Below, one piece after another: positions 1-64,000 of a stretch of DNA of 64,000 bases. Both the position numbers and the translations under genes were made by a program. Within the stretch, counting starts at the first letter, position 1. The number at the start of each line of letters is the position of its first letter. Below the pieces are notes generated by a model. That model saw only the letters and a list, made by a program, of their open reading frames with translations. It searched no databases and was not told where the DNA came from. Source of the stretch: Thermoplasmatota archaeon (GTDB lineage Archaea; Thermoplasmatota; E2; DHVEG-1). The DNA is taken from positions 1 through 64,000 of the forward strand of contig JAUXAU010000001.1 in the NCBI GenBank assembly GCA_030619765.1, written 5' to 3'.

Positions 1-166
1 CAACTGCAACGGGAGCAAAAGCTCTTGTCAGGATAAAGGCTGCAGCAAGTGCAACAGAATATGTGAATTGGGACGATTTTATGTTGAAGCATTTTGGTAA
101 AACCAATGAATATGGACATCAATTTAGAGACATTGGACATAATAATCATGTTGCATAGGAGAGTCA

Positions 167-1525
167 ATGCCTACTAATTCTTGGCAATATCCAATATCTC
201 TTGAACACGATACAGGTTGGATTGTCTGTAATGATTGGACAAATCAGCATCTTGGAGACACTGTAGGTGCAAATATTGTTCACAACTTCGGAAAGCATCT
301 TAGAGAATTTGTAGTAAAAGTATTTATAAGTTCAGATGGAACAGATGCTAATTCGCATGTCGCAGAACATGTAACAGATGGTAATGTTGGATATACTATA
401 CACGAAGTTGATGATAACACAATAAGGGTTCAAACAGGATCAGGAGGAGTTGCATATAGTAGGGATTCTGATGGAGCCACTACATTAGTTACAAATGGTG
501 AAAGATATAGAGTAATTTGTAGATATGGTGTTCAAGGTTCTAAAGGTAATACAGGAGATACAGGTGCAACTGGTGATACAGGTCCTCAAGGAGAGACAGG
601 GGATACAGGTGCAACCGGCCCTGCAGGAGCGGATGGAATAGATTGGAATGCTGAAGATACTTATGCTGTAAGTAATACCATTTTTTATGAGGGTATTAGG
701 TATACCGCACTTCAAGAAAGTATCAATAAGCAACCAGATATTGAACCGACTTATTGGGATGAAGTTAAAATTTATCTCGACGACATGCCACTTGGTGCAG
801 TTATTCCTTGGTACAAAGCATTAGAAGCACGGTCTCAAACTGCCCTCTCAACTGGTACCGCAGATGGTGATATCAAAAACCATTTAATAGATTCAGGAGC
901 ATCCTTTGAGACTGATGGAGTTGCGGTTGGTTCAATCGTTTGGAACTTGACAGATAAGATCTTTGCTGAGGTCACTGTAGTCAATAGTGGGACTGATCTA
1001 ACTCTAAGTTCTGATGCACTTCCTGACGGAAATGAATCATACGGTGTCTATGCTGAACCCTCCCCTCCTACTGGATGGGAAATATGTGATGGTTCTACAA
1101 TAGACGATGCAGATAGTCCCTTTGACGGATTAGTTATTCCAGACTATCGTGGTACTAGTTCGAAACTTGTCCTCCTCGATGAAAGTGATAGAAGTGCTGA
1201 TTGGGATATAAATGTCAATCCGACTACATCATGGGTAGAGTGCGATTTAGGCCCAAGCGGAAGTGGAAAGTGCCCAGAGGGGACGAAGGCTTTGTTTGGA
1301 TTTATTTATATGAATAAAGCAGATAATATAGGAATATTGGAGATACGTGATGGAACTTCAAGTGAAACTAATTTTCATAAGGTTGACTATGTACATGCAG
1401 CGGTGAGTACGTTTACTATGCTCGCAATAATAAAAGCGACAAATGGCATATTTGATATTAAGGAGCGTGATAGTAATAATAAGATAACAACTTTTATATT
1501 TCAGCCATGGGGCTATCAAATATGA
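167..1525 (+). CDS. Tail fibre/collar-like protein with collagen-like GXX repeats
   Basis: ORF; GNTGDTGATGDTGPQGETGDTGATGPAGADG collagen-like stretch, common in phage tail fibres. Confidence 0.75.
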   Translation: MPTNSWQYPISLEHDTGWIVCNDWTNQHLGDTVGANIVHNFGKHLREFVVKVFISSDGTDANSHVAEHVTDGNVGYTIHEVDDNTIRVQTGSGGVAYSRDSDGATTLVTNGERYRVICRYGVQGSKGNTGDTGATGDTGPQGETGDTGATGPAGADGIDWNAEDTYAVSNTIFYEGIRYTALQESINKQPDIEPTYWDEVKIYLDDMPLGAVIPWYKALEARSQTALSTGTADGDIKNHLIDSGASFETDGVAVGSIVWNLTDKIFAEVTVVNSGTDLTLSSDALPDGNESYGVYAEPSPPTGWEICDGSTIDDADSPFDGLVIPDYRGTSSKLVLLDESDRSADWDINVNPTTSWVECDLGPSGSGKCPEGTKALFGFIYMNKADNIGILEIRDGTSSETNFHKVDYVHAAVSTFTMLAIIKATNGIFDIKERDSNNKITTFIFQPWGYQI

Positions 1526-1857
1526 GAAAATATATCTGTGAATATCGAGGCGATAAACTCTATGTCCGTGGTGCTTGTTGTGTCAATCGAGAGACAGGTG
1601 AACTTAAAGAGGATTATTCAGATTGGATTGTGAGAGAGCTTGATGTACCAACACCTGGTATACTTGCTGATGAAGGGCGACTGATCTGGAGGGTAGCTGC
1701 CAAAGGCATAGTAGTTAGGGAACCATCCGATTTGACAGCAAAAGAGATAGCAGCCAAAGAGAAAGCGGAGTATGCCAAACGACTACTGGAGATAGTGGCA
1801 GGACTTGAGGAGAAAATAAGAATATTAGAGTTAAAGAAAGGGATTGAAATAGAATGA
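1507..1857 (+). CDS. Hypothetical protein
   Basis: ORF with short overlaps to both neighbours. Confidence 0.6.
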   Translation: MGLSNMRKYICEYRGDKLYVRGACCVNRETGELKEDYSDWIVRELDVPTPGILADEGRLIWRVAAKGIVVREPSDLTAKEIAAKEKAEYAKRLLEIVAGLEEKIRILELKKGIEIE

Positions 1858-2456
1858 GCAATAGTTTAGCAACGTTAATAATAAAAAAGAAGTTCAACTC
1901 TGCTGTTGTGCATAACTTCGATGTACATGGAGACTTAACTCTTGTAGGAGATGGTAGAGTAACAAATCATGTTGTAATAGAAGCAGAAGCGTTTAAACTA
2001 GTTGGTGTTAAACCAGCTACTGAAAACTCAGAGGGTGTCTTTGTTACATTAGATTTTGTACATACTGCCGAGAAAGAGGCTCGTACTCAACAGTTCGTGC
2101 CTTATCGTTGGGATGAATCTACAGATATAAAATTAAGAATTGACTGGCTTTGCGATGTAGATGCTACTGGAGGAGCTGTTGTTTGGGGAATTGAATATAT
2201 AGCAATAAAAGACAATGAGGCTGTTGATGGGGCTACTACAACTATTACAGAAGCTTGTGTAGGAGCAGGAGCAGGTTTACTTCAAAGAAGTGAACTTACT
2301 GTTAAAATACTAGCTGCAAACGTAGAAGCGGATGACATTTCAGGAATTCGTATTTTTCGAGACCATGATGCAGCAGGTGATACATTAGATCAAACGGCAC
2401 GATTTGTTGCACTGCATCTTCATTTCGTCAGAAATAAAATTGGCGGTCCAATTTAA
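1854..2456 (+). CDS. Hypothetical (putative virion) protein
   Basis: ORF, ATGA overlap with previous gene. Confidence 0.6.
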   Translation: MSNSLATLIIKKKFNSAVVHNFDVHGDLTLVGDGRVTNHVVIEAEAFKLVGVKPATENSEGVFVTLDFVHTAEKEARTQQFVPYRWDESTDIKLRIDWLCDVDATGGAVVWGIEYIAIKDNEAVDGATTTITEACVGAGAGLLQRSELTVKILAANVEADDISGIRIFRDHDAAGDTLDQTARFVALHLHFVRNKIGGPI

Positions 2457-2467
2457 AGGAGAAGATA

Positions 2468-2719
2468 ATGAAATCATCTAATAATTATACTGTAAGATGG
2501 ATAGCTATTATTGTTGGACTTGTCATTTGCTTTTCAAGTATCACATTAAATATTGTACAAGCAACTGCAATCACTCGGACAGAAAATAATCATGAACGAA
2601 TTTTAAGCAATACAAAAAAAGTACAAGAGTTAGAAACGCAATGGGCAGTAATAGAAAATGAACTTATTCATGTAAACAGAAAGCTGGAAACACTTTTAGA
2701 TGAGATAAGGATGAAGTAA
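2468..2719 (+). CDS. Small single-TM protein with coiled-coil tail (holin/spanin-like)
   Basis: ORF; RBS ggagaag; N-terminal hydrophobic helix followed by a charged helix. Confidence 0.5.
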   Translation: MKSSNNYTVRWIAIIVGLVICFSSITLNIVQATAITRTENNHERILSNTKKVQELETQWAVIENELIHVNRKLETLLDEIRMK

Positions 2720-2720
2720 A

Positions 2721-3512
2721 ATGAAAACGGATTATCATTCACAACTACTTTCATTTGTATTTGCTTGTCGTTACAAAGAAGCAAGTCAAATATTAAAGAC
2801 AATGCCACCTCATCTACGATTAAACTACATTGGACTCGCTCTTACACAAATGAAAATCAATTATGGTATTGGAGAAAAAGATATAAAAGGAGGTGCTCGA
2901 TTTCGAATACATAAACTTTCATTTAGTTCTAATGCTCCTGCAACTTGGAAGAGAGGAAAAAAATGGGGCAATAATCCTCCTGGACTTGAGTGTGGATTCT
3001 TTGTAGAACTGATTCTTTATATGGCAGGGATAACAAATGGATACATTTTAAATTATAGAGGATTAAGGGATGTACCAAAATCGAGTAAGTTGTTTAAGGA
3101 AGCTAGTAGATGGGATTCAAATTATAAGGTCAACTGGGTGCCGACGAAAAAAAATTCTCATACAATTATTGAAGACGCGGGACTTTGCAAGGCCTGGGCA
3201 ATGACTCCACATTTACTCTATTTTAGAAGAGAATTTGTGCCTGTTGATATTCCTAAAGTTGGTGACTTGATATTCATGACTGAGAGAAATATTCAGGATG
3301 GATGGAGCGCACATGTTGGAATATGGGGACAAGATAAAACAGGAGAAGGTATTATTCATAGTACTCCAATTGTATCGAAATATGCTGTTCGAGAATCAGG
3401 TCCTAAGTTCACTCGATTAAGTGATCCATATTTCACAGAATATCTCAAACCACAGATGAAAAAATGGGAGAGATGGTTTGGATCTTGTGCGACAAGATTA
3501 AAGGAGGTGTAG
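2721..3512 (+). CDS. NlpC/P60-like cysteine peptidase, putative endolysin
   Basis: LECGFFVELILYMAG (Cys motif), VGDLIFMTERNIQDGWSAHVGIWGQD (His motif). Confidence 0.55.
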   Translation: MKTDYHSQLLSFVFACRYKEASQILKTMPPHLRLNYIGLALTQMKINYGIGEKDIKGGARFRIHKLSFSSNAPATWKRGKKWGNNPPGLECGFFVELILYMAGITNGYILNYRGLRDVPKSSKLFKEASRWDSNYKVNWVPTKKNSHTIIEDAGLCKAWAMTPHLLYFRREFVPVDIPKVGDLIFMTERNIQDGWSAHVGIWGQDKTGEGIIHSTPIVSKYAVRESGPKFTRLSDPYFTEYLKPQMKKWERWFGSCATRLKEV

Positions 3513-3513
3513 G

Positions 3514-3594
3514 ATGAAAGATTTTTTTGTAATGTTGGGAAAAAGATTTAAGGCTCTTGTAGCCAAGTTGTTCTCATTAGGAACAATACAATGA
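3514..3594 (+). CDS. Small hypothetical protein (26 aa)
   Basis: aaggaggtgtagg RBS then MKDFFVMLGKRFKALVAKLFSLGTIQ. Confidence 0.4.
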   Translation: MKDFFVMLGKRFKALVAKLFSLGTIQ

Positions 3595-3607
3595 GGAGTA
3601 GCCAGCA

Positions 3608-3721
3608 TGTTTTTCTGGACGGGAAAGCTCCCATGGTATGGGTGGTTAGCTTCTACAGTATTGTTTCTTGGAATTCGTTTTGTGAAAGAGCTGAAAGGAG
3701 TTGGTTGGTTTGGCAAATAAG
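3608..3721 (+). CDS. Small membrane protein
   Basis: MFFWTGKLPWYGWLASTVLFLGIRFVKELKGVGWFGK; hydrophobic segment. Confidence 0.4.
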
Positions 3722-4096
3722 ATGTTAAAATGGCTGAAAAAGGTGTGGAAGGTTCTTTTACGAATTATCCCCTGGGTGATTACTACTTTAATTTTTTTGT
3801 TCGCTGCGAAGAAGGTGACGGGTCTTGTTCGTACCGCTATAGTAGGTGACGTGAAAGAGCCTTCCAATTTTCACTTGATTCCAGGAAAAGACAATGAGAT
3901 CATTATCTTAAATAGTAAAGGAAATTACGATACTGTAAAACTGGAAAAGGGAGTGAAAGCAAGCAAAGTAACGGCTGCAGGTATTGCGGAAGGAGGCAAA
4001 GTACATGTGGAAATTAAACATAAAAAATCTATGGAAAGTTGGATTGATTCTAATAATGCTAATGGGAGTAGTGCCAAAAGTTATTGGGGAAAATAA
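3701..4096 (+). CDS. Membrane-anchored hypothetical protein
   Basis: ORF with N-terminal TM. Confidence 0.5.
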   Translation: MVGLANKMLKWLKKVWKVLLRIIPWVITTLIFLFAAKKVTGLVRTAIVGDVKEPSNFHLIPGKDNEIIILNSKGNYDTVKLEKGVKASKVTAAGIAEGGKVHVEIKHKKSMESWIDSNNANGSSAKSYWGK

Positions 4097-4490
4097 ACTT
4101 TGTGTCGTCAACAGTATTGAAGTAGAGATAGAATCTGACAACAGATTAGATACTCCAGAAAAAGTTGATAAATGGTTGAGTAAAATGTCTTATAATCAAC
4201 TTATTGGAATTGTAATGATATGGGATCAAATCCTTAATGCAACGCCTAATATCTTTTTTCCTGATGTGGTGGCTATTCTTGTTGACAGAGATTTGCATGT
4301 TACTCAGAAGGATTCAAAAGAGTTCGGTACAATTGATATTGCAGGTAGATTAAATTACAACTTTTATTTTCCTTCATTTATAATAAAAGATTGGATGCCT
4401 AAAAAGAAAGGGCCGAGTTTGGTTCCCTATTTAGTTGTAGGAGGGATTGGAGTGACATGTGGAATTTTCCTTGCAGCTTTAATAAAATGA
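3984..4490 (+). CDS. Membrane protein, hypothetical
   Basis: ORF, N- and C-terminal hydrophobic helices; start uncertain. Confidence 0.45.
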   Translation: MRKEAKYMWKLNIKNLWKVGLILIMLMGVVPKVIGENKLCVVNSIEVEIESDNRLDTPEKVDKWLSKMSYNQLIGIVMIWDQILNATPNIFFPDVVAILVDRDLHVTQKDSKEFGTIDIAGRLNYNFYFPSFIIKDWMPKKKGPSLVPYLVVGGIGVTCGIFLAALIK

Positions 4491-4618
4491 AAGAAGTCTT
4501 TATTGAATCTAAAATTGTCAAAGAAATTTCTATTGTCTCATTTGTTGTTAAAAGCATAGAAATAGAATCTAAAGTTGTAAAAGAGATCAAAATAATTTCA
4601 AAGGTTTAGAGGATTGGT

Positions 4619-4897
4619 ATGGATTCGTTGCAAGCGTTTATAAATCAGAAGTTGTTAGTACACTCAGTTGCCGGAGATGTATCAGGAGCAACTGCCGGCG
4701 TAAAATATTTTTCCCCGGAGGGAGTGTCTGGATTTGTTGCAGGGACTGTTTCAGGTACAGATCACTTGACGGCAACTATTGGAACTGGAGTCCTAAATGC
4801 AGAAGGAACTTGGAAAGTGAAATCCAGAATTCTTTTAGGAGGATTTGAGTATTTGGGCCCTAGTGTAGAACTAACCATATTGGGAAGGGATGAATAA
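4619..4897 (+). CDS. Hypothetical (beta-rich, virion-like)
   Basis: ORF between coding neighbours. Confidence 0.5.
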   Translation: MDSLQAFINQKLLVHSVAGDVSGATAGVKYFSPEGVSGFVAGTVSGTDHLTATIGTGVLNAEGTWKVKSRILLGGFEYLGPSVELTILGRDE

Positions 4898-5494
4898 ATG
4901 AAAATATTGATTTTGGCTCCTCATGTGGATGACGCAGAATTGGGATTAGGGGCAACTATAGCAAAACTTGGAGTTGAAAATAATCATGAAATAGTTGTTC
5001 GCACTTTTTCATACGTGTACGATAAACAAGACTTGCTGGGAGAATTTGTAGACTCAATGGATGTATTGAATGTTACAGATAGACACTGGTACAATTTTCC
5101 TACACGTCATTTTGTAGAGCGTCGTCAGGATATTCTTGATGCCATGATAAAGTTAAGGGATGCAGAAAATCCAGATGTTGTCTACACACCTTGCAGTGCA
5201 GATACACATCAAGATCATAAAGTGATCTATGAAGAGTCTGTAAGGGCATTCAAAAGATGTACCATTCTTGGATATGAAATTCCTAGAAATGCTTTTAAGT
5301 TTGTACCTCAACTTTTTGAGAAGTTGTTCTACACAGATGTTGAACGAAAATGGGAAGCATTGAAGTGTTATGAATCTCAACTTGGAAGGTTGTATTTTAA
5401 TAAAGACTTTATTTTTGGGTTGGCTCATGTAAGAGGCGTGCAGGCTAACACAGTCTTAGCAGAATCTTTTGAAGTCATACAAATGATAAAATGA
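4898..5494 (+). CDS. PIG-L/LmbE-family N-acetylglucosaminyl deacetylase-like protein
   Basis: MKILILAPHVDDAELGLGATIAKL (PHxDDxE motif), HQDH. Confidence 0.85.
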   Translation: MKILILAPHVDDAELGLGATIAKLGVENNHEIVVRTFSYVYDKQDLLGEFVDSMDVLNVTDRHWYNFPTRHFVERRQDILDAMIKLRDAENPDVVYTPCSADTHQDHKVIYEESVRAFKRCTILGYEIPRNAFKFVPQLFEKLFYTDVERKWEALKCYESQLGRLYFNKDFIFGLAHVRGVQANTVLAESFEVIQMIK

Positions 5495-6516
5495 CTACAA
5501 TACTATTAACGGGTGTAGGAGCGCCAGGAACAGCAGGCACATTGTACGCTTTAAGAAATAATGGTGAACAAAAAGTTAGAATAATTGGGGTTGACACAGA
5601 TAAGGATGCTATTGGAAAATATCTTATTGACAAGTTTTATACTGTTCTATCTCCCCAACTTCCTAAGTATATTCCTAAGTTAGTGCAAATATGTGAAGAA
5701 GAAAAAGTTGATGTTATCCTTCCGCAAACCACTGCCGAGCTTCAAATCTTATCTATTAACAGACAAGAGCTCCCATCAGTTGCAATTTCTAATCCTTATG
5801 CAATTTTCATTGCAAACAATAAATCACAAGTTATGAAATTGTTTAAAGAACATGGTTTCCCTACACCTGCATATTGTCTGGTGTACACAAGAAAGCAATT
5901 GGAAAAAGTTGTTTGTGAATACGGTTACCCTACAACTCCTGTAGTTGTTAAATCACCTTGTTCAAGTGGTGGAAGAGGTGTTCGAATTTTGCAGAAAGAA
6001 AAACAAGGGAAGTTTTTTTCAGAAAAACCCAATGGATTATATTGCAGTCTGAAAAGTTTGTTGGTGCAACTGGGTGATTATTTTCCACCTGTTGTAGTGA
6101 TGGAATACTTGCCTGGGGATGAATATACAGTTGATTGTTTTAGAGGAAGGGATGTGAAATTTGCAGTGCCAAGAAAGAGATTGAAGATAAGGGATGGAAT
6201 CACTTTTGATTCGGTTGTAGAGTTGAGGAAAGATTTGATTGACTATTCTTTGTGGGCTGCAAAAGAAATGGATTTAAAATATGCTTTTGGGTTTCAATAT
6301 AAACTTGATTCTAAGAGAGTGCCAAAAATTCTTGAATGTAATCCAAGAGTACAAGGAACGATGGTTGCGAGTTATTTTTCCGGGGCGAATATTATTTGGA
6401 TGGCAGTTACTGAGTGTTTAAATGGACCTGTGAAAGAAACACCTGTCCTTCGTTCTGGCAGTCGGCTTATAAGATATTGGGGTGGAGTGGATACACACAG
6501 TGGCTATACAATTTAG
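5491..6516 (+). CDS. ATP-grasp (carbamoyl-phosphate synthase-like) protein
   Basis: VVVKSPCSSGGRGVRI, VVMEYLPGDEYTVDCF, LECNPRVQG. Confidence 0.8.
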   Translation: MTTILLTGVGAPGTAGTLYALRNNGEQKVRIIGVDTDKDAIGKYLIDKFYTVLSPQLPKYIPKLVQICEEEKVDVILPQTTAELQILSINRQELPSVAISNPYAIFIANNKSQVMKLFKEHGFPTPAYCLVYTRKQLEKVVCEYGYPTTPVVVKSPCSSGGRGVRILQKEKQGKFFSEKPNGLYCSLKSLLVQLGDYFPPVVVMEYLPGDEYTVDCFRGRDVKFAVPRKRLKIRDGITFDSVVELRKDLIDYSLWAAKEMDLKYAFGFQYKLDSKRVPKILECNPRVQGTMVASYFSGANIIWMAVTECLNGPVKETPVLRSGSRLIRYWGGVDTHSGYTI

Positions 6517-7111
6517 AAAACCTTATATTTCCCACTTACACACCAGTTTTGCAGATGGTGAAATGTCTGTAGAAAATTACTTCAGCTTCGCAAGAGATCA
6601 TGGATACAAGGAATTGATCTTTTTGGAACATGTTAGGATGAAACCATCTTATGATGTATCTGAATTTGTTGCGCAGATTAGAGATTGTTCGAGCAGGTAT
6701 AATATAAGGGGAAGAGTTGGGTTCGAAGCTGCTCTTTTAAAAAGTGGCCAGTTGGACATCAGTTCCGAAGCCTTGAAATATGCAGACGTGTTGGGGATTG
6801 CCGTGCACAGATTTTCTAATAATTTAGAACAATTTTTATTGGCTTTTAGTAAAGTGCTTAGAATGTATCCTGATAAGGTGAAGGTGTGGGTTCATCCTGG
6901 GTTGTATCTGAAGAAGAGAAAGATGTTGGATGAGAAGGCGTTGTTGTATATAAAGATGTTAAAAATTGCGGTGAATGAGGGATGCTTGATTGAAAGGAAT
7001 CTTAAGTATGGACTCATCCCACAGAAGCTGTGCAAGATAATACCTCAGAAGAAGTTGATTGTAGGAGTTGATTCTCATACAAATAAAGACTTACTGGTAC
7101 GTTCAGAGTAG
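6482..7111 (+). CDS. PHP-domain phosphoesterase-like protein
   Basis: ISHLHTSFADGEMSVENYFSFARDHGYKELIFLEH; overlaps preceding ATP-grasp gene. Confidence 0.6.
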   Translation: MEWIHTVAIQFRKPYISHLHTSFADGEMSVENYFSFARDHGYKELIFLEHVRMKPSYDVSEFVAQIRDCSSRYNIRGRVGFEAALLKSGQLDISSEALKYADVLGIAVHRFSNNLEQFLLAFSKVLRMYPDKVKVWVHPGLYLKKRKMLDEKALLYIKMLKIAVNEGCLIERNLKYGLIPQKLCKIIPQKKLIVGVDSHTNKDLLVRSE

Positions 7112-7310
7112 GCTGAGAATAGCCAAAAACGGCCCTTAGAGGCCCTCTAAGGTACCTTCGTTTAAAGAATGGTATATAGAGACCTTTTGGTAGAACAAAG
7201 GCGTTCAAAGTAGATTAAGAATAGCCAGGAACGACCCTCAGAGGCCCTGTGTGGCCTTGTGATAACAAAATGGAGTAATATACCTTTCTATAGAACAAAG
7301 GTGTTTCTAG
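7098..7310 (+). repeat. Two diverged ~100-nt direct repeats with internal hairpins
   Basis: TTCAGAGTAGGCTGAGAATAGCC...AGAGGCCC...GTAGAACAAAGG vs TTCAAAGTAGATTAAGAATAGCC...AGAGGCCC...ATAGAACAAAGG; CCTTAGAG-GCC-CTCTAAGG hairpin in copy 1. Confidence 0.6.
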
Positions 7311-7330
7311 GAAAAATTGGACATGAAAAA

Positions 7331-7369
7331 AGGGATAGACTGCAAGAGCAATCTATCCCTTATTTTTTT
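7331..7369. terminator. Bidirectional intrinsic terminator at convergent gene junction
   Basis: AAGGGATAGA-ctgcaagagcaa-TCTATCCCTT followed by atttttttgg; A-tract on the other side. Confidence 0.75.
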
Positions 7370-7379
7370 GGAGCAAAAA

Positions 7380-7414
7380 GAGAGGGCATGCAGTGAAGCA
7401 TGCCCTCAAAAAGG
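7380..7414 (-). terminator. Intrinsic terminator for the minus-strand cluster
   Basis: GAGGGCATGC-agtgaa-GCATGCCCTC inverted repeat; T-run on the minus strand. Confidence 0.7.
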
Positions 7415-7434
7415 AGGAAGAAAATCTAAAAAGA

Positions 7435-8256
7435 TTACTTGGGATTGCTGAAGAACCGATTTGCGATCAGATGGTCAGTGGCCCTCCGACGCTGAATTGC
7501 ATGTATCTCATGTGAAGATATCTGCGTCAAGATATTCCATAGAGTGTATGCGGTGAAGGCGTCTGTTCCTCTAGCTATCATAACTCTTTTGACTTTTTTC
7601 TTGTCGTCCCTCTGGACGATGATCTGATTCCCCAACGCCTCGAGCATCTTTTCCTTGTATTTGGCAGCGATCAACGCTTCAGCAAGGATAAGCTTCAGAT
7701 AAGGCAGACCAGGATCAACCGACAACTTTTTCACAAAGCCCTTCATCTTCTTGATCGTCTCTTCAATCCGTGTCTCAAAAATAGGTGCAAGCACATCAAA
7801 GTTTATATTCTCTCCAATATGCCTTGCACGAATCTCTTCGGTCTTCCTTAGAACAACTGCACCATTGAGACACACCAGCCGATTCACACCAAAAGTTATT
7901 CCCAACGCCCTTGTCATGTCGTAGCTGTTCTGGACAATGATCATTGGATCAAACTCATCCCCAACTTTTTTAGGTGTAGGATCAAACCTTTTGGTGGGAA
8001 ATTTGATTGACATATCCATCCGCTGCCCAGAGTTAACTAGAGCAACTTCAGGCTCATCAAACTTCAATTTCAACTTGTCTAAGATACTGAACACAAAGTC
8101 GGCTGCTTCCTTGTGTCGAACCAGTTGGTATTTTCTACCAACAACTCCAAGATGCGCACCACCATCAGCTCTAAACAACACATCATGACGTGTATCCGTT
8201 CTGTCAGCCCTGTATAAGGGTTCCCTTACAACTTGGAAATCATAATTCTCTGTCAT
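7435..8256 (-). CDS. DUF932-family protein
   Basis: VLFRADGGAHLGVVGRKYQLVRHKEAADFV..., typical DUF932/phage-plasmid protein. Confidence 0.75.
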   Translation of the reverse strand: MTENYDFQVVREPLYRADRTDTRHDVLFRADGGAHLGVVGRKYQLVRHKEAADFVFSILDKLKLKFDEPEVALVNSGQRMDMSIKFPTKRFDPTPKKVGDEFDPMIIVQNSYDMTRALGITFGVNRLVCLNGAVVLRKTEEIRARHIGENINFDVLAPIFETRIEETIKKMKGFVKKLSVDPGLPYLKLILAEALIAAKYKEKMLEALGNQIIVQRDDKKKVKRVMIARGTDAFTAYTLWNILTQISSHEIHAIQRRRATDHLIANRFFSNPK

Positions 8257-8301
8257 TGCTATTCCTCCTAGAAAAATATTTTTGTAGGTCTTTTTTAGTT
8301 T

Positions 8302-8359
8302 CCTACGACAGCCTTGTTAGGCTGTTTCGTTTGATAACTAATCAAACTCATCAGATAGG
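8302..8359 (-). ncRNA. Type I hammerhead ribozyme HHR-1
   Basis: RC: CCTAT-CTGATGA-GTTTGAT-TAGTT-ATCAAAC-GAAA-CAGCC-taacaa-GGCTG-TC|GTAGG. All three stems pair; GUC cleavage triplet. Confidence 0.92.
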
Positions 8360-8369
8360 CTTTGGATAA

Positions 8370-8615
8370 TTACCAACTAACTCTTGTTTGGATAATCTTC
8401 CAAAGAAATGATTCCCATCTTTTTTCTGTTGGTTTCCATCTTTTTGGCTGCCAAGCAGCAAGATGAATTTTCACATTTCCATCACCCCATTGAGAATTTG
8501 CAATCGCGGCTGCAGAATTCTGATCGTTAGGAAAACACTCATCGTAACGAAGCATATCAATGGGAAAATGTCCCTTGCCCTCAACGGTAAAAGTATGTAA
8601 CATTCTACTTTCCAT
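8370..8615 (-). CDS. Hypothetical small protein
   Basis: ORF; taggaggaagag RBS. Confidence 0.65.
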   Translation of the reverse strand: MESRMLHTFTVEGKGHFPIDMLRYDECFPNDQNSAAAIANSQWGDGNVKIHLAAWQPKRWKPTEKRWESFLWKIIQTRVSW

Positions 8616-8706
8616 TTCTCTTCCTCCTAAATAAAATTTGTTGGACTAACTGTCCACCAAAGAGCTCCTTAGAGCCCTTCAGTTGAAAGTTGTCTTTCCC
8701 TACAGA

Positions 8707-8877
8707 TTATGTGTCGTTCTCGCTATACAGACAATCTTCTCGTAAAGCTTTGATAGCGTCTTCAAAAGCTGCATACTCTTCTTTAGTAATGGCTCCCTTG
8801 ATTGCGTACAAATCTTGTTTTTCATTGTACTCAAAGCGCTTCTGTAGGTTGTGTAAAAGCACTACACGTGTATCCAT
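8707..8877 (-). CDS. Small hypothetical protein (56 aa)
   Basis: MDTRVVLLHNLQKRFEYNEKQDLYAIKGAITKEEYAAFEDAIKALREDCLYSENDT; taggaggaacg RBS. Confidence 0.65.
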   Translation of the reverse strand: MDTRVVLLHNLQKRFEYNEKQDLYAIKGAITKEEYAAFEDAIKALREDCLYSENDT

Positions 8878-8914
8878 TTTCGTTCCTCCTAAAAGATTTA
8901 TTTGCGGTTTTCTA

Positions 8915-9118
8915 CTACTGTCCGCTTATGGCAGTCAATTTTTCATCAGTTTTGATACACCTATTACATATTTTACGAGATGATATTTTGCCACTGCGGT
9001 GATATCTTCGAATCAGAAAATACAATTCTCGACGAAAACATTTACCACATCGAGCGCACAAAGTCTCTAAACTATGTGCTTTCATAGTGATGACTTTTTT
9101 GCGAATTATTGTTTTCAT
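8915..9118 (-). CDS. Small Zn-finger-like protein
   Basis: CARCGKCF...SSRKICNRCIK; AGGAGG upstream. Confidence 0.55.
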   Translation of the reverse strand: MKTIIRKKVITMKAHSLETLCARCGKCFRRELYFLIRRYHRSGKISSRKICNRCIKTDEKLTAISGQ

Positions 9119-9148
9119 ATTTTTCCTCCTGAAAAATATTTGTGGTTT

Positions 9149-9209
9149 CCCACTAGCACCAACTTAATGGTGCTTTCGAATAGTTACCAACTATTTCTCA
9201 TCAGGTGAG
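9149..9209 (-). ncRNA. Type I hammerhead ribozyme HHR-2
   Basis: RC: CTCAC-CTGATGA-GAAATAGT-TGGTA-ACTATTC-GAAA-GCACC-attaagtt-GGTGC-TA|GTGGG; overlaps 3' end of upstream ORF (HSPDEK*). Confidence 0.88.
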
Positions 9210-9394
9210 TGACCATGTGCAGTTGCTTGAAACTTTGTCTCATCAAAATTAGGATCGTCCTTAGCAAATAAAGCACATAGATCATGATTGATTGAATCTA
9301 TAACACAACCAGCAATAGATCGTTTTGATGGATAATCACTGTATGCTTTTGCCAAAACATCAGCAAATTTTTTGTAGTCTTTCTTTGTCATCAT
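9191..9394 (-). CDS. Hypothetical small protein
   Basis: MMTKKDYKKFADVLAKAYSDYPSKRSIAGCVIDSINHDLCALFAKDDPNFDETKFQATAHGHSPDEK; RBS aggaggaag; ORF track extends to 9460. Confidence 0.65.
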   Translation of the reverse strand: MMTKKDYKKFADVLAKAYSDYPSKRSIAGCVIDSINHDLCALFAKDDPNFDETKFQATAHGHSPDEK

Positions 9395-9414
9395 TGTCTT
9401 CCTCCTGTAAAAAT

Positions 9415-9591
9415 TTAGATTACTAATTTTGCAATTAAATTTTTTAATTTCTGCAAACATTTTGGACAGAGTCGAAAGATTATCCCTCCAAAACCGGTAG
9501 AAATAGTGATCTCAAAAACTGTTGTCTCATTGCATTTGCAACTATTACATGATCCAGCTGTAGCCTTAGTAGTTTGATTTAGTTCAACCAT
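9415..9591 (-). CDS. Small Zn-ribbon-like protein (58 aa)
   Basis: MVELNQTTKATAGSCNSCKCNETTVFEITISTGFGGIIFRLCPKCLQKLKNLIAKLVI; AGGAGG RBS. Confidence 0.65.
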   Translation of the reverse strand: MVELNQTTKATAGSCNSCKCNETTVFEITISTGFGGIIFRLCPKCLQKLKNLIAKLVI

Positions 9592-9621
9592 TTGTCTTCC
9601 TCCTAAAAAATATTGTAGTTT

Positions 9622-9684
9622 CCCACTACAGCTTTTTTAAAAAAGCTGTTTCGATCAGCAACCAACTAATCATCTTCAGGTGGG
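9622..9684 (-). ncRNA. Type I hammerhead ribozyme HHR-3 (variant core CUGAAGA+U)
   Basis: RC: CCCAC-CTGAAGA-T-GATTAGT-TGGTT-GCTGATC-GAAA-CAGCTTTTTTAAAAAAGCTG-TA|GTGGG. Confidence 0.82.
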
Positions 9685-10220
9685 CTTTCAATAACTTTAA
9701 TAATTTTTTTCATTTGATCTGCTGAAAGATTTCCATAAATAGCGATGTCACAGAGATTATCAGTGTCTTTACGAAAAGCAATTTTGGTTTCTTCTGCAGA
9801 CTCTCCGTTTCTGGCAAACATGTAATAAAATTGAAAAGGTGCAGTAAGATTGCACTTCACACATCTGTTGAAAATTGACTCTAAATCTGTTACAGTTTCT
9901 TGTCTTGCTTCATCTTTTGCATCTTCTCGAAGTTGATCAATCTTGTTTTTGCTTGCAAGTTCTTTCACCTTTTTTACAACAGAATTCGGCTTTGTGTAAA
10001 ACTTTCTTTTGTATGTTACAAGATCTGTCAACTTGTAGTGCCACCTGCCAGTCAAATGCCACCCATCAAAGATCTCTTCGTATTTGAGATCAAATTCAGA
10101 TCCATCAAACTTGAGTTTTAGAAATCTGCTTTCAGTGATGTCTTTTACTTCAGATACTTCAATTGTGGCATCCTCAAGCACTTTTTTCACTTCAGGAATC
10201 CAGAGTTTTTTAACACTCAT
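9666..10220 (-). CDS. Hypothetical protein
   Basis: MSVKKLWIPEVKK... ending ESPPEDD*; RBS taggaggaac; ORF track extends to 10277. Confidence 0.7.
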   Translation of the reverse strand: MSVKKLWIPEVKKVLEDATIEVSEVKDITESRFLKLKFDGSEFDLKYEEIFDGWHLTGRWHYKLTDLVTYKRKFYTKPNSVVKKVKELASKNKIDQLREDAKDEARQETVTDLESIFNRCVKCNLTAPFQFYYMFARNGESAEETKIAFRKDTDNLCDIAIYGNLSADQMKKIIKVIESPPEDD

Positions 10221-10265
10221 TTTTGTTCCTCCTAAAAAGATTTTTGTAGGTCTCATTTTTAGTTT

Positions 10266-10325
10266 CCTACAAGTCACTTAAAAAGTGACTTTCGATCAAG
10301 TACAACTTGATCCTCATCAGGTAGG
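10266..10325 (-). ncRNA. Type I hammerhead ribozyme HHR-4
   Basis: RC: CCTAC-CTGATGA-G-GATCAAG-TTGTA-CTTGATC-GAAA-GTCACTT-ttt-AAGTGAC-TT|GTAGG. Confidence 0.88.
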
Positions 10326-10505
10326 TATTTCTTCTTTAAACCATAATCTTGCATACTCTTTGGGAATTGCAGTTATACGTCCACCACCATAATCAATTTT
10401 ATATGCTGGGATTCTTTTGCCAATTGTCCCTTTTCCAACAACTTTGCCTCTAAGCATGTTGTCTTCGTCAACAATCCAATCACCTATTTCTATTTTTTCG
10501 TTCAT
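10317..10505 (-). CDS. Hypothetical small protein
   Basis: MNEKIEIGDWIVDEDNMLRGKVVGKG...EEIPT*; stop UGA lies inside HHR-4 core. Confidence 0.7.
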   Translation of the reverse strand: MNEKIEIGDWIVDEDNMLRGKVVGKGTIGKRIPAYKIDYGGGRITAIPKEYARLWFKEEIPT

Positions 10506-10528
10506 TTCTTTCTCCTAGAAATAAAATA

Positions 10529-10572
10529 TAGCCCACCAGGGAATCGAACCCCGGTTGTGCTACCAGCAAGCT
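10529..10572 (-). ncRNA. Truncated tRNA-like element (acceptor-like + D-like + T arm, no anticodon arm)
   Basis: RC: AGCUU-GCUGGUAGC-ACA-ACCGGGG-UUCGAUU-CCCUGGU-GGGCU-A; no complementary full 5' acceptor (AGCCCAC) upstream. Confidence 0.55.
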
Positions 10573-10590
10573 TCAAAACTGGAATACTTT

Positions 10591-10761
10591 TTAGTATTCT
10601 GTGACAAGGCAAAGTTTACCATTCTCGTCACAAGAAAGTTTTTTCCGTTCGATGCCATCTGTATCATAGTCAAATACAAAAACTTTAATGCTGTCTTCAC
10701 TCTTAACTACATTCTGGATAAGACCGTTGGAAACACTGATATGTATTTGTTCTGCACCCAT
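10591..10761 (-). CDS. Small hypothetical protein (56 aa)
   Basis: MGAEQIHISVSNGLIQNVVKSEDSIKVFVFDYDTDGIERKKLSCDENGKLCLVTEY; taggaggtt RBS. Confidence 0.7.
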   Translation of the reverse strand: MGAEQIHISVSNGLIQNVVKSEDSIKVFVFDYDTDGIERKKLSCDENGKLCLVTEY

Positions 10762-10784
10762 TCTAAACCTCCTAAAATAAGATA

Positions 10785-10855
10785 CGTTGGGAGTTGGACT
10801 TGAACCAACACCCTTACGGTTAACAGCCGTATGCTCTACATTGAGCTATCCCAAC
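10785..10855 (-). tRNA. tRNA-Asn(GTT)
   Basis: RC: GTTGGGA TA GCTCAATGTAGAGC A TACGG CTGTTAA CCGTA AGGGT GTTGG TTCAAGT CCAAC TCCCAAC G; full cloverleaf. Confidence 0.92.
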
Positions 10856-11043
10856 TATTCAGCAATTTCTCTTGCCACTCTGATTCTTCTTGCAATCCTT
10901 ATTATTTTTTTGTTGTTGTTTTTTCTCCAGAACTTTTCTTTTGCGGCCTCACGAGATAGTCTCTTGTCTCTTTTAACTCTGCCACCTTCAGTTCTGTCCA
11001 ATTCTTCTTGTGCATCCTCAAATGTGTATTTTTCTATTATCAT
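10855..11043 (-). CDS. Small basic protein
   Basis: ORF MIIEKYTFEDAQEELDRTEGG...; stop codon abuts tRNA-Asn. Confidence 0.55.
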   Translation of the reverse strand: MIIEKYTFEDAQEELDRTEGGRVKRDKRLSREAAKEKFWRKNNNKKIIRIARRIRVAREIAE

Positions 11044-11219
11044 CTTTTTTTTCTTCGAAACTTGCTTTTGTTGTTTCGTTTTCGTACTACAGATGAGAAT
11101 CTTTCTCGTGGATTATCAGATGGGTAGATATAATCCCATACTGATCTATTGCGTGTTGACATAGTTGCTAAAGCTAACATTAGTGATATTGAGCTTTTTC
11201 CAGTTGTTCGTTTATCCAT
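11040..11219 (-). CDS. Small basic protein (59 aa)
   Basis: MDKRTTGKSSISLMLALATMSTRNRSVWDYIYPSDNPRERFSSVVRKRNNKSKFRRKKR; aaggagaaag RBS; ATGA overlap with next gene. Confidence 0.6.
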   Translation of the reverse strand: MDKRTTGKSSISLMLALATMSTRNRSVWDYIYPSDNPRERFSSVVRKRNNKSKFRRKKR

Positions 11220-11251
11220 TTTCTTTCTCCTTAGAATAAATTGATGTGATT

Positions 11252-11416
11252 TTATTTAGTTACAAGACAATCACCATTTGTGTTGTATGAATCAAAAGCA
11301 TGCAAGCACATCTGTGCATCTTTACAATGAGCACAAGTAAAATTTTTAAACTTGAATTTGTGCAATCTTTTGTAAAGAAACCAATTTCCCAAAACAAGCA
11401 TTAGTTTTTGCACCAT
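11252..11416 (-). CDS. Small Cys-containing protein
   Basis: MVQKLMLVLGNWFLYKRLHKFKFKNFTCAHCKDAQMCLHAFDSYNTNGDCLVTK; AGGAGG RBS. Confidence 0.65.
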   Translation of the reverse strand: MVQKLMLVLGNWFLYKRLHKFKFKNFTCAHCKDAQMCLHAFDSYNTNGDCLVTK

Positions 11417-11447
11417 ATCTTTTCCTCCTAAAATAAATTTGTGGTTT

Positions 11448-11507
11448 CCCACGAGCAGCTTTTGAAGCTGCTTTCGACTGATCACCAATCAATCATCTTC
11501 AGGTGGG
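11448..11507 (-). ncRNA. Type I hammerhead ribozyme HHR-5 (variant core CUGAAGA+U)
   Basis: RC: CCCAC-CTGAAGA-T-GATTGAT-TGGTG-ATCAGTC-GAAA-GCAGCTTcaaAAGCTGC-TC|GTGGG. Confidence 0.87.
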
Positions 11508-11650
11508 TTAATCCTTTCAACTTTTTTTCCGTTAGGGTAAACACGAAGGGTTTTTTGTTTGTAGTGGACTATGATTGAATGTGCAACCATAGTTGCGACT
11601 GTGACTGCTGCGTGCAAATCTTTGCATTCGTACAATTTTACTTGTTTCAT
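11489..11650 (-). CDS. Small hypothetical protein (53 aa)
   Basis: MKQVKLYECKDLHAAVTVATMVAHSIIVHYKQKTLRVYPNGKKVERINPPEDD*; C-terminus encoded in HHR-5. Confidence 0.7.
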   Translation of the reverse strand: MKQVKLYECKDLHAAVTVATMVAHSIIVHYKQKTLRVYPNGKKVERINPPEDD

Positions 11651-11928
11651 GTGGATTCCTTTTCTATCTCAGCAAGTAGCAATGCTGCTCTTATTGCTTC
11701 ATCATATTTTAGATGTTGCTGTTGGAAGCATTGTACAGTCCATTCCAACACCTTGCTTGGATCAGCAAGGGAATCGTCAACAGAATTTAAATCTGTCAGA
11801 GCATCTTCAAATTTTCCACGATAGCTTTTAAGTTCAGCAATCTGATTATTCAATTTGTACTCAGTGTTGCCAAACCATTCCCTTGCACAAGTTATAGCAC
11901 GATTCCTTTTTAATTGTTTTAAATCCAT
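11647..11928 (-). CDS. Hypothetical protein
   Basis: ORF; taggaggaagag RBS; ATGA overlap with next gene. Confidence 0.75.
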   Translation of the reverse strand: MDLKQLKRNRAITCAREWFGNTEYKLNNQIAELKSYRGKFEDALTDLNSVDDSLADPSKVLEWTVQCFQQQHLKYDEAIRAALLLAEIEKEST

Positions 11929-11961
11929 TTCTCTTCCTCCTAAAAAATGTTTTTGTAGTTT

Positions 11962-12021
11962 CCTACAACAGCTCTAAAAAGAGCTGTTTCGACTGATCAC
12001 CAATCAGTCTCATCAGGCAGG
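11962..12021 (-). ncRNA. Type I hammerhead ribozyme HHR-6
   Basis: RC: CCTGC-CTGATGA-GACTGAT-TGGTG-ATCAGTC-GAAA-CAGCTCTttttAGAGCTG-TT|GTAGG. Confidence 0.92.
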
Positions 12022-12120
12022 TTAGTGTGTTAACTTCCAGCAGATTGTGTAAACAATCTTCCATCCAGGCAAATTGTGTCGTGCAAAGAATTTTGTTAAT
12101 TTTAATTTCCATCCATACAT
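12022..12120 (-). CDS. Very small protein (32 aa)
   Basis: MYGWKLKLTKFFARHNLPGWKIVYTICWKLTH*; AGGAGG RBS. Confidence 0.5.
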   Translation of the reverse strand: MYGWKLKLTKFFARHNLPGWKIVYTICWKLTH

Positions 12121-12159
12121 GATCTTCCTCCTAAAAAATGTTTTCTGGCTATGCCAGTA

Positions 12160-12202
12160 TAGCCGACAAAGGAATCGAACCTTTGCTAACTACCATACGG
12201 CT
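12160..12202 (-). ncRNA. Truncated tRNA-like element
   Basis: RC: AGCCG-UAUGGUAGUUAGC-AAAGG-UUCGAUU-CCUUU-GU-CGGCU-A; 2 nt after the preceding stop codon; no anticodon arm. Confidence 0.55.
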
Positions 12203-12204
12203 TT

Positions 12205-12600
12205 TTAGAGTTTTTTTATTACTCCATTAAGGTGATCAAGAGCTGCATCAAATTTGTTGAACAGTGAAAGCAATTCAACATCTTCAGGGTGCTCGTTTTT
12301 ACAGTCTTCTAAATCTCCGGCTGCATCTTCTAATCCATCAAGTGCATCTTCAATTGCGCTTTTGACGTGGCTTTTGATTTTTGTGATATTCACTTCATCC
12401 ATTTTCTTTCCTCCTAAAGACTGATTGAGAACAACTTTATATTTGTCCGACACATAATTAATTGTCCAAACTAGACATCCATTCTCATCCTCATCTTCGT
12501 ACACTTCAATAACAGCTCCATACGGATTTACGAAGAAATCAACATCAGCTTCGTTAACTTTCTCTGTTTTTTTATTAATAATACGAAACAACTTTTCCAT
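12205..12600 (-). CDS. Hypothetical protein with likely internal start at 12402
   Basis: 131-aa ORF; internal TTAGGAGGAAAGAAA ATG gives a nested 65-aa product MDEVNITKIKSHVK... Confidence 0.6.
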   Translation of the reverse strand: MEKLFRIINKKTEKVNEADVDFFVNPYGAVIEVYEDEDENGCLVWTINYVSDKYKVVLNQSLGGKKMDEVNITKIKSHVKSAIEDALDGLEDAAGDLEDCKNEHPEDVELLSLFNKFDAALDHLNGVIKKL

Positions 12601-12684
12601 TTTCTTTCCTCCTAAAAATGTTATGCAAGGCTAAACTAGCCATAAAATAGCAGAAAAATATATTTCTGCTATTAAATTGATAGT

Positions 12685-13020
12685 CTATTCACACTTTTTA
12701 TTTTTGAAAACAGGTTTGAACTCTACGTGTTCTGCTATGATAACAACATGTTCTCCATTGAACATTCTTTCTGTTGTTAACCTGCCAACCACCCGGACAC
12801 CTTTACCGTCTGTTAAATGTTCTGCACAACTTTTAGCAATTTTTCCCTTTGTCAGAATTTTAAAAAGATGACTTTCTTTTTTGTACTCATTGTCAGCTTT
12901 AAAAAACCTGACTGATTTGATAGTGAATCTGACAGTGAATTCACCAACAGGTTTTGTTTCTGCAGACTCCACTTCACCCTGTAGAGTTCCTTCTAACAGT
13001 ACGGAATTTAAATTATTCAT
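12685..13020 (-). CDS. ssb: Single-stranded DNA-binding protein (SSB, OB fold)
   Basis: MNNLNSVLLEGTLQGEVESAETKPVGEFTVRFTIKSVRFF...GVRVVGRLTTERMFNGEHVVIIAEHVEF. Confidence 0.75.
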   Translation of the reverse strand: MNNLNSVLLEGTLQGEVESAETKPVGEFTVRFTIKSVRFFKADNEYKKESHLFKILTKGKIAKSCAEHLTDGKGVRVVGRLTTERMFNGEHVVIIAEHVEFKPVFKNKKCE

Positions 13021-13056
13021 ATCTTCCTCCTAGAAAAAATTTGTAGATTTTAGTTT

Positions 13057-13117
13057 CCTACGAGCACCTTATAAAAGATGCTTTCGCTTAGTAACTGACT
13101 AAGCTCATTCAGGTAGG
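13057..13117 (-). ncRNA. Hammerhead-like ribozyme HHR-7 (core CUGAAUGA, 1-nt insertion)
   Basis: RC: CCTAC-CTGA(A)TGA-GCTTAGT-CAGTT-ACTAAGC-GAAA-GCATCTT-ttat-AAGGTGC-TC|GTAGG. Confidence 0.75.
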
Positions 13118-13131
13118 GTCTTACCATTGAT

Positions 13132-13521
13132 TCATTTTTTCAACATTTTGATGTACTCGGATGTCAAACATTTTGCAACTAATCTATCCTGCAATGCTGT
13201 TAGATATTTTAGGCCACCTCGATGAAATGTTTTGGCTTCCTTATTGTTAGTTGCCAGTTCCATTTCTGTTTTTGCTGTGTCTATCAACTCTTTTAGATAG
13301 ATCAATTCATTTGATTTTTCTACATGTTCATTTCTTGGAGATTCACACTTCATGAAGTCTGTTGGATCATGTAGACTCAAAGTTTGCCCGCATCCAGGGC
13401 ACTTGATTGTTTTAGGAATCTTTTCAGCATCTATATCCACTCGTAGATCGCAACAACAACGACATTTCTCGTTTCTACAAATTGCCGATAACATGATGAT
13501 TCGTTTTCTTTTGCCCATCAT
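13132..13521 (-). CDS. Zn-ribbon protein
   Basis: CRNEKCRCCCDLRVDIDAEKIPKTIKCPGCGQTLSL. Confidence 0.7.
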   Translation of the reverse strand: MMGKRKRIIMLSAICRNEKCRCCCDLRVDIDAEKIPKTIKCPGCGQTLSLHDPTDFMKCESPRNEHVEKSNELIYLKELIDTAKTEMELATNNKEAKTFHRGGLKYLTALQDRLVAKCLTSEYIKMLKK

Positions 13522-13721
13522 TTCACCTCCAATGGATTATCACATCCCATCAAATCACTTGCTTCTGCAATGACTTCGTGGAAAGCTTCGTTTGGTGTAA
13601 GACAACTATCAAATGCTGTCTGGTAACCATAATCCGGTAAGTCGTCAATTGAGCAGCCAATTCGTTTCTGACAGATCTTATCGATTGCATCTTTCCAGTG
13701 TTCAAATTCTCTATCGTCCAT
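13518..13721 (-). CDS. DUF5419-like small protein
   Basis: FEHWKDAIDKICQKRIGCSIDDLPDYGYQTAFDSCLTPNEAFHEVI. Confidence 0.65.
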   Translation of the reverse strand: MDDREFEHWKDAIDKICQKRIGCSIDDLPDYGYQTAFDSCLTPNEAFHEVIAEASDLMGCDNPLEVK

Positions 13722-13752
13722 TTTTCTTCCTCCTAAAAAATTTTTGTAGTTT

Positions 13753-13812
13753 CCTACAAGCGATCATTTTTGATCGCTTTCGTTCAATGACTAATTGAAC
13801 TCATCAGGTAGG
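13753..13812 (-). ncRNA. Type I hammerhead ribozyme HHR-8
   Basis: RC: CCTAC-CTGATGA-GTTCAAT-TAGTC-ATTGAAC-GAAA-GCGATCA-aaaa-TGATCGC-TT|GTAGG. Confidence 0.93.
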
Positions 13813-14133
13813 ATCTTCGTCAAGATCAAGAAGTTTTTCAGCACATCTTTTTGCGTTCATTCCATTGATGTATGCTGTGTGATAATCAAAAGGTCCAGAA
13901 CCATCAGCTACTAGTTTTGCCATTTCTTTAATGACCTTTTCTTTCCAGTCATCAAAATCGTCTGTTGCTAACATGTTTAACATGTTTTTATATTCGGGAT
14001 GTGATTCTTTTGTGATAGTACAAATCTCCACTTTGTTGTAAATCTTTAACATCCTGTCAAACATCTTTTCGTTAGCCTCCACTTTGATCATTAGAGTTTT
14101 GCCATCTGCAAGAAATCCTAAAATTGCTTTCAT
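13804..14133 (-). CDS. DUF5419-like protein
   Basis: MKAILGFLADGKTLMIKVE...DDWKEKVIKEMAKLVADGSGPFDYHTAYINGMNAKRCAEKLLDLDEDPT*; stop UGA inside HHR-8 core. Confidence 0.65.
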   Translation of the reverse strand: MKAILGFLADGKTLMIKVEANEKMFDRMLKIYNKVEICTITKESHPEYKNMLNMLATDDFDDWKEKVIKEMAKLVADGSGPFDYHTAYINGMNAKRCAEKLLDLDEDPT

Positions 14134-14164
14134 TTGTTTTCCTCCTAGAAAAAATTTGTGGTTT

Positions 14165-14227
14165 CCCACAATGCCCTGATTTTTTCAAGGCATTTCGAAC
14201 AGTTACCGACTGCTCTCATCAGGTAGG
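14165..14227 (-). ncRNA. Type I hammerhead ribozyme HHR-9
   Basis: RC: CCTAC-CTGATGA-GAGCAGT-CGGTA-ACTGTTC-GAAA-TGCCTTGA-aaaaaa-TCAGGGCA-TT|GTGGG. Confidence 0.9.
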
Positions 14228-14228
14228 A

Positions 14229-14615
14229 TTAGATAAAGGGGATTGCAATGTCTTTTTTTGCCAGATCAGCAACTTTTTCTGCTGCATCAACCGCTGCTTT
14301 ATTGCGTAGATCGTAGGCAGCCCCTTTGTAGATTCCGAACATTACTAACAAGGCTCTTATTACAGAAGCCTGAAGTGTTCGGTGCTGACCTGCAAGTTCT
14401 ACGGCCAGAACTTTACCAACTATTGCAGGACTGTTACCATTGACTGCATCAGCTATGGTTCTCATAGCTCCCCGAATCGCATCAAAGTCTTTTCGTTCTT
14501 GACGAAGAACATCAACATTGTCACCTCTTTCTGGCATCTTGTGCGCACACATTTTTGCGGCTTCTTTAAACTCAGGTGAAAACTTGTAGCGATTCCATTC
14601 TTCTTCATTATTCAT
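14229..14615 (-). CDS. Hypothetical protein
   Basis: ORF; taggaggaagc RBS. Confidence 0.75.
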   Translation of the reverse strand: MNNEEEWNRYKFSPEFKEAAKMCAHKMPERGDNVDVLRQERKDFDAIRGAMRTIADAVNGNSPAIVGKVLAVELAGQHRTLQASVIRALLVMFGIYKGAAYDLRNKAAVDAAEKVADLAKKDIAIPFI

Positions 14616-14646
14616 TTGTGCTTCCTCCTAAGAAAATTTGTAGTTT

Positions 14647-14704
14647 CCTACTATCCCTGTTTCCAGGGATTTCACTTGTTTACTAAACAAGATCATCAGG
14701 TAGG
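14647..14704 (-). ncRNA. Type I hammerhead ribozyme HHR-10
   Basis: RC: CCTAC-CTGATGA-T-CTTGTT-TAGTA-AACAAG-T-GAAA-TCCCTG-gaaa-CAGGGA-TA|GTAGG. Confidence 0.9.
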
Positions 14705-14705
14705 A

Positions 14706-14918
14706 TTATCTGTAAGTTGCAACTCCTGTATATCGACAAAATTCTTCTTCTGCCATCTGTTCTATTCTGTTGGCAAGTCGTTCACTCTTTAAAGTTCTTA
14801 AGCCATTTTTCTGTTTTCCAATTCGATGAGCCTGAGCTGTTGATTCTTTTGTTTTTCTAACATCAGCTCTGGAAATTCTTATTCCTGATCTTCTATAAAA
14901 TAATCTTCGTTTTCTCAT
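14706..14918 (-). CDS. Small basic protein
   Basis: ORF; taggaggaagc RBS. Confidence 0.6.
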   Translation of the reverse strand: MRKRRLFYRRSGIRISRADVRKTKESTAQAHRIGKQKNGLRTLKSERLANRIEQMAEEEFCRYTGVATYR

Positions 14919-14930
14919 TTGTGCTTCCTC

Positions 14931-15041
14931 CTAGTATAATAAAGAAAATAAAAATGTGATTCCAAACAGAATTGTTATCATGCCGGTTGACACAATAAAT
15001 CCAATGACTCCTGCAAAAAACCCTTTTACAAAAGTTGTCAT
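14931..15041 (-). CDS. Small membrane peptide (36 aa)
   Basis: MTTFVKGFFAGVIGFIVSTGMITILFGITFLFSLLY; ggaggaag RBS. Confidence 0.55.
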   Translation of the reverse strand: MTTFVKGFFAGVIGFIVSTGMITILFGITFLFSLLY

Positions 15042-15090
15042 TTTTCTTCCTCCAAAGAAATTTTTGACTTGTACAACTTTTTTAATATAT

Positions 15091-15161
15091 CTCCGGAAAA
15101 AGGATTCGAACCTTTACAACAAATTCCAAAAATTTGTGTGCTGCCATTACACTATTCCGAA
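15091..15161 (-). tRNA. tRNA-Gln(TTG)
   Basis: RC: TTCGGAATAGTGTAATGGCAGCACACAAATTTTTGGAATTTGTTGTAAAGGTTCGAATCCTTTTTCCGGAG; loop TTTTGGA. Confidence 0.9.
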
Positions 15162-15195
15162 GAAGGAGGAGGAATTTCAAATCGGTTCCTCTCGA

Positions 15196-15337
15196 TTCAG
15201 ATCAAACAGCCCTGCATCACGTACGGACTAAAATGTCCAAGGAAACATTAATGCACATTTTATCTGAACCTACATCCCTTCATAACTTACAACTACTTCT
15301 CGTACGGCCCAAAATGGCCAAGGAATTAGTTGTGAGT
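15196..15337 (-). ncRNA. Tandem pair of related structured RNA elements in the leader of the minus-strand cluster (strand assumed)
   Basis: Copies 15196-15268 and 15285-15337 share CCTTGGRC-ATTTTR-GYCCGTACG; inner stem GGCC/GGCC vs GGAC/GUCC and outer stems differ but stay paired. Confidence 0.6.
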
Positions 15338-15569
15338 CACCATCTCTTTTAGATTAAACCTACAAAAACCAGCCTGAAGTTAATTCCACACAAACTGAAA
15401 AGAGCTATTAAACGTCTTTTCTAGTTTTATCCGTCCCTACTTTTGAAAAGCTTATCGGCCTTGATTTGTCGGTTATTAAGTTTCTTTGGCTTCAGATTTT
15501 AACTTTTTTATCCTCTGCCCTTCCACTCAATCTTATGTCAAAAAACCGTTTTAATTAACTTACGGTTAT

Positions 15570-15598
15570 ATTATACTGTATTTCAGGCTAGAATGGAA
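15570..15598 (-). promoter_or_regulatory. Candidate promoter for the minus-strand cluster
   Basis: RC: TTCCAT-N17-TATAAT, upstream of tRNA-Gln and the small-gene cluster. Confidence 0.4.
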
Positions 15599-15844
15599 GG
15601 GAAATCGTAAAAAAATAGCGCGAAATTGAAAAAAGTTAGGTAAAAGTAAACATTTGTGTAGTCTTTTCACCTGATATTTCTCTTGAAAACCAGGGGAATG
15701 TTAGTAATATTGACAATCTTGGCATGATAATTGCTTAGAAACCTTATAATATAACCTAGATATTCTTAGATTTGTTCCCATCTACGTCTAAACTAGTAGA
15801 TGAGAAAAAAATCGTCTTTTTTCCCTGATTTTGCTAATTTTCGT

Positions 15845-15874
15845 TTGACTTTTTCGCCCTTTCTTAACTATTAT
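15845..15874 (+). promoter_or_regulatory. sigma70-like promoter
   Basis: TTGACT-N18-TATTAT upstream of the 16096 methylase gene. Confidence 0.5.
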
Positions 15875-16095
15875 AATAGAACCCCAATCATGATAATTAA
15901 AAAAAACATAAGGAAAAGGGATAATGTGGAGGGGATATTAAATAATATAAAAGAATCCTTGCACTATTTTAAGGTGTTAATGATGAAAATAAGGAAGGGG
16001 TGTTTATTTTTTCTTCCTCCTGAAATGTCCCTTCCTTTATTTATAAAATAAGAATTTCTTAATTTATAATATGAATGCAAGAATAAGGAGAGAAA

Positions 16096-17241
16096 ATGAG
16101 TAAGGATATTGTTAGAAAAAAGAAACAGTTGCCCAGTACAATAGACAAGCTTGAACAGTATGTGGTTTTTAGTAAAGCGCGGCATAAAGTACATCTTGCC
16201 AAATTGGCAGCAATAAAAGATATTCCAGATGCAAAAGGAATTCAAGAGGAAGTGTTTAGAAATATGCTTGATGATCTAGCTGATGCCTGGGCCGCTCATG
16301 CGAGATTAGGAGAGATGATAGAAACTGATATAATAAAAGGACGACCGCAAAAGTTTGGAAACGATTCCAAACTTTCTACTTTTGATTTAAGTGGAGACGA
16401 TTCTCGTTTTGCGCGTGGCTTCTATCATGCCTTGCAAGAAGGATTTTGTGATAAAGCATATAAGAGATTAAGTGCAGAGGAATTAAATACCAGACGATTT
16501 AAACCACCCAAATATTATGAACCGTATAATGATTGGCTGACATCTCACAAAACAAGTAAACCTAAAGAGATCAAAACAAAAATCAAGCCTATCATTGAAC
16601 TTACTGATTGTATAGATTTTTTGGATCAATTTAGCGACGGCTCAATTGATTTACTTTTAACCGATCCTCCGTATATGACAGATATACCTGATTTAGAAAA
16701 CTTTGTTAGTTCGTGGTTGTCTTTAGCATTGAGCAAAATAAAAGATACAGGCAGAGCTTATATTTTTATAGGTTCTTATCCAAAAGAGATATACTTGTAT
16801 CTTACAGAACTTTTTAGTCAGGATAGATTTCTAATTGATGTATTAAGTTGGACTTATCGAAATACATTAGGACCTTCTCCTGTTAAAGATTATAAACGAA
16901 ATTGGCAAGCTATTCTATATTTAAGAACAGAAGAATCCCCTAATCTGAATTGTCCTAAAATGACAGAGCAATTTTCTGTGCAAGATATTTCTGCACCTGA
17001 TGGTAGGAGATATGAGCGCTATAGTGAATGGCAAAAGCCGGACGAAATTGCAGAAAGATTTATTCGTCATAGTACAAAGGAAGAGGATATTATTATTGAT
17101 CCGTTTGCTGGTACGGGTACATTTTTATTGGCGGCCGGTAAATTAAATAGACAAGGATATGGATGTGACACAAGTAAAGAAATAATAAAGATTGCAATTA
17201 AAAGAGGATGTAAACAGGAAAGTGCTTCAAATTATATATAG
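16096..17241 (+). CDS. DNA methyltransferase (N4/N6 class)
   Basis: DLLLTDPPYM and IIDPFAGTGTFLLAAGKLNRQGYGCD. Confidence 0.85.
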   Translation: MSKDIVRKKKQLPSTIDKLEQYVVFSKARHKVHLAKLAAIKDIPDAKGIQEEVFRNMLDDLADAWAAHARLGEMIETDIIKGRPQKFGNDSKLSTFDLSGDDSRFARGFYHALQEGFCDKAYKRLSAEELNTRRFKPPKYYEPYNDWLTSHKTSKPKEIKTKIKPIIELTDCIDFLDQFSDGSIDLLLTDPPYMTDIPDLENFVSSWLSLALSKIKDTGRAYIFIGSYPKEIYLYLTELFSQDRFLIDVLSWTYRNTLGPSPVKDYKRNWQAILYLRTEESPNLNCPKMTEQFSVQDISAPDGRRYERYSEWQKPDEIAERFIRHSTKEEDIIIDPFAGTGTFLLAAGKLNRQGYGCDTSKEIIKIAIKRGCKQESASNYI

Positions 17242-17250
17242 GAGAAGGAA

Positions 17251-17946
17251 TTGACTAGAAAAATGAAAGGGGTTGTTCAAATAAATGGAGATAAAGTTGT
17301 TAAGTATCCAGAGTGGAAGAAGGTATTTAGTAATGATATGAAAAGAGACTTGTATGATTCTAAGATGGCTATGCAACATATAGGATGGCCAAAGATAAAA
17401 GAGTTAATGAGTTGGAAGAATGCAGAACTGATACCGGTGGAAAGTTGCGATAAGATGGATAAACTACAAGAAGCATTGGACTGGGATTCGGATATTGATT
17501 ATATAGTTAGGAATGATAAAGGTCAATTTCCTGTTGCATCACGATTTCAATTTGGAAATACAATTTGTGATGAGAATGGTGGTTTACATAATTCTTTTAC
17601 TATAAGGAAAAGTAGATTAAGTGGTGCACCAACAGAAAACTTTAAAGTGGAGAAAGCATTAGAAAGTGGTGGTTTGTGTCCAACATACACAGTACAAGGA
17701 TATGTTGTATTAAGACCATCAGACGGTTGGAAAGCACAATTACAATCGATTGCAATTGTTCTGACAAAAGAGTTGTATGGATTTAAAAAAAGATATTCAA
17801 GTTTAGTCAAGGAAAAGAAAAGTGATAATCTGTTTGATGTTGTTTATTGGGATTACTTGAAACATTTTAGTGGAATAAAAGGATATGTAAATCCTAATTG
17901 GTCTGTTCAATTACTAGATAGACAATTAGAATTGTTGGACGAATAA
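17251..17946 (+). CDS. Hypothetical protein
   Basis: ORF with RBS aggagaagg. Confidence 0.6.
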   Translation: MTRKMKGVVQINGDKVVKYPEWKKVFSNDMKRDLYDSKMAMQHIGWPKIKELMSWKNAELIPVESCDKMDKLQEALDWDSDIDYIVRNDKGQFPVASRFQFGNTICDENGGLHNSFTIRKSRLSGAPTENFKVEKALESGGLCPTYTVQGYVVLRPSDGWKAQLQSIAIVLTKELYGFKKRYSSLVKEKKSDNLFDVVYWDYLKHFSGIKGYVNPNWSVQLLDRQLELLDE

Positions 17947-17953
17947 ATAGGAT

Positions 17954-18415
17954 ATGAACGAAAGAAAAATATTTCAAAAGTTTGGGGCCTCAATTAAGGA
18001 AGTGATATTTATTGCTGAAAAAGATGGGGTTCTTTTCACCATCACAAAAAAGTTTTGCAAAAGGGAACTGGTCCTACAAATTCCTTATAGAAGGATCATT
18101 GAATATCTGAATGTTCGAACCCACCATTCTTTTAAATCTATAGGAAAAAAATCACAACAAACAAGATGTTTAATTGATCAGTTGTGGAAGAAAGGATATG
18201 ACTTTTGGGATTTTAAATTAGTCATTGATACGAAAGTTAATGAGTGGTCTAAGGATCCTGAGTTTAGAAAATATTTACGGCCCAGCACTTTATTTAGGAC
18301 ATCAAAATTTGAAGAATATATTCAGCAGGGTGAAGAAAAAAGTTGTCCTGGATGTGGAAGTGTTTTGAAGGGTGGGGTGTGTGGGAAGTGTGGATATGGG
18401 AAAGAGTGGAGATGA
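17954..18415 (+). CDS. Hypothetical protein with C-terminal Zn-ribbon
   Basis: CPGCGSVLKGGVCGKCGYG. Confidence 0.65.
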   Translation: MNERKIFQKFGASIKEVIFIAEKDGVLFTITKKFCKRELVLQIPYRRIIEYLNVRTHHSFKSIGKKSQQTRCLIDQLWKKGYDFWDFKLVIDTKVNEWSKDPEFRKYLRPSTLFRTSKFEEYIQQGEEKSCPGCGSVLKGGVCGKCGYGKEWR

Positions 18416-18512
18416 GTAAAGGATTAGAAAAAATACAACGTGAAATTTTAGAAATTATACATGAGGAAGGTAATTTATACCACCCTCAAATTAAAAATAA
18501 TTTTAAAAAGGC

Positions 18513-18541
18513 TTTACTTTTTTATGGAATTGTGCTATTAT
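18513..18541 (+). promoter_or_regulatory. Extended -10 sigma70-like promoter
   Basis: TTTACT-N17-TATTAT with TGC upstream of -10. Confidence 0.6.
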
Positions 18542-18571
18542 AGATGAGACTAAAATTTATAGGAGTGTATT

Positions 18572-19501
18572 ATGGAAATCAATGTAAAAGATCTGACGCC
18601 TAATCCTTACAGGGATATGGATAATTATCCAATTGATCGTGATAAAGTTAACGCATTAAGAGTAAGTATTGATGAAACAACTTTCTGGGATAATGTCCTA
18701 GTGCGAGAAAAGAAAGGCAAGTTTCAAATTGCCTATGGACATCACAGATTGTTAGCTTTACAGGAGTTAAAGATTGAAAAGATTGAAGCGCCTGTAAAAG
18801 AAATTAGTGATTTAAATATGATTAGAATAATGGCAAACGAAAATTTTGAGCAATGGAAGTTGACAACGAATGTTGTTATTGAAACAGTAAAAGCAGCAAA
18901 GAAATTTATTGAAGACAAATTGCAGAGATATGAGAAATGGGAGTTGTTTGAGAAGACAGAACTTAACAAAGCTTTAGGATTTACTGATGCTCAAACATTC
19001 TCTGCAGCTAAAGGAAAACTTGGAGTTGGTAGAAAAATGATCCTCAGTTTTCTTGGGGAAAACTGGAAGGACTGGATGATTAAAGAATCTCTTGAAGTTC
19101 TAGGAGATGAATCTCTTGATGAAGATGCTATAAAAAAAGCACCAACAATGACAGGAGCCCGTAAGTTACGGAAGGCTATCAAGGAACATGATATTCCAAA
19201 AGAAGAACAAAAAGAATTTGTTGAAGAAATCATTGCAGACGACGACGAGCCAGACATCGAAGAAACTGTCAAAAAGGCAACCCCTAAAGTGGAAATCTCT
19301 GACGCTGATCAGACAGCCTTAGAGGAAATGTGCAAGATAGCTAAGAAGGTCGCCATCAAAGCAGGTGGTAGAGTTGATTCTCTCATTCAAAGGATTCAAA
19401 AACTTGGAATCATTGACCTGGAAGATTATGTTGAATCCGGCTTGGCTGAAGTAACTGACGAACTTCTCAAGCAAATAAGAAGCCTTAAAAATTATCTATA
19501 G
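18572..19501 (+). CDS. ParB/sulfiredoxin-like nuclease-domain protein
   Basis: NPYRDMDNYPIDRDKVNALRVSIDETTFWDNVLVREKKGKFQIAYGHHRLLALQEL. Confidence 0.85.
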   Translation: MEINVKDLTPNPYRDMDNYPIDRDKVNALRVSIDETTFWDNVLVREKKGKFQIAYGHHRLLALQELKIEKIEAPVKEISDLNMIRIMANENFEQWKLTTNVVIETVKAAKKFIEDKLQRYEKWELFEKTELNKALGFTDAQTFSAAKGKLGVGRKMILSFLGENWKDWMIKESLEVLGDESLDEDAIKKAPTMTGARKLRKAIKEHDIPKEEQKEFVEEIIADDDEPDIEETVKKATPKVEISDADQTALEEMCKIAKKVAIKAGGRVDSLIQRIQKLGIIDLEDYVESGLAEVTDELLKQIRSLKNYL

Positions 19502-19510
19502 AAAAATGGA

Positions 19511-19750
19511 TTGAGAATGAACAAAATTATGAGCCCTTGGAGCTTACTTATCGACAACGCAAAAGTTGCAAGGGACAAACTTGTCAAAGACAGAATCCCA
19601 GTAGAAGCTTTAATGCTCACGTTAAATATAGGTTTATACTTAATGGAGGACCGAAGCATCAAATTATTTTTAGAACTGAAAACTCAGATCGAAAATGTTA
19701 TAAGGAGGGGTGATGATGAAAGGAACAATCTTATTAGAAAAGGGTGGTAG
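19511..19750 (+). CDS. Hypothetical small protein
   Basis: ORF. Confidence 0.5.
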   Translation: MRMNKIMSPWSLLIDNAKVARDKLVKDRIPVEALMLTLNIGLYLMEDRSIKLFLELKTQIENVIRRGDDERNNLIRKGW

Positions 19751-19955
19751 ATATGCAATTTCCCAAAAGATGGAGGTGGGTGACATTGGGGTTATTATAA
19801 ATGATCCAATTTATAATGGAACTATTGTGCTAAGAACTTATTCTGGATTGGTTTCCTTAACTGATCCAAATAAGACATGGAAGTATATCTCTGAATTTGT
19901 AGATAAAATTGAGTTGTTAGCACCTGGATCAAAAGTTGTGCTAGAGGTAGAATAA
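19710..19955 (+). CDS. Small paralogous protein (family with 20835 and 21074)
   Basis: GDIGVI...IVLRTYSGLVSLTDPNKTW...KVVLEVE. Confidence 0.6.
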   Translation: MMMKGTILLEKGGRYAISQKMEVGDIGVIINDPIYNGTIVLRTYSGLVSLTDPNKTWKYISEFVDKIELLAPGSKVVLEVE

Positions 19956-19967
19956 AGGAGGTTTTGA

Positions 19968-20498
19968 ATGGATTTTTTTAGAACAATAAACAGGGCACCT
20001 TTTTTCAATTTATTCAGATTTGTTGTAGTCCCAATTCCTAAATCACATGACAATGAGGCCCTTACTTATCTGTATGTTGAATCAAATGGTGAAGGCAAAG
20101 GAAATGCTGCAGTTGGTTCTGATGGCAAAAGAATGCACTATCTTGATATTCCTTGTGTAGAACCCGGCCTGTGGCGTATTTTAAAGCACAGTAAAACAGA
20201 CATTCAGTTACAACTAGTGACAGACGCCAACTTGTCTTATTCAAACTGGAGACCCCGTGCTGAGAAACCATCAGATGTTAAAACATTTGAACTTGAGTTG
20301 AATGATGTAGATATGGCGTATTACAATCTTATAAAAAATATTCATATGCCACTCAAATATTCATATTTTACCGATGTAGCAATTATGTATTGTGATGTTG
20401 ATACTTGTTGTGTGGTAACTTACTCAGAACCAGGCAAAGCAATATTTTTTGATACCAAGAATTACCATGCTGTTGTCATGCCTATGAGGAAGAGTTAG
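19968..20498 (+). CDS. Hypothetical protein
   Basis: ORF; aaaggaggttttg RBS. Confidence 0.6.
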   Translation: MDFFRTINRAPFFNLFRFVVVPIPKSHDNEALTYLYVESNGEGKGNAAVGSDGKRMHYLDIPCVEPGLWRILKHSKTDIQLQLVTDANLSYSNWRPRAEKPSDVKTFELELNDVDMAYYNLIKNIHMPLKYSYFTDVAIMYCDVDTCCVVTYSEPGKAIFFDTKNYHAVVMPMRKS

Positions 20499-20501
20499 AA
20501 A

Positions 20502-20744
20502 ATGCTTGTTAAAATTATAGTTTATTGCATGGATGGTGATGAATATCACTCGAAGATAAAAGAAGTGGAACCAGATACTTTTGATGAGATTGATGATAAT
20601 CTTAAAAAAGGGATAAAAACTTTTGATGGTTTCTATATAGAACAAGAGAATGGGAAGATTCATTTTAATGTGAATAATATAGTTGCTGTCGAAGTTGAAA
20701 GAGTGCATGATAAGGAGGAGCACAAAAATGAAAGTAAAGACTAA
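20502..20744 (+). CDS. Hypothetical small protein
   Basis: ORF. Confidence 0.5.
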   Translation: MLVKIIVYCMDGDEYHSKIKEVEPDTFDEIDDNLKKGIKTFDGFYIEQENGKIHFNVNNIVAVEVERVHDKEEHKNESKD

Positions 20745-20838
20745 AGAAGACTATCAACAAAAAATTGAAAAAAGAAAAGATGTAGTTAGGAAAGACAAGA
20801 AAAGGAAAACAAGAAAGCAAGGGAGAAAAAGAAAATGA
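20728..20838 (+). CDS. Small highly basic peptide
   Basis: MKVKTKEDYQQKIEKRKDVVRKDKKRKTRKQGRKRK; aaggaggagc RBS. Confidence 0.5.
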   Translation: MKVKTKEDYQQKIEKRKDVVRKDKKRKTRKQGRKRK

Positions 20839-21074
20839 TCAAGTGCAGGTTAGAAAATGATGATAGGAAATACATCTCTAGTAAGGACATGGCACTGGGA
20901 GATGTGGGAGTTGTTCAACAAGATGAGGGAGCAAGTTCTTATGTGGGACATGTTGTTTTACAAACTTATAACTTGCTTGTCTCACTAACAGACCCGCAAG
21001 TAAATTGGAGTGATTCAGAATTTAAAGTTGAGTTATTGAGGAAAGGTGCGAAAGTTACGTTGGAGGTAGAATAA
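20835..21074 (+). CDS. Small paralogous protein
   Basis: LGDVGVVQQDEG...VVLQTYNLLVSLTDPQVNW...KVTLEVE. Confidence 0.6.
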   Translation: MIKCRLENDDRKYISSKDMALGDVGVVQQDEGASSYVGHVVLQTYNLLVSLTDPQVNWSDSEFKVELLRKGAKVTLEVE

Positions 21075-21313
21075 TGAAATGTATTTATGATCCTATTGGA
21101 AGAATTATTGCAAGTGGAGAAATGAAGGAGGGGGATCTTGGAATTATTCAAAACGAACCAGGGATTGATCCGGATTTCGTTGGACAGATCATTTTGAAAT
21201 CCTATGAGCTATTAGTCTCTTTAACAAATCCTGTACTCAATTGGACAAGTGATCCTAAGTTTCGAATACTTCAATTGAATCGAGGAGAAAAGGTTATATT
21301 GGAAGTAGAATGA
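21074..21313 (+). CDS. Small paralogous protein
   Basis: EGDLGIIQNEPG...IILKSYELLVSLTNPVLNW...KVILEVE. Confidence 0.6.
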   Translation: MKCIYDPIGRIIASGEMKEGDLGIIQNEPGIDPDFVGQIILKSYELLVSLTNPVLNWTSDPKFRILQLNRGEKVILEVE

Positions 21314-21489
21314 AAGATGAACATACAAAGAAAATAAAGGAAGTAAAAGACTGGATACACTTTACACGAAATAGTGATTGTGTTGCATTTGCACGTGTGT
21401 TGATGAAGGGTCTGTTAGAAATTATAAAAGAAATACAAGGGGAAGAAGTGAAAGTTATATTTAAGGGTAATGGTCTACAGGAGGAATAA
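21310..21489 (+). CDS. Hypothetical small protein
   Basis: MKDEHTKKIKEVKDWIHFTRNSDCVAFARVLMKGLLEIIKEIQGEEVKVIFKGNGLQEE; ATGA overlap. Confidence 0.5.
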   Translation: MKDEHTKKIKEVKDWIHFTRNSDCVAFARVLMKGLLEIIKEIQGEEVKVIFKGNGLQEE

Positions 21490-21491
21490 AT

Positions 21492-21740
21492 ATGAAATTG
21501 TCCAAAAAGCGCAAAGAAGAATTAAAAGCAGATGTATCTGTTGTGCAGAGGTTGTACAAGGCAGCGGTTGAGCAGTTTGGAAAGGATAAAGTAGAAAAGG
21601 ATTTGAGTCGTCTCTGGGATCTACGTTGTATATGGGGTATGCAAAATAAAATACCGTTTAAAGGTGGCACTGTTCATAAAAACATTGGTGAGTTGTTTTA
21701 TGTTGCAAGAGAGTTGTGTGGTTATGGGGTGAAAAAATGA
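21492..21740 (+). CDS. Hypothetical small protein
   Basis: ORF; caggaggaataa RBS. Confidence 0.55.
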   Translation: MKLSKKRKEELKADVSVVQRLYKAAVEQFGKDKVEKDLSRLWDLRCIWGMQNKIPFKGGTVHKNIGELFYVARELCGYGVKK

Positions 21741-22120
21741 TAAGAATAAAAAGAGCGACAGCTTATTGTTGCGAAAACTGCTTTGCTCAAAAAGGAGACA
21801 CTTTCGGGATTATGTTCGATAGGAGAGTAAAAACTTACTTATGTGAAGGATGTTTACAGAAGTTACAAGAAGAGTTGGAAGAATTTTTGAAAATGAATAT
21901 AATTCGCAAGGAGCAGGATGATGATATTTATGGAGTTGAAGACTTTAAAGCTTTAGAATTAAAAGAAGATGCTAAACTAGCAGAACGGAAATTGACTCAA
22001 CAAGAATGGAAAAATATCATAGCTTGGGCAAAAGATGGAACTGTTTGCTACAAAGCTTTAGTAGAATTGAAAGACAGATTGGATACTATGGTAATGAAAG
22101 AAATTGAGAGTAGGAGGTAA
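21716..22120 (+). CDS. Zn-finger-like hypothetical protein
   Basis: AYCCENCFAQKGDTFG...YLCEGCLQKL. Confidence 0.55.
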   Translation: MWLWGEKMIRIKRATAYCCENCFAQKGDTFGIMFDRRVKTYLCEGCLQKLQEELEEFLKMNIIRKEQDDDIYGVEDFKALELKEDAKLAERKLTQQEWKNIIAWAKDGTVCYKALVELKDRLDTMVMKEIESRR

Positions 22121-22427
22121 AATAATGGAGACGTTAGAAATAGTGGAAAGTGTAGAAGAGAAGGGATTTTTCGAGCGTATAGATGTTGTGCGAGTACATC
22201 TTGTTGAGAGATTAGCAAAGAAGTTAAGGTACGGTGTTGAGCACTTAAAGAGGATAAAAGGAAAGGGTTCTTTTCAAAAATTGCTTATTAAGGATATACA
22301 AGCGGAGCTTTTTCAGTATAGGGATCGAAGTCTTATCTTGGATGAAATGGAAAAAGGCTCTGTCACTGAAGGCAAGTTTCAACAGCTCAAGAAGTTGGAA
22401 GCTTTGTTTGAGAAGAAAGATGAGTGA
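22104..22427 (+). CDS. Hypothetical protein
   Basis: ORF. Confidence 0.5.
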   Translation: MRVGGKIMETLEIVESVEEKGFFERIDVVRVHLVERLAKKLRYGVEHLKRIKGKGSFQKLLIKDIQAELFQYRDRSLILDEMEKGSVTEGKFQQLKKLEALFEKKDE

Positions 22428-22535
22428 AAGTTGCTCTGCTGTTTCGATTACGGAGACAGATGGAATATACACTTAGTGGAATATCCATTGCTGTTTATAA
22501 TTGTCGTAAGTTGCAGCAGAGATTTTTAGGGGGAG

Positions 22536-22766
22536 ATGATGCAAATAAAATTGTTAAAAGAATTATTCCATCATTTGGAAGTAGCTGAAGTACTGTTGGG
22601 TGAGTTGAAAGGAATTGTGCAGAATCCTATGGACATTGATGTAGATCAAGATGTTCCTCTTTGGTTAAAAGATATGGTTAAGTTGAAAAAAGGATTGGAT
22701 AAAATCAGAGATGATTTTATAAAAGCTACTGGATGGGATGGAGTATCAATGTGGGAACTGTTTTAG
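22536..22766 (+). CDS. Hypothetical small protein
   Basis: ORF. Confidence 0.5.
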   Translation: MMQIKLLKELFHHLEVAEVLLGELKGIVQNPMDIDVDQDVPLWLKDMVKLKKGLDKIRDDFIKATGWDGVSMWELF

Positions 22767-22814
22767 TTCTTGCAAGTGTTGAAGAACTGTTGTAGTGCTT
22801 TTTAGGAGAAAGAA

Positions 22815-23120
22815 ATGAGTGATATAAAAGAAGACATTGCTAAAGTTTGTGATAGCATTAAAGAAATTGTTATAGAAAAAAATAAGCGATATGGCAATTC
22901 TGCTTTAGAGCCACTTGAGATTTTTTCAAGTCATTGTGAAGGACTTAGTGATGATATTAAAATTTCAGGTGTTGGTATTTTATATCGGTTAGATGATAAG
23001 CTTAGCAGAATAAAAAATGCAAAGCAACTACAAAAAAATGATGTGTTTGACTTGTTAGGATATGCTGTTTTATTGTGTGTCAAAATGGGTTGGAAGGATT
23101 TTAAGTTGTTGTTGGATTAG
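22815..23120 (+). CDS. DUF1599-like nucleotide-modification-associated protein
   Basis: EKNKRYGNSALEP...GILYRLDDKLSRIKNAKQLQKNDVFDLLGYAVLLCVKMGW. Confidence 0.6.
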   Translation: MSDIKEDIAKVCDSIKEIVIEKNKRYGNSALEPLEIFSSHCEGLSDDIKISGVGILYRLDDKLSRIKNAKQLQKNDVFDLLGYAVLLCVKMGWKDFKLLLD

Positions 23121-23128
23121 GAGGGAGA

Positions 23129-23282
23129 TGTGAGAAAATGTAAAGATTGTGAATATGGAGAGGATGGGTTGTGCTTTGTTTGTGATGGTGAAAACTTTGG
23201 GCATGCTGCTGAAATTAGTAATGAGGGATCATGTGCCAATTTTAAAAACAAAGAAAGAAGAGAAACAAAAGATGAAGTGTGA
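23129..23282 (+). CDS. Small Cys-rich protein (GTG start)
   Basis: VRKCKDCEYGEDGLCFVCDGENFGHAAEISNEGSCANFKNKERRETKDEV; ggagggagat RBS. Confidence 0.45.
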
Positions 23283-23493
23283 TTGTATCAAAGAAATTGA
23301 GAAATGCCTTGAGAAAGAAACTGGGGATCCTAATGTCATGCTAGATGTTACTTTTAATATAAAGGGAAAAATGTATCCGGCAATCCACTATTTTCTTAGA
23401 AAAAAGAGAAAAGATGGTTCACTTGGTTTGCAGCAAATTAGAGAAATCATAGTGCCAACGTTTTGTCCATTTTGTGGGGAGAAATATGAGTAA
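23271..23493 (+). CDS. Zn-ribbon small protein
   Basis: MKCDCIKEIEKCLEKETGDPNV...PTFCPFCGEKYE; inside ORF 23149-23493. Confidence 0.5.
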
Positions 23494-23794
23494 AGTAAAA
23501 CAAATTGAGTTGTTATCTAAGAAGGATGAACTGGCTGATATATTTGCTGATATCACAAATGAATTACATCATGCCGAAGCAAAGTTTCCAACTTGGCCTA
23601 ATGATCCTGTGTACGCAGCAGCTAATGTCGCAGAGGAAGCGGGCGAACTCGTTAAGGCGGTGTTGGATCAGTATTACTTCCCGATGGATGCAGCTAATGA
23701 TGCGAAAACTGAAGCAATACAAACAGCGGTTACGGCAATTAGATTTCTAATTTTTATGAATCATACTGCTGAAGGAGAAACAAAAAATGACTAG
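23474..23794 (+). CDS. MazG-like NTP pyrophosphohydrolase
   Basis: HAEAKFPTWPNDPVYAAANVAEEAGELVKAVLDQYY...TEAIQTAVTAIRFL. Confidence 0.65.
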   Translation: MGRNMSKVKQIELLSKKDELADIFADITNELHHAEAKFPTWPNDPVYAAANVAEEAGELVKAVLDQYYFPMDAANDAKTEAIQTAVTAIRFLIFMNHTAEGETKND

Positions 23795-23826
23795 AGTAAA
23801 TATTATAAGTGGGATGAATAAAAGTT

Positions 23827-24012
23827 GTGTGCAATAATCATAAGAAGACAGAAAAAGCTATGCAAAAAGTGTTTAGGAAATTGATGAAACTGACTGACAA
23901 GGAGTTTCAAGAAAAACTTGAGAGGCATTGCACAGAAGATGTGGCGCAATTTGTTTTGGATAGTTTAAAATGGGCAGTAAAAGATAGATGTAAAAATAAA
24001 AGTTGTGGGTAA
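23827..24012 (+). CDS. Hypothetical small protein
   Basis: ORF. Confidence 0.45.
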   Translation: MCNNHKKTEKAMQKVFRKLMKLTDKEFQEKLERHCTEDVAQFVLDSLKWAVKDRCKNKSCG

Positions 24013-24021
24013 AAATTTTTG

Positions 24022-24050
24022 TTTACTTTTTTGGGTTTTGTGGTTATTAT
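24022..24050 (+). promoter_or_regulatory. sigma70-like promoter
   Basis: TTTACT-N17-TATTAT. Confidence 0.55.
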
Positions 24051-24087
24051 ATGATGGATATTAAATATTTTTTGTAGGAGGAAGGGA

Positions 24088-24297
24088 ATGAATGTTAAAG
24101 AAATGAAAAGAATACTTGATGGATTCAAAGGCCCTGAAGAAGAATTGCATGTTATTATTAGATCAAAGGACCTTGATAATGGTGGAAGGGATTATGAAAT
24201 TGGTGCTATAGAGATTAATGAGGGATATACAGAAAAAAGTTATGTTTTGGAAGCTTGCGTTATAGAAACACAGCGCTTTCCAAATGAAATAAAGTAA
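24088..24297 (+). CDS. Hypothetical small protein
   Basis: ORF; gtaggaggaaggg RBS. Confidence 0.55.
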   Translation: MNVKEMKRILDGFKGPEEELHVIIRSKDLDNGGRDYEIGAIEINEGYTEKSYVLEACVIETQRFPNEIK

Positions 24298-24339
24298 AAG
24301 TTGTATGTAGAATATTAAATCTTTAAGAAGGAGAAAAGA

Positions 24340-24687
24340 ATGAGTGAAGAAACTGTGGTACAAGATCCAGAGAAGGAAGTGAATGAGGTGGATATGGGAG
24401 AACGATTTAAATCATTTTTTGAAAGCACAAGAATGTTTAAGGAATCCTTTGAAGCGTATGCAAAGGGTTGGGAAGTCTTGAATGATTTGATAGATACGGA
24501 ATTGGATGTAGCATCAATTGTTGCGCAATTGATAGATATGAAGAGGTTGGAAGTAAAAAATTATGACGTGGTAGCGGATGACATTATTATTCGTTTGAGT
24601 ACTTTCATGTCGAAGAAGACAAAAATGAAATTGGAGTTATGCGTATTTTTCCACGGGGAAAAAATGGAACGATCTGCAAGAAAATAA
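24340..24687 (+). CDS. Hypothetical protein
   Basis: ORF; aaggagaaaag RBS. Confidence 0.55.
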   Translation: MSEETVVQDPEKEVNEVDMGERFKSFFESTRMFKESFEAYAKGWEVLNDLIDTELDVASIVAQLIDMKRLEVKNYDVVADDIIIRLSTFMSKKTKMKLELCVFFHGEKMERSARK

Positions 24688-24730
24688 AAGTTGTAATCAA
24701 TAGTCGAAAGACTTTAAATAGGAGGTAGTT

Positions 24731-25381
24731 ATGACAACTGCCAAAATGAAGATGGGTAAAATTGTAGAGGATCTGACATTGTATCCAAGAAACAAGATAA
24801 ATCCGTACAATGTCAGTCAAATGAGAGAATCTTTAAGAGCCGGACAACGACTTCCGGTAATTTTGGTTGATCAGCAAAATAGATGTGTTGATGGGATTCA
24901 CAGATTGCGAGCTATGAAGGCAGAATATGGTGCCAATGTAGTTGTCTCTGTTCATGTTAAAAAGTATCAAGATGATAGTGAGTTTTTTTGTGACGCAATG
25001 GAAATGAATTCCAGGCATGGATTTCAATTAACTATTTGGGATAGGGTTAAATGTTTAATACAAGCACAGGATATGGGTATTCCGCTTGATTCTGTTTCAA
25101 AGAGTTTATCAATAACAACTGAAAAAGCTGAATCATTGCTTAAAAGACAGAGTGAAGAAGGTGTTCCTTTAAAGTGCGGGATGGATCATTTCAGTGGAAA
25201 GAAGATGACATCAGAACAAGCCAGTTTTAATAATGGTGATGCAAGTGGAAAGATGACACTTTTTCATGTCAATCAATTGATAAAAAAGATTGAGACTGGA
25301 AGCATTGAGGATACAGAGAATGTTCATGCTGGTTTGAAAAAGTTGTATGGATTGATTCACGTATTTTTGGAGGAGGCTTAA
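24731..25381 (+). CDS. ParB-like nuclease-domain protein
   Basis: YPRNKINPYNVSQMRESLRAGQRLPVILVDQQNRCVDGIHRLRAM. Confidence 0.75.
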   Translation: MTTAKMKMGKIVEDLTLYPRNKINPYNVSQMRESLRAGQRLPVILVDQQNRCVDGIHRLRAMKAEYGANVVVSVHVKKYQDDSEFFCDAMEMNSRHGFQLTIWDRVKCLIQAQDMGIPLDSVSKSLSITTEKAESLLKRQSEEGVPLKCGMDHFSGKKMTSEQASFNNGDASGKMTLFHVNQLIKKIETGSIEDTENVHAGLKKLYGLIHVFLEEA

Positions 25382-25382
25382 T

Positions 25383-26102
25383 ATGACAGATGGAGAAAGA
25401 GCTGCATGGAAGATGTACGTGAAATCGTTTTATGATGCTCAGAGAAAGCGAATAGACTATGCAAACAGGCTTCATAAAAAGAAAAACAATGATTCAACCA
25501 AGGGTGAATATAAAGAGTTGCCGTTGGCGGATAGGCTGTTGTTTGAGGATTTGTTAAAGAATCATCAGGATATAGAGAAGGTGATACTCAAAGCTATGTG
25601 TAAAAAGCTTGAAAGTGTACCTATTTGGAAAGAGTATCTAAAAGATGTTCCTGGTGTAGGACCAACAATGGCTGCTTTAATCGTTTCAGAGTTTGACATT
25701 GAGAAATGGATAACTGTGAGCAAAGGATGGAAGTTTGCTGGTTTACATGTTGAGAATGGAAAAGCACTAAAACCCATTAAGGGTGAGAAACTTTGCTGGA
25801 ACAAGTTTTTAAGATCAAAACTTTTAGGAGTTTTGGGGCCAAGTTTTCTTAAGTGTAATAGTCCGTATCGAGAGTACTATGACAACATGAAACATCGATT
25901 AGAGTCTAAGAATTGGGGTGTTGCAAGTAAGAATCCCACAGATAAAAGTAGACCAAAGGCGGGACATCAACATAATGCTGCAATACGCTACATGGTTAAG
26001 ATGTTTCTCAAAGATCTTTATGTTGCTTGGCGTACTTTAGAGGGATTGGATGTAAGGCCTCCGTACAATGATGAGTATGGGAATGGGCATCATAGTGAAT
26101 AG
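25383..26102 (+). CDS. IS110/IS116-type transposase C-terminal (HhH, Transposase_20-like) domain protein, stand-alone
   Basis: LKDVPGVGPTMAALIVSEFDIEKWITVSKGWKFAGLHVENGKALKPIKGEKLCWNKFLRSKLLGVLGPSFLK...AAIRYMVKMFLKDLYVAWR; no N-terminal DEDD catalytic domain seen. Confidence 0.6.
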   Translation: MTDGERAAWKMYVKSFYDAQRKRIDYANRLHKKKNNDSTKGEYKELPLADRLLFEDLLKNHQDIEKVILKAMCKKLESVPIWKEYLKDVPGVGPTMAALIVSEFDIEKWITVSKGWKFAGLHVENGKALKPIKGEKLCWNKFLRSKLLGVLGPSFLKCNSPYREYYDNMKHRLESKNWGVASKNPTDKSRPKAGHQHNAAIRYMVKMFLKDLYVAWRTLEGLDVRPPYNDEYGNGHHSE

Positions 26103-26129
26103 ATGTGACTTTTATGGTCACGTGCCATG

Positions 26130-26946
26130 AGAAAACCATAACCGACAAGCGAGCCACATTTTAGGAGAAAACCAGTAGGAGGAAGCGCGTCAATTTTCTT
26201 AAGGAAACCATGCCAGAGAAACGAGTCAGACAATCAAAGAAAACCAAATCTGATAAGCGAGTCATCTTGGACAAGAAAACCACTGAGCACAAGCGAGTCG
26301 TATCATTTGAGAAAACCAGAGTGAAAAAGCGAGCCATTGTTTGAGAGAAAACCGTTGAGTGGAAGCGTGCCGAAAAGTCAAAGGCATCCATGTTTTATAG
26401 CGAGCCACTGTGTAGGAGAAAACCAGCATGAATAAGCTAGCCATGTCGAGCGAGAAAACCAATGGCAGTAAGCGAGTCACGAAACCAAAGGAAGCCAAAA
26501 GGTGAGAGCGAGCCACGGACAGGAAGAAAACCACCCAAGAAAAGCGAGTCAGAGGGTTAAAGGAAACCAAGAAGGGCAAGCGGGCCAACTACATTGAGAA
26601 AACCAGATAAGAGGAGCGAGTCATCCCGGGCAAGAAAACCACTCTGCACAAGCGAGTCAAAGAGTAAAAGAAAACCAGATATCTGAAGCGAGTCACGCAG
26701 TCCAAGAAAACCAGAAGAAGTAAGCGAGTCATAAGCAGCGAGAAAACCATGAAAGGAAAGCGAATCAAATTAACAAAGAAAATCAAGTCGCATAAGAGAG
26801 CTACACTGTAGAAGGAAACCAGAATGGGAAAGCGAGCTAGTTGGCAAAAGAAAACCATATCAGCAGAGCGAGTCATTAAAGTAAAGAAAACCATGAATGA
26901 AAAGCGAGCCGAGAGACGGAAGAAAACCACAGGATTTAAGCGAATT
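26130..26946. repeat. 23-unit phased 36-bp two-box array: AGAAAACCA-N8-AAGCGAGYC-N10
   Basis: Box 1 starts at 26130+36k (8 copies), then 26417+36k (15 copies) after a single 1-nt slip; box 2 is 17 nt after each box-1 start; N8 and N10 are unrelated between units. Confidence 0.95.
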
Positions 26947-26964
26947 TTTTAAAGGATAAATTAA

Positions 26965-28278
26965 ATGGATTTTTTATTAAGTTCTGATGTTGCTAACGAA
27001 CAAATAATTTTATCTGCAGCAACTCAATCACTCAACCATTATGGACTTTTTGCCAATTTATCTGTAGAGGATTTTTTGAAACCCGAGCACCGGACTGCAG
27101 CTCGTGCACTGTTAGACATTGGTGAACCATGTGGAGTTGAGTTGCTGCATTCTTTTTGTAAGAAGTTGGATTCATCAATACCAACAATAGAAGACTTACA
27201 GGAACTTTACAGCAAGAAGTTGCCTCCTATCAAAGAATTTCAGAAACACATTGAGCTCTTAAAATCTGACACTCGCCGACGACAAATTGAGGATCGGTTA
27301 CTTCCACAGCTTCTTGAAAACTTAGCCACAAAATCAAAACCCATCAGTGAAATTTCTGCAATCGCTGCGCAAATAAAGGAAGTGGCGGATAGCGGTGCTG
27401 GAAAAATATTTTTCTTAAACACAGAAGAATTGTTAAAGCAATACGAAAAGTCATTGTCTGCTGGAAACTTTTTTAGCTGTGGTTTTGGTAAAATAAATGA
27501 TAGCTTAGTTAGGGGATTTGCTCCGGGGGAAGTGACAATTATTGCAGGTCGCCCTGCAATGGGAAAATCTACCTGGGCAGTTGAATCTGCAATCAGGTTG
27601 TCACGCAAAAAAGTAACGACTTTGTTTTTCTCGCTGGAAATGGATCCACTAGCAATTGTTAATAGAATGATCTCTCGAATATCTGGCATTCATTTAAGCC
27701 GATTGACAAAGGCTCGACAAGGTTTAACTCAGACAGAACACAGAAAAATTTGGGATGCAGAAACTAGATTGAGAAAGAACAAGTTTTTATTCTTGTGTGG
27801 TAAAAGCGCAAGTTTACAGTTTATCTCAGAGCAGATTAGACGATTCAAGATTAAATATGAAGTTGATTACTTAGTTGTTTTTGTTGATCTTTTTGGTAAA
27901 ATACAAGATTTAAGGAGTAGTTATCTTGCGCAAAGCACTGAAAAATGTTTGAATAGAATCCAATCTATGGCCCAAGAGTTGCAAGTTCATTTCGTGCTGA
28001 CTGCACAAATAAATAGAGATGCAGAAAAGGGAAAATCGGTTTGGGACTATCGTCCTAAATTGAAAAATATTAAAAATGCTGGAGCTTTTGAAGAAGTTGG
28101 TGATTTGATTCTTTTATTGTTCAGGGCAAAGTATTACGACAATCGCATTAGAGATGATGTGCTGGAGGTAAATATTGCGAAGCAAAGAAATGGGGAAGCT
28201 GGAACAACACATAGATTTCTTTTTCAAGGCGAAACTTCTCGGATAATTGATACAGATATCACAGACCTGAGGGAATAA
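26965..28278 (+). CDS. DnaB-like replicative helicase
   Basis: PGEVTIIAGRPAMGKSTWAVESAIRL (Walker A), LFFSLEMDPLAIVNRMIS. Confidence 0.9.
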   Translation: MDFLLSSDVANEQIILSAATQSLNHYGLFANLSVEDFLKPEHRTAARALLDIGEPCGVELLHSFCKKLDSSIPTIEDLQELYSKKLPPIKEFQKHIELLKSDTRRRQIEDRLLPQLLENLATKSKPISEISAIAAQIKEVADSGAGKIFFLNTEELLKQYEKSLSAGNFFSCGFGKINDSLVRGFAPGEVTIIAGRPAMGKSTWAVESAIRLSRKKVTTLFFSLEMDPLAIVNRMISRISGIHLSRLTKARQGLTQTEHRKIWDAETRLRKNKFLFLCGKSASLQFISEQIRRFKIKYEVDYLVVFVDLFGKIQDLRSSYLAQSTEKCLNRIQSMAQELQVHFVLTAQINRDAEKGKSVWDYRPKLKNIKNAGAFEEVGDLILLLFRAKYYDNRIRDDVLEVNIAKQRNGEAGTTHRFLFQGETSRIIDTDITDLRE

Positions 28279-29214
28279 ATGGAAAAAATTGTTGTTAAGG
28301 TGGTGTTGAAAAAACATCCTGAATTGATGCAAGTAAACACGCATAGACTTTTGACTGATCTGGGTGCAATTGAAATCAAGCGTGTAGATGATGAATGGAA
28401 GTTTTCGTGTATAAATCCAGATCATCCAGACATTCATCCATCAATGAGTTTCAACGAAAAAAATGGCTACTACAACTGTTTCTCTTGTGGTGCGAAGGGT
28501 AGATGGTGGATCTCTTTAGTCATGCAGGCCACGAAATGTTCTTACAACGAAGCTGTTGATACTGTTGTAGAATATGTTGTGTTGGTAAGAGATCATGTTG
28601 AAAAACCAGAACCCAAAAGACTGATCAGGGAGAAGCATGTATGTCCAGATCTTGTGGACATACCCTACAAAGCAATTAAATATTTAGATCATCGTGGAAT
28701 TCCTTTATGGTTTGCAGTACAAAAGAAGGCACGATGGAATGAAGATATGCAAAGAATTGTTATTCCTGTAGAGTCGGCTGGATGGACAGCACGAAAGATT
28801 GAAGACAATATTGAAGTAAAGTGGTTACACTCTAGAGGCTTCTCAAAAAGTAACACCTTATATAATTATCACCTGTATAGAAAAAAGAAAATGGTAGGAG
28901 TTGTTGAAGGTGTGTTTGATTGCTGGAAGGTGGAGTTGTGTGGATTTTCTTGTGTTGCAACTCTAGGAGCTCAAATAACAAATAATCAATTAAACCTTTT
29001 AAATCAGTTTCCAGAACTTGTAGTCATACCTGATAATGATCAAGGTGGGGATCTATTCGTTGAGAAAATTTCAATGCTGTCTTCAGTAAATTTATATGTT
29101 GTTAAACTTCCAAAAAAAGATGCGGGTGATTGCGGCCTGGGTGAGCTAAGGGAGTGCTGGGAAAACAAGGTATCATTTTGGTCTCACTACTCACATTTAT
29201 TTAAAAGGAGTTAA
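28279..29214 (+). CDS. DnaG-like primase (CHC2 Zn finger + TOPRIM)
   Basis: CINPDHPDIHPSMSFNEKNGYYNCFSCGAKG; VVEGVFDCWKV...VVIPDNDQGGD. Confidence 0.88.
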   Translation: MEKIVVKVVLKKHPELMQVNTHRLLTDLGAIEIKRVDDEWKFSCINPDHPDIHPSMSFNEKNGYYNCFSCGAKGRWWISLVMQATKCSYNEAVDTVVEYVVLVRDHVEKPEPKRLIREKHVCPDLVDIPYKAIKYLDHRGIPLWFAVQKKARWNEDMQRIVIPVESAGWTARKIEDNIEVKWLHSRGFSKSNTLYNYHLYRKKKMVGVVEGVFDCWKVELCGFSCVATLGAQITNNQLNLLNQFPELVVIPDNDQGGDLFVEKISMLSSVNLYVVKLPKKDAGDCGLGELRECWENKVSFWSHYSHLFKRS

Positions 29215-29231
29215 AAAAAATTAAAAAATGC

Positions 29232-29260
29232 TTTACTTTTTTGCTGAAAGATGCTATTAT
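29232..29260 (+). promoter_or_regulatory. Extended -10 sigma70-like promoter
   Basis: TTTACT-N17-TATTAT, TGC before -10. Confidence 0.65.
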
Positions 29261-29278
29261 AGATAGTAGGAGAAAGAT

Positions 29279-30019
29279 GTGGTCGACAATAAACAGTACT
29301 TGAAAATGAAGGAAAAGTTTCTACCATTAAAATTAAGGTTGATGAACGATTTTAAAAGGTCATTAACGAGAGATGAGATGGGACAAATTCTCGATATCGC
29401 AATATGGCAAGGTATGGAAAGCTGTCAGAATAAGAAGTATATGGTTTCATCTGTTTCATCTTATATGAAATGGGGGCTTAAGCTAGCAGTAAGAAAAGAA
29501 AATGCTTATCAAAATCATTATGTTAATTCAGAAATTTTATCCACATGTGAATATCCTGCAAACGATAACAAAATTATCAACACTGTAATTCTTGATCAAA
29601 TGATTTTAAAAGCCACTGAGGGTTTTATTTCAAATGGTAGTTTTATTGTACTGACAGAAAAAGAACGAAATGTTATCAATTACCTGAGAAAGTTTAATCA
29701 AAAAGATATTCCAGAAGAACTTAATGTGTCGAAGGCTGTTGTATGTGAACGTAAAATCAAGGCTTTGCACAAAATGAGGTTAATGATGAAAAAGTATGAG
29801 CCACACCCTGTGTGGTGTGAAAGACGTATGAAAAATCGTGATCCAAATAGATGTGGCACGTGCCCTTTAAAGGGCTCGTCTTTTATAAAATGTCAGGCAA
29901 GAAATATGCCGAAGCAGAGGATGAAGCTTTTTGAACACAGCCCTGAATTTTTGGAAAAGCTGGGCTTTGTGCCAAGGAGAATAAGAGTTGCTAGAGAATT
30001 GAAAGGGGAATCAATTTAA
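29279..30019 (+). CDS. Sigma-70-like/HTH protein (putative)
   Basis: LTEKERNVINYLRKFNQKDIPEELNVSKAVVCERKIKALHKMR resembles sigma region 4; GTG start. Confidence 0.4.
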   Translation: MVDNKQYLKMKEKFLPLKLRLMNDFKRSLTRDEMGQILDIAIWQGMESCQNKKYMVSSVSSYMKWGLKLAVRKENAYQNHYVNSEILSTCEYPANDNKIINTVILDQMILKATEGFISNGSFIVLTEKERNVINYLRKFNQKDIPEELNVSKAVVCERKIKALHKMRLMMKKYEPHPVWCERRMKNRDPNRCGTCPLKGSSFIKCQARNMPKQRMKLFEHSPEFLEKLGFVPRRIRVARELKGESI

Positions 30020-30126
30020 TAAGATTAAGTTATTATCACAGAGAAAACCACTGTATGGGAGCATTTGATTCTCCTTTTATTATTTGTAAACTAAAGCCGG
30101 AGGGCTTTAAACTTAAAGGAACATAT

Positions 30127-30549
30127 ATGCGAAAAGTAAAAAGAGAGTTAAAAAAAGTTGCTGGGCCGAAAAGGAAAAAGGCTGTCAAGCCAACAAGGAA
30201 AAAGAAAGCAGGAAAAACTGTTGAGCCAAAAAAGAAGCGTGAAGTGCTGATGGTCAGTGTGCCGGTACAAAATCCAGAAACTTGGATGCTTGTTGCATTG
30301 GCTGCAATATTGTGGCCTCTGTGTGTAGTGTTCTGTAGAGTTGGATTTTTTCTTGATGAGACACATTGGCGTATCTTGGATTTGCGCTCTATGCAAAATG
30401 TCTCATTTAAGGAACATGTAAAGAAAGTTAGTAATAGGAAACTGATGAAGCTTTACAAAAGATCGCAAATGCTGGCACGGTACAACAATCCGGAAGCCAA
30501 GAAAAAGTTTAGGTTAATAAAATCAGAACTTAAAAGGAGAGGAAAGTAA
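30127..30549 (+). CDS. Lys-rich hypothetical protein with TM segment
   Basis: MRKVKRELKKVAGPKRKKAVKPTRKK...; aaaggaacat RBS; ORF track starts at 30055. Confidence 0.55.
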   Translation: MRKVKRELKKVAGPKRKKAVKPTRKKKAGKTVEPKKKREVLMVSVPVQNPETWMLVALAAILWPLCVVFCRVGFFLDETHWRILDLRSMQNVSFKEHVKKVSNRKLMKLYKRSQMLARYNNPEAKKKFRLIKSELKRRGK

Positions 30550-31091
30550 TGGCAAGAGTAAGAAAAAACGAGTTAGTTGAGTACTATTGTGGAAACACAA
30601 AGTGTGGAAAGGTTGTCTCAGGGAATGACAAAATGTGTCCCTTCTGTAAATCTAACTTTGTTCCTCTTGATTCAGAGGATAATAAGGTTGAGGAGACAAA
30701 GGCAAAGATTGAACATGTTTTAGAGGAGCAAAAAGAAACTCCTAAGGCTGACAAGCAAAGAAAGCTTAAGCCTAAAGAAGAAGTGCCTGTTGATCCTGGT
30801 GAAACGAAGGAGGAGATGCAAGAAGAAGAACTTGTGAAGGCAGAGCAGCCTGACGAAGCAGAAAAAGAAGTAGATGTGCAAGAAGAGGAACCGGCAGAAG
30901 ATGAGCAAGATGATGAAGATGTAACTGAAGACATCAAGGACATTCTGTCTGACGGAGAGATAGAAATTGCATCTCTGGTGAAAATGATTTCGCAAGGTGG
31001 AGTTGCTCTTAACGAAGCAAGTATCAAGAAACAACTAGACAAATTAGGAGCAACTGTAGATGCTGAAGGCATTGTCACACTTAACGATTAA
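30549..31091 (+). CDS. Zn-ribbon + acidic low-complexity protein
   Basis: YYCGNTKCGKVVSGNDKMCPFCKSNF then Glu-rich region. Confidence 0.65.
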   Translation: MARVRKNELVEYYCGNTKCGKVVSGNDKMCPFCKSNFVPLDSEDNKVEETKAKIEHVLEEQKETPKADKQRKLKPKEEVPVDPGETKEEMQEEELVKAEQPDEAEKEVDVQEEEPAEDEQDDEDVTEDIKDILSDGEIEIASLVKMISQGGVALNEASIKKQLDKLGATVDAEGIVTLND

Positions 31092-31548
31092 GTTTAAAAA
31101 ACTTCATCCGGATGCAAAAACACCAACTCATGCTTATGAATTGGATGCAGGATGGGACTTCTACGCACTAGAAGATATTCAGCTCCCTGCTCTTGGTATA
31201 GGACTTGTGCCTACTGGAATTGCTATTGAGATGCCTAAATCAATTATGATAGAAAAATTTGATGGTGGTGTCGTTAGCTTAATATGTGAAGCACAGATGA
31301 GGCCTCGGAGCAGTCTTCGTTTAAAAAATGTTCTGGTAACATTGGGAACGATTGATGCTGGATACCATGGAGATGTATCTGCTATTGTTGTAAACTATAA
31401 TAGCTTCATCTACACAGTAGAAAAGGGAGAGAAAATTTGTCAGGTTGTTGTCGCACTAATTCCCTTTATAAAGTATAAAGAGGAAAAAGAGTTGAGTACA
31501 TCTGATAGAGGAGAAAAAGGCTTTGGCTCGAGTGATCAAAAGAAGTGA
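31060..31548 (+). CDS. dut: dUTPase
   Basis: HAYELDAGWDFYA, MRPRSSLRLKN, LGTIDAGYHGDVSAIVVN, STSDRGEKGFGSS (motifs I-V). Confidence 0.9.
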   Translation: MLKALSHLTIKFKKLHPDAKTPTHAYELDAGWDFYALEDIQLPALGIGLVPTGIAIEMPKSIMIEKFDGGVVSLICEAQMRPRSSLRLKNVLVTLGTIDAGYHGDVSAIVVNYNSFIYTVEKGEKICQVVVALIPFIKYKEEKELSTSDRGEKGFGSSDQKK

Positions 31549-34081
31549 GATATCACAGGAAATAATTGATGCAGGTGGTGTTGCTGGTCGTAGGTTGACT
31601 GAAGCTGCTAAAAAGGCAGTAGAAAGACCTGGTCGGAAACCAAAGCAAGTTAAAAGCAACTGTGAGATTTGTGGTCTGGGAGAAACAAGTGTTTCTGATA
31701 GTGGTGTGCGCAGAAAAAAAGTTGTTAGCGTGCATTCTAAAGATGTAAGAATAATGCTGATTGCAGAATCTCCAGGAAGTGTAGAAATTGAGCGTAATGA
31801 ACTACTTGTAGGACCTGCTGGACAACTATCAGATAGGATTTTAGAAGATGGGAATCTTCCTAGGGGAGATGTTTTTGTTGCAAACATTTTGAAATGTCGC
31901 CCATTAAATGACAGAGATCCTAAACCTAAAGAAATTAAAGCTTGCTTTCCTTTTTTGCTTGAAGAAATTCGTAAAGTAAAGCCTATAGTGATAATGCCAC
32001 TTGGATCTCCTGCACTTAAAGCAATAACAGGCCTGACAAGTATTGAGCGTTGGGCAGGAAAAAGACTTTATTCAAGGATATATAACTGTTGGATCATTCC
32101 AATGATTCACCCAAGTGCCATTCTGCGTAGAAAGCATCAAACTTTTGACAGTATTTTAGAATGGGACATGTTAGACTACAAGATATCTGTTAAGGCAGTG
32201 AAAGCAGCAAAGAAAAGTCAACATGCTATGAGAAGAATTTTAAAAGTTGATAAGAGATTGGTGGCATCAAAAGAAGAAGCGGCAATGTATTGTAGGCTAT
32301 GTAAACAGGCGAAAGCATTTGCATTCGATTTTGAAACATACTTTGAGTTCAGTGAGTATATGAAGAAAGGTCTTACAAATTTCCCTGGGGATAAAATTGC
32401 TAAAGGTTTGGGGCTTTGTCGCCAGCCTGGCTTTGCAGTGTATATTCCAGAAGAGTTTCTTGATAAACAAATGTTAATGGATTTGTTTAGTTCTGAGAAT
32501 ATAAAAATTGCACACAACTTTAAATTTGATCAAGATGTGGCAGCTGAGCTGGGTATTGAAATAAAGGGAAAGCGGTTTGACACTATGCTTGCACATCATC
32601 TTATAGATGAGAACCTGCCACATGGATTGGATGATCTTGAATGGGTGTATCTGGATAAGGGTGGCCGATTGAATGTTGCAGATGAGTATTATGATACACC
32701 TTATTGGGATTCCATTTCACAAGAAATAATGTGTGATTATTGTTGTGATGACTGTGAAAGCGCATTTTTGTTGTTTGAGAGATTTCAAAAGATTCTAAAA
32801 GAACAGCAACTTGATTATGTGTTTGAGAATATCTCTATGCCTTTAATTGATGTTGTCTCCAGTATGGAAAAGAATGGAGTGTATATAGATCAAGAAAAAA
32901 CACAACGGTTATCTGATTGTTGCACTGAGATTGCTGAGTTAGAACAAACTGTTGTTCACAATGCTGCTGGTGGAGAATTTAATATCAACTCTGGTCAGCA
33001 ACTTGGGAATGTCCTCTACAAGAAACTTCGTCTGCCGGCAAAAAAGACTCCAAAAGGTAACTGGAAAACAGATGCTGATACTCTTGAGAATCTTATCCCA
33101 TTTGATAAATCAAATATTATAAATCATGTCCTGGCTTATAAGAAGCAAAAAAAGATATTGTCAACTTATTGTAATCGCATCAAGAGAATGTTAAAGGATA
33201 GTGGAGATGGGAGAGCTCATTTTAAATATGTACAGCATGGAACTGTAACTGGAAGATTGTCCAGTGGCTTCCATCAATTCCCACGAGACAAGATGATAAG
33301 AGCTCAAATAGCTGCACCTCTTGGAAGGAAACTTATATCAACAGATTTTGAACAGATTGAACTTCGTATTGGTGCACTTATGTCAGGTGATAAAGAGTTG
33401 TTAAGAGCTTTTGAAACAGGTGAAGATATTCATAGATTTATAGCTGCACAAATTTATGAATGTTCTTTGGATGAAGTTACTGATGAAATGCGAACTAATG
33501 CTAAACGATTTGACTTTAGTGTATTCTATGGCGCTGGTGTGGGTTTAATTGTAGAATATTTTGGTGTAAGCCTTGAGAAGGCTCAGAAGTTGTATGATGC
33601 ATTTTTTAATAGATTTAGAAGAGTGAAAGAATGGGCTCAAGAGCAATACGATTTTGTGAGTGAAATGAAATTTGTTGTTGATATTTTTGGTAGACGCAGA
33701 CGATTACCTGCAATAGATAGTGAAAATGAAGGATTCAGGGCAGAAGCAGAAAGGCAATCGATAAATAGCCCGGTTCAGGGTGGGGCTTCTGATTGTGCAT
33801 GTATTGCTTTAATAAGACTTTATGATCGTATCAAGAGAGAAGAATTAGATGCAAAGATTATTGCGTTTATTCATGATGAAATTATTCTTGAGGTGGATGA
33901 TAGTATATCAGATTATTGTTGTAAGCTCGTTAAAGAAGAATGTGAGAGGCCAATTCCTCAAATTGATGTTCCTCTTAAAGTGGACATAAATGTTGTGCAG
34001 AATTGGTGGGATGATCATGAATCTGGCACAAGATGGGATGAATATAAGGATGTAGAAAAGTTGAAAAAATTCTGGAGGTAA
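31523..34081 (+). CDS. Fusion of family-4/5 uracil-DNA glycosylase, 3'-5' exonuclease and family A DNA polymerase
   Basis: UDG: IMLIAESPGSVEIERNELLVGPAGQLSDRIL, NILKCRPLNDRDPKPKEI, MIHPSAIL; exo: FAFDFETYFEF; PolA: STDFEQIELRIGALMSGD, RTNAKRFDFSVFYGAG, FIHDEIILEV. Confidence 0.9.
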   Translation: MARVIKRSEISQEIIDAGGVAGRRLTEAAKKAVERPGRKPKQVKSNCEICGLGETSVSDSGVRRKKVVSVHSKDVRIMLIAESPGSVEIERNELLVGPAGQLSDRILEDGNLPRGDVFVANILKCRPLNDRDPKPKEIKACFPFLLEEIRKVKPIVIMPLGSPALKAITGLTSIERWAGKRLYSRIYNCWIIPMIHPSAILRRKHQTFDSILEWDMLDYKISVKAVKAAKKSQHAMRRILKVDKRLVASKEEAAMYCRLCKQAKAFAFDFETYFEFSEYMKKGLTNFPGDKIAKGLGLCRQPGFAVYIPEEFLDKQMLMDLFSSENIKIAHNFKFDQDVAAELGIEIKGKRFDTMLAHHLIDENLPHGLDDLEWVYLDKGGRLNVADEYYDTPYWDSISQEIMCDYCCDDCESAFLLFERFQKILKEQQLDYVFENISMPLIDVVSSMEKNGVYIDQEKTQRLSDCCTEIAELEQTVVHNAAGGEFNINSGQQLGNVLYKKLRLPAKKTPKGNWKTDADTLENLIPFDKSNIINHVLAYKKQKKILSTYCNRIKRMLKDSGDGRAHFKYVQHGTVTGRLSSGFHQFPRDKMIRAQIAAPLGRKLISTDFEQIELRIGALMSGDKELLRAFETGEDIHRFIAAQIYECSLDEVTDEMRTNAKRFDFSVFYGAGVGLIVEYFGVSLEKAQKLYDAFFNRFRRVKEWAQEQYDFVSEMKFVVDIFGRRRRLPAIDSENEGFRAEAERQSINSPVQGGASDCACIALIRLYDRIKREELDAKIIAFIHDEIILEVDDSISDYCCKLVKEECERPIPQIDVPLKVDINVVQNWWDDHESGTRWDEYKDVEKLKKFWR

Positions 34082-34085
34082 TGTA

Positions 34086-34268
34086 ATGAAACAGTGTTCC
34101 AAAAAAGCAATACAAAAGTTGCAAGAACGAATTCCTTTGAATATAGGGATAAGAGTTAATGTTGGGAAGGCAAAAGAAGATTATGCAGAATCTATGGGAA
34201 AAGTTGTTGAAGAGTTATCAGACAATGAGAAAAAGCAGGCTATTTTAGATGCTGTTTTGGCCTCGTAA
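34086..34268 (+). CDS. Hypothetical small protein
   Basis: ORF; ctggaggtaatg RBS. Confidence 0.5.
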   Translation: MKQCSKKAIQKLQERIPLNIGIRVNVGKAKEDYAESMGKVVEELSDNEKKQAILDAVLAS

Positions 34269-34297
34269 TTATGTGGTAAGAAAGTAGGAGTAGCAAA

Positions 34298-34819
34298 TTG
34301 GAAGATTTATTACAATGGTTGAAAAATAAACATCAAAAATTAGAAGAAAAAATGAAAGTGCTGTTTGGTGATGAAATTTCTTTTGCAGAATTAAATAAGA
34401 GAATGGCTAATTATGGCTCTGATTATGCTTGGGCAATAGCAGAAGATTCAATTGCAGAAGAAGTCTACAGAAAGAAAAAACTTGCTTTTGATCAGTGGCT
34501 AGATAGACTCCTTGCTATTGCAAAAACAGAAGATCCGAAACAGGCAGTGAAAGCATTGCAAGCGATCATTGCTGCAGAAAATAAAGAAGAATGGATTAAG
34601 TGGAAACATGAACTTTTGCAGCTTGAACTACGAAAAAATGCACGATCAATGTTTATAAAAGTCTGGGGAAACATGAAGGATATTTACATAGAACTTGCAC
34701 GAAATATGCGTGCTGATTATCAGTCTTCAGGTGGAGTTTCCATTGGGGAGACTGGTAAACAAAGAGTAGCAAAAATTAAACGAATAAGGAGATTAAGTAA
34801 TGAATCTGAAAAAGCTTAG
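34298..34819 (+). CDS. Hypothetical protein
   Basis: ORF. Confidence 0.55.
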   Translation: MEDLLQWLKNKHQKLEEKMKVLFGDEISFAELNKRMANYGSDYAWAIAEDSIAEEVYRKKKLAFDQWLDRLLAIAKTEDPKQAVKALQAIIAAENKEEWIKWKHELLQLELRKNARSMFIKVWGNMKDIYIELARNMRADYQSSGGVSIGETGKQRVAKIKRIRRLSNESEKA

Positions 34820-35786
34820 GGAATATAAGCAAAGGATTGACAAAAATAGAGCATCTAGTGGAGGATTTTCAGATGAGCTGAAGTATGTCATACAATCAGG
34901 AGCAAATGTTGTCAGACTCGTGGGGGATCCTCAACTCTGCATTAGAGCATGGATTTTAGGTGATGACAATAAACCATCTCCTTATGCGTTTGAGCAGGAT
35001 GGGTTGTGGATGAGTATGTTAAAAGATGTGCTGGATTATACTATGGAAAAAGATAGTGATGGTGACTGGCATCGTCGTTATGTACTTGCTGATACACAAC
35101 CTCATATTCTAAAAATGGTACGTGATGAAGGATGGGATACTAAAGAAAGGTATCTCATGAATTGTATCCCCAGAGATAATCCTATGGCACATTTGAAGAA
35201 ACATGCTGTGTTGTTAGTTCAATCAGAAGCAGATATTGGGATAGGGCCCATGGCATTTACGGAGTTTGAAAAAGTTGCAGAGAATTATGGCGATCCTGAA
35301 ACTTATGATGTTGTATTTAAGAAGGAAGGATCAAAGTTGAAGACAAAGTATGATTGTCAGATGGCAGTAAAGTCAAATGAGGATTATGGTGCGAAAGTTG
35401 TAGAGGGACCTTTGAATAAGGAAGAGGCTGTGTATGAGTTGTACAACTTGGAGGAAATTGTAAAGCCCACTTCTGCAAGTACTATTTTAAAAAACTTTCG
35501 TGATAGAATTGCATCAATAGATGAAGCTTTACAAACTAACTATGTAGATGAGTGGGAAAAGTTGGCACAGGAAGAAGGTGGAGAGGAGTCTAAAGAAGTT
35601 GAGGTGGAAACAGTTAGAGCTCCAGCAAAAGGAAGGGTAAGGAAGAAAAAAGAAGATGAGGATCCAATTAAAGCAGCGTTTCCTAAGAATGCAAAGTTGT
35701 TGCCTTGCGACGCGTGTGCAAAAGAATTCCCATCAGATATGACAAGCTGTCCTTATTGTGGGGCAGAATATACTTTGGAGGATTAG
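34800..35786 (+). CDS. Putative ssDNA-binding (gp32-like) protein with C-terminal Zn-ribbon
   Basis: Position in replication module; GANVVRLVGDPQL; LLPCDACAKEFPSDMTSCPYCGAEY. Confidence 0.45.
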   Translation: MNLKKLREYKQRIDKNRASSGGFSDELKYVIQSGANVVRLVGDPQLCIRAWILGDDNKPSPYAFEQDGLWMSMLKDVLDYTMEKDSDGDWHRRYVLADTQPHILKMVRDEGWDTKERYLMNCIPRDNPMAHLKKHAVLLVQSEADIGIGPMAFTEFEKVAENYGDPETYDVVFKKEGSKLKTKYDCQMAVKSNEDYGAKVVEGPLNKEEAVYELYNLEEIVKPTSASTILKNFRDRIASIDEALQTNYVDEWEKLAQEEGGEESKEVEVETVRAPAKGRVRKKKEDEDPIKAAFPKNAKLLPCDACAKEFPSDMTSCPYCGAEYTLED

Positions 35787-35987
35787 ATGAATGTTAAAGA
35801 AATCACTTTTGGTTTTGGTTATACAATGAAAATGGATGATGGTGGGTATGTGAAATCATCATATTCATCAATGAGAACTTTAGAACCTGGTGAAGTTGAA
35901 GAGGAAATTCGTGAGGAACTTGCTGAAGATGTGATTCAATTTGTTGTTGATAAAATCACAGGCTTTATAGAGGAGCTAAAAGAATGA
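35787..35987 (+). CDS. Hypothetical small protein
   Basis: ORF. Confidence 0.55.
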   Translation: MNVKEITFGFGYTMKMDDGGYVKSSYSSMRTLEPGEVEEEIREELAEDVIQFVVDKITGFIEELKE

Positions 35988-37063
35988 AAGTAGGAGCGAT
36001 CGCTGATTTACATTTTGGTAAGAATGTTGATGGTAATGCAAGACTTGATAGGAATGAGGAAACTTTTAGACAGCTAGAGAAAGCTTGTAAACTTCTTTGT
36101 ACAGAGAAAGTGGATGCTATAGTTGTATTAGGGGATCTTTCTCATTCAAATCATCCATCAATAGGTGCAAATAATTATATTCGTGATGCACTGTCACTTT
36201 TGGATTCTAAATCTATTCCAACTTTAGTGTTTCCTGGGAACCATGATTATACCCATGAAGGGAATCATGTGTTACAACCTTTCATGACGAACCAGTATCA
36301 AAATGTTGCAATAAGAGATGAGTCTTGTAAATGGTATGAAATGTGTGTTGTCCCTCACGCGCCAAGAGGAACATTTGTGGATGTAAAAAGCAATGATGAG
36401 TATAAACAAGCTGTAAGTGATGGACTTCGTAATGTGTTAAGGGCGTTCCCGTCTGATATTCTTTTGACTCATGCTCAAATTTCTGGGGCAGAAGTTGGTG
36501 AGAATTATATGTTTGAAAGCGGTGCTTTAGAATTGGAGACTGTTTCAAGAATAAGGTTGATTGTTGCTGGAGACATCCATAAAAGGCAGTTGTATAGAAT
36601 AGGAGAAACTGTAATATGTTATCCAGGTAGCTTAACACAGACAGATTATGGAGAGAAAGGACAAAAGAAGGGAGTGGCTATATTCGATACAGAAACGTTT
36701 GATGTAGAGCTTATGGAAGTTAAAGGATATATACAGTATTATAATCTAAAATTTGATACTGTAAATCAAGTAGATGAAGTAGAAAAACATGTTTGGGAAA
36801 AGTGTATTGTGAATGTGGAAGTTTCAGACGAAGCTCAAAAGGCTTCAATAGTTCAAAAAATACTTGAGAAAAATCCATTATCTATTAGAGATATCAGTGT
36901 TGCAGAACATGAAGATGTTAAGCAAGTTTCTGAACTTGCATCTTTAAATTACAAGGAGCAACTTAAAGAGTATTTGAACAGTAGTGATTTTAATAGTACT
37001 GATTGCGATCGTTTACAAACTCTTGCAGAGAATGTAATGGAGGAAGTACATGATAATAAATAG
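35984..37063 (+). CDS. SbcD/gp47-like metallophosphoesterase recombination nuclease
   Basis: IADLHFGKNVD, VVLGDLSHS, LVFPGNHDY, IVAGDIHKRQ. Confidence 0.88.
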   Translation: MKVGAIADLHFGKNVDGNARLDRNEETFRQLEKACKLLCTEKVDAIVVLGDLSHSNHPSIGANNYIRDALSLLDSKSIPTLVFPGNHDYTHEGNHVLQPFMTNQYQNVAIRDESCKWYEMCVVPHAPRGTFVDVKSNDEYKQAVSDGLRNVLRAFPSDILLTHAQISGAEVGENYMFESGALELETVSRIRLIVAGDIHKRQLYRIGETVICYPGSLTQTDYGEKGQKKGVAIFDTETFDVELMEVKGYIQYYNLKFDTVNQVDEVEKHVWEKCIVNVEVSDEAQKASIVQKILEKNPLSIRDISVAEHEDVKQVSELASLNYKEQLKEYLNSSDFNSTDCDRLQTLAENVMEEVHDNK

Positions 37064-39041
37064 GATAAGAGTGAAGAACTTTGGATCATTTATTGAAGCT
37101 GAATATTGTCCACAGAAAGGAATAACTGGAATTTTTGGTGATTGCGGTACAAAAGAAGCTTCAAATGGATCTGGAAAGAGTACTTTGCTAGAAGCAATTT
37201 TGTTTGCACTTTATGGTAAGTCTGCAAGGGGAAATCTTCAAGATGTTTATTCAGATTATGGAACAGATGATTTGGAAGTTGAACTTGAATTTTCTTTGTG
37301 GAATAATTATTATAGAATTCTTAGAACATGGAGTCCTAAAGGAGGAAGCTTTTTAAAGTTGTATGAAGATAAGAAACCATTCGAAGGGAACATTGATGAG
37401 GTACAAGGAAGAATATTGGAAATTATTAAGTTGCCATATTCTGTATTTATTGCAATATCGTTTTTCTTGCAGGGAAAGGGGAATCTGTTTACAGCAGCTA
37501 AATCAGCACCGCGATTAGAATATGTGAGAGAGATACTACTGCTATCCTTTTGGGATAAATGTTATGATTTGACAAGTAAGAAGCTACGCACATACGAAAG
37601 CGATCAGGTAAAATGTCAGAATTTAGTTGCTGCAGAAAAATTGTATATATCAGAACATGAGGGAAGCTTTTCTGAGGATAGCTTGAAAGAGTTGAAAATA
37701 AAAAAAGAAAAGTGGGGAAAGAAGGTTGCTGAACTTGTAGTGGAACAGAAAGCACTTTTGGAACTAAAGCAATCACAACAGGATACATTGGGTCAGATAA
37801 ATGTTGTTAATGAAAAAATTGAATTGAATAGGAAAGTGCTGGATCGGATTTTGAGTGCAAAATCTGATCTTACAGATGCACTAAAGCGAATTCATGTAAG
37901 AACTCCTGCAAAAGTATATCGCTTTGTAGATGGATTATCGTCTAAAGATGTTCAAAAAGATAAGTATCAGCTTACAAGAGAACTGGCTGAAGTGAATATT
38001 CTTTTGAAGCAGGAACAAAGTTTTCTGTCTTCAGCTCCTGATAAGGCATGTCCAACTTGTAGAAGACCTGTTGAAAAAGGTGATTTAGATGGATTAAAAC
38101 AAGAAGCACTTAAGAAGAAGGATGCCTTAGATGTAGCAAGAAGAAATTTTGTTAGTAAGATTAAAGAGGATGATGAATCTTTAGAAGTGCTTGAAACATA
38201 TCAATCAGATAATTTGAGAGCACCACAGATCCTTCAGGACAAGTTAAGTCAGTTGCAATTGTCGAAGCAGTTGAAAAAAGCAGATGATGATGTTTTGAAT
38301 GTAAGTAATGAAATGGCACATTTTAAAAAGACACTTTCAGACTTGAATCAAAGTCTGGGTGATATGGCTGAGATAGATAAACAAATTCAAGAGACGGAAA
38401 GTGCAAGAAGTCGTGCAGATTCTATCTGTAATAAAACAGATGCTCAAATAACATCAATAGAGATTATAAAAACGCATATAGAAAAAGCACAAAACAAGTT
38501 GAAGCAATTTGAATTTGAGCTTGATGCGGCCGGCTGTTTGGTAAGGGATTTTAAAGTATTGAAAGGTGTGTTTTCTAAAACAGGTATATCGTTTTTTGTT
38601 ATTCAACAAGTTGTGAAACAAGAATTGGAGAAACTGGCCAATGAATTTTTGAGACAACTGTCTACATTCAGGGTACAATTTGCATTTGAATCGTCAACAG
38701 GTAAACCAACACTCGATATTATTATTTGTAACGGACAGATTAAAAGAAAATATGAGACTTATAGTGGAGGCGAAAAAGCGCTGATAGATTTTTCAATCCG
38801 TATGGCTTTGAGCGAGCTGTTAAGTAAAAGAAAAGTTGGTGGTCGTGTAGAGTTTGTTGTGCTGGATGAAATTTTCGGTGCACTGGATTCAAAAAATAAA
38901 GGTGCGTTAGAAACAATGTTAGCTATGTTAAGAAAACGGTTTGAACAATTATTTGTAGTGTCGCATATTCCATTGGATATTTCGTTTGATAGTATAGTTG
39001 TGGTGAAAAAGCGGAATGAAGTTAGTGAGCTAGTGATGTAA
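37050..39041 (+). CDS. SbcC/gp46-like SMC-type ATPase
   Basis: KNFGSFIEAEY...SNGSGKSTLLEAILFALYGKSARG; CPTCRRPV Zn hook; YSGGEKALIDFSIRMALSELL. Confidence 0.9.
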   Translation: MIINRIRVKNFGSFIEAEYCPQKGITGIFGDCGTKEASNGSGKSTLLEAILFALYGKSARGNLQDVYSDYGTDDLEVELEFSLWNNYYRILRTWSPKGGSFLKLYEDKKPFEGNIDEVQGRILEIIKLPYSVFIAISFFLQGKGNLFTAAKSAPRLEYVREILLLSFWDKCYDLTSKKLRTYESDQVKCQNLVAAEKLYISEHEGSFSEDSLKELKIKKEKWGKKVAELVVEQKALLELKQSQQDTLGQINVVNEKIELNRKVLDRILSAKSDLTDALKRIHVRTPAKVYRFVDGLSSKDVQKDKYQLTRELAEVNILLKQEQSFLSSAPDKACPTCRRPVEKGDLDGLKQEALKKKDALDVARRNFVSKIKEDDESLEVLETYQSDNLRAPQILQDKLSQLQLSKQLKKADDDVLNVSNEMAHFKKTLSDLNQSLGDMAEIDKQIQETESARSRADSICNKTDAQITSIEIIKTHIEKAQNKLKQFEFELDAAGCLVRDFKVLKGVFSKTGISFFVIQQVVKQELEKLANEFLRQLSTFRVQFAFESSTGKPTLDIIICNGQIKRKYETYSGGEKALIDFSIRMALSELLSKRKVGGRVEFVVLDEIFGALDSKNKGALETMLAMLRKRFEQLFVVSHIPLDISFDSIVVVKKRNEVSELVM

Positions 39042-39042
39042 T

Positions 39043-39247
39043 ACGGTTCGGTTTGGTAAGGCGAGGTATGGTGAGGTAAAGTGGGGTATGATTGGGTCTG
39101 GTATGATGTGGTAAGGTAGGGTTTGGTGAGGAATGAGTGAAATAAATTTGACAATATGTGGTAAGGCATGGTCGGGTATGGTAGGGTGATGTTTGGTCGG
39201 GTCGGGTGAGGTGCGGTATGGTAGGGTCTGGTAAGGTGAGGTAGGGA
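39043..39247 (+). repeat. Degenerate pentamer (GGTNN) phased arrays, two blocks
   Basis: ggtat ggtga ggtaa agtgg ggtat ... ggtaa ggcat ggtcg ggtat ggtag ...; blocks separated by tgaaataaatttgacaatatg. Confidence 0.9.
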
Positions 39248-39264
39248 TTCAAAAGGGGGAGATT

Positions 39265-40332
39265 TTGATATCAAAAGATCTACAAAAAATGCTGGATAAG
39301 CAATTCGGTCCTGGCAAAGTTGTCCAGGCAAAAGATGCAAAGGCTCTTGCTTATGAACGGTTACCATCAGGTTCTGTACAATTAGATAGGGCTTTAGGTG
39401 GTGGATTTCCTCTAGGAAGGATTATAGAATTTCTGGGACTGGAGGGTCATGGAAAAACGACGGTGCTTTTAAAAACTATTGCAGAAAATCAAAAGGCCGG
39501 ACGAACTTGTGCACTTGTTGCTACAGAGGAATTCGATACAAAATTTGCTCGAACTCTTGGGGTTAATTTGGATGAATTAGAGCTTAGTGTTCCTGAATCT
39601 TTAGAAGAAATGATTGATCTTGTAGAGGTGTTAGTTGCTTCAAGGGAAATTGTTGTTATTGGAATTGATTCAATTACTGGTGGATTGCCTTTATTTGTAC
39701 AGGAAAGAAGTGCAGATGAGCCTACAAGAGGGGTTGAAGCAAAGTTGAATAATTTATTCTGTCGAAAAGTTGTTACCGCGATGGCACCTGGAAATTTAAC
39801 AAAGAAAGAGAATAGGCCTTGGTGTACTGTTATTTATACAAATCAATTGAGAGCTACTATGGGTAGTAGTAAATTTCCCTTACCTCCTGAAGCTGGTGGT
39901 GGAATGGGCCTTAAGTTTTTTAAATCTATTAGTGTATTTTTTAGGAGATTGCAATGGATAAATAATGTGGGTAAAGTAGCTAAAGCATCAAAAGATAAGA
40001 AATGGGGACAGACAATTATGTTTATGGCAAAAAAGAATAAAACTTTTATCCCGTACGGAATGGGTGAGATTGACTTTTATTTTAGGGATTCTAAAGTTGT
40101 TAGAGCAGGGCAATATGATTCCTTAAGAGAGTTAATTGCATTAGCAACTGAGCTTAATGTGATTAAACAAAAGGGGTCATATTTTTATATTGCAAATGAA
40201 AGGTTTCAAGGTAAGGAGATTTTAATAGATGCTTTAAGAGCTGATATGGGTATAATGCAACTGCTGAAGGACTCATGTAACCTACCATTCTGGTATTATG
40301 AGATTAAAAAGAAGAGGGAGATTGCATTGTGA
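39265..40332 (+). CDS. RecA/UvsX-like recombinase
   Basis: LPSGSVQLDRALGGGFPLGRIIEFLGLEGHGKTTVLLKTIAENQ. Confidence 0.9.
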   Translation: MISKDLQKMLDKQFGPGKVVQAKDAKALAYERLPSGSVQLDRALGGGFPLGRIIEFLGLEGHGKTTVLLKTIAENQKAGRTCALVATEEFDTKFARTLGVNLDELELSVPESLEEMIDLVEVLVASREIVVIGIDSITGGLPLFVQERSADEPTRGVEAKLNNLFCRKVVTAMAPGNLTKKENRPWCTVIYTNQLRATMGSSKFPLPPEAGGGMGLKFFKSISVFFRRLQWINNVGKVAKASKDKKWGQTIMFMAKKNKTFIPYGMGEIDFYFRDSKVVRAGQYDSLRELIALATELNVIKQKGSYFYIANERFQGKEILIDALRADMGIMQLLKDSCNLPFWYYEIKKKREIAL

Positions 40333-40643
40333 AAACTCCAAAATGGTTGGACAAAGATCGAAGAAAAAAAGAAAGTATTAAACAAGAAAGAGATGTTGCA
40401 GAACATGTAAAGGGTCGTGCTCATCTGGCTTCAGGTGCGCCATGGTTTGACAAAGGTGATGTGAACAACCAAACATGTTTAATTTCTTGTAAACAAACAA
40501 AGCACGCAGTATTCCGATTGTCTTTAAGGGATTTAAAGGAGATAGAAAATCAAGCAAGAAAAAAAGGTTTGTTGCCTGTAATGTTTGTATGTATATCAGG
40601 GGATGAATATGTTATCCTTAGAAAGGATGATTTGAGTTGGTGA
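40329..40643 (+). CDS. PD-(D/E)XK-like nuclease (putative resolvase)
   Basis: ERDVAEHVKGRAHLASGAPWFDKGDVNNQTCLISCKQTKHAVFRL. Confidence 0.5.
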   Translation: MKTPKWLDKDRRKKESIKQERDVAEHVKGRAHLASGAPWFDKGDVNNQTCLISCKQTKHAVFRLSLRDLKEIENQARKKGLLPVMFVCISGDEYVILRKDDLSW

Positions 40644-40649
40644 AAGGGT

Positions 40650-41186
40650 GTGAAAAAGAAATGGTTTGTTATCACTCTGCCCTCAAGAAGCAGAGATAAA
40701 ATAATTGGAAAGAGGATGTCAAAGATTACTCAAGAGATTGAAGGGAGTATGGGTGTATATATTCCACAAATAAGAAATGTGGATTTGCAGGAGGAGGATC
40801 TGTTTCCTGGATATGGGTTTATATATCTTTCGGAGAATATTTCAGCAGAACAATTTTTTAATAAATTTGAAGATCATAAATCTTTGTTGTCAGTGTTAAA
40901 AAAAGTTGTGGTAGAAGAAGAAGGTGATCTGAAAGTCCCTGCAGAAATTGATAAGGAAATTATCAGAGATGTTAAGCAAAGATGTGCAGGTATAAAGGTT
41001 TTAAGAAAAACTAAATTTTCTGAAGATGATCGTGTGCACATAACGAGAGGAATATTTGAGGGGTTTGTGGGTGTTATAAAATCCCTTGATTTATTAGAGG
41101 AGAAAGTCTCTGTAGGTATATATTTCCTCGGATCTGAGGTGGCTATTAAAGTTGACATGGAGGACATTGAAATAAATGAAACTTAG
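40650..41186 (+). CDS. NusG/RfaH-like transcription elongation factor
   Basis: KKWFVITLPSRSRDKIIGKRM...LFPGYGFIYL; KOW-like GDDRVHITRGIFEGFVGVIKSLD (DDRV in sequence). Confidence 0.6.
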   Translation: MKKKWFVITLPSRSRDKIIGKRMSKITQEIEGSMGVYIPQIRNVDLQEEDLFPGYGFIYLSENISAEQFFNKFEDHKSLLSVLKKVVVEEEGDLKVPAEIDKEIIRDVKQRCAGIKVLRKTKFSEDDRVHITRGIFEGFVGVIKSLDLLEEKVSVGIYFLGSEVAIKVDMEDIEINET

Positions 41187-43092
41187 TGAAAATGCAGAGA
41201 CTTTATTAAAAGAGAGATATTATCAAGAGGGAGAAAATTGGGAAAAGTTGTGTCATAGAGTTGCTTATTTTTTAGATGTTGATGAGATGTATGCAGAACA
41301 GTTTTACAAGATATTAAAAAATTGTTTGTTCTTGTCTAATTCTCCAACGCTGATGAATGCTGGAACAGGTGTAAAAAATCTGGCGGCATGTTTTGTATTG
41401 CCTGTGCCGGATCGGTTAGATGGAATATATGATATATTAAAAACAGCAGCGTTGATTCATGCGAGTGGTGGAGGAACAGGATTTGATTTTTCAGAGTTGC
41501 GACCTAAGGGAAGTATAATAGGCAGTACAAGAGGAACCACATTAGGCCCTGTTAGTTTCTTGAAAGTGTATAATGCTTCTACAGAAATTATCAAACAAGG
41601 TGGAAGACGAAGAGGGGCTAATATGGGGGTTATGCGAGTTGATCATAGAGATATAATGGAGTTTATAAATTGTAAGTGTGTGGAAGGGGATGTTGCAAAT
41701 TTTAATATCTCTGTTGCTATAACAGATGAGTTTATGAAAGCTTGTGAAGATGGAGAATCTTTTACGCTTGATTATAATCTTCATGGATTGGATCCCATAG
41801 TGGAAGATGCTAATATGCTGATGGATAAGATTGTAGCTAATGCCTGGCAGAATGGGGAGCCTGGTTTATTTTTTATTGATACTGCTAATAGATTGTCTGG
41901 TATTGATGAACACATTGCAGCAACTAATCCTTGTGGAGAAATTGATCAGCCGCCTTATGGTAGTTGTACTTTAGGTTCAATAAATCTGTCAAAACTTGTT
42001 AAGGAAGGTAAAGTTAATTATCCGGATTTGAGAGAAGTGGTTCATTATGCAATCAGATTTTTAGATAATGTTATAACAAAATGTGAGTATACAATTTCTG
42101 AGATTAGTGAAAGAACATTATTTTACCGGCCTTTAGGATTAGGTGTAATGGGGTGGGCGGACATGCTTATTAAATTGGGAGTTGTGTATGGAAGCAAAGA
42201 AAGCTTTGAATTGGCTGAGAAAGTTATGATTGTTATTCAAGATGCAGCTCAAGAGGCAAGTAAGAAGTTGTGTGAAGAGAAAGGAGAAAATGGTGAGAAA
42301 AAGGGGCGAAGACATGCAAGATTAACTTCAATAGCACCAACAGGATCGCTTTCGTTGATTGCTAATTGTAGTTCAGGGATTGAGCCAAACTTTGAATGGA
42401 TGTACGAATCACATCGTGTGGATCAAATATTTACACATTATCATCCACTGGCAAGAAAATACTTAGAAAAAGGGGAGAAGCTACCTGAATATTTTGTGAC
42501 CACATTTGATGTAGTTCCTGAGCAACATGTTGATATGCAGATTGCTTTTCAGAAACACACAGATCATTCTATCTCAAAAACCATCAACTTAAAGAAATCT
42601 GCAACTAAGGAAGATATTAAAAATATATTTTTTAGAGCGTGGAGAGGGGATTGTAAGGGGATAACAGTTTATCGTGATGGAAGTAGAAAAGAACAGGTAT
42701 TAGTTGCAAAGACTAGAGAGGAAATTGAAAGCCCTACAAAAATTGCTCCTATTCAAAGACCACGAAGATTAAATGGAGTTACAGGAAAGGAAGAAACAAC
42801 TTTTGGTTCGGTTTATGTTACTGTTAACTTTCTTGATAAAGTTCCAATTGAGGTTTTTTTAAACATAAAGGATATAGATATGAATGGTCTGAGTAGAATG
42901 ATTTCTTTAGCATTGAGGAGTAATGTGTCAGTTGATGAAGTTATCAAACAACTTGTTTTAAGTGGTGGAGAAATTGAGAGTGCTGTGGCCAATGTATTAC
43001 AAAAGGTTTCAAAAAGGTGGGGGGAAATAAAAGAATGGCGAGAGGTAAAAGGCAGTTGTGAACTAGAAAGGTGTGCAGAATGCAATCTGTAA
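41176..43092 (+). CDS. nrdJ: Class II (B12-dependent) ribonucleotide reductase
   Basis: NSPTLMNAGTG, IHASGGGTGFDFSELRPKG, NPCGEIDQPPYGSCTLGSINL, SIAPTGSLSLIANCSSGIEPNF; C-terminal CAEC. Confidence 0.88.
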   Translation: MKLSENAETLLKERYYQEGENWEKLCHRVAYFLDVDEMYAEQFYKILKNCLFLSNSPTLMNAGTGVKNLAACFVLPVPDRLDGIYDILKTAALIHASGGGTGFDFSELRPKGSIIGSTRGTTLGPVSFLKVYNASTEIIKQGGRRRGANMGVMRVDHRDIMEFINCKCVEGDVANFNISVAITDEFMKACEDGESFTLDYNLHGLDPIVEDANMLMDKIVANAWQNGEPGLFFIDTANRLSGIDEHIAATNPCGEIDQPPYGSCTLGSINLSKLVKEGKVNYPDLREVVHYAIRFLDNVITKCEYTISEISERTLFYRPLGLGVMGWADMLIKLGVVYGSKESFELAEKVMIVIQDAAQEASKKLCEEKGENGEKKGRRHARLTSIAPTGSLSLIANCSSGIEPNFEWMYESHRVDQIFTHYHPLARKYLEKGEKLPEYFVTTFDVVPEQHVDMQIAFQKHTDHSISKTINLKKSATKEDIKNIFFRAWRGDCKGITVYRDGSRKEQVLVAKTREEIESPTKIAPIQRPRRLNGVTGKEETTFGSVYVTVNFLDKVPIEVFLNIKDIDMNGLSRMISLALRSNVSVDEVIKQLVLSGGEIESAVANVLQKVSKRWGEIKEWREVKGSCELERCAECNL

Positions 43093-43628
43093 TTGGATTG
43101 GATTTATCTTTAGTGCACACAGGAGTGGCTGTAGGAGTTGTAGATAATTCTTCGCATCATTTTACATCTTTTGTTGTCTCATGTAAAGAGAAAGGTCCTT
43201 ATCGATTGGACTTAATTCGTAAGAGAATAAAACATATTTTAGGGGAAGATCTCAGCGGTGTTGCAATTGAAGGGTATAGCTTCGGAAGTAAAGGGAGGGG
43301 GATTTATGGGATAGGTGAGTTAGGAGGGATAATCCGATTGATGTTGTACAACAATAGATGTAATGCTATAATTGTTCCTCCTTCAGTTTTAAAAAAATTT
43401 GTATGTGATAAGGGCAACGCTCCAAAAGATAAAGTTGTGAGTTGTTATAATGAGCAGTTTGATGAGCACTTTTTGGTGAAGGAGAATAATGAAGTAGATG
43501 CTTTAGGTTTGGCTCGGATAGCGGCGGCGTATTTTTTAAATGATTACACAGAATTAAATGAAAGACAGGTAGATATGATTAAAGGAATAGAGGAGAAATG
43601 TAAAGTATGGTGTTTTCGGCGGAGTTAG
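43071..43628 (+). CDS. RuvC-like Holliday junction resolvase
   Basis: VIGLDLSLVHTGVAVG, GVAIEGYSFG, NNEVDALGLARIA. Confidence 0.8.
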   Translation: MCRMQSVIGLDLSLVHTGVAVGVVDNSSHHFTSFVVSCKEKGPYRLDLIRKRIKHILGEDLSGVAIEGYSFGSKGRGIYGIGELGGIIRLMLYNNRCNAIIVPPSVLKKFVCDKGNAPKDKVVSCYNEQFDEHFLVKENNEVDALGLARIAAAYFLNDYTELNERQVDMIKGIEEKCKVWCFRRS

Positions 43629-44161
43629 ATAAGTTTTGTTGTGAGTCTTTTTTTAAATCAGCGTCTGCGGATGATAGGGTGCGCCAGGCTAGACGGATGA
43701 AGATGATGTTAGGAAAATCAAAGATTATCATTGATAGATATTTTCTAAAACAAGATAAGCGAATACTTATGATATACTTTTTTCATAATCAGAACATAAG
43801 AGATTTGAGAGGGTTTTATCCATCTTCAATAAAATGGAATTTTGTGATCGAACACAAAATCAGAAAATTAGTGCGCAGACTTAAATTATTTATGGATTTT
43901 TTTCAAAACTATGATTATAAAACTATTTTCTTTGAGGCTAGAAGGGTGTTGTCTCAAAAACAGTATGAATTTTTAAATGTGTATTTAAAATGCCACTCTG
44001 TTGGGAAAAGTGCCCAGGTGTGTCTGAATAGAAAAACAGGAAGGATTGGATGTAGTCATGTAGCGATTATATACAGGCTGAAAATGTTGCTTAGAAAGTT
44101 AGATGAAATGAGTCTTTGGACTGGCCCTTTAATGAATCTTGTTTTAGGGTTGAAAAGATGA
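43607..44161 (+). CDS. Hypothetical, HTH/sigma-like C-terminus
   Basis: LSQKQYEFLNVYLKCHSVGKSAQVCLNRKTGRIGCSHVAIIYRLKMLLRKL. Confidence 0.4.
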   Translation: MVFSAELDKFCCESFFKSASADDRVRQARRMKMMLGKSKIIIDRYFLKQDKRILMIYFFHNQNIRDLRGFYPSSIKWNFVIEHKIRKLVRRLKLFMDFFQNYDYKTIFFEARRVLSQKQYEFLNVYLKCHSVGKSAQVCLNRKTGRIGCSHVAIIYRLKMLLRKLDEMSLWTGPLMNLVLGLKR

Positions 44162-44190
44162 TTGACTTTTTTGCTGAAGTGTGCTATTAT
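44162..44190 (+). promoter_or_regulatory. Extended -10 sigma70-like promoter
   Basis: TTGACT-N17-TATTAT, TGC before -10. Confidence 0.7.
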
Positions 44191-44206
44191 ATGAGGAGAG
44201 GATAAA

Positions 44207-45088
44207 ATGAAAGTGGGCTTAATTGGTTTAGGGAACATGGGGATGATCCACTATCGTGTTTTATGTGACATGCTTCGTCGAAAAGAGATTGATGATATTG
44301 AAGTTTATGATATTAACAGTAATTTGAGAAAAGGTAAGGAAACCAAGTGGGCACCAGAGAAAGAATTGATAGACTGGGCAGATGCTGTTGTAATAGCAAC
44401 TCCTACATTTACTCATGGAGACCTGGCAAAGAAAGTTTTGGAGAAAAAGAAGCCTGTATTTGTTGAGAAGCCGCTGGTGTTTGAGCCTATGATAGCTTTG
44501 GATTTTCTTGGCGCTCCTGTGTTTGTAGGTTATATTGAGAGATATAATCCTGTTGTGCAGTATCTGAAAAAGCACTTTGCAGAGTTTGGAGAAGTTTTAT
44601 ATGTAACAACAACGCGTGTTAATAATGTGCCTCAAAAGAGTAGGAAGATAGAAGGGATTGTTAGGGATTTGGGAGTACATGATTTTGATCTTTTATGTTG
44701 GTTGTTTGAAGATAAGCCGTATGTAACACATCAGTATATCTTAAAAGATGCTGCTAAAAGAGATATATTTGCATCAATAGATTTTTCGATCAATGATATT
44801 GAAGCTAATGTAAGATTGTCTTGGATAGACTTGCAAAAAGAAAGACAAATAGATGTTTATACAAATACTTGTGTGGTTCTGGTTGATTTGATGCAGCAAG
44901 AAATTATTATTTTTGATAGAGCGGGTGAAAGTGTAGAGTATACGGAACGATTTAAAGGAGAACCTGCTTTATTAGAGATGAGAGCTTTTCTGAAAATGGC
45001 AAAATGTGGAAAGAATGATGCTTATGATTATTTGGGATTGAACTCTTTGTCTTGTGCTAGAGAAGTAATGAGGAGGGAGAAAAGATGA
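44207..45088 (+). CDS. Gfo/Idh/MocA oxidoreductase (WbpB/WlbA-like)
   Basis: MKVGLIGLGNMGMIHYRVL, VVIATPTFTHGDLAKKVLEKKKPVFVEKPL. Confidence 0.85.
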   Translation: MKVGLIGLGNMGMIHYRVLCDMLRRKEIDDIEVYDINSNLRKGKETKWAPEKELIDWADAVVIATPTFTHGDLAKKVLEKKKPVFVEKPLVFEPMIALDFLGAPVFVGYIERYNPVVQYLKKHFAEFGEVLYVTTTRVNNVPQKSRKIEGIVRDLGVHDFDLLCWLFEDKPYVTHQYILKDAAKRDIFASIDFSINDIEANVRLSWIDLQKERQIDVYTNTCVVLVDLMQQEIIIFDRAGESVEYTERFKGEPALLEMRAFLKMAKCGKNDAYDYLGLNSLSCAREVMRREKR

Positions 45089-45534
45089 GCAAGATCAGTG
45101 ATTATTGTATTATTGGTTCAAATATTCTTGTTGGTAAAAATGTAACAATTTGGCATTGGGTGCAAGTTAGAGAAGATGCTGTAATAGGTGATGATGTTGT
45201 GATTGCGAAAGGTTGTTATATTGGTAAAGGAGTACATATAGGAAGTCGTACAAGGATTCAAAACAATGTGTCCATTTTTGAAGGTGCAGTGATTGATGAG
45301 GATGTCTTTATAGGACCTCATGTTTGTTTTACGAATGATAAATATCCTCCAAGTGAAGCATGTCCTGAAGTGACTATTGTTGGAAAAGGAGCATCAATTG
45401 GAGCTAATTCAACTATTTTACCTGGGGTTGTAATTGGCAAGTGTGCAGTAATAGGAGCAGGAGCTGTTGTAACAAAAAGTGTTCCAGCAGGAGAGGTGTG
45501 GGTTGGAAATCCTGCAAGGAAGATGATGAGATGA
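45085..45534 (+). CDS. Left-handed beta-helix acetyltransferase (WbpD/WlbB-like)
   Basis: Hexapeptide repeats; FIGPHVCFTNDKYP; GKGASIGANSTILPGVVIGKCAVIGAGAVVTKSVPAGEVWVGNPAR. Confidence 0.88.
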   Translation: MSKISDYCIIGSNILVGKNVTIWHWVQVREDAVIGDDVVIAKGCYIGKGVHIGSRTRIQNNVSIFEGAVIDEDVFIGPHVCFTNDKYPPSEACPEVTIVGKGASIGANSTILPGVVIGKCAVIGAGAVVTKSVPAGEVWVGNPARKMMR

Positions 45535-45755
45535 TATTTGATGGTGAGTGTATTCGTAATAAAGATTGGAGAAAAAGGTGCAATATAGAATATTATACTG
45601 AAAAGGATATTGCGTTGATGATGGGTGTTATTGATAATATTGTAGATCTACGTGTGTTGAATCAGATACAATATTTAATGCATAGAATGTTAGGACATGT
45701 TATAAATATTCAAGAAATTGAGCTGGAGTTTCATTCAGAGTTTGGTTGTAATTAG
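45532..45755 (+). CDS. Hypothetical small protein
   Basis: MIFDGECIRNKDWRKRCNIEYYTEKDIALMMG...; inside ORF 45441-45755. Confidence 0.5.
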
Positions 45756-45763
45756 GAGGAGAT

Positions 45764-46390
45764 ATGAGTTGGTATGTAGATCGGTTTTTGAACTTAAAAT
45801 GTTCAGGGGATATTCTTAATATTGTCAATCCTCTTACAAAACCAATGAAGGAAATTTCAGAATCTATGGGTATTATTAAACTTATAAAACCTATTGTGTT
45901 AGAGGATCCTATGAAATATATCCTCTATGATCTATGCGCTGGGAATGCACTGACATCTATAATAGCAAGTTTTTTGTTGCCTGTTGCAAGGTCAATAGCT
46001 GTAGATGTGAAAATGAGAAAAAGACCATTTGAGAAAGTTGAGAGATTTGAATATTGGGAAAGGGATATTAACATGTGGAAACTTTTTGTCTATGATTATC
46101 ATACGATAATTATATCAGTTCATCCTTGTGGGAAGTTGGCAGAACGTATAATAGATATTTTCTTGAACGATAAAGCAGAATATTTGTTTTTGATGCCTTG
46201 TTGTATAAATAATAGGAGAATGAAAGACAACTTTTTAGTAGATGAGTTTGGAAAAGAGATAGACTGGATTTATTATTTGAAAAATAAACTTGAAGGGAAT
46301 AATGTTTGTGTAGAGGTAATAAGAGATACAAACATCATAAGTCCGAGAAATATTATTATAAAGGGTAGGAGAAAGGATAAGGAGGAATAA
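45764..46390 (+). CDS. SAM-dependent methyltransferase-like protein
   Basis: YDLCAGNALTSIIASFLLPVARSIAVDVKMRKRPFE; HPCGKLAERI. Confidence 0.5.
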   Translation: MSWYVDRFLNLKCSGDILNIVNPLTKPMKEISESMGIIKLIKPIVLEDPMKYILYDLCAGNALTSIIASFLLPVARSIAVDVKMRKRPFEKVERFEYWERDINMWKLFVYDYHTIIISVHPCGKLAERIIDIFLNDKAEYLFLMPCCINNRRMKDNFLVDEFGKEIDWIYYLKNKLEGNNVCVEVIRDTNIISPRNIIIKGRRKDKEE

Positions 46391-46999
46391 GTGGAAACAG
46401 TTAAGTTGGTATGGATGGACACAGAGACCACAGGATTGAATCCTGAAAAACATGGAATAATTGAACTTGCAATGCTTATACAACTTAATGATGATGTTGT
46501 GGATGAGTTGCATTATTTTATGAATCCTGTAGGAAGGGAATCTACTGAAGAAGCCTTACAAATTTCTGGTCTCACTGCAAAGGAAATTGATGGGTTTGTA
46601 GATTGGAGAAATGTAAAACAAAATATTAAAAGGATACTACAACGATATGTAAATCCTTATAACGCAGAAGATAAATTTGTAGCAGCTGGCTACAATGTAA
46701 AATTTGATTTAGATATGCTTCAAGGGATGTGGAAAGCGTCAGGAGATAAGTATTTGTATTCCTTTTTTGATTCTCCAAAGTTGGATGTTTTATCTTTAGT
46801 GGCTATAGCAAGATGGGTGGGAGTGTTGGATAGATCTCGTTCAAACACATTAAGTAGTGTGGCAAAGTTGATAGGAATTCCTTTTGAGGAAGGAGAAGCA
46901 CATGGAGCATTGGCAGATATTAAGAAAACAAGAGATGTTGCATATATTTTAAAAGACAAAATTCAGAATAGAGTGCCGAGGAGGGTTTTAAAAAAATGA
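46391..46999 (+). CDS. DnaQ-like DEDDh exonuclease
   Basis: VWMDTETTGLNPEKHGIIELAM; AGYNVKFDLDML; HGALADIKKTRDVA. Confidence 0.85.
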   Translation: METVKLVWMDTETTGLNPEKHGIIELAMLIQLNDDVVDELHYFMNPVGRESTEEALQISGLTAKEIDGFVDWRNVKQNIKRILQRYVNPYNAEDKFVAAGYNVKFDLDMLQGMWKASGDKYLYSFFDSPKLDVLSLVAIARWVGVLDRSRSNTLSSVAKLIGIPFEEGEAHGALADIKKTRDVAYILKDKIQNRVPRRVLKK

Positions 47000-47187
47000 A
47001 AATCATAGTTGAGGTGGCAGACCCGTGGCCTTTTGGTGGATGCGAAGTATTTATTCATGTAGATGATCAAAATGGTAAAGTGTATCAACGAAAAGAGATT
47101 TTGGGAGAGAATTTGTTTGTAGCGGGTTTTGATCAGATCTGGAAAATAATAGGAGAAGAGATAAGCTATAATTGGAGGACAGGGTGA
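46996..47187 (+). CDS. Hypothetical small protein
   Basis: ORF. Confidence 0.5.
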   Translation: MKIIVEVADPWPFGGCEVFIHVDDQNGKVYQRKEILGENLFVAGFDQIWKIIGEEISYNWRTG

Positions 47188-48404
47188 AAATAGTTGTAGT
47201 TGGACTTGGAACAATTGGGTTGCCTGTGGCGGCTGCATTTGCTTCTGTGGGATGCGAAGTTGTTGGTGTAGAAGAATCTAAAAGTGTAAGAGCTTCTATT
47301 ACACTTAAACGATTAGAAAAGTTTAAGTTGTTAACTCCAATAAAAATGTTTGATGTAACATCAAATATAGATGTAGTAAAAGATGCAGATGCCATTGTTG
47401 TATGTGTGGGACTTGATTGGAATGGAAAGGAGCCAGTATTTGATCCTTTTGTAGACTTATTAAGAGTGCTTGGAAGACGAATAAAAAAAGGAGTTCTTAT
47501 CTGTGTAGAGACAACGATACCTCCCGGGACAATGGTAGGCGTTGTAAAGACTCAGTTGGAGATGAGTGGCGGTTTGATTGCAGGAAAGGATTTTTACCTT
47601 GTACATGCTCCAGAAAGAATAGCAGCAGGAAGGGAGATGTATAATCTTTTGTTCTTGCCAAGAGTGATAGGAGGCTATTCTGAAAAATGCCGGCAGAAAG
47701 GATTGGAATTATATTCCAAAATAAATAAAAATGTTACATTGATGTCTTTAGAAACTGCAGAGATAACCAAGTTGGTAGAGAATGCTTATAGGGATGTCAA
47801 TATAGCATTTGCAAATGAGGTGTCTCTTATTTGTGATGCCTTTGGAGTAGATGTAGGAGATGTGAGAGTACGTGTAAACGAATTGCCTGATATTATCGGA
47901 GCGATGAATAATCCAGTTAGAAATATGCACGTTCCTGGGATAGGGGTTGGAGGGTATTGCTTACCAAAAGATTCACACTTGTTGTTATGGGGGTGGAAAA
48001 CTCTCTTGTTTCCTAATTGCGAGTATAGACCTCCTGTTCCGTCTGTAATTGAAAATGCAAGATGGCTCAATGATATGATGCCAGAAAGAGTTGCTGGAAA
48101 AATCAATCGATTAGTTGAAAATAGATGTCTTAAGGATCCAAGAATTCTTATATTAGGAGTTGGGTTTGCTCCAGGAATTACAGATAATAGAAATTCTCCA
48201 GCAATAGAGCTTTTTAAGCTTTTGCATTACAGAACATATTTACATGATCCTTATCAAAAACGATATAGAAATGAAATAGATGCTGATATTACTGTTTTAG
48301 CAACTGCGCATGATTGGTATAGACTTCATTTAGAACCTTTGATTTTGGAAGCTCTGCTAAGAGATAGAGTTGTTTGTACGAAAGGGGAAAGGATATGGAA
48401 ATGA
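47172..48404 (+). CDS. UDP-sugar 6-dehydrogenase (WbpA/WecC/Ugd family)
   Basis: VVVGLGTIGLPVAAAFASVGCEVVGVE; ETTIPPGTM; APERIAAG; VENAYRDVNIAFANE; GVGGYCLPKD. Confidence 0.88.
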   Translation: MEDRVKIVVVGLGTIGLPVAAAFASVGCEVVGVEESKSVRASITLKRLEKFKLLTPIKMFDVTSNIDVVKDADAIVVCVGLDWNGKEPVFDPFVDLLRVLGRRIKKGVLICVETTIPPGTMVGVVKTQLEMSGGLIAGKDFYLVHAPERIAAGREMYNLLFLPRVIGGYSEKCRQKGLELYSKINKNVTLMSLETAEITKLVENAYRDVNIAFANEVSLICDAFGVDVGDVRVRVNELPDIIGAMNNPVRNMHVPGIGVGGYCLPKDSHLLLWGWKTLLFPNCEYRPPVPSVIENARWLNDMMPERVAGKINRLVENRCLKDPRILILGVGFAPGITDNRNSPAIELFKLLHYRTYLHDPYQKRYRNEIDADITVLATAHDWYRLHLEPLILEALLRDRVVCTKGERIWK

Positions 48405-48583
48405 TTATTATAAGCAAATACAATTTCGATAATTTGTTTCAGCAGACTTTAGACAAGCTTAAACTTGAGAGATTTACAAGTGATGAGAAAAGTGCCCAAT
48501 TTGAAAATACACCTATTGGTCAAATGCACAGAGCATTTCATTATGAGGTATGTGTGTTGAAAGATAGATTGGAGAAAGGGTAA
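48374..48583 (+). CDS. Hypothetical small protein
   Basis: ORF. Confidence 0.45.
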   Translation: MYERGKDMEMIIISKYNFDNLFQQTLDKLKLERFTSDEKSAQFENTPIGQMHRAFHYEVCVLKDRLEKG

Positions 48584-48585
48584 TC

Positions 48586-48828
48586 ATGAAACATACACCG
48601 GGACCGTGGGAATGGAGATCCATAGATGGCGGCTGGGACGGCGTAGATTCAAGTTATGGCTTGATATGCAAGCTTAGCCTGAATAATCGTGCCAACGCTC
48701 GCCTGATAGCAACGGCACCGAAGCTGCTTAAGGCATGTAAGGCAGCTCTCGCAAAGTGCCCGTTTCCGGTTGGTGCAGCGCTAGTTAAAGAGCAATTGCA
48801 GATCGTTATTGCCGAGGCAGAGGAATAG
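48586..48828 (+). CDS. Small phage protein (HTPGPW...NARLIATAPKLLKAC type)
   Basis: MKHTPGPWEWRS...NNRANARLIATAPKLLKACKAAL. Confidence 0.7.
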   Translation: MKHTPGPWEWRSIDGGWDGVDSSYGLICKLSLNNRANARLIATAPKLLKACKAALAKCPFPVGAALVKEQLQIVIAEAEE

Positions 48829-48832
48829 ACCG

Positions 48833-49132
48833 ATGAATGAGACAAGCTGTAAATTTAATAAAGCATGGATTGGACTTTGCGGCAAGGAACCAGTTAATGA
48901 ACGAGGTATGTGTCCAGAGCATGCTGTAAAAAAATGTGTTTCGTGTGGTAAACCAGCTACAAGAGAATGTAGCCATACAGGCCAATTTGTATGTGGTTAT
49001 TCGTTATGTGATGATTGTAGGCATGGGATTCCGCCGGCCGGTGAAGAGGGATATTTTGGTTGTGCCGGGGGTCATGTATCAAAGAAAGTGTACAAGAAGC
49101 AACATGAAGAAAGATATAGCAAAAAGGAGTAA
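48833..49132 (+). CDS. Cys-rich Zn-binding protein
   Basis: CGKEPVNERGMCPEHAVKKCVSCGKPATRECSH...; ORF track starts at 48809. Confidence 0.55.
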   Translation: MNETSCKFNKAWIGLCGKEPVNERGMCPEHAVKKCVSCGKPATRECSHTGQFVCGYSLCDDCRHGIPPAGEEGYFGCAGGHVSKKVYKKQHEERYSKKE

Positions 49133-49272
49133 AGATGTGAAAGCAAAAATGGTTCAAGTTCAGAATCCAAGAACAAAAAAATGGGTGAAAATAAATACAC
49201 AAACAGGTGTAATAGTTGCTCATAAGAAAACAGTTGGCCCATATAAGAATGTAGAAAAAAAGGAGCAAGGGA

Positions 49273-49488
49273 ATGGAAGCAACAATTAGTGATATAGTTG
49301 TAAAGATGCCATTATGGATTTGGTTGTTGGTATTGAATGTGGGATTGACTGGATTTGTGATAGAAGGCTTTGTTAGAAAAATGCAAGATATTAAAAGAAA
49401 ATCTGTGAGAAGTGTTGAAGCTGCTTGTGTTTTAATGTCTACATACATTCCAAGAAAAGTCAGAAGGAAAAAGAGATTATGCCGGTAA
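49273..49488 (+). CDS. Small membrane protein
   Basis: ORF with TM segment; ggagcaaggg RBS. Confidence 0.5.
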   Translation: MEATISDIVVKMPLWIWLLVLNVGLTGFVIEGFVRKMQDIKRKSVRSVEAACVLMSTYIPRKVRRKKRLCR

Positions 49489-49802
49489 AGTTGACTGCAG
49501 AAAAAGTTAAGATGCTCCGAGAAGAATATGCTGAGGGAATAAGGGAAATAAAATTGTTAAGAATGAAAGCTGATCTATTTGGAGCTGAACTTATTGGAAA
49601 AATCAGTCTGCTCGAAATTGAGATTGCTGAGGAAGTAGAAGCATTTAAACAAAAAGTAATAGGTGCAAGATATGGAATTACGGAAATGCAGGTAAGTAGA
49701 ATATTGAGTGGCAAGCAATGGAAGGACACAAAAGAAGTTGTAAAGGATATGGGTAGAACACAAGAATGTCCTGAATGGATGGTGATAGATGCGAGGCGTT
49801 AA
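49479..49802 (+). CDS. Hypothetical HTH-like protein
   Basis: MPVKLTAEKVKMLREEYAEGIREIK...ARYGITEMQVSRILSGKQWK; inside ORF 49425-49802. Confidence 0.55.
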   Translation: MPVKLTAEKVKMLREEYAEGIREIKLLRMKADLFGAELIGKISLLEIEIAEEVEAFKQKVIGARYGITEMQVSRILSGKQWKDTKEVVKDMGRTQECPEWMVIDARR

Positions 49803-49959
49803 GGTTAAATTGTTGAGGAAAATATTGGGGCAGAATCTAAAGAAGATTCCACCTAGACATGTTCAGAGAGTTTGGAAACATCTTAAGAGAGCATACAACA
49901 GAATACCTTGGAATAAGAGACATGATGTTTGGAAGGAATTGGAAGGAGTAAAGTCGTGA
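49790..49959 (+). CDS. Small basic protein
   Basis: MRGVKVKLLRKILGQNLKKIPPRHVQRVWKHLKRAYNRIPWNKRHDVWKELEGVKS. Confidence 0.45.
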
Positions 49960-50330
49960 GTGAAATTGTTCGTAAAACACAAGCAGGTACATGGAATGGT
50001 GATAAAGAAGAACTTGATGGTAAAGAGTTCATTAAAGAACGAACGAAAACATTGCTTGAGGTTATTCATGATGGAAGACCGATTATTGATGCTGGTGTTG
50101 CTGAGTTTGTTACACAAGTTTATCATCAAGGAAGAAAAGATATGTATGAAAAGGTTTTCGAAGTTGTTAATAAGAAGCTCCCTGAAATTGCGATGAAAGC
50201 TTTTGAGCATGTGAATAAGCGATTGGAGGAAAGATTATGGATGAAGAATTCATCAAGAAGCAAGCAAAAGGGTTATCTGAGCTTGTGGGTACGACTGCGA
50301 TCGGCATTTCGTTTTTTGAAGAAGTGTTAG
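49956..50330 (+). CDS. Hypothetical protein
   Basis: VSEIVRKTQAGTWNGDKEELDGKEFIKERTKTLLEV...; paralogous in part to 50237-50470; GTG start. Confidence 0.45.
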   Translation: MSEIVRKTQAGTWNGDKEELDGKEFIKERTKTLLEVIHDGRPIIDAGVAEFVTQVYHQGRKDMYEKVFEVVNKKLPEIAMKAFEHVNKRLEERLWMKNSSRSKQKGYLSLWVRLRSAFRFLKKC

Positions 50331-50470
50331 TAAGAGTTTATAAGAAAGGACGAGACGATCAGTTTAAGCAGGATGTAGAAGTTACTCAAAGAGAACTTCC
50401 TAAAATAATAAAAGAACAGCTTGATCAGTGTCAAATGAGAGCTAATAAAGCAATTGATAAGGAGGGGTAA
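50237..50470 (+). CDS. Hypothetical small protein
   Basis: ORF; ttggaggaaag RBS. Confidence 0.5.
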   Translation: MDEEFIKKQAKGLSELVGTTAIGISFFEEVLVRVYKKGRDDQFKQDVEVTQRELPKIIKEQLDQCQMRANKAIDKEG

Positions 50471-50472
50471 AA

Positions 50473-51108
50473 ATGGAAGTAGTAGTTGATGGTATTCAAT
50501 ATGCGCCAGTAAAAACAGTACAAGTACATAATTTTCCAAAACTGGAATCTCCGTTTGTAAGAACAGGAGTGAAACATGGAATTATAGATGAGATTGCAGA
50601 AGATATGGAATGGGTGTTTGAAGATGATGAAGTGATTTGTTCCGAAAAGATAAATGGAACAAATGTTTCTATTGTAATTCAGGGAGGACAACTGATAGGA
50701 ATCTACAACAGAAAAAATAAGATAGAAATTGGCATTTTGGAAACTAATCGATTTTTGGAGGGCACAAGAAACGCACGTGCAAAAGGTTGGATTAAATTAG
50801 ATCAAGATGGACAATTTTTTGGGGAATTGATGGGGCCTGGAATTCAAGGAAACTTTCTGAAGTTGCAGCAGTGCTTGTGGTTTCCTTTCAGGTACATGAG
50901 AGAAAAATGTAAGTGGAGATCATGGGGCAAGTATCCAAAAACTTTTGATGTGATAAGTGAATGGTTTAAAGAGGATCTGTTTAGTTTAATCTACATGCAT
51001 TATTTTGCAGTAGAAAAAGTAATGTCGGAAGGAGTTGTATTTTATCAACCATCGACAGGAAGGATGGCAAAGTTGAGAAGGGATATGTTTTCGTGGTATA
51101 AGAAGTAG
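50473..51108 (+). CDS. RNA ligase-like nucleotidyltransferase
   Basis: Motif I SEKINGTNVSIVI, GELMGPGIQGN, motif IV/V EGVVFYQPSTGRMAKLRRDMF. Confidence 0.7.
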   Translation: MEVVVDGIQYAPVKTVQVHNFPKLESPFVRTGVKHGIIDEIAEDMEWVFEDDEVICSEKINGTNVSIVIQGGQLIGIYNRKNKIEIGILETNRFLEGTRNARAKGWIKLDQDGQFFGELMGPGIQGNFLKLQQCLWFPFRYMREKCKWRSWGKYPKTFDVISEWFKEDLFSLIYMHYFAVEKVMSEGVVFYQPSTGRMAKLRRDMFSWYKK

Positions 51109-51270
51109 CCACTTGCGATGTGGCAGCATTGGGTAAGGTTGCACTATCTTTAGGAACGGTTCTGCCAAAACGGACGGGGATTTGTAGCGTGCGAAAGGTG
51201 CGTGCGATGGGCAAAGATCATCCATCAGGGTACAGGTGCCGAGTGTGGAATCCGGCCAGGTGGCTTTTTT
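51108..51270 (+). ncRNA. Candidate structured RNA of unknown family with 3' U-run
   Basis: Non-coding, GC-rich; terminal stem GCCACUUG/CAGGUGGC (8 bp) then TTTTTTT; internal hairpins such as GUGGCAGC...GUUGCAC and GAUG...CAUC. Confidence 0.55.
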
Positions 51271-51289
51271 TAGGAGGAAAAAGTGACGA

Positions 51290-51376
51290 TGTTAATTGAG
51301 ATTGTAGCTTATTCTTTAGCTTTGATAGCAATATCACTTTTTGTTTTCTCTGTTTGGAGGGATAGGATAAAATGAA
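51290..51376 (+). CDS. Small TM peptide
   Basis: MLIEIVAYSLALIAISLFVFSVWRDRIK. Confidence 0.45.
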
Positions 51377-51509
51377 TGCAGAAGAATTTTTTGAAAGGGT
51401 GGAGAGCTCATTGGGAGAGACAAAGTGTCGTGATCCAAGTGGATGTGATTATTTTATATCTGATATGGATGAGTTGTTTGATGATTGGAATGAAAAGGCA
51501 GAGAGATGA
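51372..51509 (+). CDS. Small acidic protein
   Basis: MNAEEFFERVESSLGETKCRDPSGCDYFISDMDELFDDWNEKAER. Confidence 0.5.
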   Translation: MNAEEFFERVESSLGETKCRDPSGCDYFISDMDELFDDWNEKAER

Positions 51510-51519
51510 GTAAAAAATA

Positions 51520-51591
51520 GTGTGGTTAGTTTAATGGAAAAACACTGGACTGTGAATTCAGAGATTAGGGTTCGAATCCCGACCACACCCA
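51520..51591 (+). tRNA. tRNA-His(GTG)
   Basis: GTGTGGTTAGTTTAATGGAAAAACACTGGACTGTGAATTCAGAGATTAGGGTTCGAATCCCGACCACACCCA; loop CTGTGAA. Confidence 0.85.
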
Positions 51592-51604
51592 TAAGGAGAA
51601 TAAA

Positions 51605-51697
51605 ATGTTTTGGATGGAATTTTTAACGGGAGTTGTGGTAATGGCATTGATAGAGGCTATTTGGATATGTGTTGTAATGTATAATTGGGGAGGATAA
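51605..51697 (+). CDS. Small TM peptide
   Basis: MFWMEFLTGVVVMALIEAIWICVVMYNWGG. Confidence 0.45.
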   Translation: MFWMEFLTGVVVMALIEAIWICVVMYNWGG

Positions 51698-51699
51698 GA

Positions 51700-51945
51700 A
51701 TGAGGTTTGAAAAAGTTGAGAAGATAGAAGATAGTATACAATCAACTTCTTTTATGACTGTGCGTGATTTAATAAATATGTTGACCAAAGAATTGGAGGA
51801 GAATGAAGTTGATAATACTGTGATTGGACATTTTGAAGAAGATCATGATAAAGAAACAATTACACTTGTTGAATCTATTTCTTCTGCAGAAGTTAAAATT
51901 ATAGATGACCATTTGCAGATGAGGTTTGGTTGGGAGTTGGTGTAG
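51700..51945 (+). CDS. Hypothetical small protein
   Basis: MRFEKVEKIEDSIQSTSFMTVRDLINMLTKEL...; ggggaggataag RBS; ORF track starts at 51685. Confidence 0.55.
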   Translation: MRFEKVEKIEDSIQSTSFMTVRDLINMLTKELEENEVDNTVIGHFEEDHDKETITLVESISSAEVKIIDDHLQMRFGWELV

Positions 51946-52200
51946 ATGTCAGGATATTGGAATGGGTTAATTCTTGTAGGTTTTTTGATAGCAGTGGGAA
52001 TATATGTATGGTTGATGCTTACTTGGGGAGTGAGCCCTAAGAGAAGTGTTTACAAGATTCCAAAAGTTACAACATTTGCAATGAGACCATCTACAAGGGA
52101 ACTTCGTATAAGGTTTAGAATAAAAGTTAAAAGGGCAAAAAGGAAACAAAGAATTATGGTAGTGTTTAGAAAAGTGCTGGATGTTATATTCCCGAGTTGA
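51946..52200 (+). CDS. Small membrane protein
   Basis: ORF with TM. Confidence 0.5.
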   Translation: MSGYWNGLILVGFLIAVGIYVWLMLTWGVSPKRSVYKIPKVTTFAMRPSTRELRIRFRIKVKRAKRKQRIMVVFRKVLDVIFPS

Positions 52201-52577
52201 GGAGGAGAAATATGGATTGTGGTTGTAGAAAATGTGAAGTTCCAATGAGGTGTGCAGTAGTTAAAGAAAAGTTGAAGGCTGAGATTAAATATGACAAGGA
52301 TTCAAAACCACATGAGATAGTAATGGGTGGGGATCCTGAAAATCCTACGTGGAAGGAATATTTGGATCAGTACAAGGAAGAATTTCAGCCACATATAGAA
52401 GCAATTAAAGAAGCGATATTAGAAGCAAAGTTAGAAAACACAGTTGCTAGTAATATATGTAATGATATTTATTTTGTTGTGGGTGATGTGGGTGTTGGAT
52501 TTACTTGGCGTGCATGGGGAGACCTTTTGCAAGCGATTCACAATAAGCGTGAAGGATATATGATGTACTATATGTAA
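52197..52577 (+). CDS. Hypothetical protein
   Basis: ORF. Confidence 0.55.
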   Translation: MRRRNMDCGCRKCEVPMRCAVVKEKLKAEIKYDKDSKPHEIVMGGDPENPTWKEYLDQYKEEFQPHIEAIKEAILEAKLENTVASNICNDIYFVVGDVGVGFTWRAWGDLLQAIHNKREGYMMYYM

Positions 52578-52579
52578 AG

Positions 52580-53032
52580 GTGGTTAGTATGATCATGAAG
52601 ATGGATGTTAGTGGTATCTACATGCAATTAGAAGGAAAGGAATTTGTTGAAGAATATCATGTTAGACATAAGGTGAAGTCTGCTTTGATACTACGCAATT
52701 ATAATACAAAGAAAGCAATGGAGTCTGTTAAGAACATTGTGTCATCTATTATGGGTAAAACAGTTGTTGAAATTGGAGCTGGAGTGGGTTATCTTGCTAT
52801 AGAAATGGCAAAATATGCTAAGAGGGTTTTTGCTATAGAAGCTGATCCTGCGTGGTCATGGTATTTCACTGAATACTTGTATAAAAACAAGCCAAAGAAT
52901 TTAACGTGGGTTTTTGGTAGTGCTGATGAGATTCCTATAATAGCAGATGTGGCAATAATTTGTTCATGTTCAGGAATAAAAGATATGAAGAAGAAGGCTT
53001 ATAAGATGGCAAAGAAGGTGTTAATTCTGTAG
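52580..53032 (+). CDS. SAM-dependent methyltransferase-like protein
   Basis: TVVEIGAGVGYLAIEMAKYAKRVFAIEADP. Confidence 0.65.
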   Translation: MVSMIMKMDVSGIYMQLEGKEFVEEYHVRHKVKSALILRNYNTKKAMESVKNIVSSIMGKTVVEIGAGVGYLAIEMAKYAKRVFAIEADPAWSWYFTEYLYKNKPKNLTWVFGSADEIPIIADVAIICSCSGIKDMKKKAYKMAKKVLIL

Positions 53033-53167
53033 AAAAAATAAGGGGTATATAATGGATTGGGAAATAGTTGTAATGACAATTGGTTTTTTTGCTTTCTTAG
53101 GATGGATAGTTTGGTTGTATTTTAGAAGCTTTAATAAGAAGCTTTAGTACTATTTGAGAAGGCATAA

Positions 53168-53380
53168 GTGAGAAATGCAAGAACACGGGTATATTGTCCT
53201 TGGTGCAGAAGTATAGCAAAGAAAGAAGGGCCGCCTGTAATATTAGGATCAATCAATTTGATTATTTCATACAAGTGTTATGAGTGTGGCTGTCCTTTCA
53301 TAGTTTGTGGGAGGGTTGAGTCTCCGTACAATGTAAAAAGATGTAAGAGGGAGATAAAAGTTGTGATGGAAGATTTATGA
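53168..53380 (+). CDS. Zn-ribbon small protein
   Basis: VYCPWCRSIAKKEG...YKCYECGCPFIVCG. Confidence 0.55.
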   Translation: MRNARTRVYCPWCRSIAKKEGPPVILGSINLIISYKCYECGCPFIVCGRVESPYNVKRCKREIKVVMEDL

Positions 53381-54162
53381 GTGTAAAGCTAATGTTGGGC
53401 GATTGTTTGGAAAGGATGAAGGAAATCTTTGATGGTTCTGTTGATATGGTGTTGGCTGATCCACCTTATGGGACAACTGCATGTAAGTGGGATTCTGTTA
53501 TTCCACTTGAGCCGATGTGGGAGCAATTAAAGAGGGTTATTAAGCCTAATGGGGCAATTGTAATGACTGCAAGTCAGCCTTTCACTACGACTTTGATTAG
53601 TAGTAACATGAAGATGTTTAAGTATTGTTGGGTATGGAACAAAACAACACCTGTTGGCCATGTAGTTGCAAGGGTGAGACCGATGCAGTTGCATGAGGAT
53701 GTGTGCGTGTTTAGTACTGGGACAATGCTAAGTGGTGGTAGTAGGAACAATATGGTGTATAATCCTCAAGATTTAAAATTTTATAATAAAATAGTTGATT
53801 CAACAAGGCAGTTGAAAGACAATGAACAAAATCAATTTAGACGGAATAGTCATAAGAAAAATCATTTACAAGAATGGACTAATTATCCTAAGACAATAAT
53901 CCAGTTTAATAAAGTTTTAAGTAAAAGAAGTGTTCATCCTACTCAGAAGCCTGTAGCTCTTATGGAATATCTTATCAAAACTTATACTAATGAAGGTGCA
54001 ATTGTTTTAGATTTTGCAATGGGAAGTGGGTCAACTGGGGTTGCTTGTATTCATACTGGACGAAGTTTTATAGGAATTGAGTTGGATTTAAATTATTTTG
54101 AAGTGGCAAGAAAAAGAATTAGTTGTTCACCGTATCGTATAAAAAGAGAGATAAAAAGTTAA
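53377..54162 (+). CDS. DNA methyltransferase (N4/N6 class)
   Basis: VDMVLADPPYGTTACKWDS; HPTQKPVALMEYLI; LDFAMGSGSTGVAC. Confidence 0.9.
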   Translation: MSVKLMLGDCLERMKEIFDGSVDMVLADPPYGTTACKWDSVIPLEPMWEQLKRVIKPNGAIVMTASQPFTTTLISSNMKMFKYCWVWNKTTPVGHVVARVRPMQLHEDVCVFSTGTMLSGGSRNNMVYNPQDLKFYNKIVDSTRQLKDNEQNQFRRNSHKKNHLQEWTNYPKTIIQFNKVLSKRSVHPTQKPVALMEYLIKTYTNEGAIVLDFAMGSGSTGVACIHTGRSFIGIELDLNYFEVARKRISCSPYRIKREIKS

Positions 54163-54345
54163 AAATAAAGGTTGAAAAGCTACAGAAAAAGATGCTTTTC
54201 TAGCTTATTATTGGTGTTTTACCTTACATTTCCGTTAAAAATTTACGTTGTATATATAGCTTTTATGATATTATTTTTATGGTATTTTAAAAAATTTGAG
54301 TGATTGAAATAGGAGGATGGGGAGAGAGGGGAGTAGGCAGGCAGT

Positions 54346-54828
54346 ATGAAATTGACAGAAAATCAAAAAATAGTAGCGAAGTTGCTGGCGTGGGGAGTAA
54401 GTCAAGCAGAAGCAGCGAGAAGATTAGATGTAACTCAAGCAACTATTTACAATTGGCTCAAGAAAAAAGTGTTCCGAGAGGAGCGGGATTTTTGGATTCA
54501 AAGGGCCAATGAAATATGGGAGCGAAACACTGAAAATGTTTTAGGATTAGCAAGTGACCGTCTTGTAGAAATAGTGAGAGACGGAAAAGATGCTGATTCT
54601 TTGAAAGCGATTGAAATGATTTTAAGAACTAAAGGTAAAATGAAAGATACATTGGAAGTCAAGGATGTGACACCAGGAAAGGGAGAAGCAATTGGAAAGT
54701 TTATTGAGTCCCTCGCAAGAGCTGAACTTGCCGTCGGAATTACATATAAAGGAACGGCTGGAGAGATTGCAGAAGAGGACAAGAAAATTAGGATTAGAAG
54801 GGAGCCTCGCAAGCTTATTGAAGATTAG
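54346..54828 (+). CDS. Terminase small subunit-like HTH protein
   Basis: LLAWGVSQAEAARRLDVTQATIYNWLKKK, immediately upstream of TerL. Confidence 0.65.
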   Translation: MKLTENQKIVAKLLAWGVSQAEAARRLDVTQATIYNWLKKKVFREERDFWIQRANEIWERNTENVLGLASDRLVEIVRDGKDADSLKAIEMILRTKGKMKDTLEVKDVTPGKGEAIGKFIESLARAELAVGITYKGTAGEIAEEDKKIRIRREPRKLIED

Positions 54829-56494
54829 CATAGCAGAGGATGAAATTGGTAATGGGATAGAATTTCTGCTTGATGAAATAAAGGGAAAAGAAAAAGCAAA
54901 AGAAGTTGAGCAATATAAAAATGATCCTGCTGGTTTTATAAATGATCGTTGTTGGATCTTCAATCCAGAAAAAGATCCTGCGGTGTTTCGTTTTAAGTTG
55001 TATGACTATCAAAAAGATTTTATTAGAGATGATATATATCCAGCATATAAGAATCAAGAAGATATCCTGGATGAAAAAAGCCGGCAGATGGGTTTTAGCT
55101 GGCTTTATATGGCGTTTTTCTTATGGGGTCTTTTGTTCAACGAAGGGTTCTCAGGCTTTGCCATGTCGTACAAGGAAAGATTAGTTGATGACGGTGGTTC
55201 AGAATCAAGTATAGATAGTTTGTTTGGCAAGTTGCGATTCTTGTACGATAACTTGCATAGAGAAGAATCTGATGAGTTTGAATTTGATACACTGCATTTC
55301 AAGTTCTTAAGGATTGTAAATAGAAGAACAGGGGCTTATCTGATAGGTGAAAGTTGTAATGTAAATGCAGGTCGTGGTGGTACATATTCTTTTGGGCTAT
55401 GGGATGAAGTGGCCTCAACACCTAAGAGTGAGAGGATACATCCTAGCTTTCATCAGGCAGTGCGTTGTAGATGTTACAATTCGACTGTTAGAGGAAAAGG
55501 AAATGTGTTTGCACGATTAAGACATGATGCAAATGTTAACATCAAAAAGTTGACATTTCATTGGAGCTTGCATCCAGACAAGTCTGTAGGGCTTATAAAA
55601 GATGAGGATGGGAAATATAGTTCACCTTGGTATAGAAACGAGTGTTTAAGTTTAACACCCACTCAAGTTGCACAAGAACTTGATATTGATTATGAAGCAT
55701 CTGTTGAAGGAAGGATATATACAAAGTTTCAACGTGCAGTTCATGTCAGGCCTTTAGATTTTAATCCAGAATGGAAATCCAGTTCAATCATTTCATGGGA
55801 TTTAGGTGTGGCAGATGAGACGGTTGGCACTGTTATGCAAATGGATAATCAAGGTAATATTGGAATAGTTGATGAGATAGTGGGGACGGATGAAGAGATC
55901 CGATTTTACATTGCTTTAATTTGTGGAGTGCAGCCGCCAGAGTTTAAGTTTCTGCCTGCAGAAAAAAGAAAAGTTGTAACACCTTTTCTTTTTCGAGCTA
56001 GACAATATGGGTATGGGGATTTGATTAACGTTGCTGGGCCTGATTCTTTGCAGCGATCAATAACTTCAAAAGCATCTGTGGTGCAACAGTTCAGGACTGC
56101 TGGAAGGCTGGGCCGTGATGAGAGGACCGGTAGAATAACAGACAGAAGGTACAAGAATCTTCAGATTATTCCCTTGACAGGATATAGAGTAATGGATCGT
56201 GTTGTAGAGACAAAGAAAATAATGGATCCGAATCGAAACCATCTTATTGTTAGTGAACGATGTGTTAACACTATTGAATGTTTGCTAAATTATCAATGGT
56301 CACAAACTGCTGAAGGTACAAATAGAGAAAGTCCAGAACACAATTGGGCGAGTCATTCTGCGGATAGTGTTGGAATGGGTGTCTTGTGGTACATGAAACA
56401 CAGAAAACCTGGAAGGAAGCCACCTGTTGGTGATAGAATTTCAAGGAGGAAGCCACAAGGGCTTATGGGCACTATGAGAGTTGGTAGACGATAG
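54818..56494 (+). CDS. terL: Terminase large subunit (start uncertain, possibly TTG at 54818)
   Basis: FKLYDYQKDFIRDDIYPAYKNQEDILDEKSRQMGFSWLYMAFFLWG; TYSFGLWDEVAST; ORF track 54692-56494. Confidence 0.85.
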   Translation: MKISIAEDEIGNGIEFLLDEIKGKEKAKEVEQYKNDPAGFINDRCWIFNPEKDPAVFRFKLYDYQKDFIRDDIYPAYKNQEDILDEKSRQMGFSWLYMAFFLWGLLFNEGFSGFAMSYKERLVDDGGSESSIDSLFGKLRFLYDNLHREESDEFEFDTLHFKFLRIVNRRTGAYLIGESCNVNAGRGGTYSFGLWDEVASTPKSERIHPSFHQAVRCRCYNSTVRGKGNVFARLRHDANVNIKKLTFHWSLHPDKSVGLIKDEDGKYSSPWYRNECLSLTPTQVAQELDIDYEASVEGRIYTKFQRAVHVRPLDFNPEWKSSSIISWDLGVADETVGTVMQMDNQGNIGIVDEIVGTDEEIRFYIALICGVQPPEFKFLPAEKRKVVTPFLFRARQYGYGDLINVAGPDSLQRSITSKASVVQQFRTAGRLGRDERTGRITDRRYKNLQIIPLTGYRVMDRVVETKKIMDPNRNHLIVSERCVNTIECLLNYQWSQTAEGTNRESPEHNWASHSADSVGMGVLWYMKHRKPGRKPPVGDRISRRKPQGLMGTMRVGRR

Positions 56495-56556
56495 CAACTT
56501 AAAATAATAAAAACTTGTATTTGATTTTGTCCTATATCTTAAAATAAGGATGTGGC

Positions 56557-56964
56557 ATGAAAAGAGTTGTAAAACGTCCAGTGGTAAAAAGTAAGAAGGC
56601 TTCTGCAATTAAAAAGGCAGCAGAAAAGGCAGTAAGGGCTCGTGCAATGATGCCTAGTGAAGTGAAAGTTGGTATCAAAATATTTCAGATTGTAAAAGGA
56701 GATCCAGGAGAAAGTCCGAAAGGGGATCGCTTTTGGGGAGTTGTTAATTACAGGGAGCGGTTAATAATTATTGCAGAGGATCTTTTTGCTCAGGATGTTC
56801 AAATGACTATTCTTCATGAGATATTGCATGCGTTGTTACTTGCAATTGGAAGAGGTGGGTTGGATAGAGTGAATGAAGGATTGGTAAATTCTATGGAATG
56901 TGGGCTTTTTCAACTTATTCAAGATAATCCTGAATTGATGCGATATTTGCAGGAGAAGTTTTAA
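56557..56964 (+). CDS. Putative HExxH metallopeptidase-like protein
   Basis: MTILHEILHALLLAIGRGG. Confidence 0.55.
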   Translation: MKRVVKRPVVKSKKASAIKKAAEKAVRARAMMPSEVKVGIKIFQIVKGDPGESPKGDRFWGVVNYRERLIIIAEDLFAQDVQMTILHEILHALLLAIGRGGLDRVNEGLVNSMECGLFQLIQDNPELMRYLQEKF

Positions 56965-57201
56965 ATGTTTATTGCTGATGATACCAGGAAAAAGGGGAAT
57001 GAGTTGCTAGATGAATCAATAGCACATCTTGCAAAAAGAGGTGTTGTCAGTGCATTGGTTGCTTACATAGTTGAAAATCCTGATAAGACTAGTGATGAAG
57101 ACAACATTATCTTTGTTGGAGAATATGCTCCAGGTGGTGAGGGAAGGAGGCAAAATCTTCGTAGAAATGTGGTGACATATTTTGCGAAAACAACAATATA
57201 A
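56965..57201 (+). CDS. Hypothetical small protein
   Basis: ORF. Confidence 0.5.
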   Translation: MFIADDTRKKGNELLDESIAHLAKRGVVSALVAYIVENPDKTSDEDNIIFVGEYAPGGEGRRQNLRRNVVTYFAKTTI

Positions 57202-57213
57202 AAGGAGATTAAG

Positions 57214-57714
57214 ATGATAGGAGAACATGGAGAATTACATGGTAAAAGAGGAAGGATAGTAAAAAAGAGAACAGAGGTGTCAATAGAAGATCAACTTGAT
57301 ATAGCTCAAGAACAGGCCAGGTTACTTTCTTCAAAGCAATTAGAGAAGCCAGACATGATTGGGAAATTTGCTGGTAGTGGTGTTTCAAAGATAAAGAAAG
57401 AGCCGGAGGAAAAACTTGAAAGGGTCTCAAATAGAAGAAGTGATGAGGAGTTGCAAAGATTGCGCAAAGAAAAGCCTGTGGCAAGAGAAGGAGATATAGG
57501 AATACGGACAATTGGAATTGGCAAGTTTTCAAAAGAGATCGTAAAAGGATCAACTAATATTAGTACAGGAATGAGGGATGAGTTGACACCAGTGAAGTTC
57601 AAGGCTCCAATAAAGACTGGAATTGGTAATGCTTCTGAAGTGAATCGAATTCGTCCTGTTGGAGACAGACTGCATAAAGATGTAACAAATCAAAAGCTTA
57701 AAGGAGACAAGTAA
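57214..57714 (+). CDS. Hypothetical protein
   Basis: ORF. Confidence 0.55.
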   Translation: MIGEHGELHGKRGRIVKKRTEVSIEDQLDIAQEQARLLSSKQLEKPDMIGKFAGSGVSKIKKEPEEKLERVSNRRSDEELQRLRKEKPVAREGDIGIRTIGIGKFSKEIVKGSTNISTGMRDELTPVKFKAPIKTGIGNASEVNRIRPVGDRLHKDVTNQKLKGDK

Positions 57715-57956
57715 TGGCAGAAAGAAGTTTAACTGTTCAAGAGAAAAAATGGCAAGCGGAATCTGATGCAAGAAGTCTGATTCATGCAGAAGAAGTAGTG
57801 GGGGATACACCACGATTAAAAAGAGCGCTTGTTGAAGTTGATAAGATTGTTGTAGAAAAACAAAAGGAAGCTAAAGCAGCCCAAAAAGTTGCAAGAAAGA
57901 AACCAGCATTAAGAAAACAATCTGTTAGAACATTCAGAACAAGGAGAAAAAAATGA
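57714..57956 (+). CDS. Hypothetical basic protein
   Basis: ORF. Confidence 0.5.
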   Translation: MAERSLTVQEKKWQAESDARSLIHAEEVVGDTPRLKRALVEVDKIVVEKQKEAKAAQKVARKKPALRKQSVRTFRTRRKK

Positions 57957-58417
57957 TAGGAAGGTTTGGAAGTCAGCATTCAGGAAAAGTGAAGAAAAGT
58001 GTAGGTTTGCCCACTTCAGTAAAAACAGTTAGGGAGTTGTCAGCTGCAGAAAGGATTGCAATAGTGCAAGAACAGAATCAGATGATGGGAGAGAGTGAAA
58101 GAGAAGAAAAGCAGACAGAACTTAAGAAGGAGCCGATGAGTGAGAGCATGATTGCAATGGAAAATATCAACAAGCAGCGTCAACGAGATATAGAAAAGGA
58201 TGATGCATGGAATCGAAGAATCAATAATTGTGATAGTGCAGAAGAGCTGCAACAATTGTTAAAGGCCAAATCTGGTAAAGTTGGCAAGATAAGGGTTGGA
58301 TTTATATCTGGAGATGCACGAGTTGGAGGAGACACTTCAAAATTAGATAATTTGACATCTGGATTGACTGCTGAAGGCAAAAGACTGGCAGATCCTAATG
58401 CTTTGGAGTTGGACTAA
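57953..58417 (+). CDS. Hypothetical protein
   Basis: ORF. Confidence 0.55.
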   Translation: MIGRFGSQHSGKVKKSVGLPTSVKTVRELSAAERIAIVQEQNQMMGESEREEKQTELKKEPMSESMIAMENINKQRQRDIEKDDAWNRRINNCDSAEELQQLLKAKSGKVGKIRVGFISGDARVGGDTSKLDNLTSGLTAEGKRLADPNALELD

Positions 58418-58467
58418 TTGAGAATGCAATGAAAAGAAAATACAAGATGTTAGAATGAGGCAATTAA

Positions 58468-60153
58468 ATGTATTCTCGAAATGAGGAACAAGAGAAAAGA
58501 AAACTAAACTACTCACGTTATAGAAAGTTGTCTGAAAAGGGCTACTCTATCTCTGAGGAAACTGCACAAACAGCTTTATATTTTATCAATGAGGATCCTT
58601 TTGGTAGGGCTTATTATATGAAGTCTTTGGGTGAAGTGGTTATTAGAGATCCTTTGGAAGGACGTGAATATACTCAGGAGGAGTGGGCCAATAAAGAGTT
58701 CATAGTTGATAACAAAACTCAGTTGATAAATAAGGCGTCAGCTGATTTAGTTGTAGGAAAATTGTTAAGTGTTACATTTAAAGAAGATGCATCTTCAGAT
58801 GTGCAAAGGGAATGGTTAAAAGAATTTGTGAAGCGTAATGAGTTGCCAACAGTCCTTTATGAAAGTGCAATGAGGAACAGTGCTTTAGGGGATCAATATT
58901 ATGAGTTGGGTGTTGTTGATGGTAAAGTTAAAGTGGAAAAGAAAGATCCTTATCATATTGATGTCATCACTGATGATGAAGGTTTGGAGGTGCTAGGATA
59001 TGAGATTGCGTGGGAGATAGAAGTTGCAACTGAAGAAGTTACGACTGTTTTTAAAAAGAAGAAAAGAGTGCAAAAAACTTATGTACAGAAGAAAATCCAT
59101 TATCCAGGAAAGATTAGATGGGAGTTGTATGAGGAAAAGGAAAAGGATTTGGTTGCAGTTCCTTTGATATCATATCTTGGTAATGTCGATTTAGTGGATC
59201 GTGCATTAAAAAAACCGCACATGAGAGCATTGCTGGTTGATAATGATATAGAAGGAAGTGTTGAAACTGAGGATCCACAATATGCTTATATTGTAGAGGA
59301 AAATACTGGAGTTGATGCTCCATTGTTAATACACTGGCCAAACTATAGAATGTTTTCTGTGTTTGGCGTTTCTGATAATGGTGTGATAGAGGCCCTACAG
59401 AATTCTTTAAATAACAGAGAGACTCAAACAAATGATATCCTGGACAAACATGCTGATCCAGCAATGTTTGGGGATGCGAGTTACCTTGACAGTGAAGGAA
59501 ATCTTGTGATGACTGGCGGAGGTGGGCGGTATTTTCCAGTTACCCCAGGAAGTGAGACTCCAGGATATTTAGAATGGGGTGGACATGTGGAGGATTCAGC
59601 TAAAGAAATACAAAGGTTGTACAAAGCAATTTTGGACAACACTGAAATTGCAGCAGAGCTTCTTAATATGGGAGAATCGACTGGAGGGATTGCATCTGGT
59701 AGAGCTTTGATGTATAAACTGATCAGATCCTTATGTATGGCAGCCCGCAAGCAGACGTATATGAAAAAAGCTGTGTTGAAAATGATTCTTACAGCGCAAA
59801 AGTTGCAGGAAGTTTGGGTTGATGGTCAAGGTGTATTAAGTGCTGACGAGGAGATAAAAACAGATTGGCCAGACCTGCCGGAAGCTGAAGTTGCAATACA
59901 ATCGTCTATACCTACTGATACAAAAGAAGTTATAGATGAAGTTGCTGTTCTGGTTGATAAAGGATTGTTGTCAAAAGAAACAGGATTGTCTATAATTGCA
60001 AAGTATTTTGAAGAGATTGAAGAGGAAAAGGAGAAACTTAAATTAAAGGCTCAAGAGGATAGGGAAGTTGAGATAGAAAAGAAAAAGATGCCTGACTTAA
60101 TGGCAGGTATACCTGAGGAAGCTGAAGAACCTGGAATAGGTGGAGGTGAATAA
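58468..60153 (+). CDS. Portal protein
   Basis: ADLVVGKLLSVTFKEDASSDVQREWLKEFVKRNELPTVLYESAMRNSALGDQYYEL; position after TerL. Confidence 0.75.
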   Translation: MYSRNEEQEKRKLNYSRYRKLSEKGYSISEETAQTALYFINEDPFGRAYYMKSLGEVVIRDPLEGREYTQEEWANKEFIVDNKTQLINKASADLVVGKLLSVTFKEDASSDVQREWLKEFVKRNELPTVLYESAMRNSALGDQYYELGVVDGKVKVEKKDPYHIDVITDDEGLEVLGYEIAWEIEVATEEVTTVFKKKKRVQKTYVQKKIHYPGKIRWELYEEKEKDLVAVPLISYLGNVDLVDRALKKPHMRALLVDNDIEGSVETEDPQYAYIVEENTGVDAPLLIHWPNYRMFSVFGVSDNGVIEALQNSLNNRETQTNDILDKHADPAMFGDASYLDSEGNLVMTGGGGRYFPVTPGSETPGYLEWGGHVEDSAKEIQRLYKAILDNTEIAAELLNMGESTGGIASGRALMYKLIRSLCMAARKQTYMKKAVLKMILTAQKLQEVWVDGQGVLSADEEIKTDWPDLPEAEVAIQSSIPTDTKEVIDEVAVLVDKGLLSKETGLSIIAKYFEEIEEEKEKLKLKAQEDREVEIEKKKMPDLMAGIPEEAEEPGIGGGE

Positions 60154-60254
60154 TGCCATGTAAATTTAAATCTAAAGCAGCGAAAAGAAGATATGAGGCT
60201 TATAAACATATCCATATAATACCCAAGAAGAAGAAGAAAAAACGGAAAAAATAG

Positions 60255-60283
60255 TTGACAAATTTAAGGAATCCTGCTATTAT
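60255..60283 (+). promoter_or_regulatory. Extended -10 sigma70-like promoter
   Basis: TTGACA-N17-TATTAT, TGC before -10. Confidence 0.65.
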
Positions 60284-60301
60284 ATGTAGAGGAGTAATGG
60301 T

Positions 60302-60505
60302 TTGACAGGAAGTCAGGGTCAATCTTCTACCGGTAAAAAAGGTGGTAGAAAAGTTGGAAGAAATACAAAAAAGTGTCAGCGCTATCAAGATAGAAATCAA
60401 AGGGAAAAGAATAAAGCGAGAAGGGATGTAAAAATGCAAAGAAAGTTTGAAAAGCGCAAACAAAAAAGAAAGATGGTGGTTAGGATTGTTAGGGAGCTTG
60501 CATGA
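60302..60505 (+). CDS. Highly basic small protein
   Basis: ORF. Confidence 0.5.
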   Translation: MTGSQGQSSTGKKGGRKVGRNTKKCQRYQDRNQREKNKARRDVKMQRKFEKRKQKRKMVVRIVRELA

Positions 60506-61425
60506 GGGCGTTAGTTCCCTACTATGGTGGAAAGCAACGAATAGCAAAGAAAATAGTTGAGTTGATTCCACCTCATTTAATTTATTGTGAACCGTGTTGT
60601 GGTGGTGCCGCGGTGTTCTTTGCAAAAGGTCCTCTTTTAAATCCCAAAAACTATAAGGAAGCTTTAAACGATATTGATAAAAGATTGATAAACTTCTATC
60701 GTGTTATTCAAGAAAAGCCTGGAGAGTTGTTGTGGAGGTTGAAAAACACTCTCTATAGTGAAGCTGAATACAAGAGAGCCAAGGTTATTTTACAACACTT
60801 GCAAAATTTTTCTGCTGTGGATAGAGCGTGGGCTTATTATGTTGGTGTGGGTCAGGCGTTCAGTAATATTGTGCTTGGAGGTTGGAGGAGATGTTTTGTA
60901 GGTAGCTCAGCGCTTACTTGGAGAAACCGTGTAAGAGGGCTTAAAATGTTTTTAGGAAGAATGTCAAATGTGTATTTAAGTTGTGTTGATGCTTTGACGT
61001 TTATCAAACAGTGGGATAGTCCTCAAACATGTTTCTATTGTGATCCGCCTTATCCTGGTTCAATTCAAGGTTACACATACAAATATAGCTATGACGAATT
61101 CCAAAAGCTTGTTGATGTTCTTGCATCAATTCAAGGTAGCTTTCTGTTGTCTTGTTATAAGTTGAGTACTAAAGAGATAAAAATCCCAAGTGAGTGGGAA
61201 CTTTTTGGGATCAAAACAACTATGACAGCAACTATGAAAGGACGAGTCAGTACCAATAAAAGTAAAAAAGCAACTCAGGAGGAGTTAGGAGATGCGAGCA
61301 GAGTTGAACTAATCTACCGTAAACTTAGAACTGCCAAAGTCCGCCCTGATATTCAGATTATTATGGACAAGATGCGAAAGAGGATTCCTAGGAAAATAAA
61401 AGTGTTTAGGGAGGTGCTTGAATGA
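60502..61425 (+). CDS. Dam-like (D12 class) N6-adenine DNA methyltransferase
   Basis: VPYYGGKQRIAKKIVELIPPHLIYCEPCCGGAAVFF; FYCDPPYPGS. Confidence 0.9.
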   Translation: MRALVPYYGGKQRIAKKIVELIPPHLIYCEPCCGGAAVFFAKGPLLNPKNYKEALNDIDKRLINFYRVIQEKPGELLWRLKNTLYSEAEYKRAKVILQHLQNFSAVDRAWAYYVGVGQAFSNIVLGGWRRCFVGSSALTWRNRVRGLKMFLGRMSNVYLSCVDALTFIKQWDSPQTCFYCDPPYPGSIQGYTYKYSYDEFQKLVDVLASIQGSFLLSCYKLSTKEIKIPSEWELFGIKTTMTATMKGRVSTNKSKKATQEELGDASRVELIYRKLRTAKVRPDIQIIMDKMRKRIPRKIKVFREVLE

Positions 61426-61619
61426 GTTACTCACAAGAAAAAGTTGAGATGATTCAGGGTTGTGAATTCTTTGCATCTGCTGTGAAAATAATTGAAGGTG
61501 TCATTAAGGATACAAAGCGTGCTTGTATTGATTCTATCTACATGTCAGGAGCATTTTTAAGTACATTGGATTATGTTAGATTGAAGGAAGCAATAGAGAA
61601 AGTTGAGATTCAAACCTGA
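61422..61619 (+). CDS. Hypothetical small protein
   Basis: ORF. Confidence 0.5.
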   Translation: MSYSQEKVEMIQGCEFFASAVKIIEGVIKDTKRACIDSIYMSGAFLSTLDYVRLKEAIEKVEIQT

Positions 61620-62004
61620 GAAAACTATTGGCTCTCGATTCTTTGCAACAACTTATAAGACGGTTGTGAAGAAGTTGAGGATTGATCCTATTGGAGAAGG
61701 AATAACTTTAAGAAGACGAATCGAAAGATTGTTTTGGGGTAGAGATTTTCTTAAGCTTGAAGACAAAAAGGAGAGGGAGAGAAGATTAGATTTAGCAAAT
61801 CGATTAGTTGACGTTTATGGACAAAGATCTCGCAAGTTTTATAGAATATATCAGATGTATTGTTATTATAAAGGGCAGCTGAAGGGAGTGCCTTTAGTAG
61901 AAGATGTTAAAAAGGAAACTGCTAGGATTAAGCAAAAGATAAAGAAATTATTTGAGGAGAAAAAGAATGGGAAAGAACATTCACAGAGTAACAAAAAAAG
62001 GTAA
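61603..62004 (+). CDS. Hypothetical protein
   Basis: ORF. Confidence 0.55.
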   Translation: MRFKPEKTIGSRFFATTYKTVVKKLRIDPIGEGITLRRRIERLFWGRDFLKLEDKKERERRLDLANRLVDVYGQRSRKFYRIYQMYCYYKGQLKGVPLVEDVKKETARIKQKIKKLFEEKKNGKEHSQSNKKR

Positions 62005-62284
62005 GCCTGGGTATCAATATGGAGAAGATGGAGACATTTTTCTTTACAAACCTAAAAATAAGGAAAGCAGAATAGAAGCTAAACAAAAAGCTTTTAAGCA
62101 ATCTGCTAGAGCAAAGAAAAAGACTGCAAGGGTAAGAAAGGATAAGAGGAGAGAAAAGAAGTAGTGTCAATAACATCAGTGAAAACTTTGCCTGATCTTG
62201 TTCAGACAGTATATGCAAAAGGCAAGAAGCAAAAAAAGAGCAAGAACAAGAAGAAGAGAAAAAAGCGCAAAAGGAAGCAGAAAA

Positions 62285-62569
62285 ATGACTGATGGAGATA
62301 GGCCTCTTGATATGCAAATGGGTGAGCGTTGTGATATTTGCGGACGATTGTATCGAATGCATTATCAGGTGTCAGATGATGTTTGGAGTAAAGTGATACC
62401 ATCTGGTAATAAGACTGGATATCTATGCTTGTCGTGTGCTGATTTTCGAGCACGTCAAAAAGGTATTGAATTATGTTTTAAAGCTGAAGTTCGTAGTAGT
62501 CGGACTATGGAAGAGATTCGGGATTCTTGGGATAGATATCGGTGTGCATGTAGTAGGGAACAGAAGTGA
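62285..62569 (+). CDS. Cys-containing protein
   Basis: MTDGDRPLDMQMGERCDICGRLYRMHYQ...YLCLSCADF; inside ORF 62198-62569. Confidence 0.5.
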   Translation: MTDGDRPLDMQMGERCDICGRLYRMHYQVSDDVWSKVIPSGNKTGYLCLSCADFRARQKGIELCFKAEVRSSRTMEEIRDSWDRYRCACSREQK

Positions 62570-63372
62570 AATATATTGTCTCTTCTAAGGACAGAGCTTG
62601 TCAGTTGGATTTGCATATCCGATGCATGTTAGAAAGATCACAACTTGATGGTGTGTATATTCTTTATGATTACAGCACTCCTTTTTACAAAGAAGGATAC
62701 CGCAAGTTGCAGCAGAATCATTACCTAAAGGTGTTGTGGATCTCAGAAGTGAGATTTAAATATGACTTGGTTAGAATTGTAGAGAAGCAATGTGGTGATT
62801 ATGTATTGATGATGGCAGATGATCAATACTTTATTGATAGTTTTGATGATGCATTGTTGCCTCTTATGTTTGAGGATCCAAATGTGCATTCTGTTTCTAT
62901 TCGATTGATGGATCAGATGACTATTAGTGGACCTTCTCGTGAATATATGGGTAAGCCGCATTTTATATGTCGAACAGATGGTTTACTGGTTTGGGATTGG
63001 CAGAAAATAGTTGCTCATTTTGATTGGGGTTATCCTATGGCAACAACTGGCACAATCTTTCGTAAAGATGATATTCTTCCTTTTCTAAAAAAGTTTTATT
63101 ATACAAATATTGGTTGGTTGGAGAATCAACTGAATCATAACAGAATGCAGGACAAACCTCTTATGGCTTCTTTCAATAAAAGTTGTACAGTGGAGTTACC
63201 ATTTAATTGTGTTATTACTGAGATAGATAATCCTTGTAAAGGGATGTCATTGATGGCACTCAATAAAAAATTCCTTGAAGGGTGGATCATAGACACGAAA
63301 ACAGCTTATGATGTTGATACTAAGGATTCTTTTATGTCTTATGAGGCAAATATAAGATTTATAAGGTATTGA
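62566..63372 (+). CDS. Glycosyltransferase-like protein
   Basis: KYIVSSKDRACQLDLHIRCMLERSQLDGVYILYDY...YVLMMADDQYF (DxD-like). Confidence 0.55.
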   Translation: MKYIVSSKDRACQLDLHIRCMLERSQLDGVYILYDYSTPFYKEGYRKLQQNHYLKVLWISEVRFKYDLVRIVEKQCGDYVLMMADDQYFIDSFDDALLPLMFEDPNVHSVSIRLMDQMTISGPSREYMGKPHFICRTDGLLVWDWQKIVAHFDWGYPMATTGTIFRKDDILPFLKKFYYTNIGWLENQLNHNRMQDKPLMASFNKSCTVELPFNCVITEIDNPCKGMSLMALNKKFLEGWIIDTKTAYDVDTKDSFMSYEANIRFIRY

Positions 63373-63373
63373 G

Positions 63374-64000
63374 ATGAAGATATATTGTATTCTATTAGAT
63401 GCAACGCCTGAAAATTCTAAATCGATACACTTTTTTGATGATAGACACTTTCAAAGGTTGCATCAGATTAGCAATTGTTTCACGATTACATCTCTAGTTT
63501 CTATGTTGACATCTTACATGCCTTCAGACTTAATTAAAGGTGGTATTGGTTATAATAGTAATAGAAACTATTGGAGAGAAAACGGGCAAGTCCATTGGCC
63601 CTTTGAAGATAAATACATTTTAAGTATTCTAAAGGATCATAAGTGGGATATAGAAATTCATGTACCGATAAGACAGCACTATCGGCAATGGTTTTTGGAG
63701 AGTGTAAGCAGCAGATACAAAGTAACTTCTGTAGAGAATAGGAAAATGAATCTGAAGGAAATGTATCGATGTTGGTCTTTGGATAATGAAATGCTTAATG
63801 ATCATATCCTGGAAGAAAAGAGTTACATTAAAAAGATACAGTCTGAAGATGTCAAGAATAAGTTTTATCTGTTTGCGTACAATTATTACCACTTTCCTGC
63901 ATGTCAAGAATTAGATCATTTGTGTCCTATGATGATGGAGAAACAATTGAATGTGCTGAGTTCCTGGGATTTTGATGAAGAGGATGCTCTCTTCTGGATT
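63374..64000 (+). CDS. Hypothetical protein, partial (runs off the window)
   Basis: MKIYCILLDATPENSKSIHFFDDRHFQRLHQISNC... open to the window end. Confidence 0.5.
   Translation, partial: MKIYCILLDATPENSKSIHFFDDRHFQRLHQISNCFTITSLVSMLTSYMPSDLIKGGIGYNSNRNYWRENGQVHWPFEDKYILSILKDHKWDIEIHVPIRQHYRQWFLESVSSRYKVTSVENRKMNLKEMYRCWSLDNEMLNDHILEEKSYIKKIQSEDVKNKFYLFAYNYYHFPACQELDHLCPMMMEKQLNVLSSWDFDEEDALFWI

Follow-up and report, generated by a model that had tools for sequence, protein, structure and literature searches.

Intergenic phage hammerhead ribozymes with a predicted 5'-terminal hairpin formed from the freed stem I strand

Introduction

Perreault et al. (2011) described clustered hammerhead ribozymes (HHRs) that flank single genes in phages and prophages, with tandem copies between small phage genes, a hammerhead core and a pseudoknot-stabilised fold (PMC3088659). 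In the portions of that report drawn on here, related phage and prophage HHRs do self-cleave and are proposed to cut long phage transcripts into gene-length mRNAs, with no mention of a 5' hairpin after cleavage or of an exchange of strands (PMC3088659). What hammerheads do in bacteria and phages has been called an open question (PMC6155905). Two further systems are relevant. In the engineered insulator RiboJ, a hammerhead is followed by a hairpin that becomes the message's new 5' terminus immediately ahead of the ribosome-binding site (RBS), giving a standardised leader, about twofold more mRNA and more protein (PMC6206723). The metabolite-controlled glmS ribozyme also self-cleaves in a 5' UTR to give a 5'-OH message, and this product is destroyed by RNase J1 (PMC3328962).

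The locus studied here resembles all three systems. In contrast to the HHRs of the 2011 report as far as its text was drawn on, it would combine cleavage with a strand exchange, and in contrast to glmS its new 5' ends are predicted to be masked by hairpins.

Hammerhead ribozymes in the window

The window is the whole stretch analysed, 64,000 nucleotides of contig JAUXAU010000001.1. Ten type I HHRs lie at 8284-14704 on the minus strand, between phage genes, and are numbered by ascending coordinate:

8302..8359, minus strand: HHR-1, type I hammerhead, CUGAUGA/GAAA core and three stems; stem I CCUAU/GUAGG; loop II UUAGUU complementary to the tail AACUAA
9149..9209, minus strand: HHR-2, type I hammerhead, stem I CUCAC/GUGGG
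9622..9684, minus strand: HHR-3, type I hammerhead, CUGAAGA core variant; stem I CCCAC/GUGGG
10266..10325, minus strand: HHR-4, type I hammerhead, stem I CCUAC/GUAGG
11448..11507, minus strand: HHR-5, type I hammerhead, CUGAAGA core variant; stem I CCCAC/GUGGG
11962..12021, minus strand: HHR-6, type I hammerhead, stem I CCUGC/GUAGG
13057..13117, minus strand: HHR-7, type I hammerhead, core insertion CUGAAUGA; stem I CCUAC/GUAGG
13753..13812, minus strand: HHR-8, type I hammerhead, CUGAUGA core containing the upstream gene's stop codon (UGA)
14165..14227, minus strand: HHR-9, type I hammerhead, stem I CCUAC/GUGGG with one G.U pair
14647..14704, minus strand: HHR-10, type I hammerhead, stem I CCUAC/GUAGG

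The core strands CUGANGA and GAAA are present in all ten copies (CUGAAGA in HHR-3 and HHR-5 is an allowed N7 variant), and the HHR-7 insertion is a single nucleotide. The descriptor search places three helices at the core, with loops on stems II and III and with stem I as the open end, and it gave no match on the reversed sequence. An A15.1-U16.1 pair and an H at position 17 before G1.1 are found in 10 of 10 copies, where UC, UA or UU precedes GU, and the tertiary contact between the stem I region and loop II takes the form of a loop II/tail pseudoknot. With the Rfam hammerhead models at gathering and relaxed thresholds, no window HHR rose above the gathering threshold. The top scores are 25.2 bits for RAGATH-1 (threshold 56.3) and 17.1 bits for Hammerhead_1 (threshold 34). 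The window copies thus score far below the thresholds of families with the same catalytic core (RF03152, RF00163, RF00008); this does not unseat the class assignment, as an Rfam match is no chemical criterion. Cleavage of the window HHRs is itself predicted from sequence. Compared with phage isolates at the DNA level, the window gave no matches other than to tRNAs and locus L047 gave none, and no relative of the neighbouring 273-aa protein was confirmed among viral contigs.

For comparison, 240 distinct HHRs were gathered from viral and prokaryotic genomes, most of them by a pattern that takes no account of stem I or the tail. Paenibacillus prophages, such as L205 or L253, also carry arrays of this kind. 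A recurrent match of the first pattern (L019, L020, L021, L029, L032, L033, L040, L045 and L053) lacks the HHR stems and was removed by the descriptor, as were L011, L048 and L052. As in HHR-8, a UGA stop lies inside the CUGA core in 60 of the 240 HHRs, and upstream stops are often in or beside stem I and the core.

Predicted hairpins at the 5' end of the cleavage products

The predicted 3' product opens with a hairpin in all ten window HHRs; seven follow the form GURG-GAAA-CYAC and three have longer loops:

8284..8306, minus strand: hairpin of HHR-1, GUAGG-(13 nt)-CCUAC; pseudoknot strand AACUAA inside the loop, apart from the hairpin arm
9142..9153, minus strand: hairpin of HHR-2, GUGG-GAAA-CCAC
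9615..9626, minus strand: hairpin of HHR-3, GUGG-GAAA-CUAC, one G.U pair
10246..10270, minus strand: hairpin of HHR-4, GUAGG-(15 nt)-CCUAC; loop holds a separate pseudoknot strand AACU
11441..11452, minus strand: hairpin of HHR-5, GUGG-GAAA-CCAC
11955..11966, minus strand: hairpin of HHR-6, GUAG-GAAA-CUAC
13043..13061, minus strand: hairpin of HHR-7, GUAG-(11 nt)-CUAC, predicted to be the weakest of the ten
13746..13757, minus strand: hairpin of HHR-8, GUAG-GAAA-CUAC
14158..14169, minus strand: hairpin of HHR-9, GUGG-GAAA-CCAC
14640..14651, minus strand: hairpin of HHR-10, GUAG-GAAA-CUAC

These copies bear out what the first-pass annotation had read in the array, namely the GURG-GAAA-CYAC hairpin, its longer GUAGG...CCUAC versions in HHR-1 and HHR-4 and GUAG...CUAC version in HHR-7, and the upstream CUCAC/CCCAC strands of HHR-2, HHR-3 and HHR-5. 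The pattern GTRGGAAACYAC has eight matches in the 3.17 Mb assembly, seven within the HHR cluster and one within an unrelated coding gene (C23, discarded as a stray match), while the reversed pattern has none; the hairpin motif in the cluster is not due to chance.

Three other statements of that annotation needed narrowing. Within the window, the partial three-way covariation it saw depends on a single R/Y position and is imperfect, since in HHR-9 GUGGG faces CCUAC through a G.U wobble. The GAAA (GNRA) closing loop holds for the seven window copies but is not general: loops in other phages include GAAG, GAAC, AAAA and AUAU, with lengths up to 16 nt, and a GNRA requirement was rejected. Finally, GURG is indeed common to stem I and the hairpin, but two strands are shared and not one, the 3' arm being also the pseudoknot strand. 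The hairpin and pseudoknot strands form separate segments in HHR-1, HHR-4 and HHR-7, and in L072 and L135 of the wider set. By a strict criterion (at least four Watson-Crick pairs, anchored at nt 1), about 37% of the wider set has no such hairpin. Some of these HHRs (L128 and L183) have hairpins from nt 3-4, and others (L107 and L133 among them) have little predicted structure.

A proposed exchange of the stem I strand

We propose, with a probability of roughly 0.6, that each element is a bistable RNA device, which forms the HHR stem I and pseudoknot before the cut and a 5'-terminal hairpin after it. Each lies in the interval that separates a phage gene's stop codon from the RBS of the following gene. 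Before cleavage, GURGG and the upstream CCYAC would form stem I, and the AAACYA tail would join loop II (RGU) through its ACY, so that the pseudoknot docks stems I and II. Cleavage between UH and G would give a 3' product whose first nucleotides are GURG, free to zip with the downstream CYAC. This would dismantle stem I, together with the pseudoknot where the arm is also the pseudoknot strand, and would leave a standard leader that opens with the hairpin at nucleotide 1 and runs through an A/U-rich spacer and AGGAGG to the start codon. The likeliest use is that the hairpin caps the exposed 5'-OH against 5'-end-dependent decay, either by RNase J-type exonucleases or by phosphorylation followed by RNase E/G. 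It may also leave the RBS free and make cleavage hard to reverse. Sequence analysis gives the core, the stems, the pseudoknot covariation, the tracking of stem I by the hairpin arm and the position beside the RBS; we infer that the strand refolds in the cell and protects the mRNA.

The RiboJ-like layout is present: the hairpin directly follows the HHR, at the predicted new 5' end and before the RBS. RiboJ carries a separate 23-nt hairpin, whereas the natural device would build its hairpin from a strand of stem I itself and, in many cases, from that of the pseudoknot too. The product 5' ends have a mean MFE of -6.20 kcal/mol over 24 nt, compared with -2.97 kcal/mol for 1260 ordinary leaders from the same DNA with similar GC. 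The distance from hairpin end to next start codon is 23-28 nt in all ten window copies, the same for 12- or 25-nt hairpins (wider set, median distance to the next start 42 nt). The suggestion that cleavage exposes the RBS receives modest support: predicted SD openness is 0.41 uncleaved and 0.50 cleaved, with an increase in 33% and a decrease in 8%.

Alternatively, the hairpin may be selected mainly within the ribozyme reaction, where it would displace stem I and the pseudoknot and thereby eject the product and block religation, with no later role in the mRNA. We consider this unlikely, though it is the strongest of the alternatives. Its arms overlap exactly both strands that hold the product, and the stem I and hairpin folds before cleavage are predicted to differ little in energy (median -0.4 kcal/mol). 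Hairpin presence is also not clearly tied to a close gene start (P = 0.29 for all HHRs, 0.052 for the tail-blind subset). Both points weigh against the proposed device as well, as does the share of the wider set that has no strict hairpin; with folds so close in energy, the hairpin might even slow the ribozyme. However, in the copies with separate strands the hairpin leaves the pseudoknot untouched, and the alternative hairpins from nt 3-4 in L128, L183 and cyanobacterial copies barely meet stem I. At cellular concentrations, by established thermodynamics, a stem I of 5 bp should fall apart unaided, and the fixed spacing between hairpin and start codon suggests a function in the leader.

Covariation of the tail with stem I and loop II

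The protective-hairpin reading requires care in one respect: the AAACYAC tail also serves the uncut ribozyme, where ACY pairs with the loop II RGU, and part of the hairpin's sequence conservation therefore belongs to the ribozyme. The whole of it would do so if the tail were conserved solely as a pseudoknot strand, the hairpin complementarity being a by-product of a purine-rich G/A stem I strand and loop II. Loop II/tail complementarity (at least three Watson-Crick pairs) is in fact the strongest signal in the wider set, at 94% for own and 56% for swapped tails. In this pseudoknot 88.6% of cells are paired, with both-side (compensatory) changes at 3 of 3 pairs, and the covariation score for stem I and pseudoknot is 0.54 versus 0.18. 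Pseudoknots of this kind were reported in 2011 and are established for HHRs (PMC3088659).

Nevertheless, 151 of 240 HHRs show pairing (at least four Watson-Crick pairs from nt 1) between their tail and their stem I strand, compared with 80 +/- 6 when tails are swapped (maximum 99 in 400 shuffles), and in 97 of the 157 in the tail-blind subset (57 swapped, maximum 71). When swaps are confined to the same contig, 29 are observed versus 19.4 for swapped tails, and 0 of 1000 swaps came as high as 29. Tail positions 6-7 lie outside the 3-bp pseudoknot and still follow stem I, with fixed-register counts of 36 for GCGG/CCGC, 3 for GCGG/CCAC, 27 for GTGG/CCAC and 1 for GTGG/CCGC. With the pseudoknot strand held identical, the own tail pairs in 137 of 205 HHRs versus 24.8 with tails from HHRs of another stem I. 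With the own tail, nt 1-4 have an average pairing probability of 0.859, compared with 0.725 for swapped tails (sd 0.008). Against the device, covariation of the hairpin in fixed register is modest (0.185 versus 0.155 shuffled). Asking whether the MFE structure has a helix that begins in nt 1-4 was uninformative, as swapped tails score nearly as often. Judged from these swaps, the hairpin arm follows stem I independently of the pseudoknot. A pseudoknot strand as sole cause is largely refuted by the conditional swap and was rejected; the explanation as a whole is improbable, also given the copies that keep hairpin arms and pseudoknot strand apart.

Least probable, and very unlikely, is a pre-cleavage off-state, in which GURG pairs up- or downstream as ribosomes or a protein decide ribozyme folding: the uncleaved MFE favours the hairpin in two of the eight window copies folded (HHR-2 and HHR-9) and ribosomes at the nearby upstream stops would cover stem I, but 5'-to-3' transcription makes both stem I strands ahead of the hairpin arm, secondary-structure energies leave out the pseudoknot and core contacts, and no ligand or protein site was found.

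Discussion

The proposal that the freed GURG(G) could refold as a 5'-terminal hairpin is strengthened by the wider set, where selection for the pairing exceeds chance across numerous unrelated phages and prophages. A 5'-OH left by self-cleavage invites RNase J1 in Firmicutes, so an array of HHRs would be harmful unless its new 5' ends were protected. More tentatively, and with real doubt, strand exchange by intergenic phage HHRs may give every message of an array a uniform protected 5' end, as a widespread 'RNA cap by refolding'.

Because some copies carry both strands separately, catalysis could be separated by mutation from 5'-end protection. If the proposed device is real, nature has its own equivalent of the engineered RiboJ design. 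The selected post-cleavage hairpin is a concrete candidate answer to what phage hammerheads do: a freed strand able to form a hairpin is seen in this phage and many others, and it would probably protect the message, which would give these ribozymes a testable role.

A hammerhead array between small phage genes

The window belongs to an 88.7-kb phage contig with matches to a DnaB-like helicase, DNA polymerase, SbcC, UvsX, terminase and portal proteins, in an assembly of 3.17 Mb. About 20 small minus-strand genes, all carrying a strong AGGAGG-type site, extend from 15.0 to 7.4 kb, and ten of their intergenic gaps carry a type I hammerhead ribozyme (HHR-1 to HHR-10, numbered from low to high coordinate) on the same strand. 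Each comprises, in order, the stem I 5' strand, CUGANGA, the stem II hairpin, GAAA, the stem III hairpin, UH and GURGG. Rfam did not report these HHRs at its thresholds, and at relaxed thresholds the best scored 25.2 bits (gathering score 56.3); they are placed in type I because core and topology agree with it and both the A15.1-U16.1 rule and the H17 rule are obeyed. No close isolate of the window or of L047, a locus with collected HHRs, was found among the phage records searched. A hammerhead array and the idea that phage transcripts are cut into gene-length messages are already known (PMC3088659).

Other RNAs between the genes of the window are:

10530-10575, minus strand: intergenic tRNA-like minihelix (z -2.35 against shuffles)
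12145-12205, minus strand: intergenic tRNA-like minihelix (z -3.25 against shuffles)
8640-8720, minus strand: intergenic, strongly folding leader without a hammerhead (z -3.13)
8890-8930, minus strand: leader with GCGG...CCGC ending in AAAACCGCAAAU...AGGAGG, like a hammerhead 3' tail without the ribozyme

Both minihelices have an acceptor-like stem and a T arm with GGUUCGAUUCC, without an anticodon arm. ARAGORN called neither, and the one at 10530-10575 weakly matches the tRNA-like mascRNA-menRNA family; the two may mark sites between genes for processing by RNase P or RNase Z. In the leader at 8640-8720, a long CUGAAGGGCUC/GAGCUCUUUGG stem is followed by a GGAC/GUCC hairpin that directly precedes the RBS spacer; this leader may be a promoter/terminator region or a further processing RNA. 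The leader at 8890-8930 folds no better than shuffles.

Two predicted pairings of the ribozyme tail

The predicted 3' product of seven of the ten window copies begins with GURG followed by GAAACYAC, and thus forms GURG-GAAA-CYAC, a 4-bp hairpin that is perfect or has one wobble. In HHR-1, HHR-4 and HHR-7 the arms are instead GUAGG...CCUAC or GUAG...CUAC, and the loops measure 13, 15 and 11 nt, respectively; the first-pass annotation had described both forms correctly. In every copy the hairpin ends 23-28 nt before the next start codon, despite hairpin lengths of 12 to 25 nt, so the leader consists of a hairpin and a near-constant spacer.

That annotation also rightly had GURG shared with stem I, but missed that the tail 3' of GURG belongs to the uncut ribozyme too, where it forms a pseudoknot with loop II; conservation of AAACYAC alone is therefore no proof of a hairpin. 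In the window, loop II contains GGU or AGU and the tail ACC or ACU, and related phages pair GGC/GCC, GAU/AUC, GAC/GUC, GGG/CCC and GGA/UCC. For 132 distinct sequences among the matches listed, 88.6% of cells form the three pseudoknot pairs, and each pair shows both-side changes. The combined covariation score of stem I and pseudoknot is 0.540 (among the matches listed); shuffling gives 0.182 and sliding no more than 0.132. In 2011, pseudoknots linking the stem I region to the stem II region were reported for all HHR types (PMC3088659). At six cyanobacterial loci (L185, L228, L245, L257, L266 and L278), the tail can fold on itself into a hairpin presenting a 5-7 nt complement to loop II (such as GGGUC with GACCC); judged from sequence, this appears to be a loop-loop version of the pseudoknot.

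Evidence for selection on the hairpin

A scan with a tail-blind pattern, which fixes the core, the outer stem II pairs, the stem III end and C17 but imposes nothing on stem I, loop II or the tail, covered viral contigs and, for prokaryotes, one genome per species; an earlier tail-specific scan was pooled with it. The descriptor gave 268 HHRs among the matches listed and none in reversed sequence. Removing duplicates left 240 among the matches listed, 157 of them from the tail-blind pattern. A hairpin was defined as at least four Watson-Crick pairs from product nucleotide 1, with a loop of up to 16 nt.

Among the matches listed, 151 of the 240 HHRs form the hairpin with their own tail, against 80 ± 6 (maximum 99, 400 shuffles) with tails swapped among HHRs; the tail-blind subset gives 97 of 157 (among the matches listed) against 57 ± 5 (maximum 71). 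In a fixed register, again for the matches listed, GCGG is combined with CCGC in 36 cases and with CCAC in three, and GTGG with CCAC in 27 and with CCGC in one; the base separating CCGC from CCAC falls outside the three-base pseudoknot. Tail exchange within contigs, which lessens the effect of relatedness, gave 19.4 expected hairpins against 29 observed among the matches listed, and none of 1000 shuffles was as high. The effect of the pseudoknot was removed by comparing only HHRs with identical tail positions 1-5: the own tail forms the hairpin in 137 of 205 cases among the matches listed, against 24.8 expected when the tail comes from an HHR with another stem I. Hairpin covariation in the fixed register is modest (0.185 against 0.155, among the matches listed), since about 40% of the HHRs have another register or none. 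The hairpin is not clearly commoner near a gene start among the matches listed (P = 0.29 for all, 0.052 for tail-blind).

These sequence comparisons argue that the post-cleavage hairpin, built of strands of the pre-cut ribozyme, is kept by selection across unrelated phages. No such hairpin was found in the openly accessible literature searched.

Single phages point the same way. The four stem I strands of one phage (L028; GUGG, GUAG, GUGA and GUGG) all match their tails (CCAC, CUAC, UCAC and CCAC). The three copies of L047 combine GCGG with CCGC or CCGU, and the six of L072 have GCGGA...UCCGC. The nine copies of L135 have GCGG-type strands with complements at varying distances and four different pseudoknot strands between them. 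As read from the sequences, the hairpin starts at nucleotide 3 or 4 in L128 and some Clostridia prophages. With registers and sequences so varied, what stays constant in general is a hairpin located at the new 5' end or close to it; neither its exact sequence nor a GNRA loop is a general feature.

Neighbouring intergenic sites of L028 hold two pistol ribozymes (above the Rfam threshold), a RAGATH-1-like hammerhead and four type I hammerheads; different ribozyme classes apparently fill the same role there.

Structure of the cut product and its possible role

The first 24 nt of HHR products have a mean MFE of -6.20 kcal/mol (GC 0.53), compared with -2.97 (GC 0.50) for 1260 leaders taken from other genes on the same DNA and -2.29 after shuffling. 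Predicted pairing probability of nucleotides 1-4 is 0.859 with own tails and 0.725 with swapped ones. Before cleavage, the stem I fold and the hairpin fold differ little in energy (median -0.4 kcal/mol), on energies that ignore tertiary contacts. The next start codon lies at a median of 42 nt (240 HHRs among the matches listed), and predicted Shine-Dalgarno openness goes from 0.41 uncleaved to 0.50 cleaved, rising in 33% and falling in 8%. In 60 of the 240 HHRs among the matches listed, the CUGA catalytic core contains the UGA stop of the upstream gene (+1), and many more upstream stops lie 7-10 nt 5' of the core. A terminating ribosome would thus sit on stem I, and ribozyme folding may be coupled to translation.

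HHR cleavage leaves a 5'-OH. The glmS 5'-OH end is an RNase J1 target (PMC3328962), and in T4-infected cells phosphorylation of 5'-OH ends precedes attack by RNase G/E (PMC3014915). Against such attack, the expected defence would be a hairpin that sits flush with the new 5' end. RiboJ, an engineered hammerhead with a hairpin behind it, raises mRNA about twofold (PMC6206723). The post-cleavage hairpin may protect mRNA in these phages. For the upstream message, the predicted 3' end is stem III and UH with a 2',3'-cyclic phosphate, which may shield that end too.

Follow-up and report, generated by a model that had tools for sequence, protein, structure and literature searches.

Anticodon-less tRNA-like elements at phage and archaeal-virus gene junctions, probable RNase P/RNase Z punctuation marks of viral mRNAs

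In plant mitochondria, RNase P cuts the t-elements, tRNA-like structures located at mRNA ends, and in mitochondrial polycistronic transcripts tRNA-shaped spacers are excised to free the mRNAs (tRNA punctuation). The features read by RNase P, RNase Z and CCA enzymes are the stack of the acceptor and T helices, the T loop and a GG able to contact it; minimal acceptor/T-stem RNAs are known substrates of both RNase P and RNase Z. Here we analyze two short elements, E1 and E2, that retain the helices of these minihelices and lie at gene junctions of a phage-like contig. Functionally, t-elements and tRNA punctuation would be their closest known counterparts. Nothing specific on phage mRNA punctuation by tRNA-like elements was found in the open-access literature searched, nor was a description of a viral class of anticodon-less tRNA mimics in the searchable literature.

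The window, i.e. the whole 64,000-nucleotide stretch of DNA analyzed, is a phage-like contig of a MAG and encodes a portal protein, a family A polymerase, an SSB and other phage-type proteins. The polymerase, a DNA polymerase encoded at 31523–34081 (plus strand), is fused to an N-terminal domain of the uracil-DNA-glycosylase superfamily. Relatives of the phage were sought via its DUF932 protein, and none was found in the viral contigs searched or in 99 related genomes. E1 and E2 are located inside an uninterrupted block of co-directional genes and are organized as follows.

10529–10572, minus strand: E1, tRNA-like element without an anticodon arm; absent from 200 shuffles
10572–10566, minus strand: E1, acceptor 5′ strand
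10565–10554, minus strand: E1, linker with UGGUAG
10553–10537, minus strand: E1, T stem and loop
10536–10530, minus strand: E1, acceptor 3′ strand
10529, minus strand: E1, A73
12160–12202, minus strand: E2, tRNA-like element without an anticodon arm; MFE fold tRNA-like
12202–12196, minus strand: E2, acceptor 5′ side
12195–12185, minus strand: E2, linker
12184–12168, minus strand: E2, T arm
12167–12161, minus strand: E2, acceptor 3′ side
12160, minus strand: E2, A73
12145–12157, minus strand: hairpin CUGGC-AUA-GCCAG, directly 3′ of E2 and 5′ of the RBS; a feature of the class
12127–12132, minus strand: RBS AGGAGG of the gene starting at 12120
10511–10516, minus strand: RBS AGGAGA of the gene starting at 10505

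The initial annotation had reported at both sites a T arm with a complementary acceptor strand about 30–40 nt upstream and no anticodon arm, and both elements are indeed built in this way, the complementary strand lying about 30 nt upstream. In E1 (AGCUUGC-UGGUAGCACAAC-CGGGG-UUCGAUU-CCCUG-GUGGGCU-A), seven of seven acceptor pairs (three of them G-U) and five of five T-stem pairs are formed; in E2 (AGCCGUA-UGGUAGUUAGC-AAAGG-UUCGAUU-CCUUU-GUCGGCU-A), five acceptor pairs are followed by two mismatches (5/7), and the T stem (5/5) can be extended to seven pairs. Both share with canonical tRNA (RF00005) an acceptor stem, a 5-bp T arm with a UUCRA loop (fitting UUCRANN) and a GG at the D-loop position. 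By contrast, they lack a proper D arm as well as the anticodon arm, the acceptor being connected to the T stem by a linker of 11–12 nt. An overlooked complete tRNA, which would have spoken against the initial annotation, was not encountered: E1 and E2 are absent from the ARAGORN output and from the Rfam matches, including those at E ≤ 1, so a full tRNA fold was not missed.

The exact 11-mer GGTTCGATTCC is present twice in the window, in E1 and E2 only, and the combination of a T arm, an acceptor run of at least five and a GGTA linker occurs twice in the window and in none of 200 dinucleotide shuffles of it. A covariance model (R1) whose training set included E1 and E2 ranked both at the top in the host MAG, at full length, and gave weak matches in 14 of 293 genomes of the phylum. 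The MFE structure of E2 is the acceptor plus T-arm fold (−13.3 kcal/mol), while that of E1 is a simple long hairpin (−16.0 kcal/mol), 0.9 kcal/mol more stable than a tRNA-like alternative in which a mini D hairpin of 4 bp is formed.

As also stated in the initial annotation, both elements lie between a stop codon and an RBS. E2 begins 2 nt past the stop codon, and next come the hairpin, AGGAGG and the ATG at 12120 (CUGGCAUAGCCAG, then AAAACAUUUUUUAGGAGG); E1 begins 18 nt past the stop codon and is followed by AGGAGA and the ATG at 10505, the downstream hairpin being absent. Inspection by eye for an intrinsic terminator showed UAUUUUAUUU after E1 and a hairpin without a U tract after E2. The leftward gene block (15.2–7.4 kb) contains, upstream of RBSs, two complete tRNAs and eight canonical hammerhead cores, the latter with their stems present and with a hairpin plus RBS downstream.

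10785–10855, minus strand: complete tRNA-Asn (GTT), before the RBS of the gene starting at 10761, in a position equivalent to those of E1 and E2
15090–15162, minus strand: complete tRNA-Gln (TTG), before the RBS of the gene starting near 15041
8325–8354, minus strand: hammerhead core, upstream of an RBS
9174–9204, minus strand: hammerhead core, upstream of an RBS
9649–9679, minus strand: hammerhead core, upstream of an RBS
10290–10320, minus strand: hammerhead core, upstream of an RBS
11472–11502, minus strand: hammerhead core, upstream of an RBS
11987–12016, minus strand: hammerhead core; the predicted 3′ product starts with the hairpin GUAGGAAACUAC, followed by an RBS
13778–13807, minus strand: hammerhead core, upstream of an RBS
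14193–14222, minus strand: hammerhead core, upstream of an RBS

The predicted 3′ products of the hammerheads start with a hairpin (e.g. GUAGGAAACUAC), which is followed by an A-rich stretch and AGGAGG. Hammerheads, tRNAs and E1/E2 are all found at junctions before RBSs and therefore constitute three possible cutting devices in equivalent positions, which supports the earlier suggestion that the elements act as alternatives to ribozymes. E1 and E2 are not hammerheads themselves: the CUGANGA...GAAA core is absent from both and present elsewhere in the operon. They share with the junction hammerheads of phages the same position and, for E2 but not E1, the same kind of downstream hairpin and RBS, but they have no catalytic core and would need host enzymes.

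Like t-elements, E1 and E2 display a tRNA-like fold at an mRNA junction, i.e. a tRNA mimic outside translation and a presumed substrate of tRNA processing. What sets their class apart from t-elements is that it is viral, that a genome carries many copies, placed at one gene junction after another, that a 5′ hairpin often comes next and that the anticodon arm is lacking; its processing is predicted. Two complete tRNAs of the window are placed like the spacers of mitochondrial tRNA punctuation, whereas the mimics cannot decode, occur in phages and archaeal viruses, and are intermixed with hammerhead ribozymes. Compared to minihelix substrates, the class is natural, keeps a GG-containing linker and would be used in cis between genes. 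The 3′-terminal tRNA-like structures of plant RNA viruses were discarded as a match, E1 and E2 being internal to a DNA phage operon and not at the 3′ end of an RNA genome.

Several other leader features were noted. Two more hammerhead-like junction sequences, outside the eight (about 14660–14710 and 13055–13115, minus strand), have variant cores in which U residues flank stem II ahead of GAAA (CTGAATGAG). At 12618–12700 (minus strand), an apparent intrinsic terminator (AATAGCAGAAATATATTTTTCTGCTATTTTAT) precedes an isolated hairpin (GGCTAGTTTAGCC) and AGGAGG, a 5′ hairpin design as at E2, with no recognized cutter upstream. Upstream of tRNA-Gln (15170–15330, minus strand) lie two similar leader repeats, GGACATTTTAGTCCGTACGTGATGCAG and GGCCATTTTGGGCCGTACGAGAAGTAG, whose hairpin changes compensate. 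Among loci L293–L322, several other viral contigs have hammerheads that precede a GTRGGAAACYAC hairpin and an RBS, with multiple occurrences in L304, L306 and L318.

E1 and E2 are best explained as members of a widespread class of virus-encoded tRNA mimics found in many unrelated viruses of bacteria and archaea. Pattern scans revealed elements built in this way in many uncultivated phages, in a number of cases with several per genome, as is often so. The first scan of viral contigs required TGGTAG and a T arm 4–16 nt apart, with acceptor pairing and the absence of a tRNA call as filters. L014/L157 has more than 10 elements on one contig, at successive gene junctions, and L050 has three, of which two follow the members of a duplicated gene pair, one each, while the third follows the gene that comes next. 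The second scan yielded elements at five junctions of L232 (ORFs checked), three in L221, two in L211 and singles elsewhere; in L014, L050 and L232, the multiple copies are spread over consecutive gene junctions. Comparison of L014, L232, L221, L050 and L349 with phage records by BLAST returned no matches.

Since GGTAG-anchored scans also match the variable loops of class II tRNAs and chance sequences, the scan counts were checked against permuted acceptors. In the fetched loci, T arms not belonging to a tRNA have an acceptor partner at a linker of 9–17 nt about three times as often as with permuted acceptors. In 12 element-bearing sources, 51 of 52 such T arms have an acceptor partner (14 expected), which is to be read as nearly every T arm being an element because some sources were picked for paired elements; the one T arm without a partner belongs to the known Serpecor1 attP. 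A hairpin lies directly 3′ of 44 of 65 short-class elements (11 expected), and most elements are directly 3′ of one gene and 5′ of the next. An SD-led gene was detectable within 100 nt downstream of only a minority of unselected short-class elements, namely 33% in the sense orientation, compared to 8% in antisense and 7% at random places. CCA is encoded by 2 of 53 unselected short-class elements and by about half of the ARAGORN tRNAs of the fetched loci.

The short-class stack is not a perfect 7+5-bp tRNA stack, as pair 7:66 is formed in only 46% of cases and −1:73 is over-paired; a perfect 7-bp acceptor was accordingly rejected as a rule for the class. The mini D hairpin that E1 can form was likewise rejected as a class feature (18 observed, 16 expected, no excess over chance). 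As for the D-loop-like GGUAG described in the initial annotation, a GG-containing piece is kept class-wide, but GGUAG is not invariant: the haloviral elements have GGCG instead, and only GG is widely common.

The excess of acceptor partners is also observed at linkers of 24–29 nt, which defines a further class, in which the D arm is complete and the anticodon arm is missing. A scan for this class produced at least 101 unique matches; ARAGORN calls none among the matches listed, and 74 of the 101 unique matches listed pair at 6 or 7 of 7 acceptor positions. The D-armed elements tested pass the RF00005 gathering score (38–52 bits). An SD-led gene follows within 100 nt in 27% of cases in sense, 15% in antisense and 10% at random places, a weaker contrast than for the short class. 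Lactobacillus phage 3-SAC12 provides a cultured example, one of its elements being labelled 'tRNA-OTHER', pseudo, in the record. In ten other loci (L348, L357, L373, L378, L062, L422; L342, L356, L377, L381), the D arm of tRNA genes is separated from the anticodon-stem/T-arm remainder by an extra T-arm-like hairpin plus about 40–60 nt (motifs GCCCATCCCTTCGGGGTTCGGCGTGACTCTGGATACA and CCATACGAAAGTATGAGGTGTGTAGGGT); this segment is possibly an unknown mini-insert or intron.

Covariation on alignment A5 is partly circular because several members were picked by acceptor pairing. The haloviral homologues, which were collected by sequence similarity to HF2 and not by pairing, are free of this problem. 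Among cultured haloarchaeal viruses, Serpecor1 and HF2 each have two short elements at gene junctions (the two of HF2 being homologous), unannotated in the record and each followed by a hairpin and an ATG; the gene annotated as 'tRNA-like' in HF1/HF2 corresponds to attP. Homologues of the HF2 elements were found by BLAST in 41–49 records, including those of the tailless viruses SH1 and HCIV-1 and of HHTV-2 and HRTV-27, which are tailed, as is the HF2 group. In nine distinct homologues, the acceptor and T helices are paired in 95% of cells (44–60% in slid controls) and show 19 double-sided changes, and 0 of 500 shuffles reach the observed covariation. The downstream hairpin covaries too in the HF1 group (5 sequences). 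The label 'truncated' given initially to the elements is too weak, since compensatory changes maintain them. In HF2, gene junctions are also occupied by an annotated hammerhead and by a tRNA-Pro that is atypical, and the hammerhead, tRNA and short elements of this virus are the same trio of devices as in the window.

Given the retained features read by tRNA enzymes, the placement at junctions and the parallel with hammerheads, cutting by the enzymes that process tRNA 5′ and 3′ ends, as proposed in the initial annotation, is the most economical reading. Structure, covariation, placement, the downstream hairpin and the equivalence of positions are observed; from them we infer the following cleavage events, enzymes and stabilization of the mRNA. 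Host RNase P would cut the 5′ end of the mimic within the polycistronic viral RNA, and RNase Z (or a 3′ processing nuclease) would cut after position 73. These cuts would free the mimic, leaving an upstream mRNA that ends just past its stop codon and a downstream mRNA with a new 5′ end shortly before the RBS, often bearing a stabilizing 5′ hairpin. The mimics would thus have retained the acceptor/T-arm coaxial stack, the T loop and a GG that can dock in it, and dropped the decoding parts; hammerheads and complete tRNAs would play the same role at the other junctions of the operon. That E1 and E2 are RNase P/RNase Z punctuation marks of mRNA, interchangeable with hammerheads and whole tRNAs, is the reading we favor, with somewhat more confidence than doubt. 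The RNase P/RNase Z mechanism is probable but not proven, because of a 5′ end mapped inside an HF2 element and of an element array with few ORFs in L349, both considered below. The competing hairpin of E1, the imperfect stack of the short class and the minority share of unselected elements with an SD-led gene downstream also speak against it.

The HF2 5′ end, T-4384, was mapped by primer extension and called a TSS by its authors (PMC8707807). It falls inside the unannotated element 4375–4415 (AF222060.2, locus L461) and matches neither predicted cut, and no other experimentally mapped 5′ end was found close to an element of this kind; T-4384 deserves re-examination as a start site, a processed end or an RT-stop end. 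Its position would suit tRNA-like or hairpin structures that remain uncleaved in 5′ UTRs and protect mRNA ends or modulate translation, the tRNA likeness reflecting binding, not cutting. The conservation of the downstream hairpins and the ability of the 3′ acceptor strand of E1 and E2 to pair with the linker instead are also in line with this explanation. However, the acceptor partner is what covariation tracks, most elements directly follow one gene and precede another, and their positions are shared with self-cleaving ribozymes and tRNAs of the same operon, and we consider uncleaved structures unlikely.

The array of L349 comprises about 13 short-class elements and one D-armed element, most with a hairpin, in about 2 kb with few ORFs.

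604–2782 on the reverse-strand ruler (forward 10701–12879): L349 array

Here mRNA punctuation cannot be the sole role of the elements, and small-RNA production or a decoy role fits better. (Within the same 13.5 kb there are also TnpB-like ORFs, IscB-like ORFs and a HEARO RNA matched by Rfam.) More generally, the elements, alone or with the hairpin, could be small stable RNAs acting as decoys or sponges for defence tRNA nucleases or for tRNA-processing enzymes. Both tRNA-targeting defences and phage tRNA evasion have been described, the elements are multi-copy, and a decoy without an anticodon would resist anticodon nucleases. Yet the usual placement is one element per gene junction, before an RBS, encoded CCA is rare, and the great diversity of acceptor sequences makes a single decoy target unlikely. 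As a general explanation, decoys seem to us slightly less plausible still than uncleaved structures.

Decaying tRNA pseudogenes or attP remnants are very improbable. The sequence is tRNA-derived, and HF1-group viruses do have a partial tRNA-Thr attP (PMC8707807) and a partial tRNA-Arg from which 28 nt are deleted (PMC7230728). Against this stand the compensatory changes, the many junction copies per genome and the fact that the Serpecor1 attP is precisely the one T arm lacking an acceptor partner. For the present host, an attP or host tRNA remnant was rejected: in the host MAG (88.8% complete), the last 21 nt of either element match, with at most three mismatches, nothing except those of the other, and show no identity to a host tRNA 3′ end. 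Equally improbable are DNA-level elements marking promoters or TSSs, as HF2 intergenic repeats do, with an incidental RNA structure: AT-rich promoter-like sequence adjoins both HF2 elements and a TSS was called inside one, but the covariation is specific to the RNA-strand fold, the sequence upstream of the SH1 and HCIV-1 homologues is GC-rich, and the genes around E1 and E2 form one unbroken block in the same direction.

Returning to punctuation by tRNA mimics, its broadest form is that bacterial and archaeal viruses, with or without tails, independently employ a dedicated RNA class, tRNAs without an anticodon arm (and often without a D arm) as cis-acting RNase P/RNase Z cut marks, interchangeable with hammerheads or whole tRNAs, and so produce mRNAs capped by a 5′ hairpin; on this proposition we are evenly divided. 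It can be tested directly in cultured systems, namely HF2, SH1 and Lactobacillus phage 3-SAC12. Annotation tools skip such elements or label them 'tRNA-OTHER' or pseudo; if the reading is true, a function would be offered for some of the tRNA-like features of viral genomes, and the elements would represent compact natural RNase P/RNase Z modules. tRNA-mimic punctuation would then process many operons of phages and archaeal viruses, and the junction hammerheads would share with it a common purpose, i.e. the production of mRNAs with defined, hairpin-protected 5′ ends.
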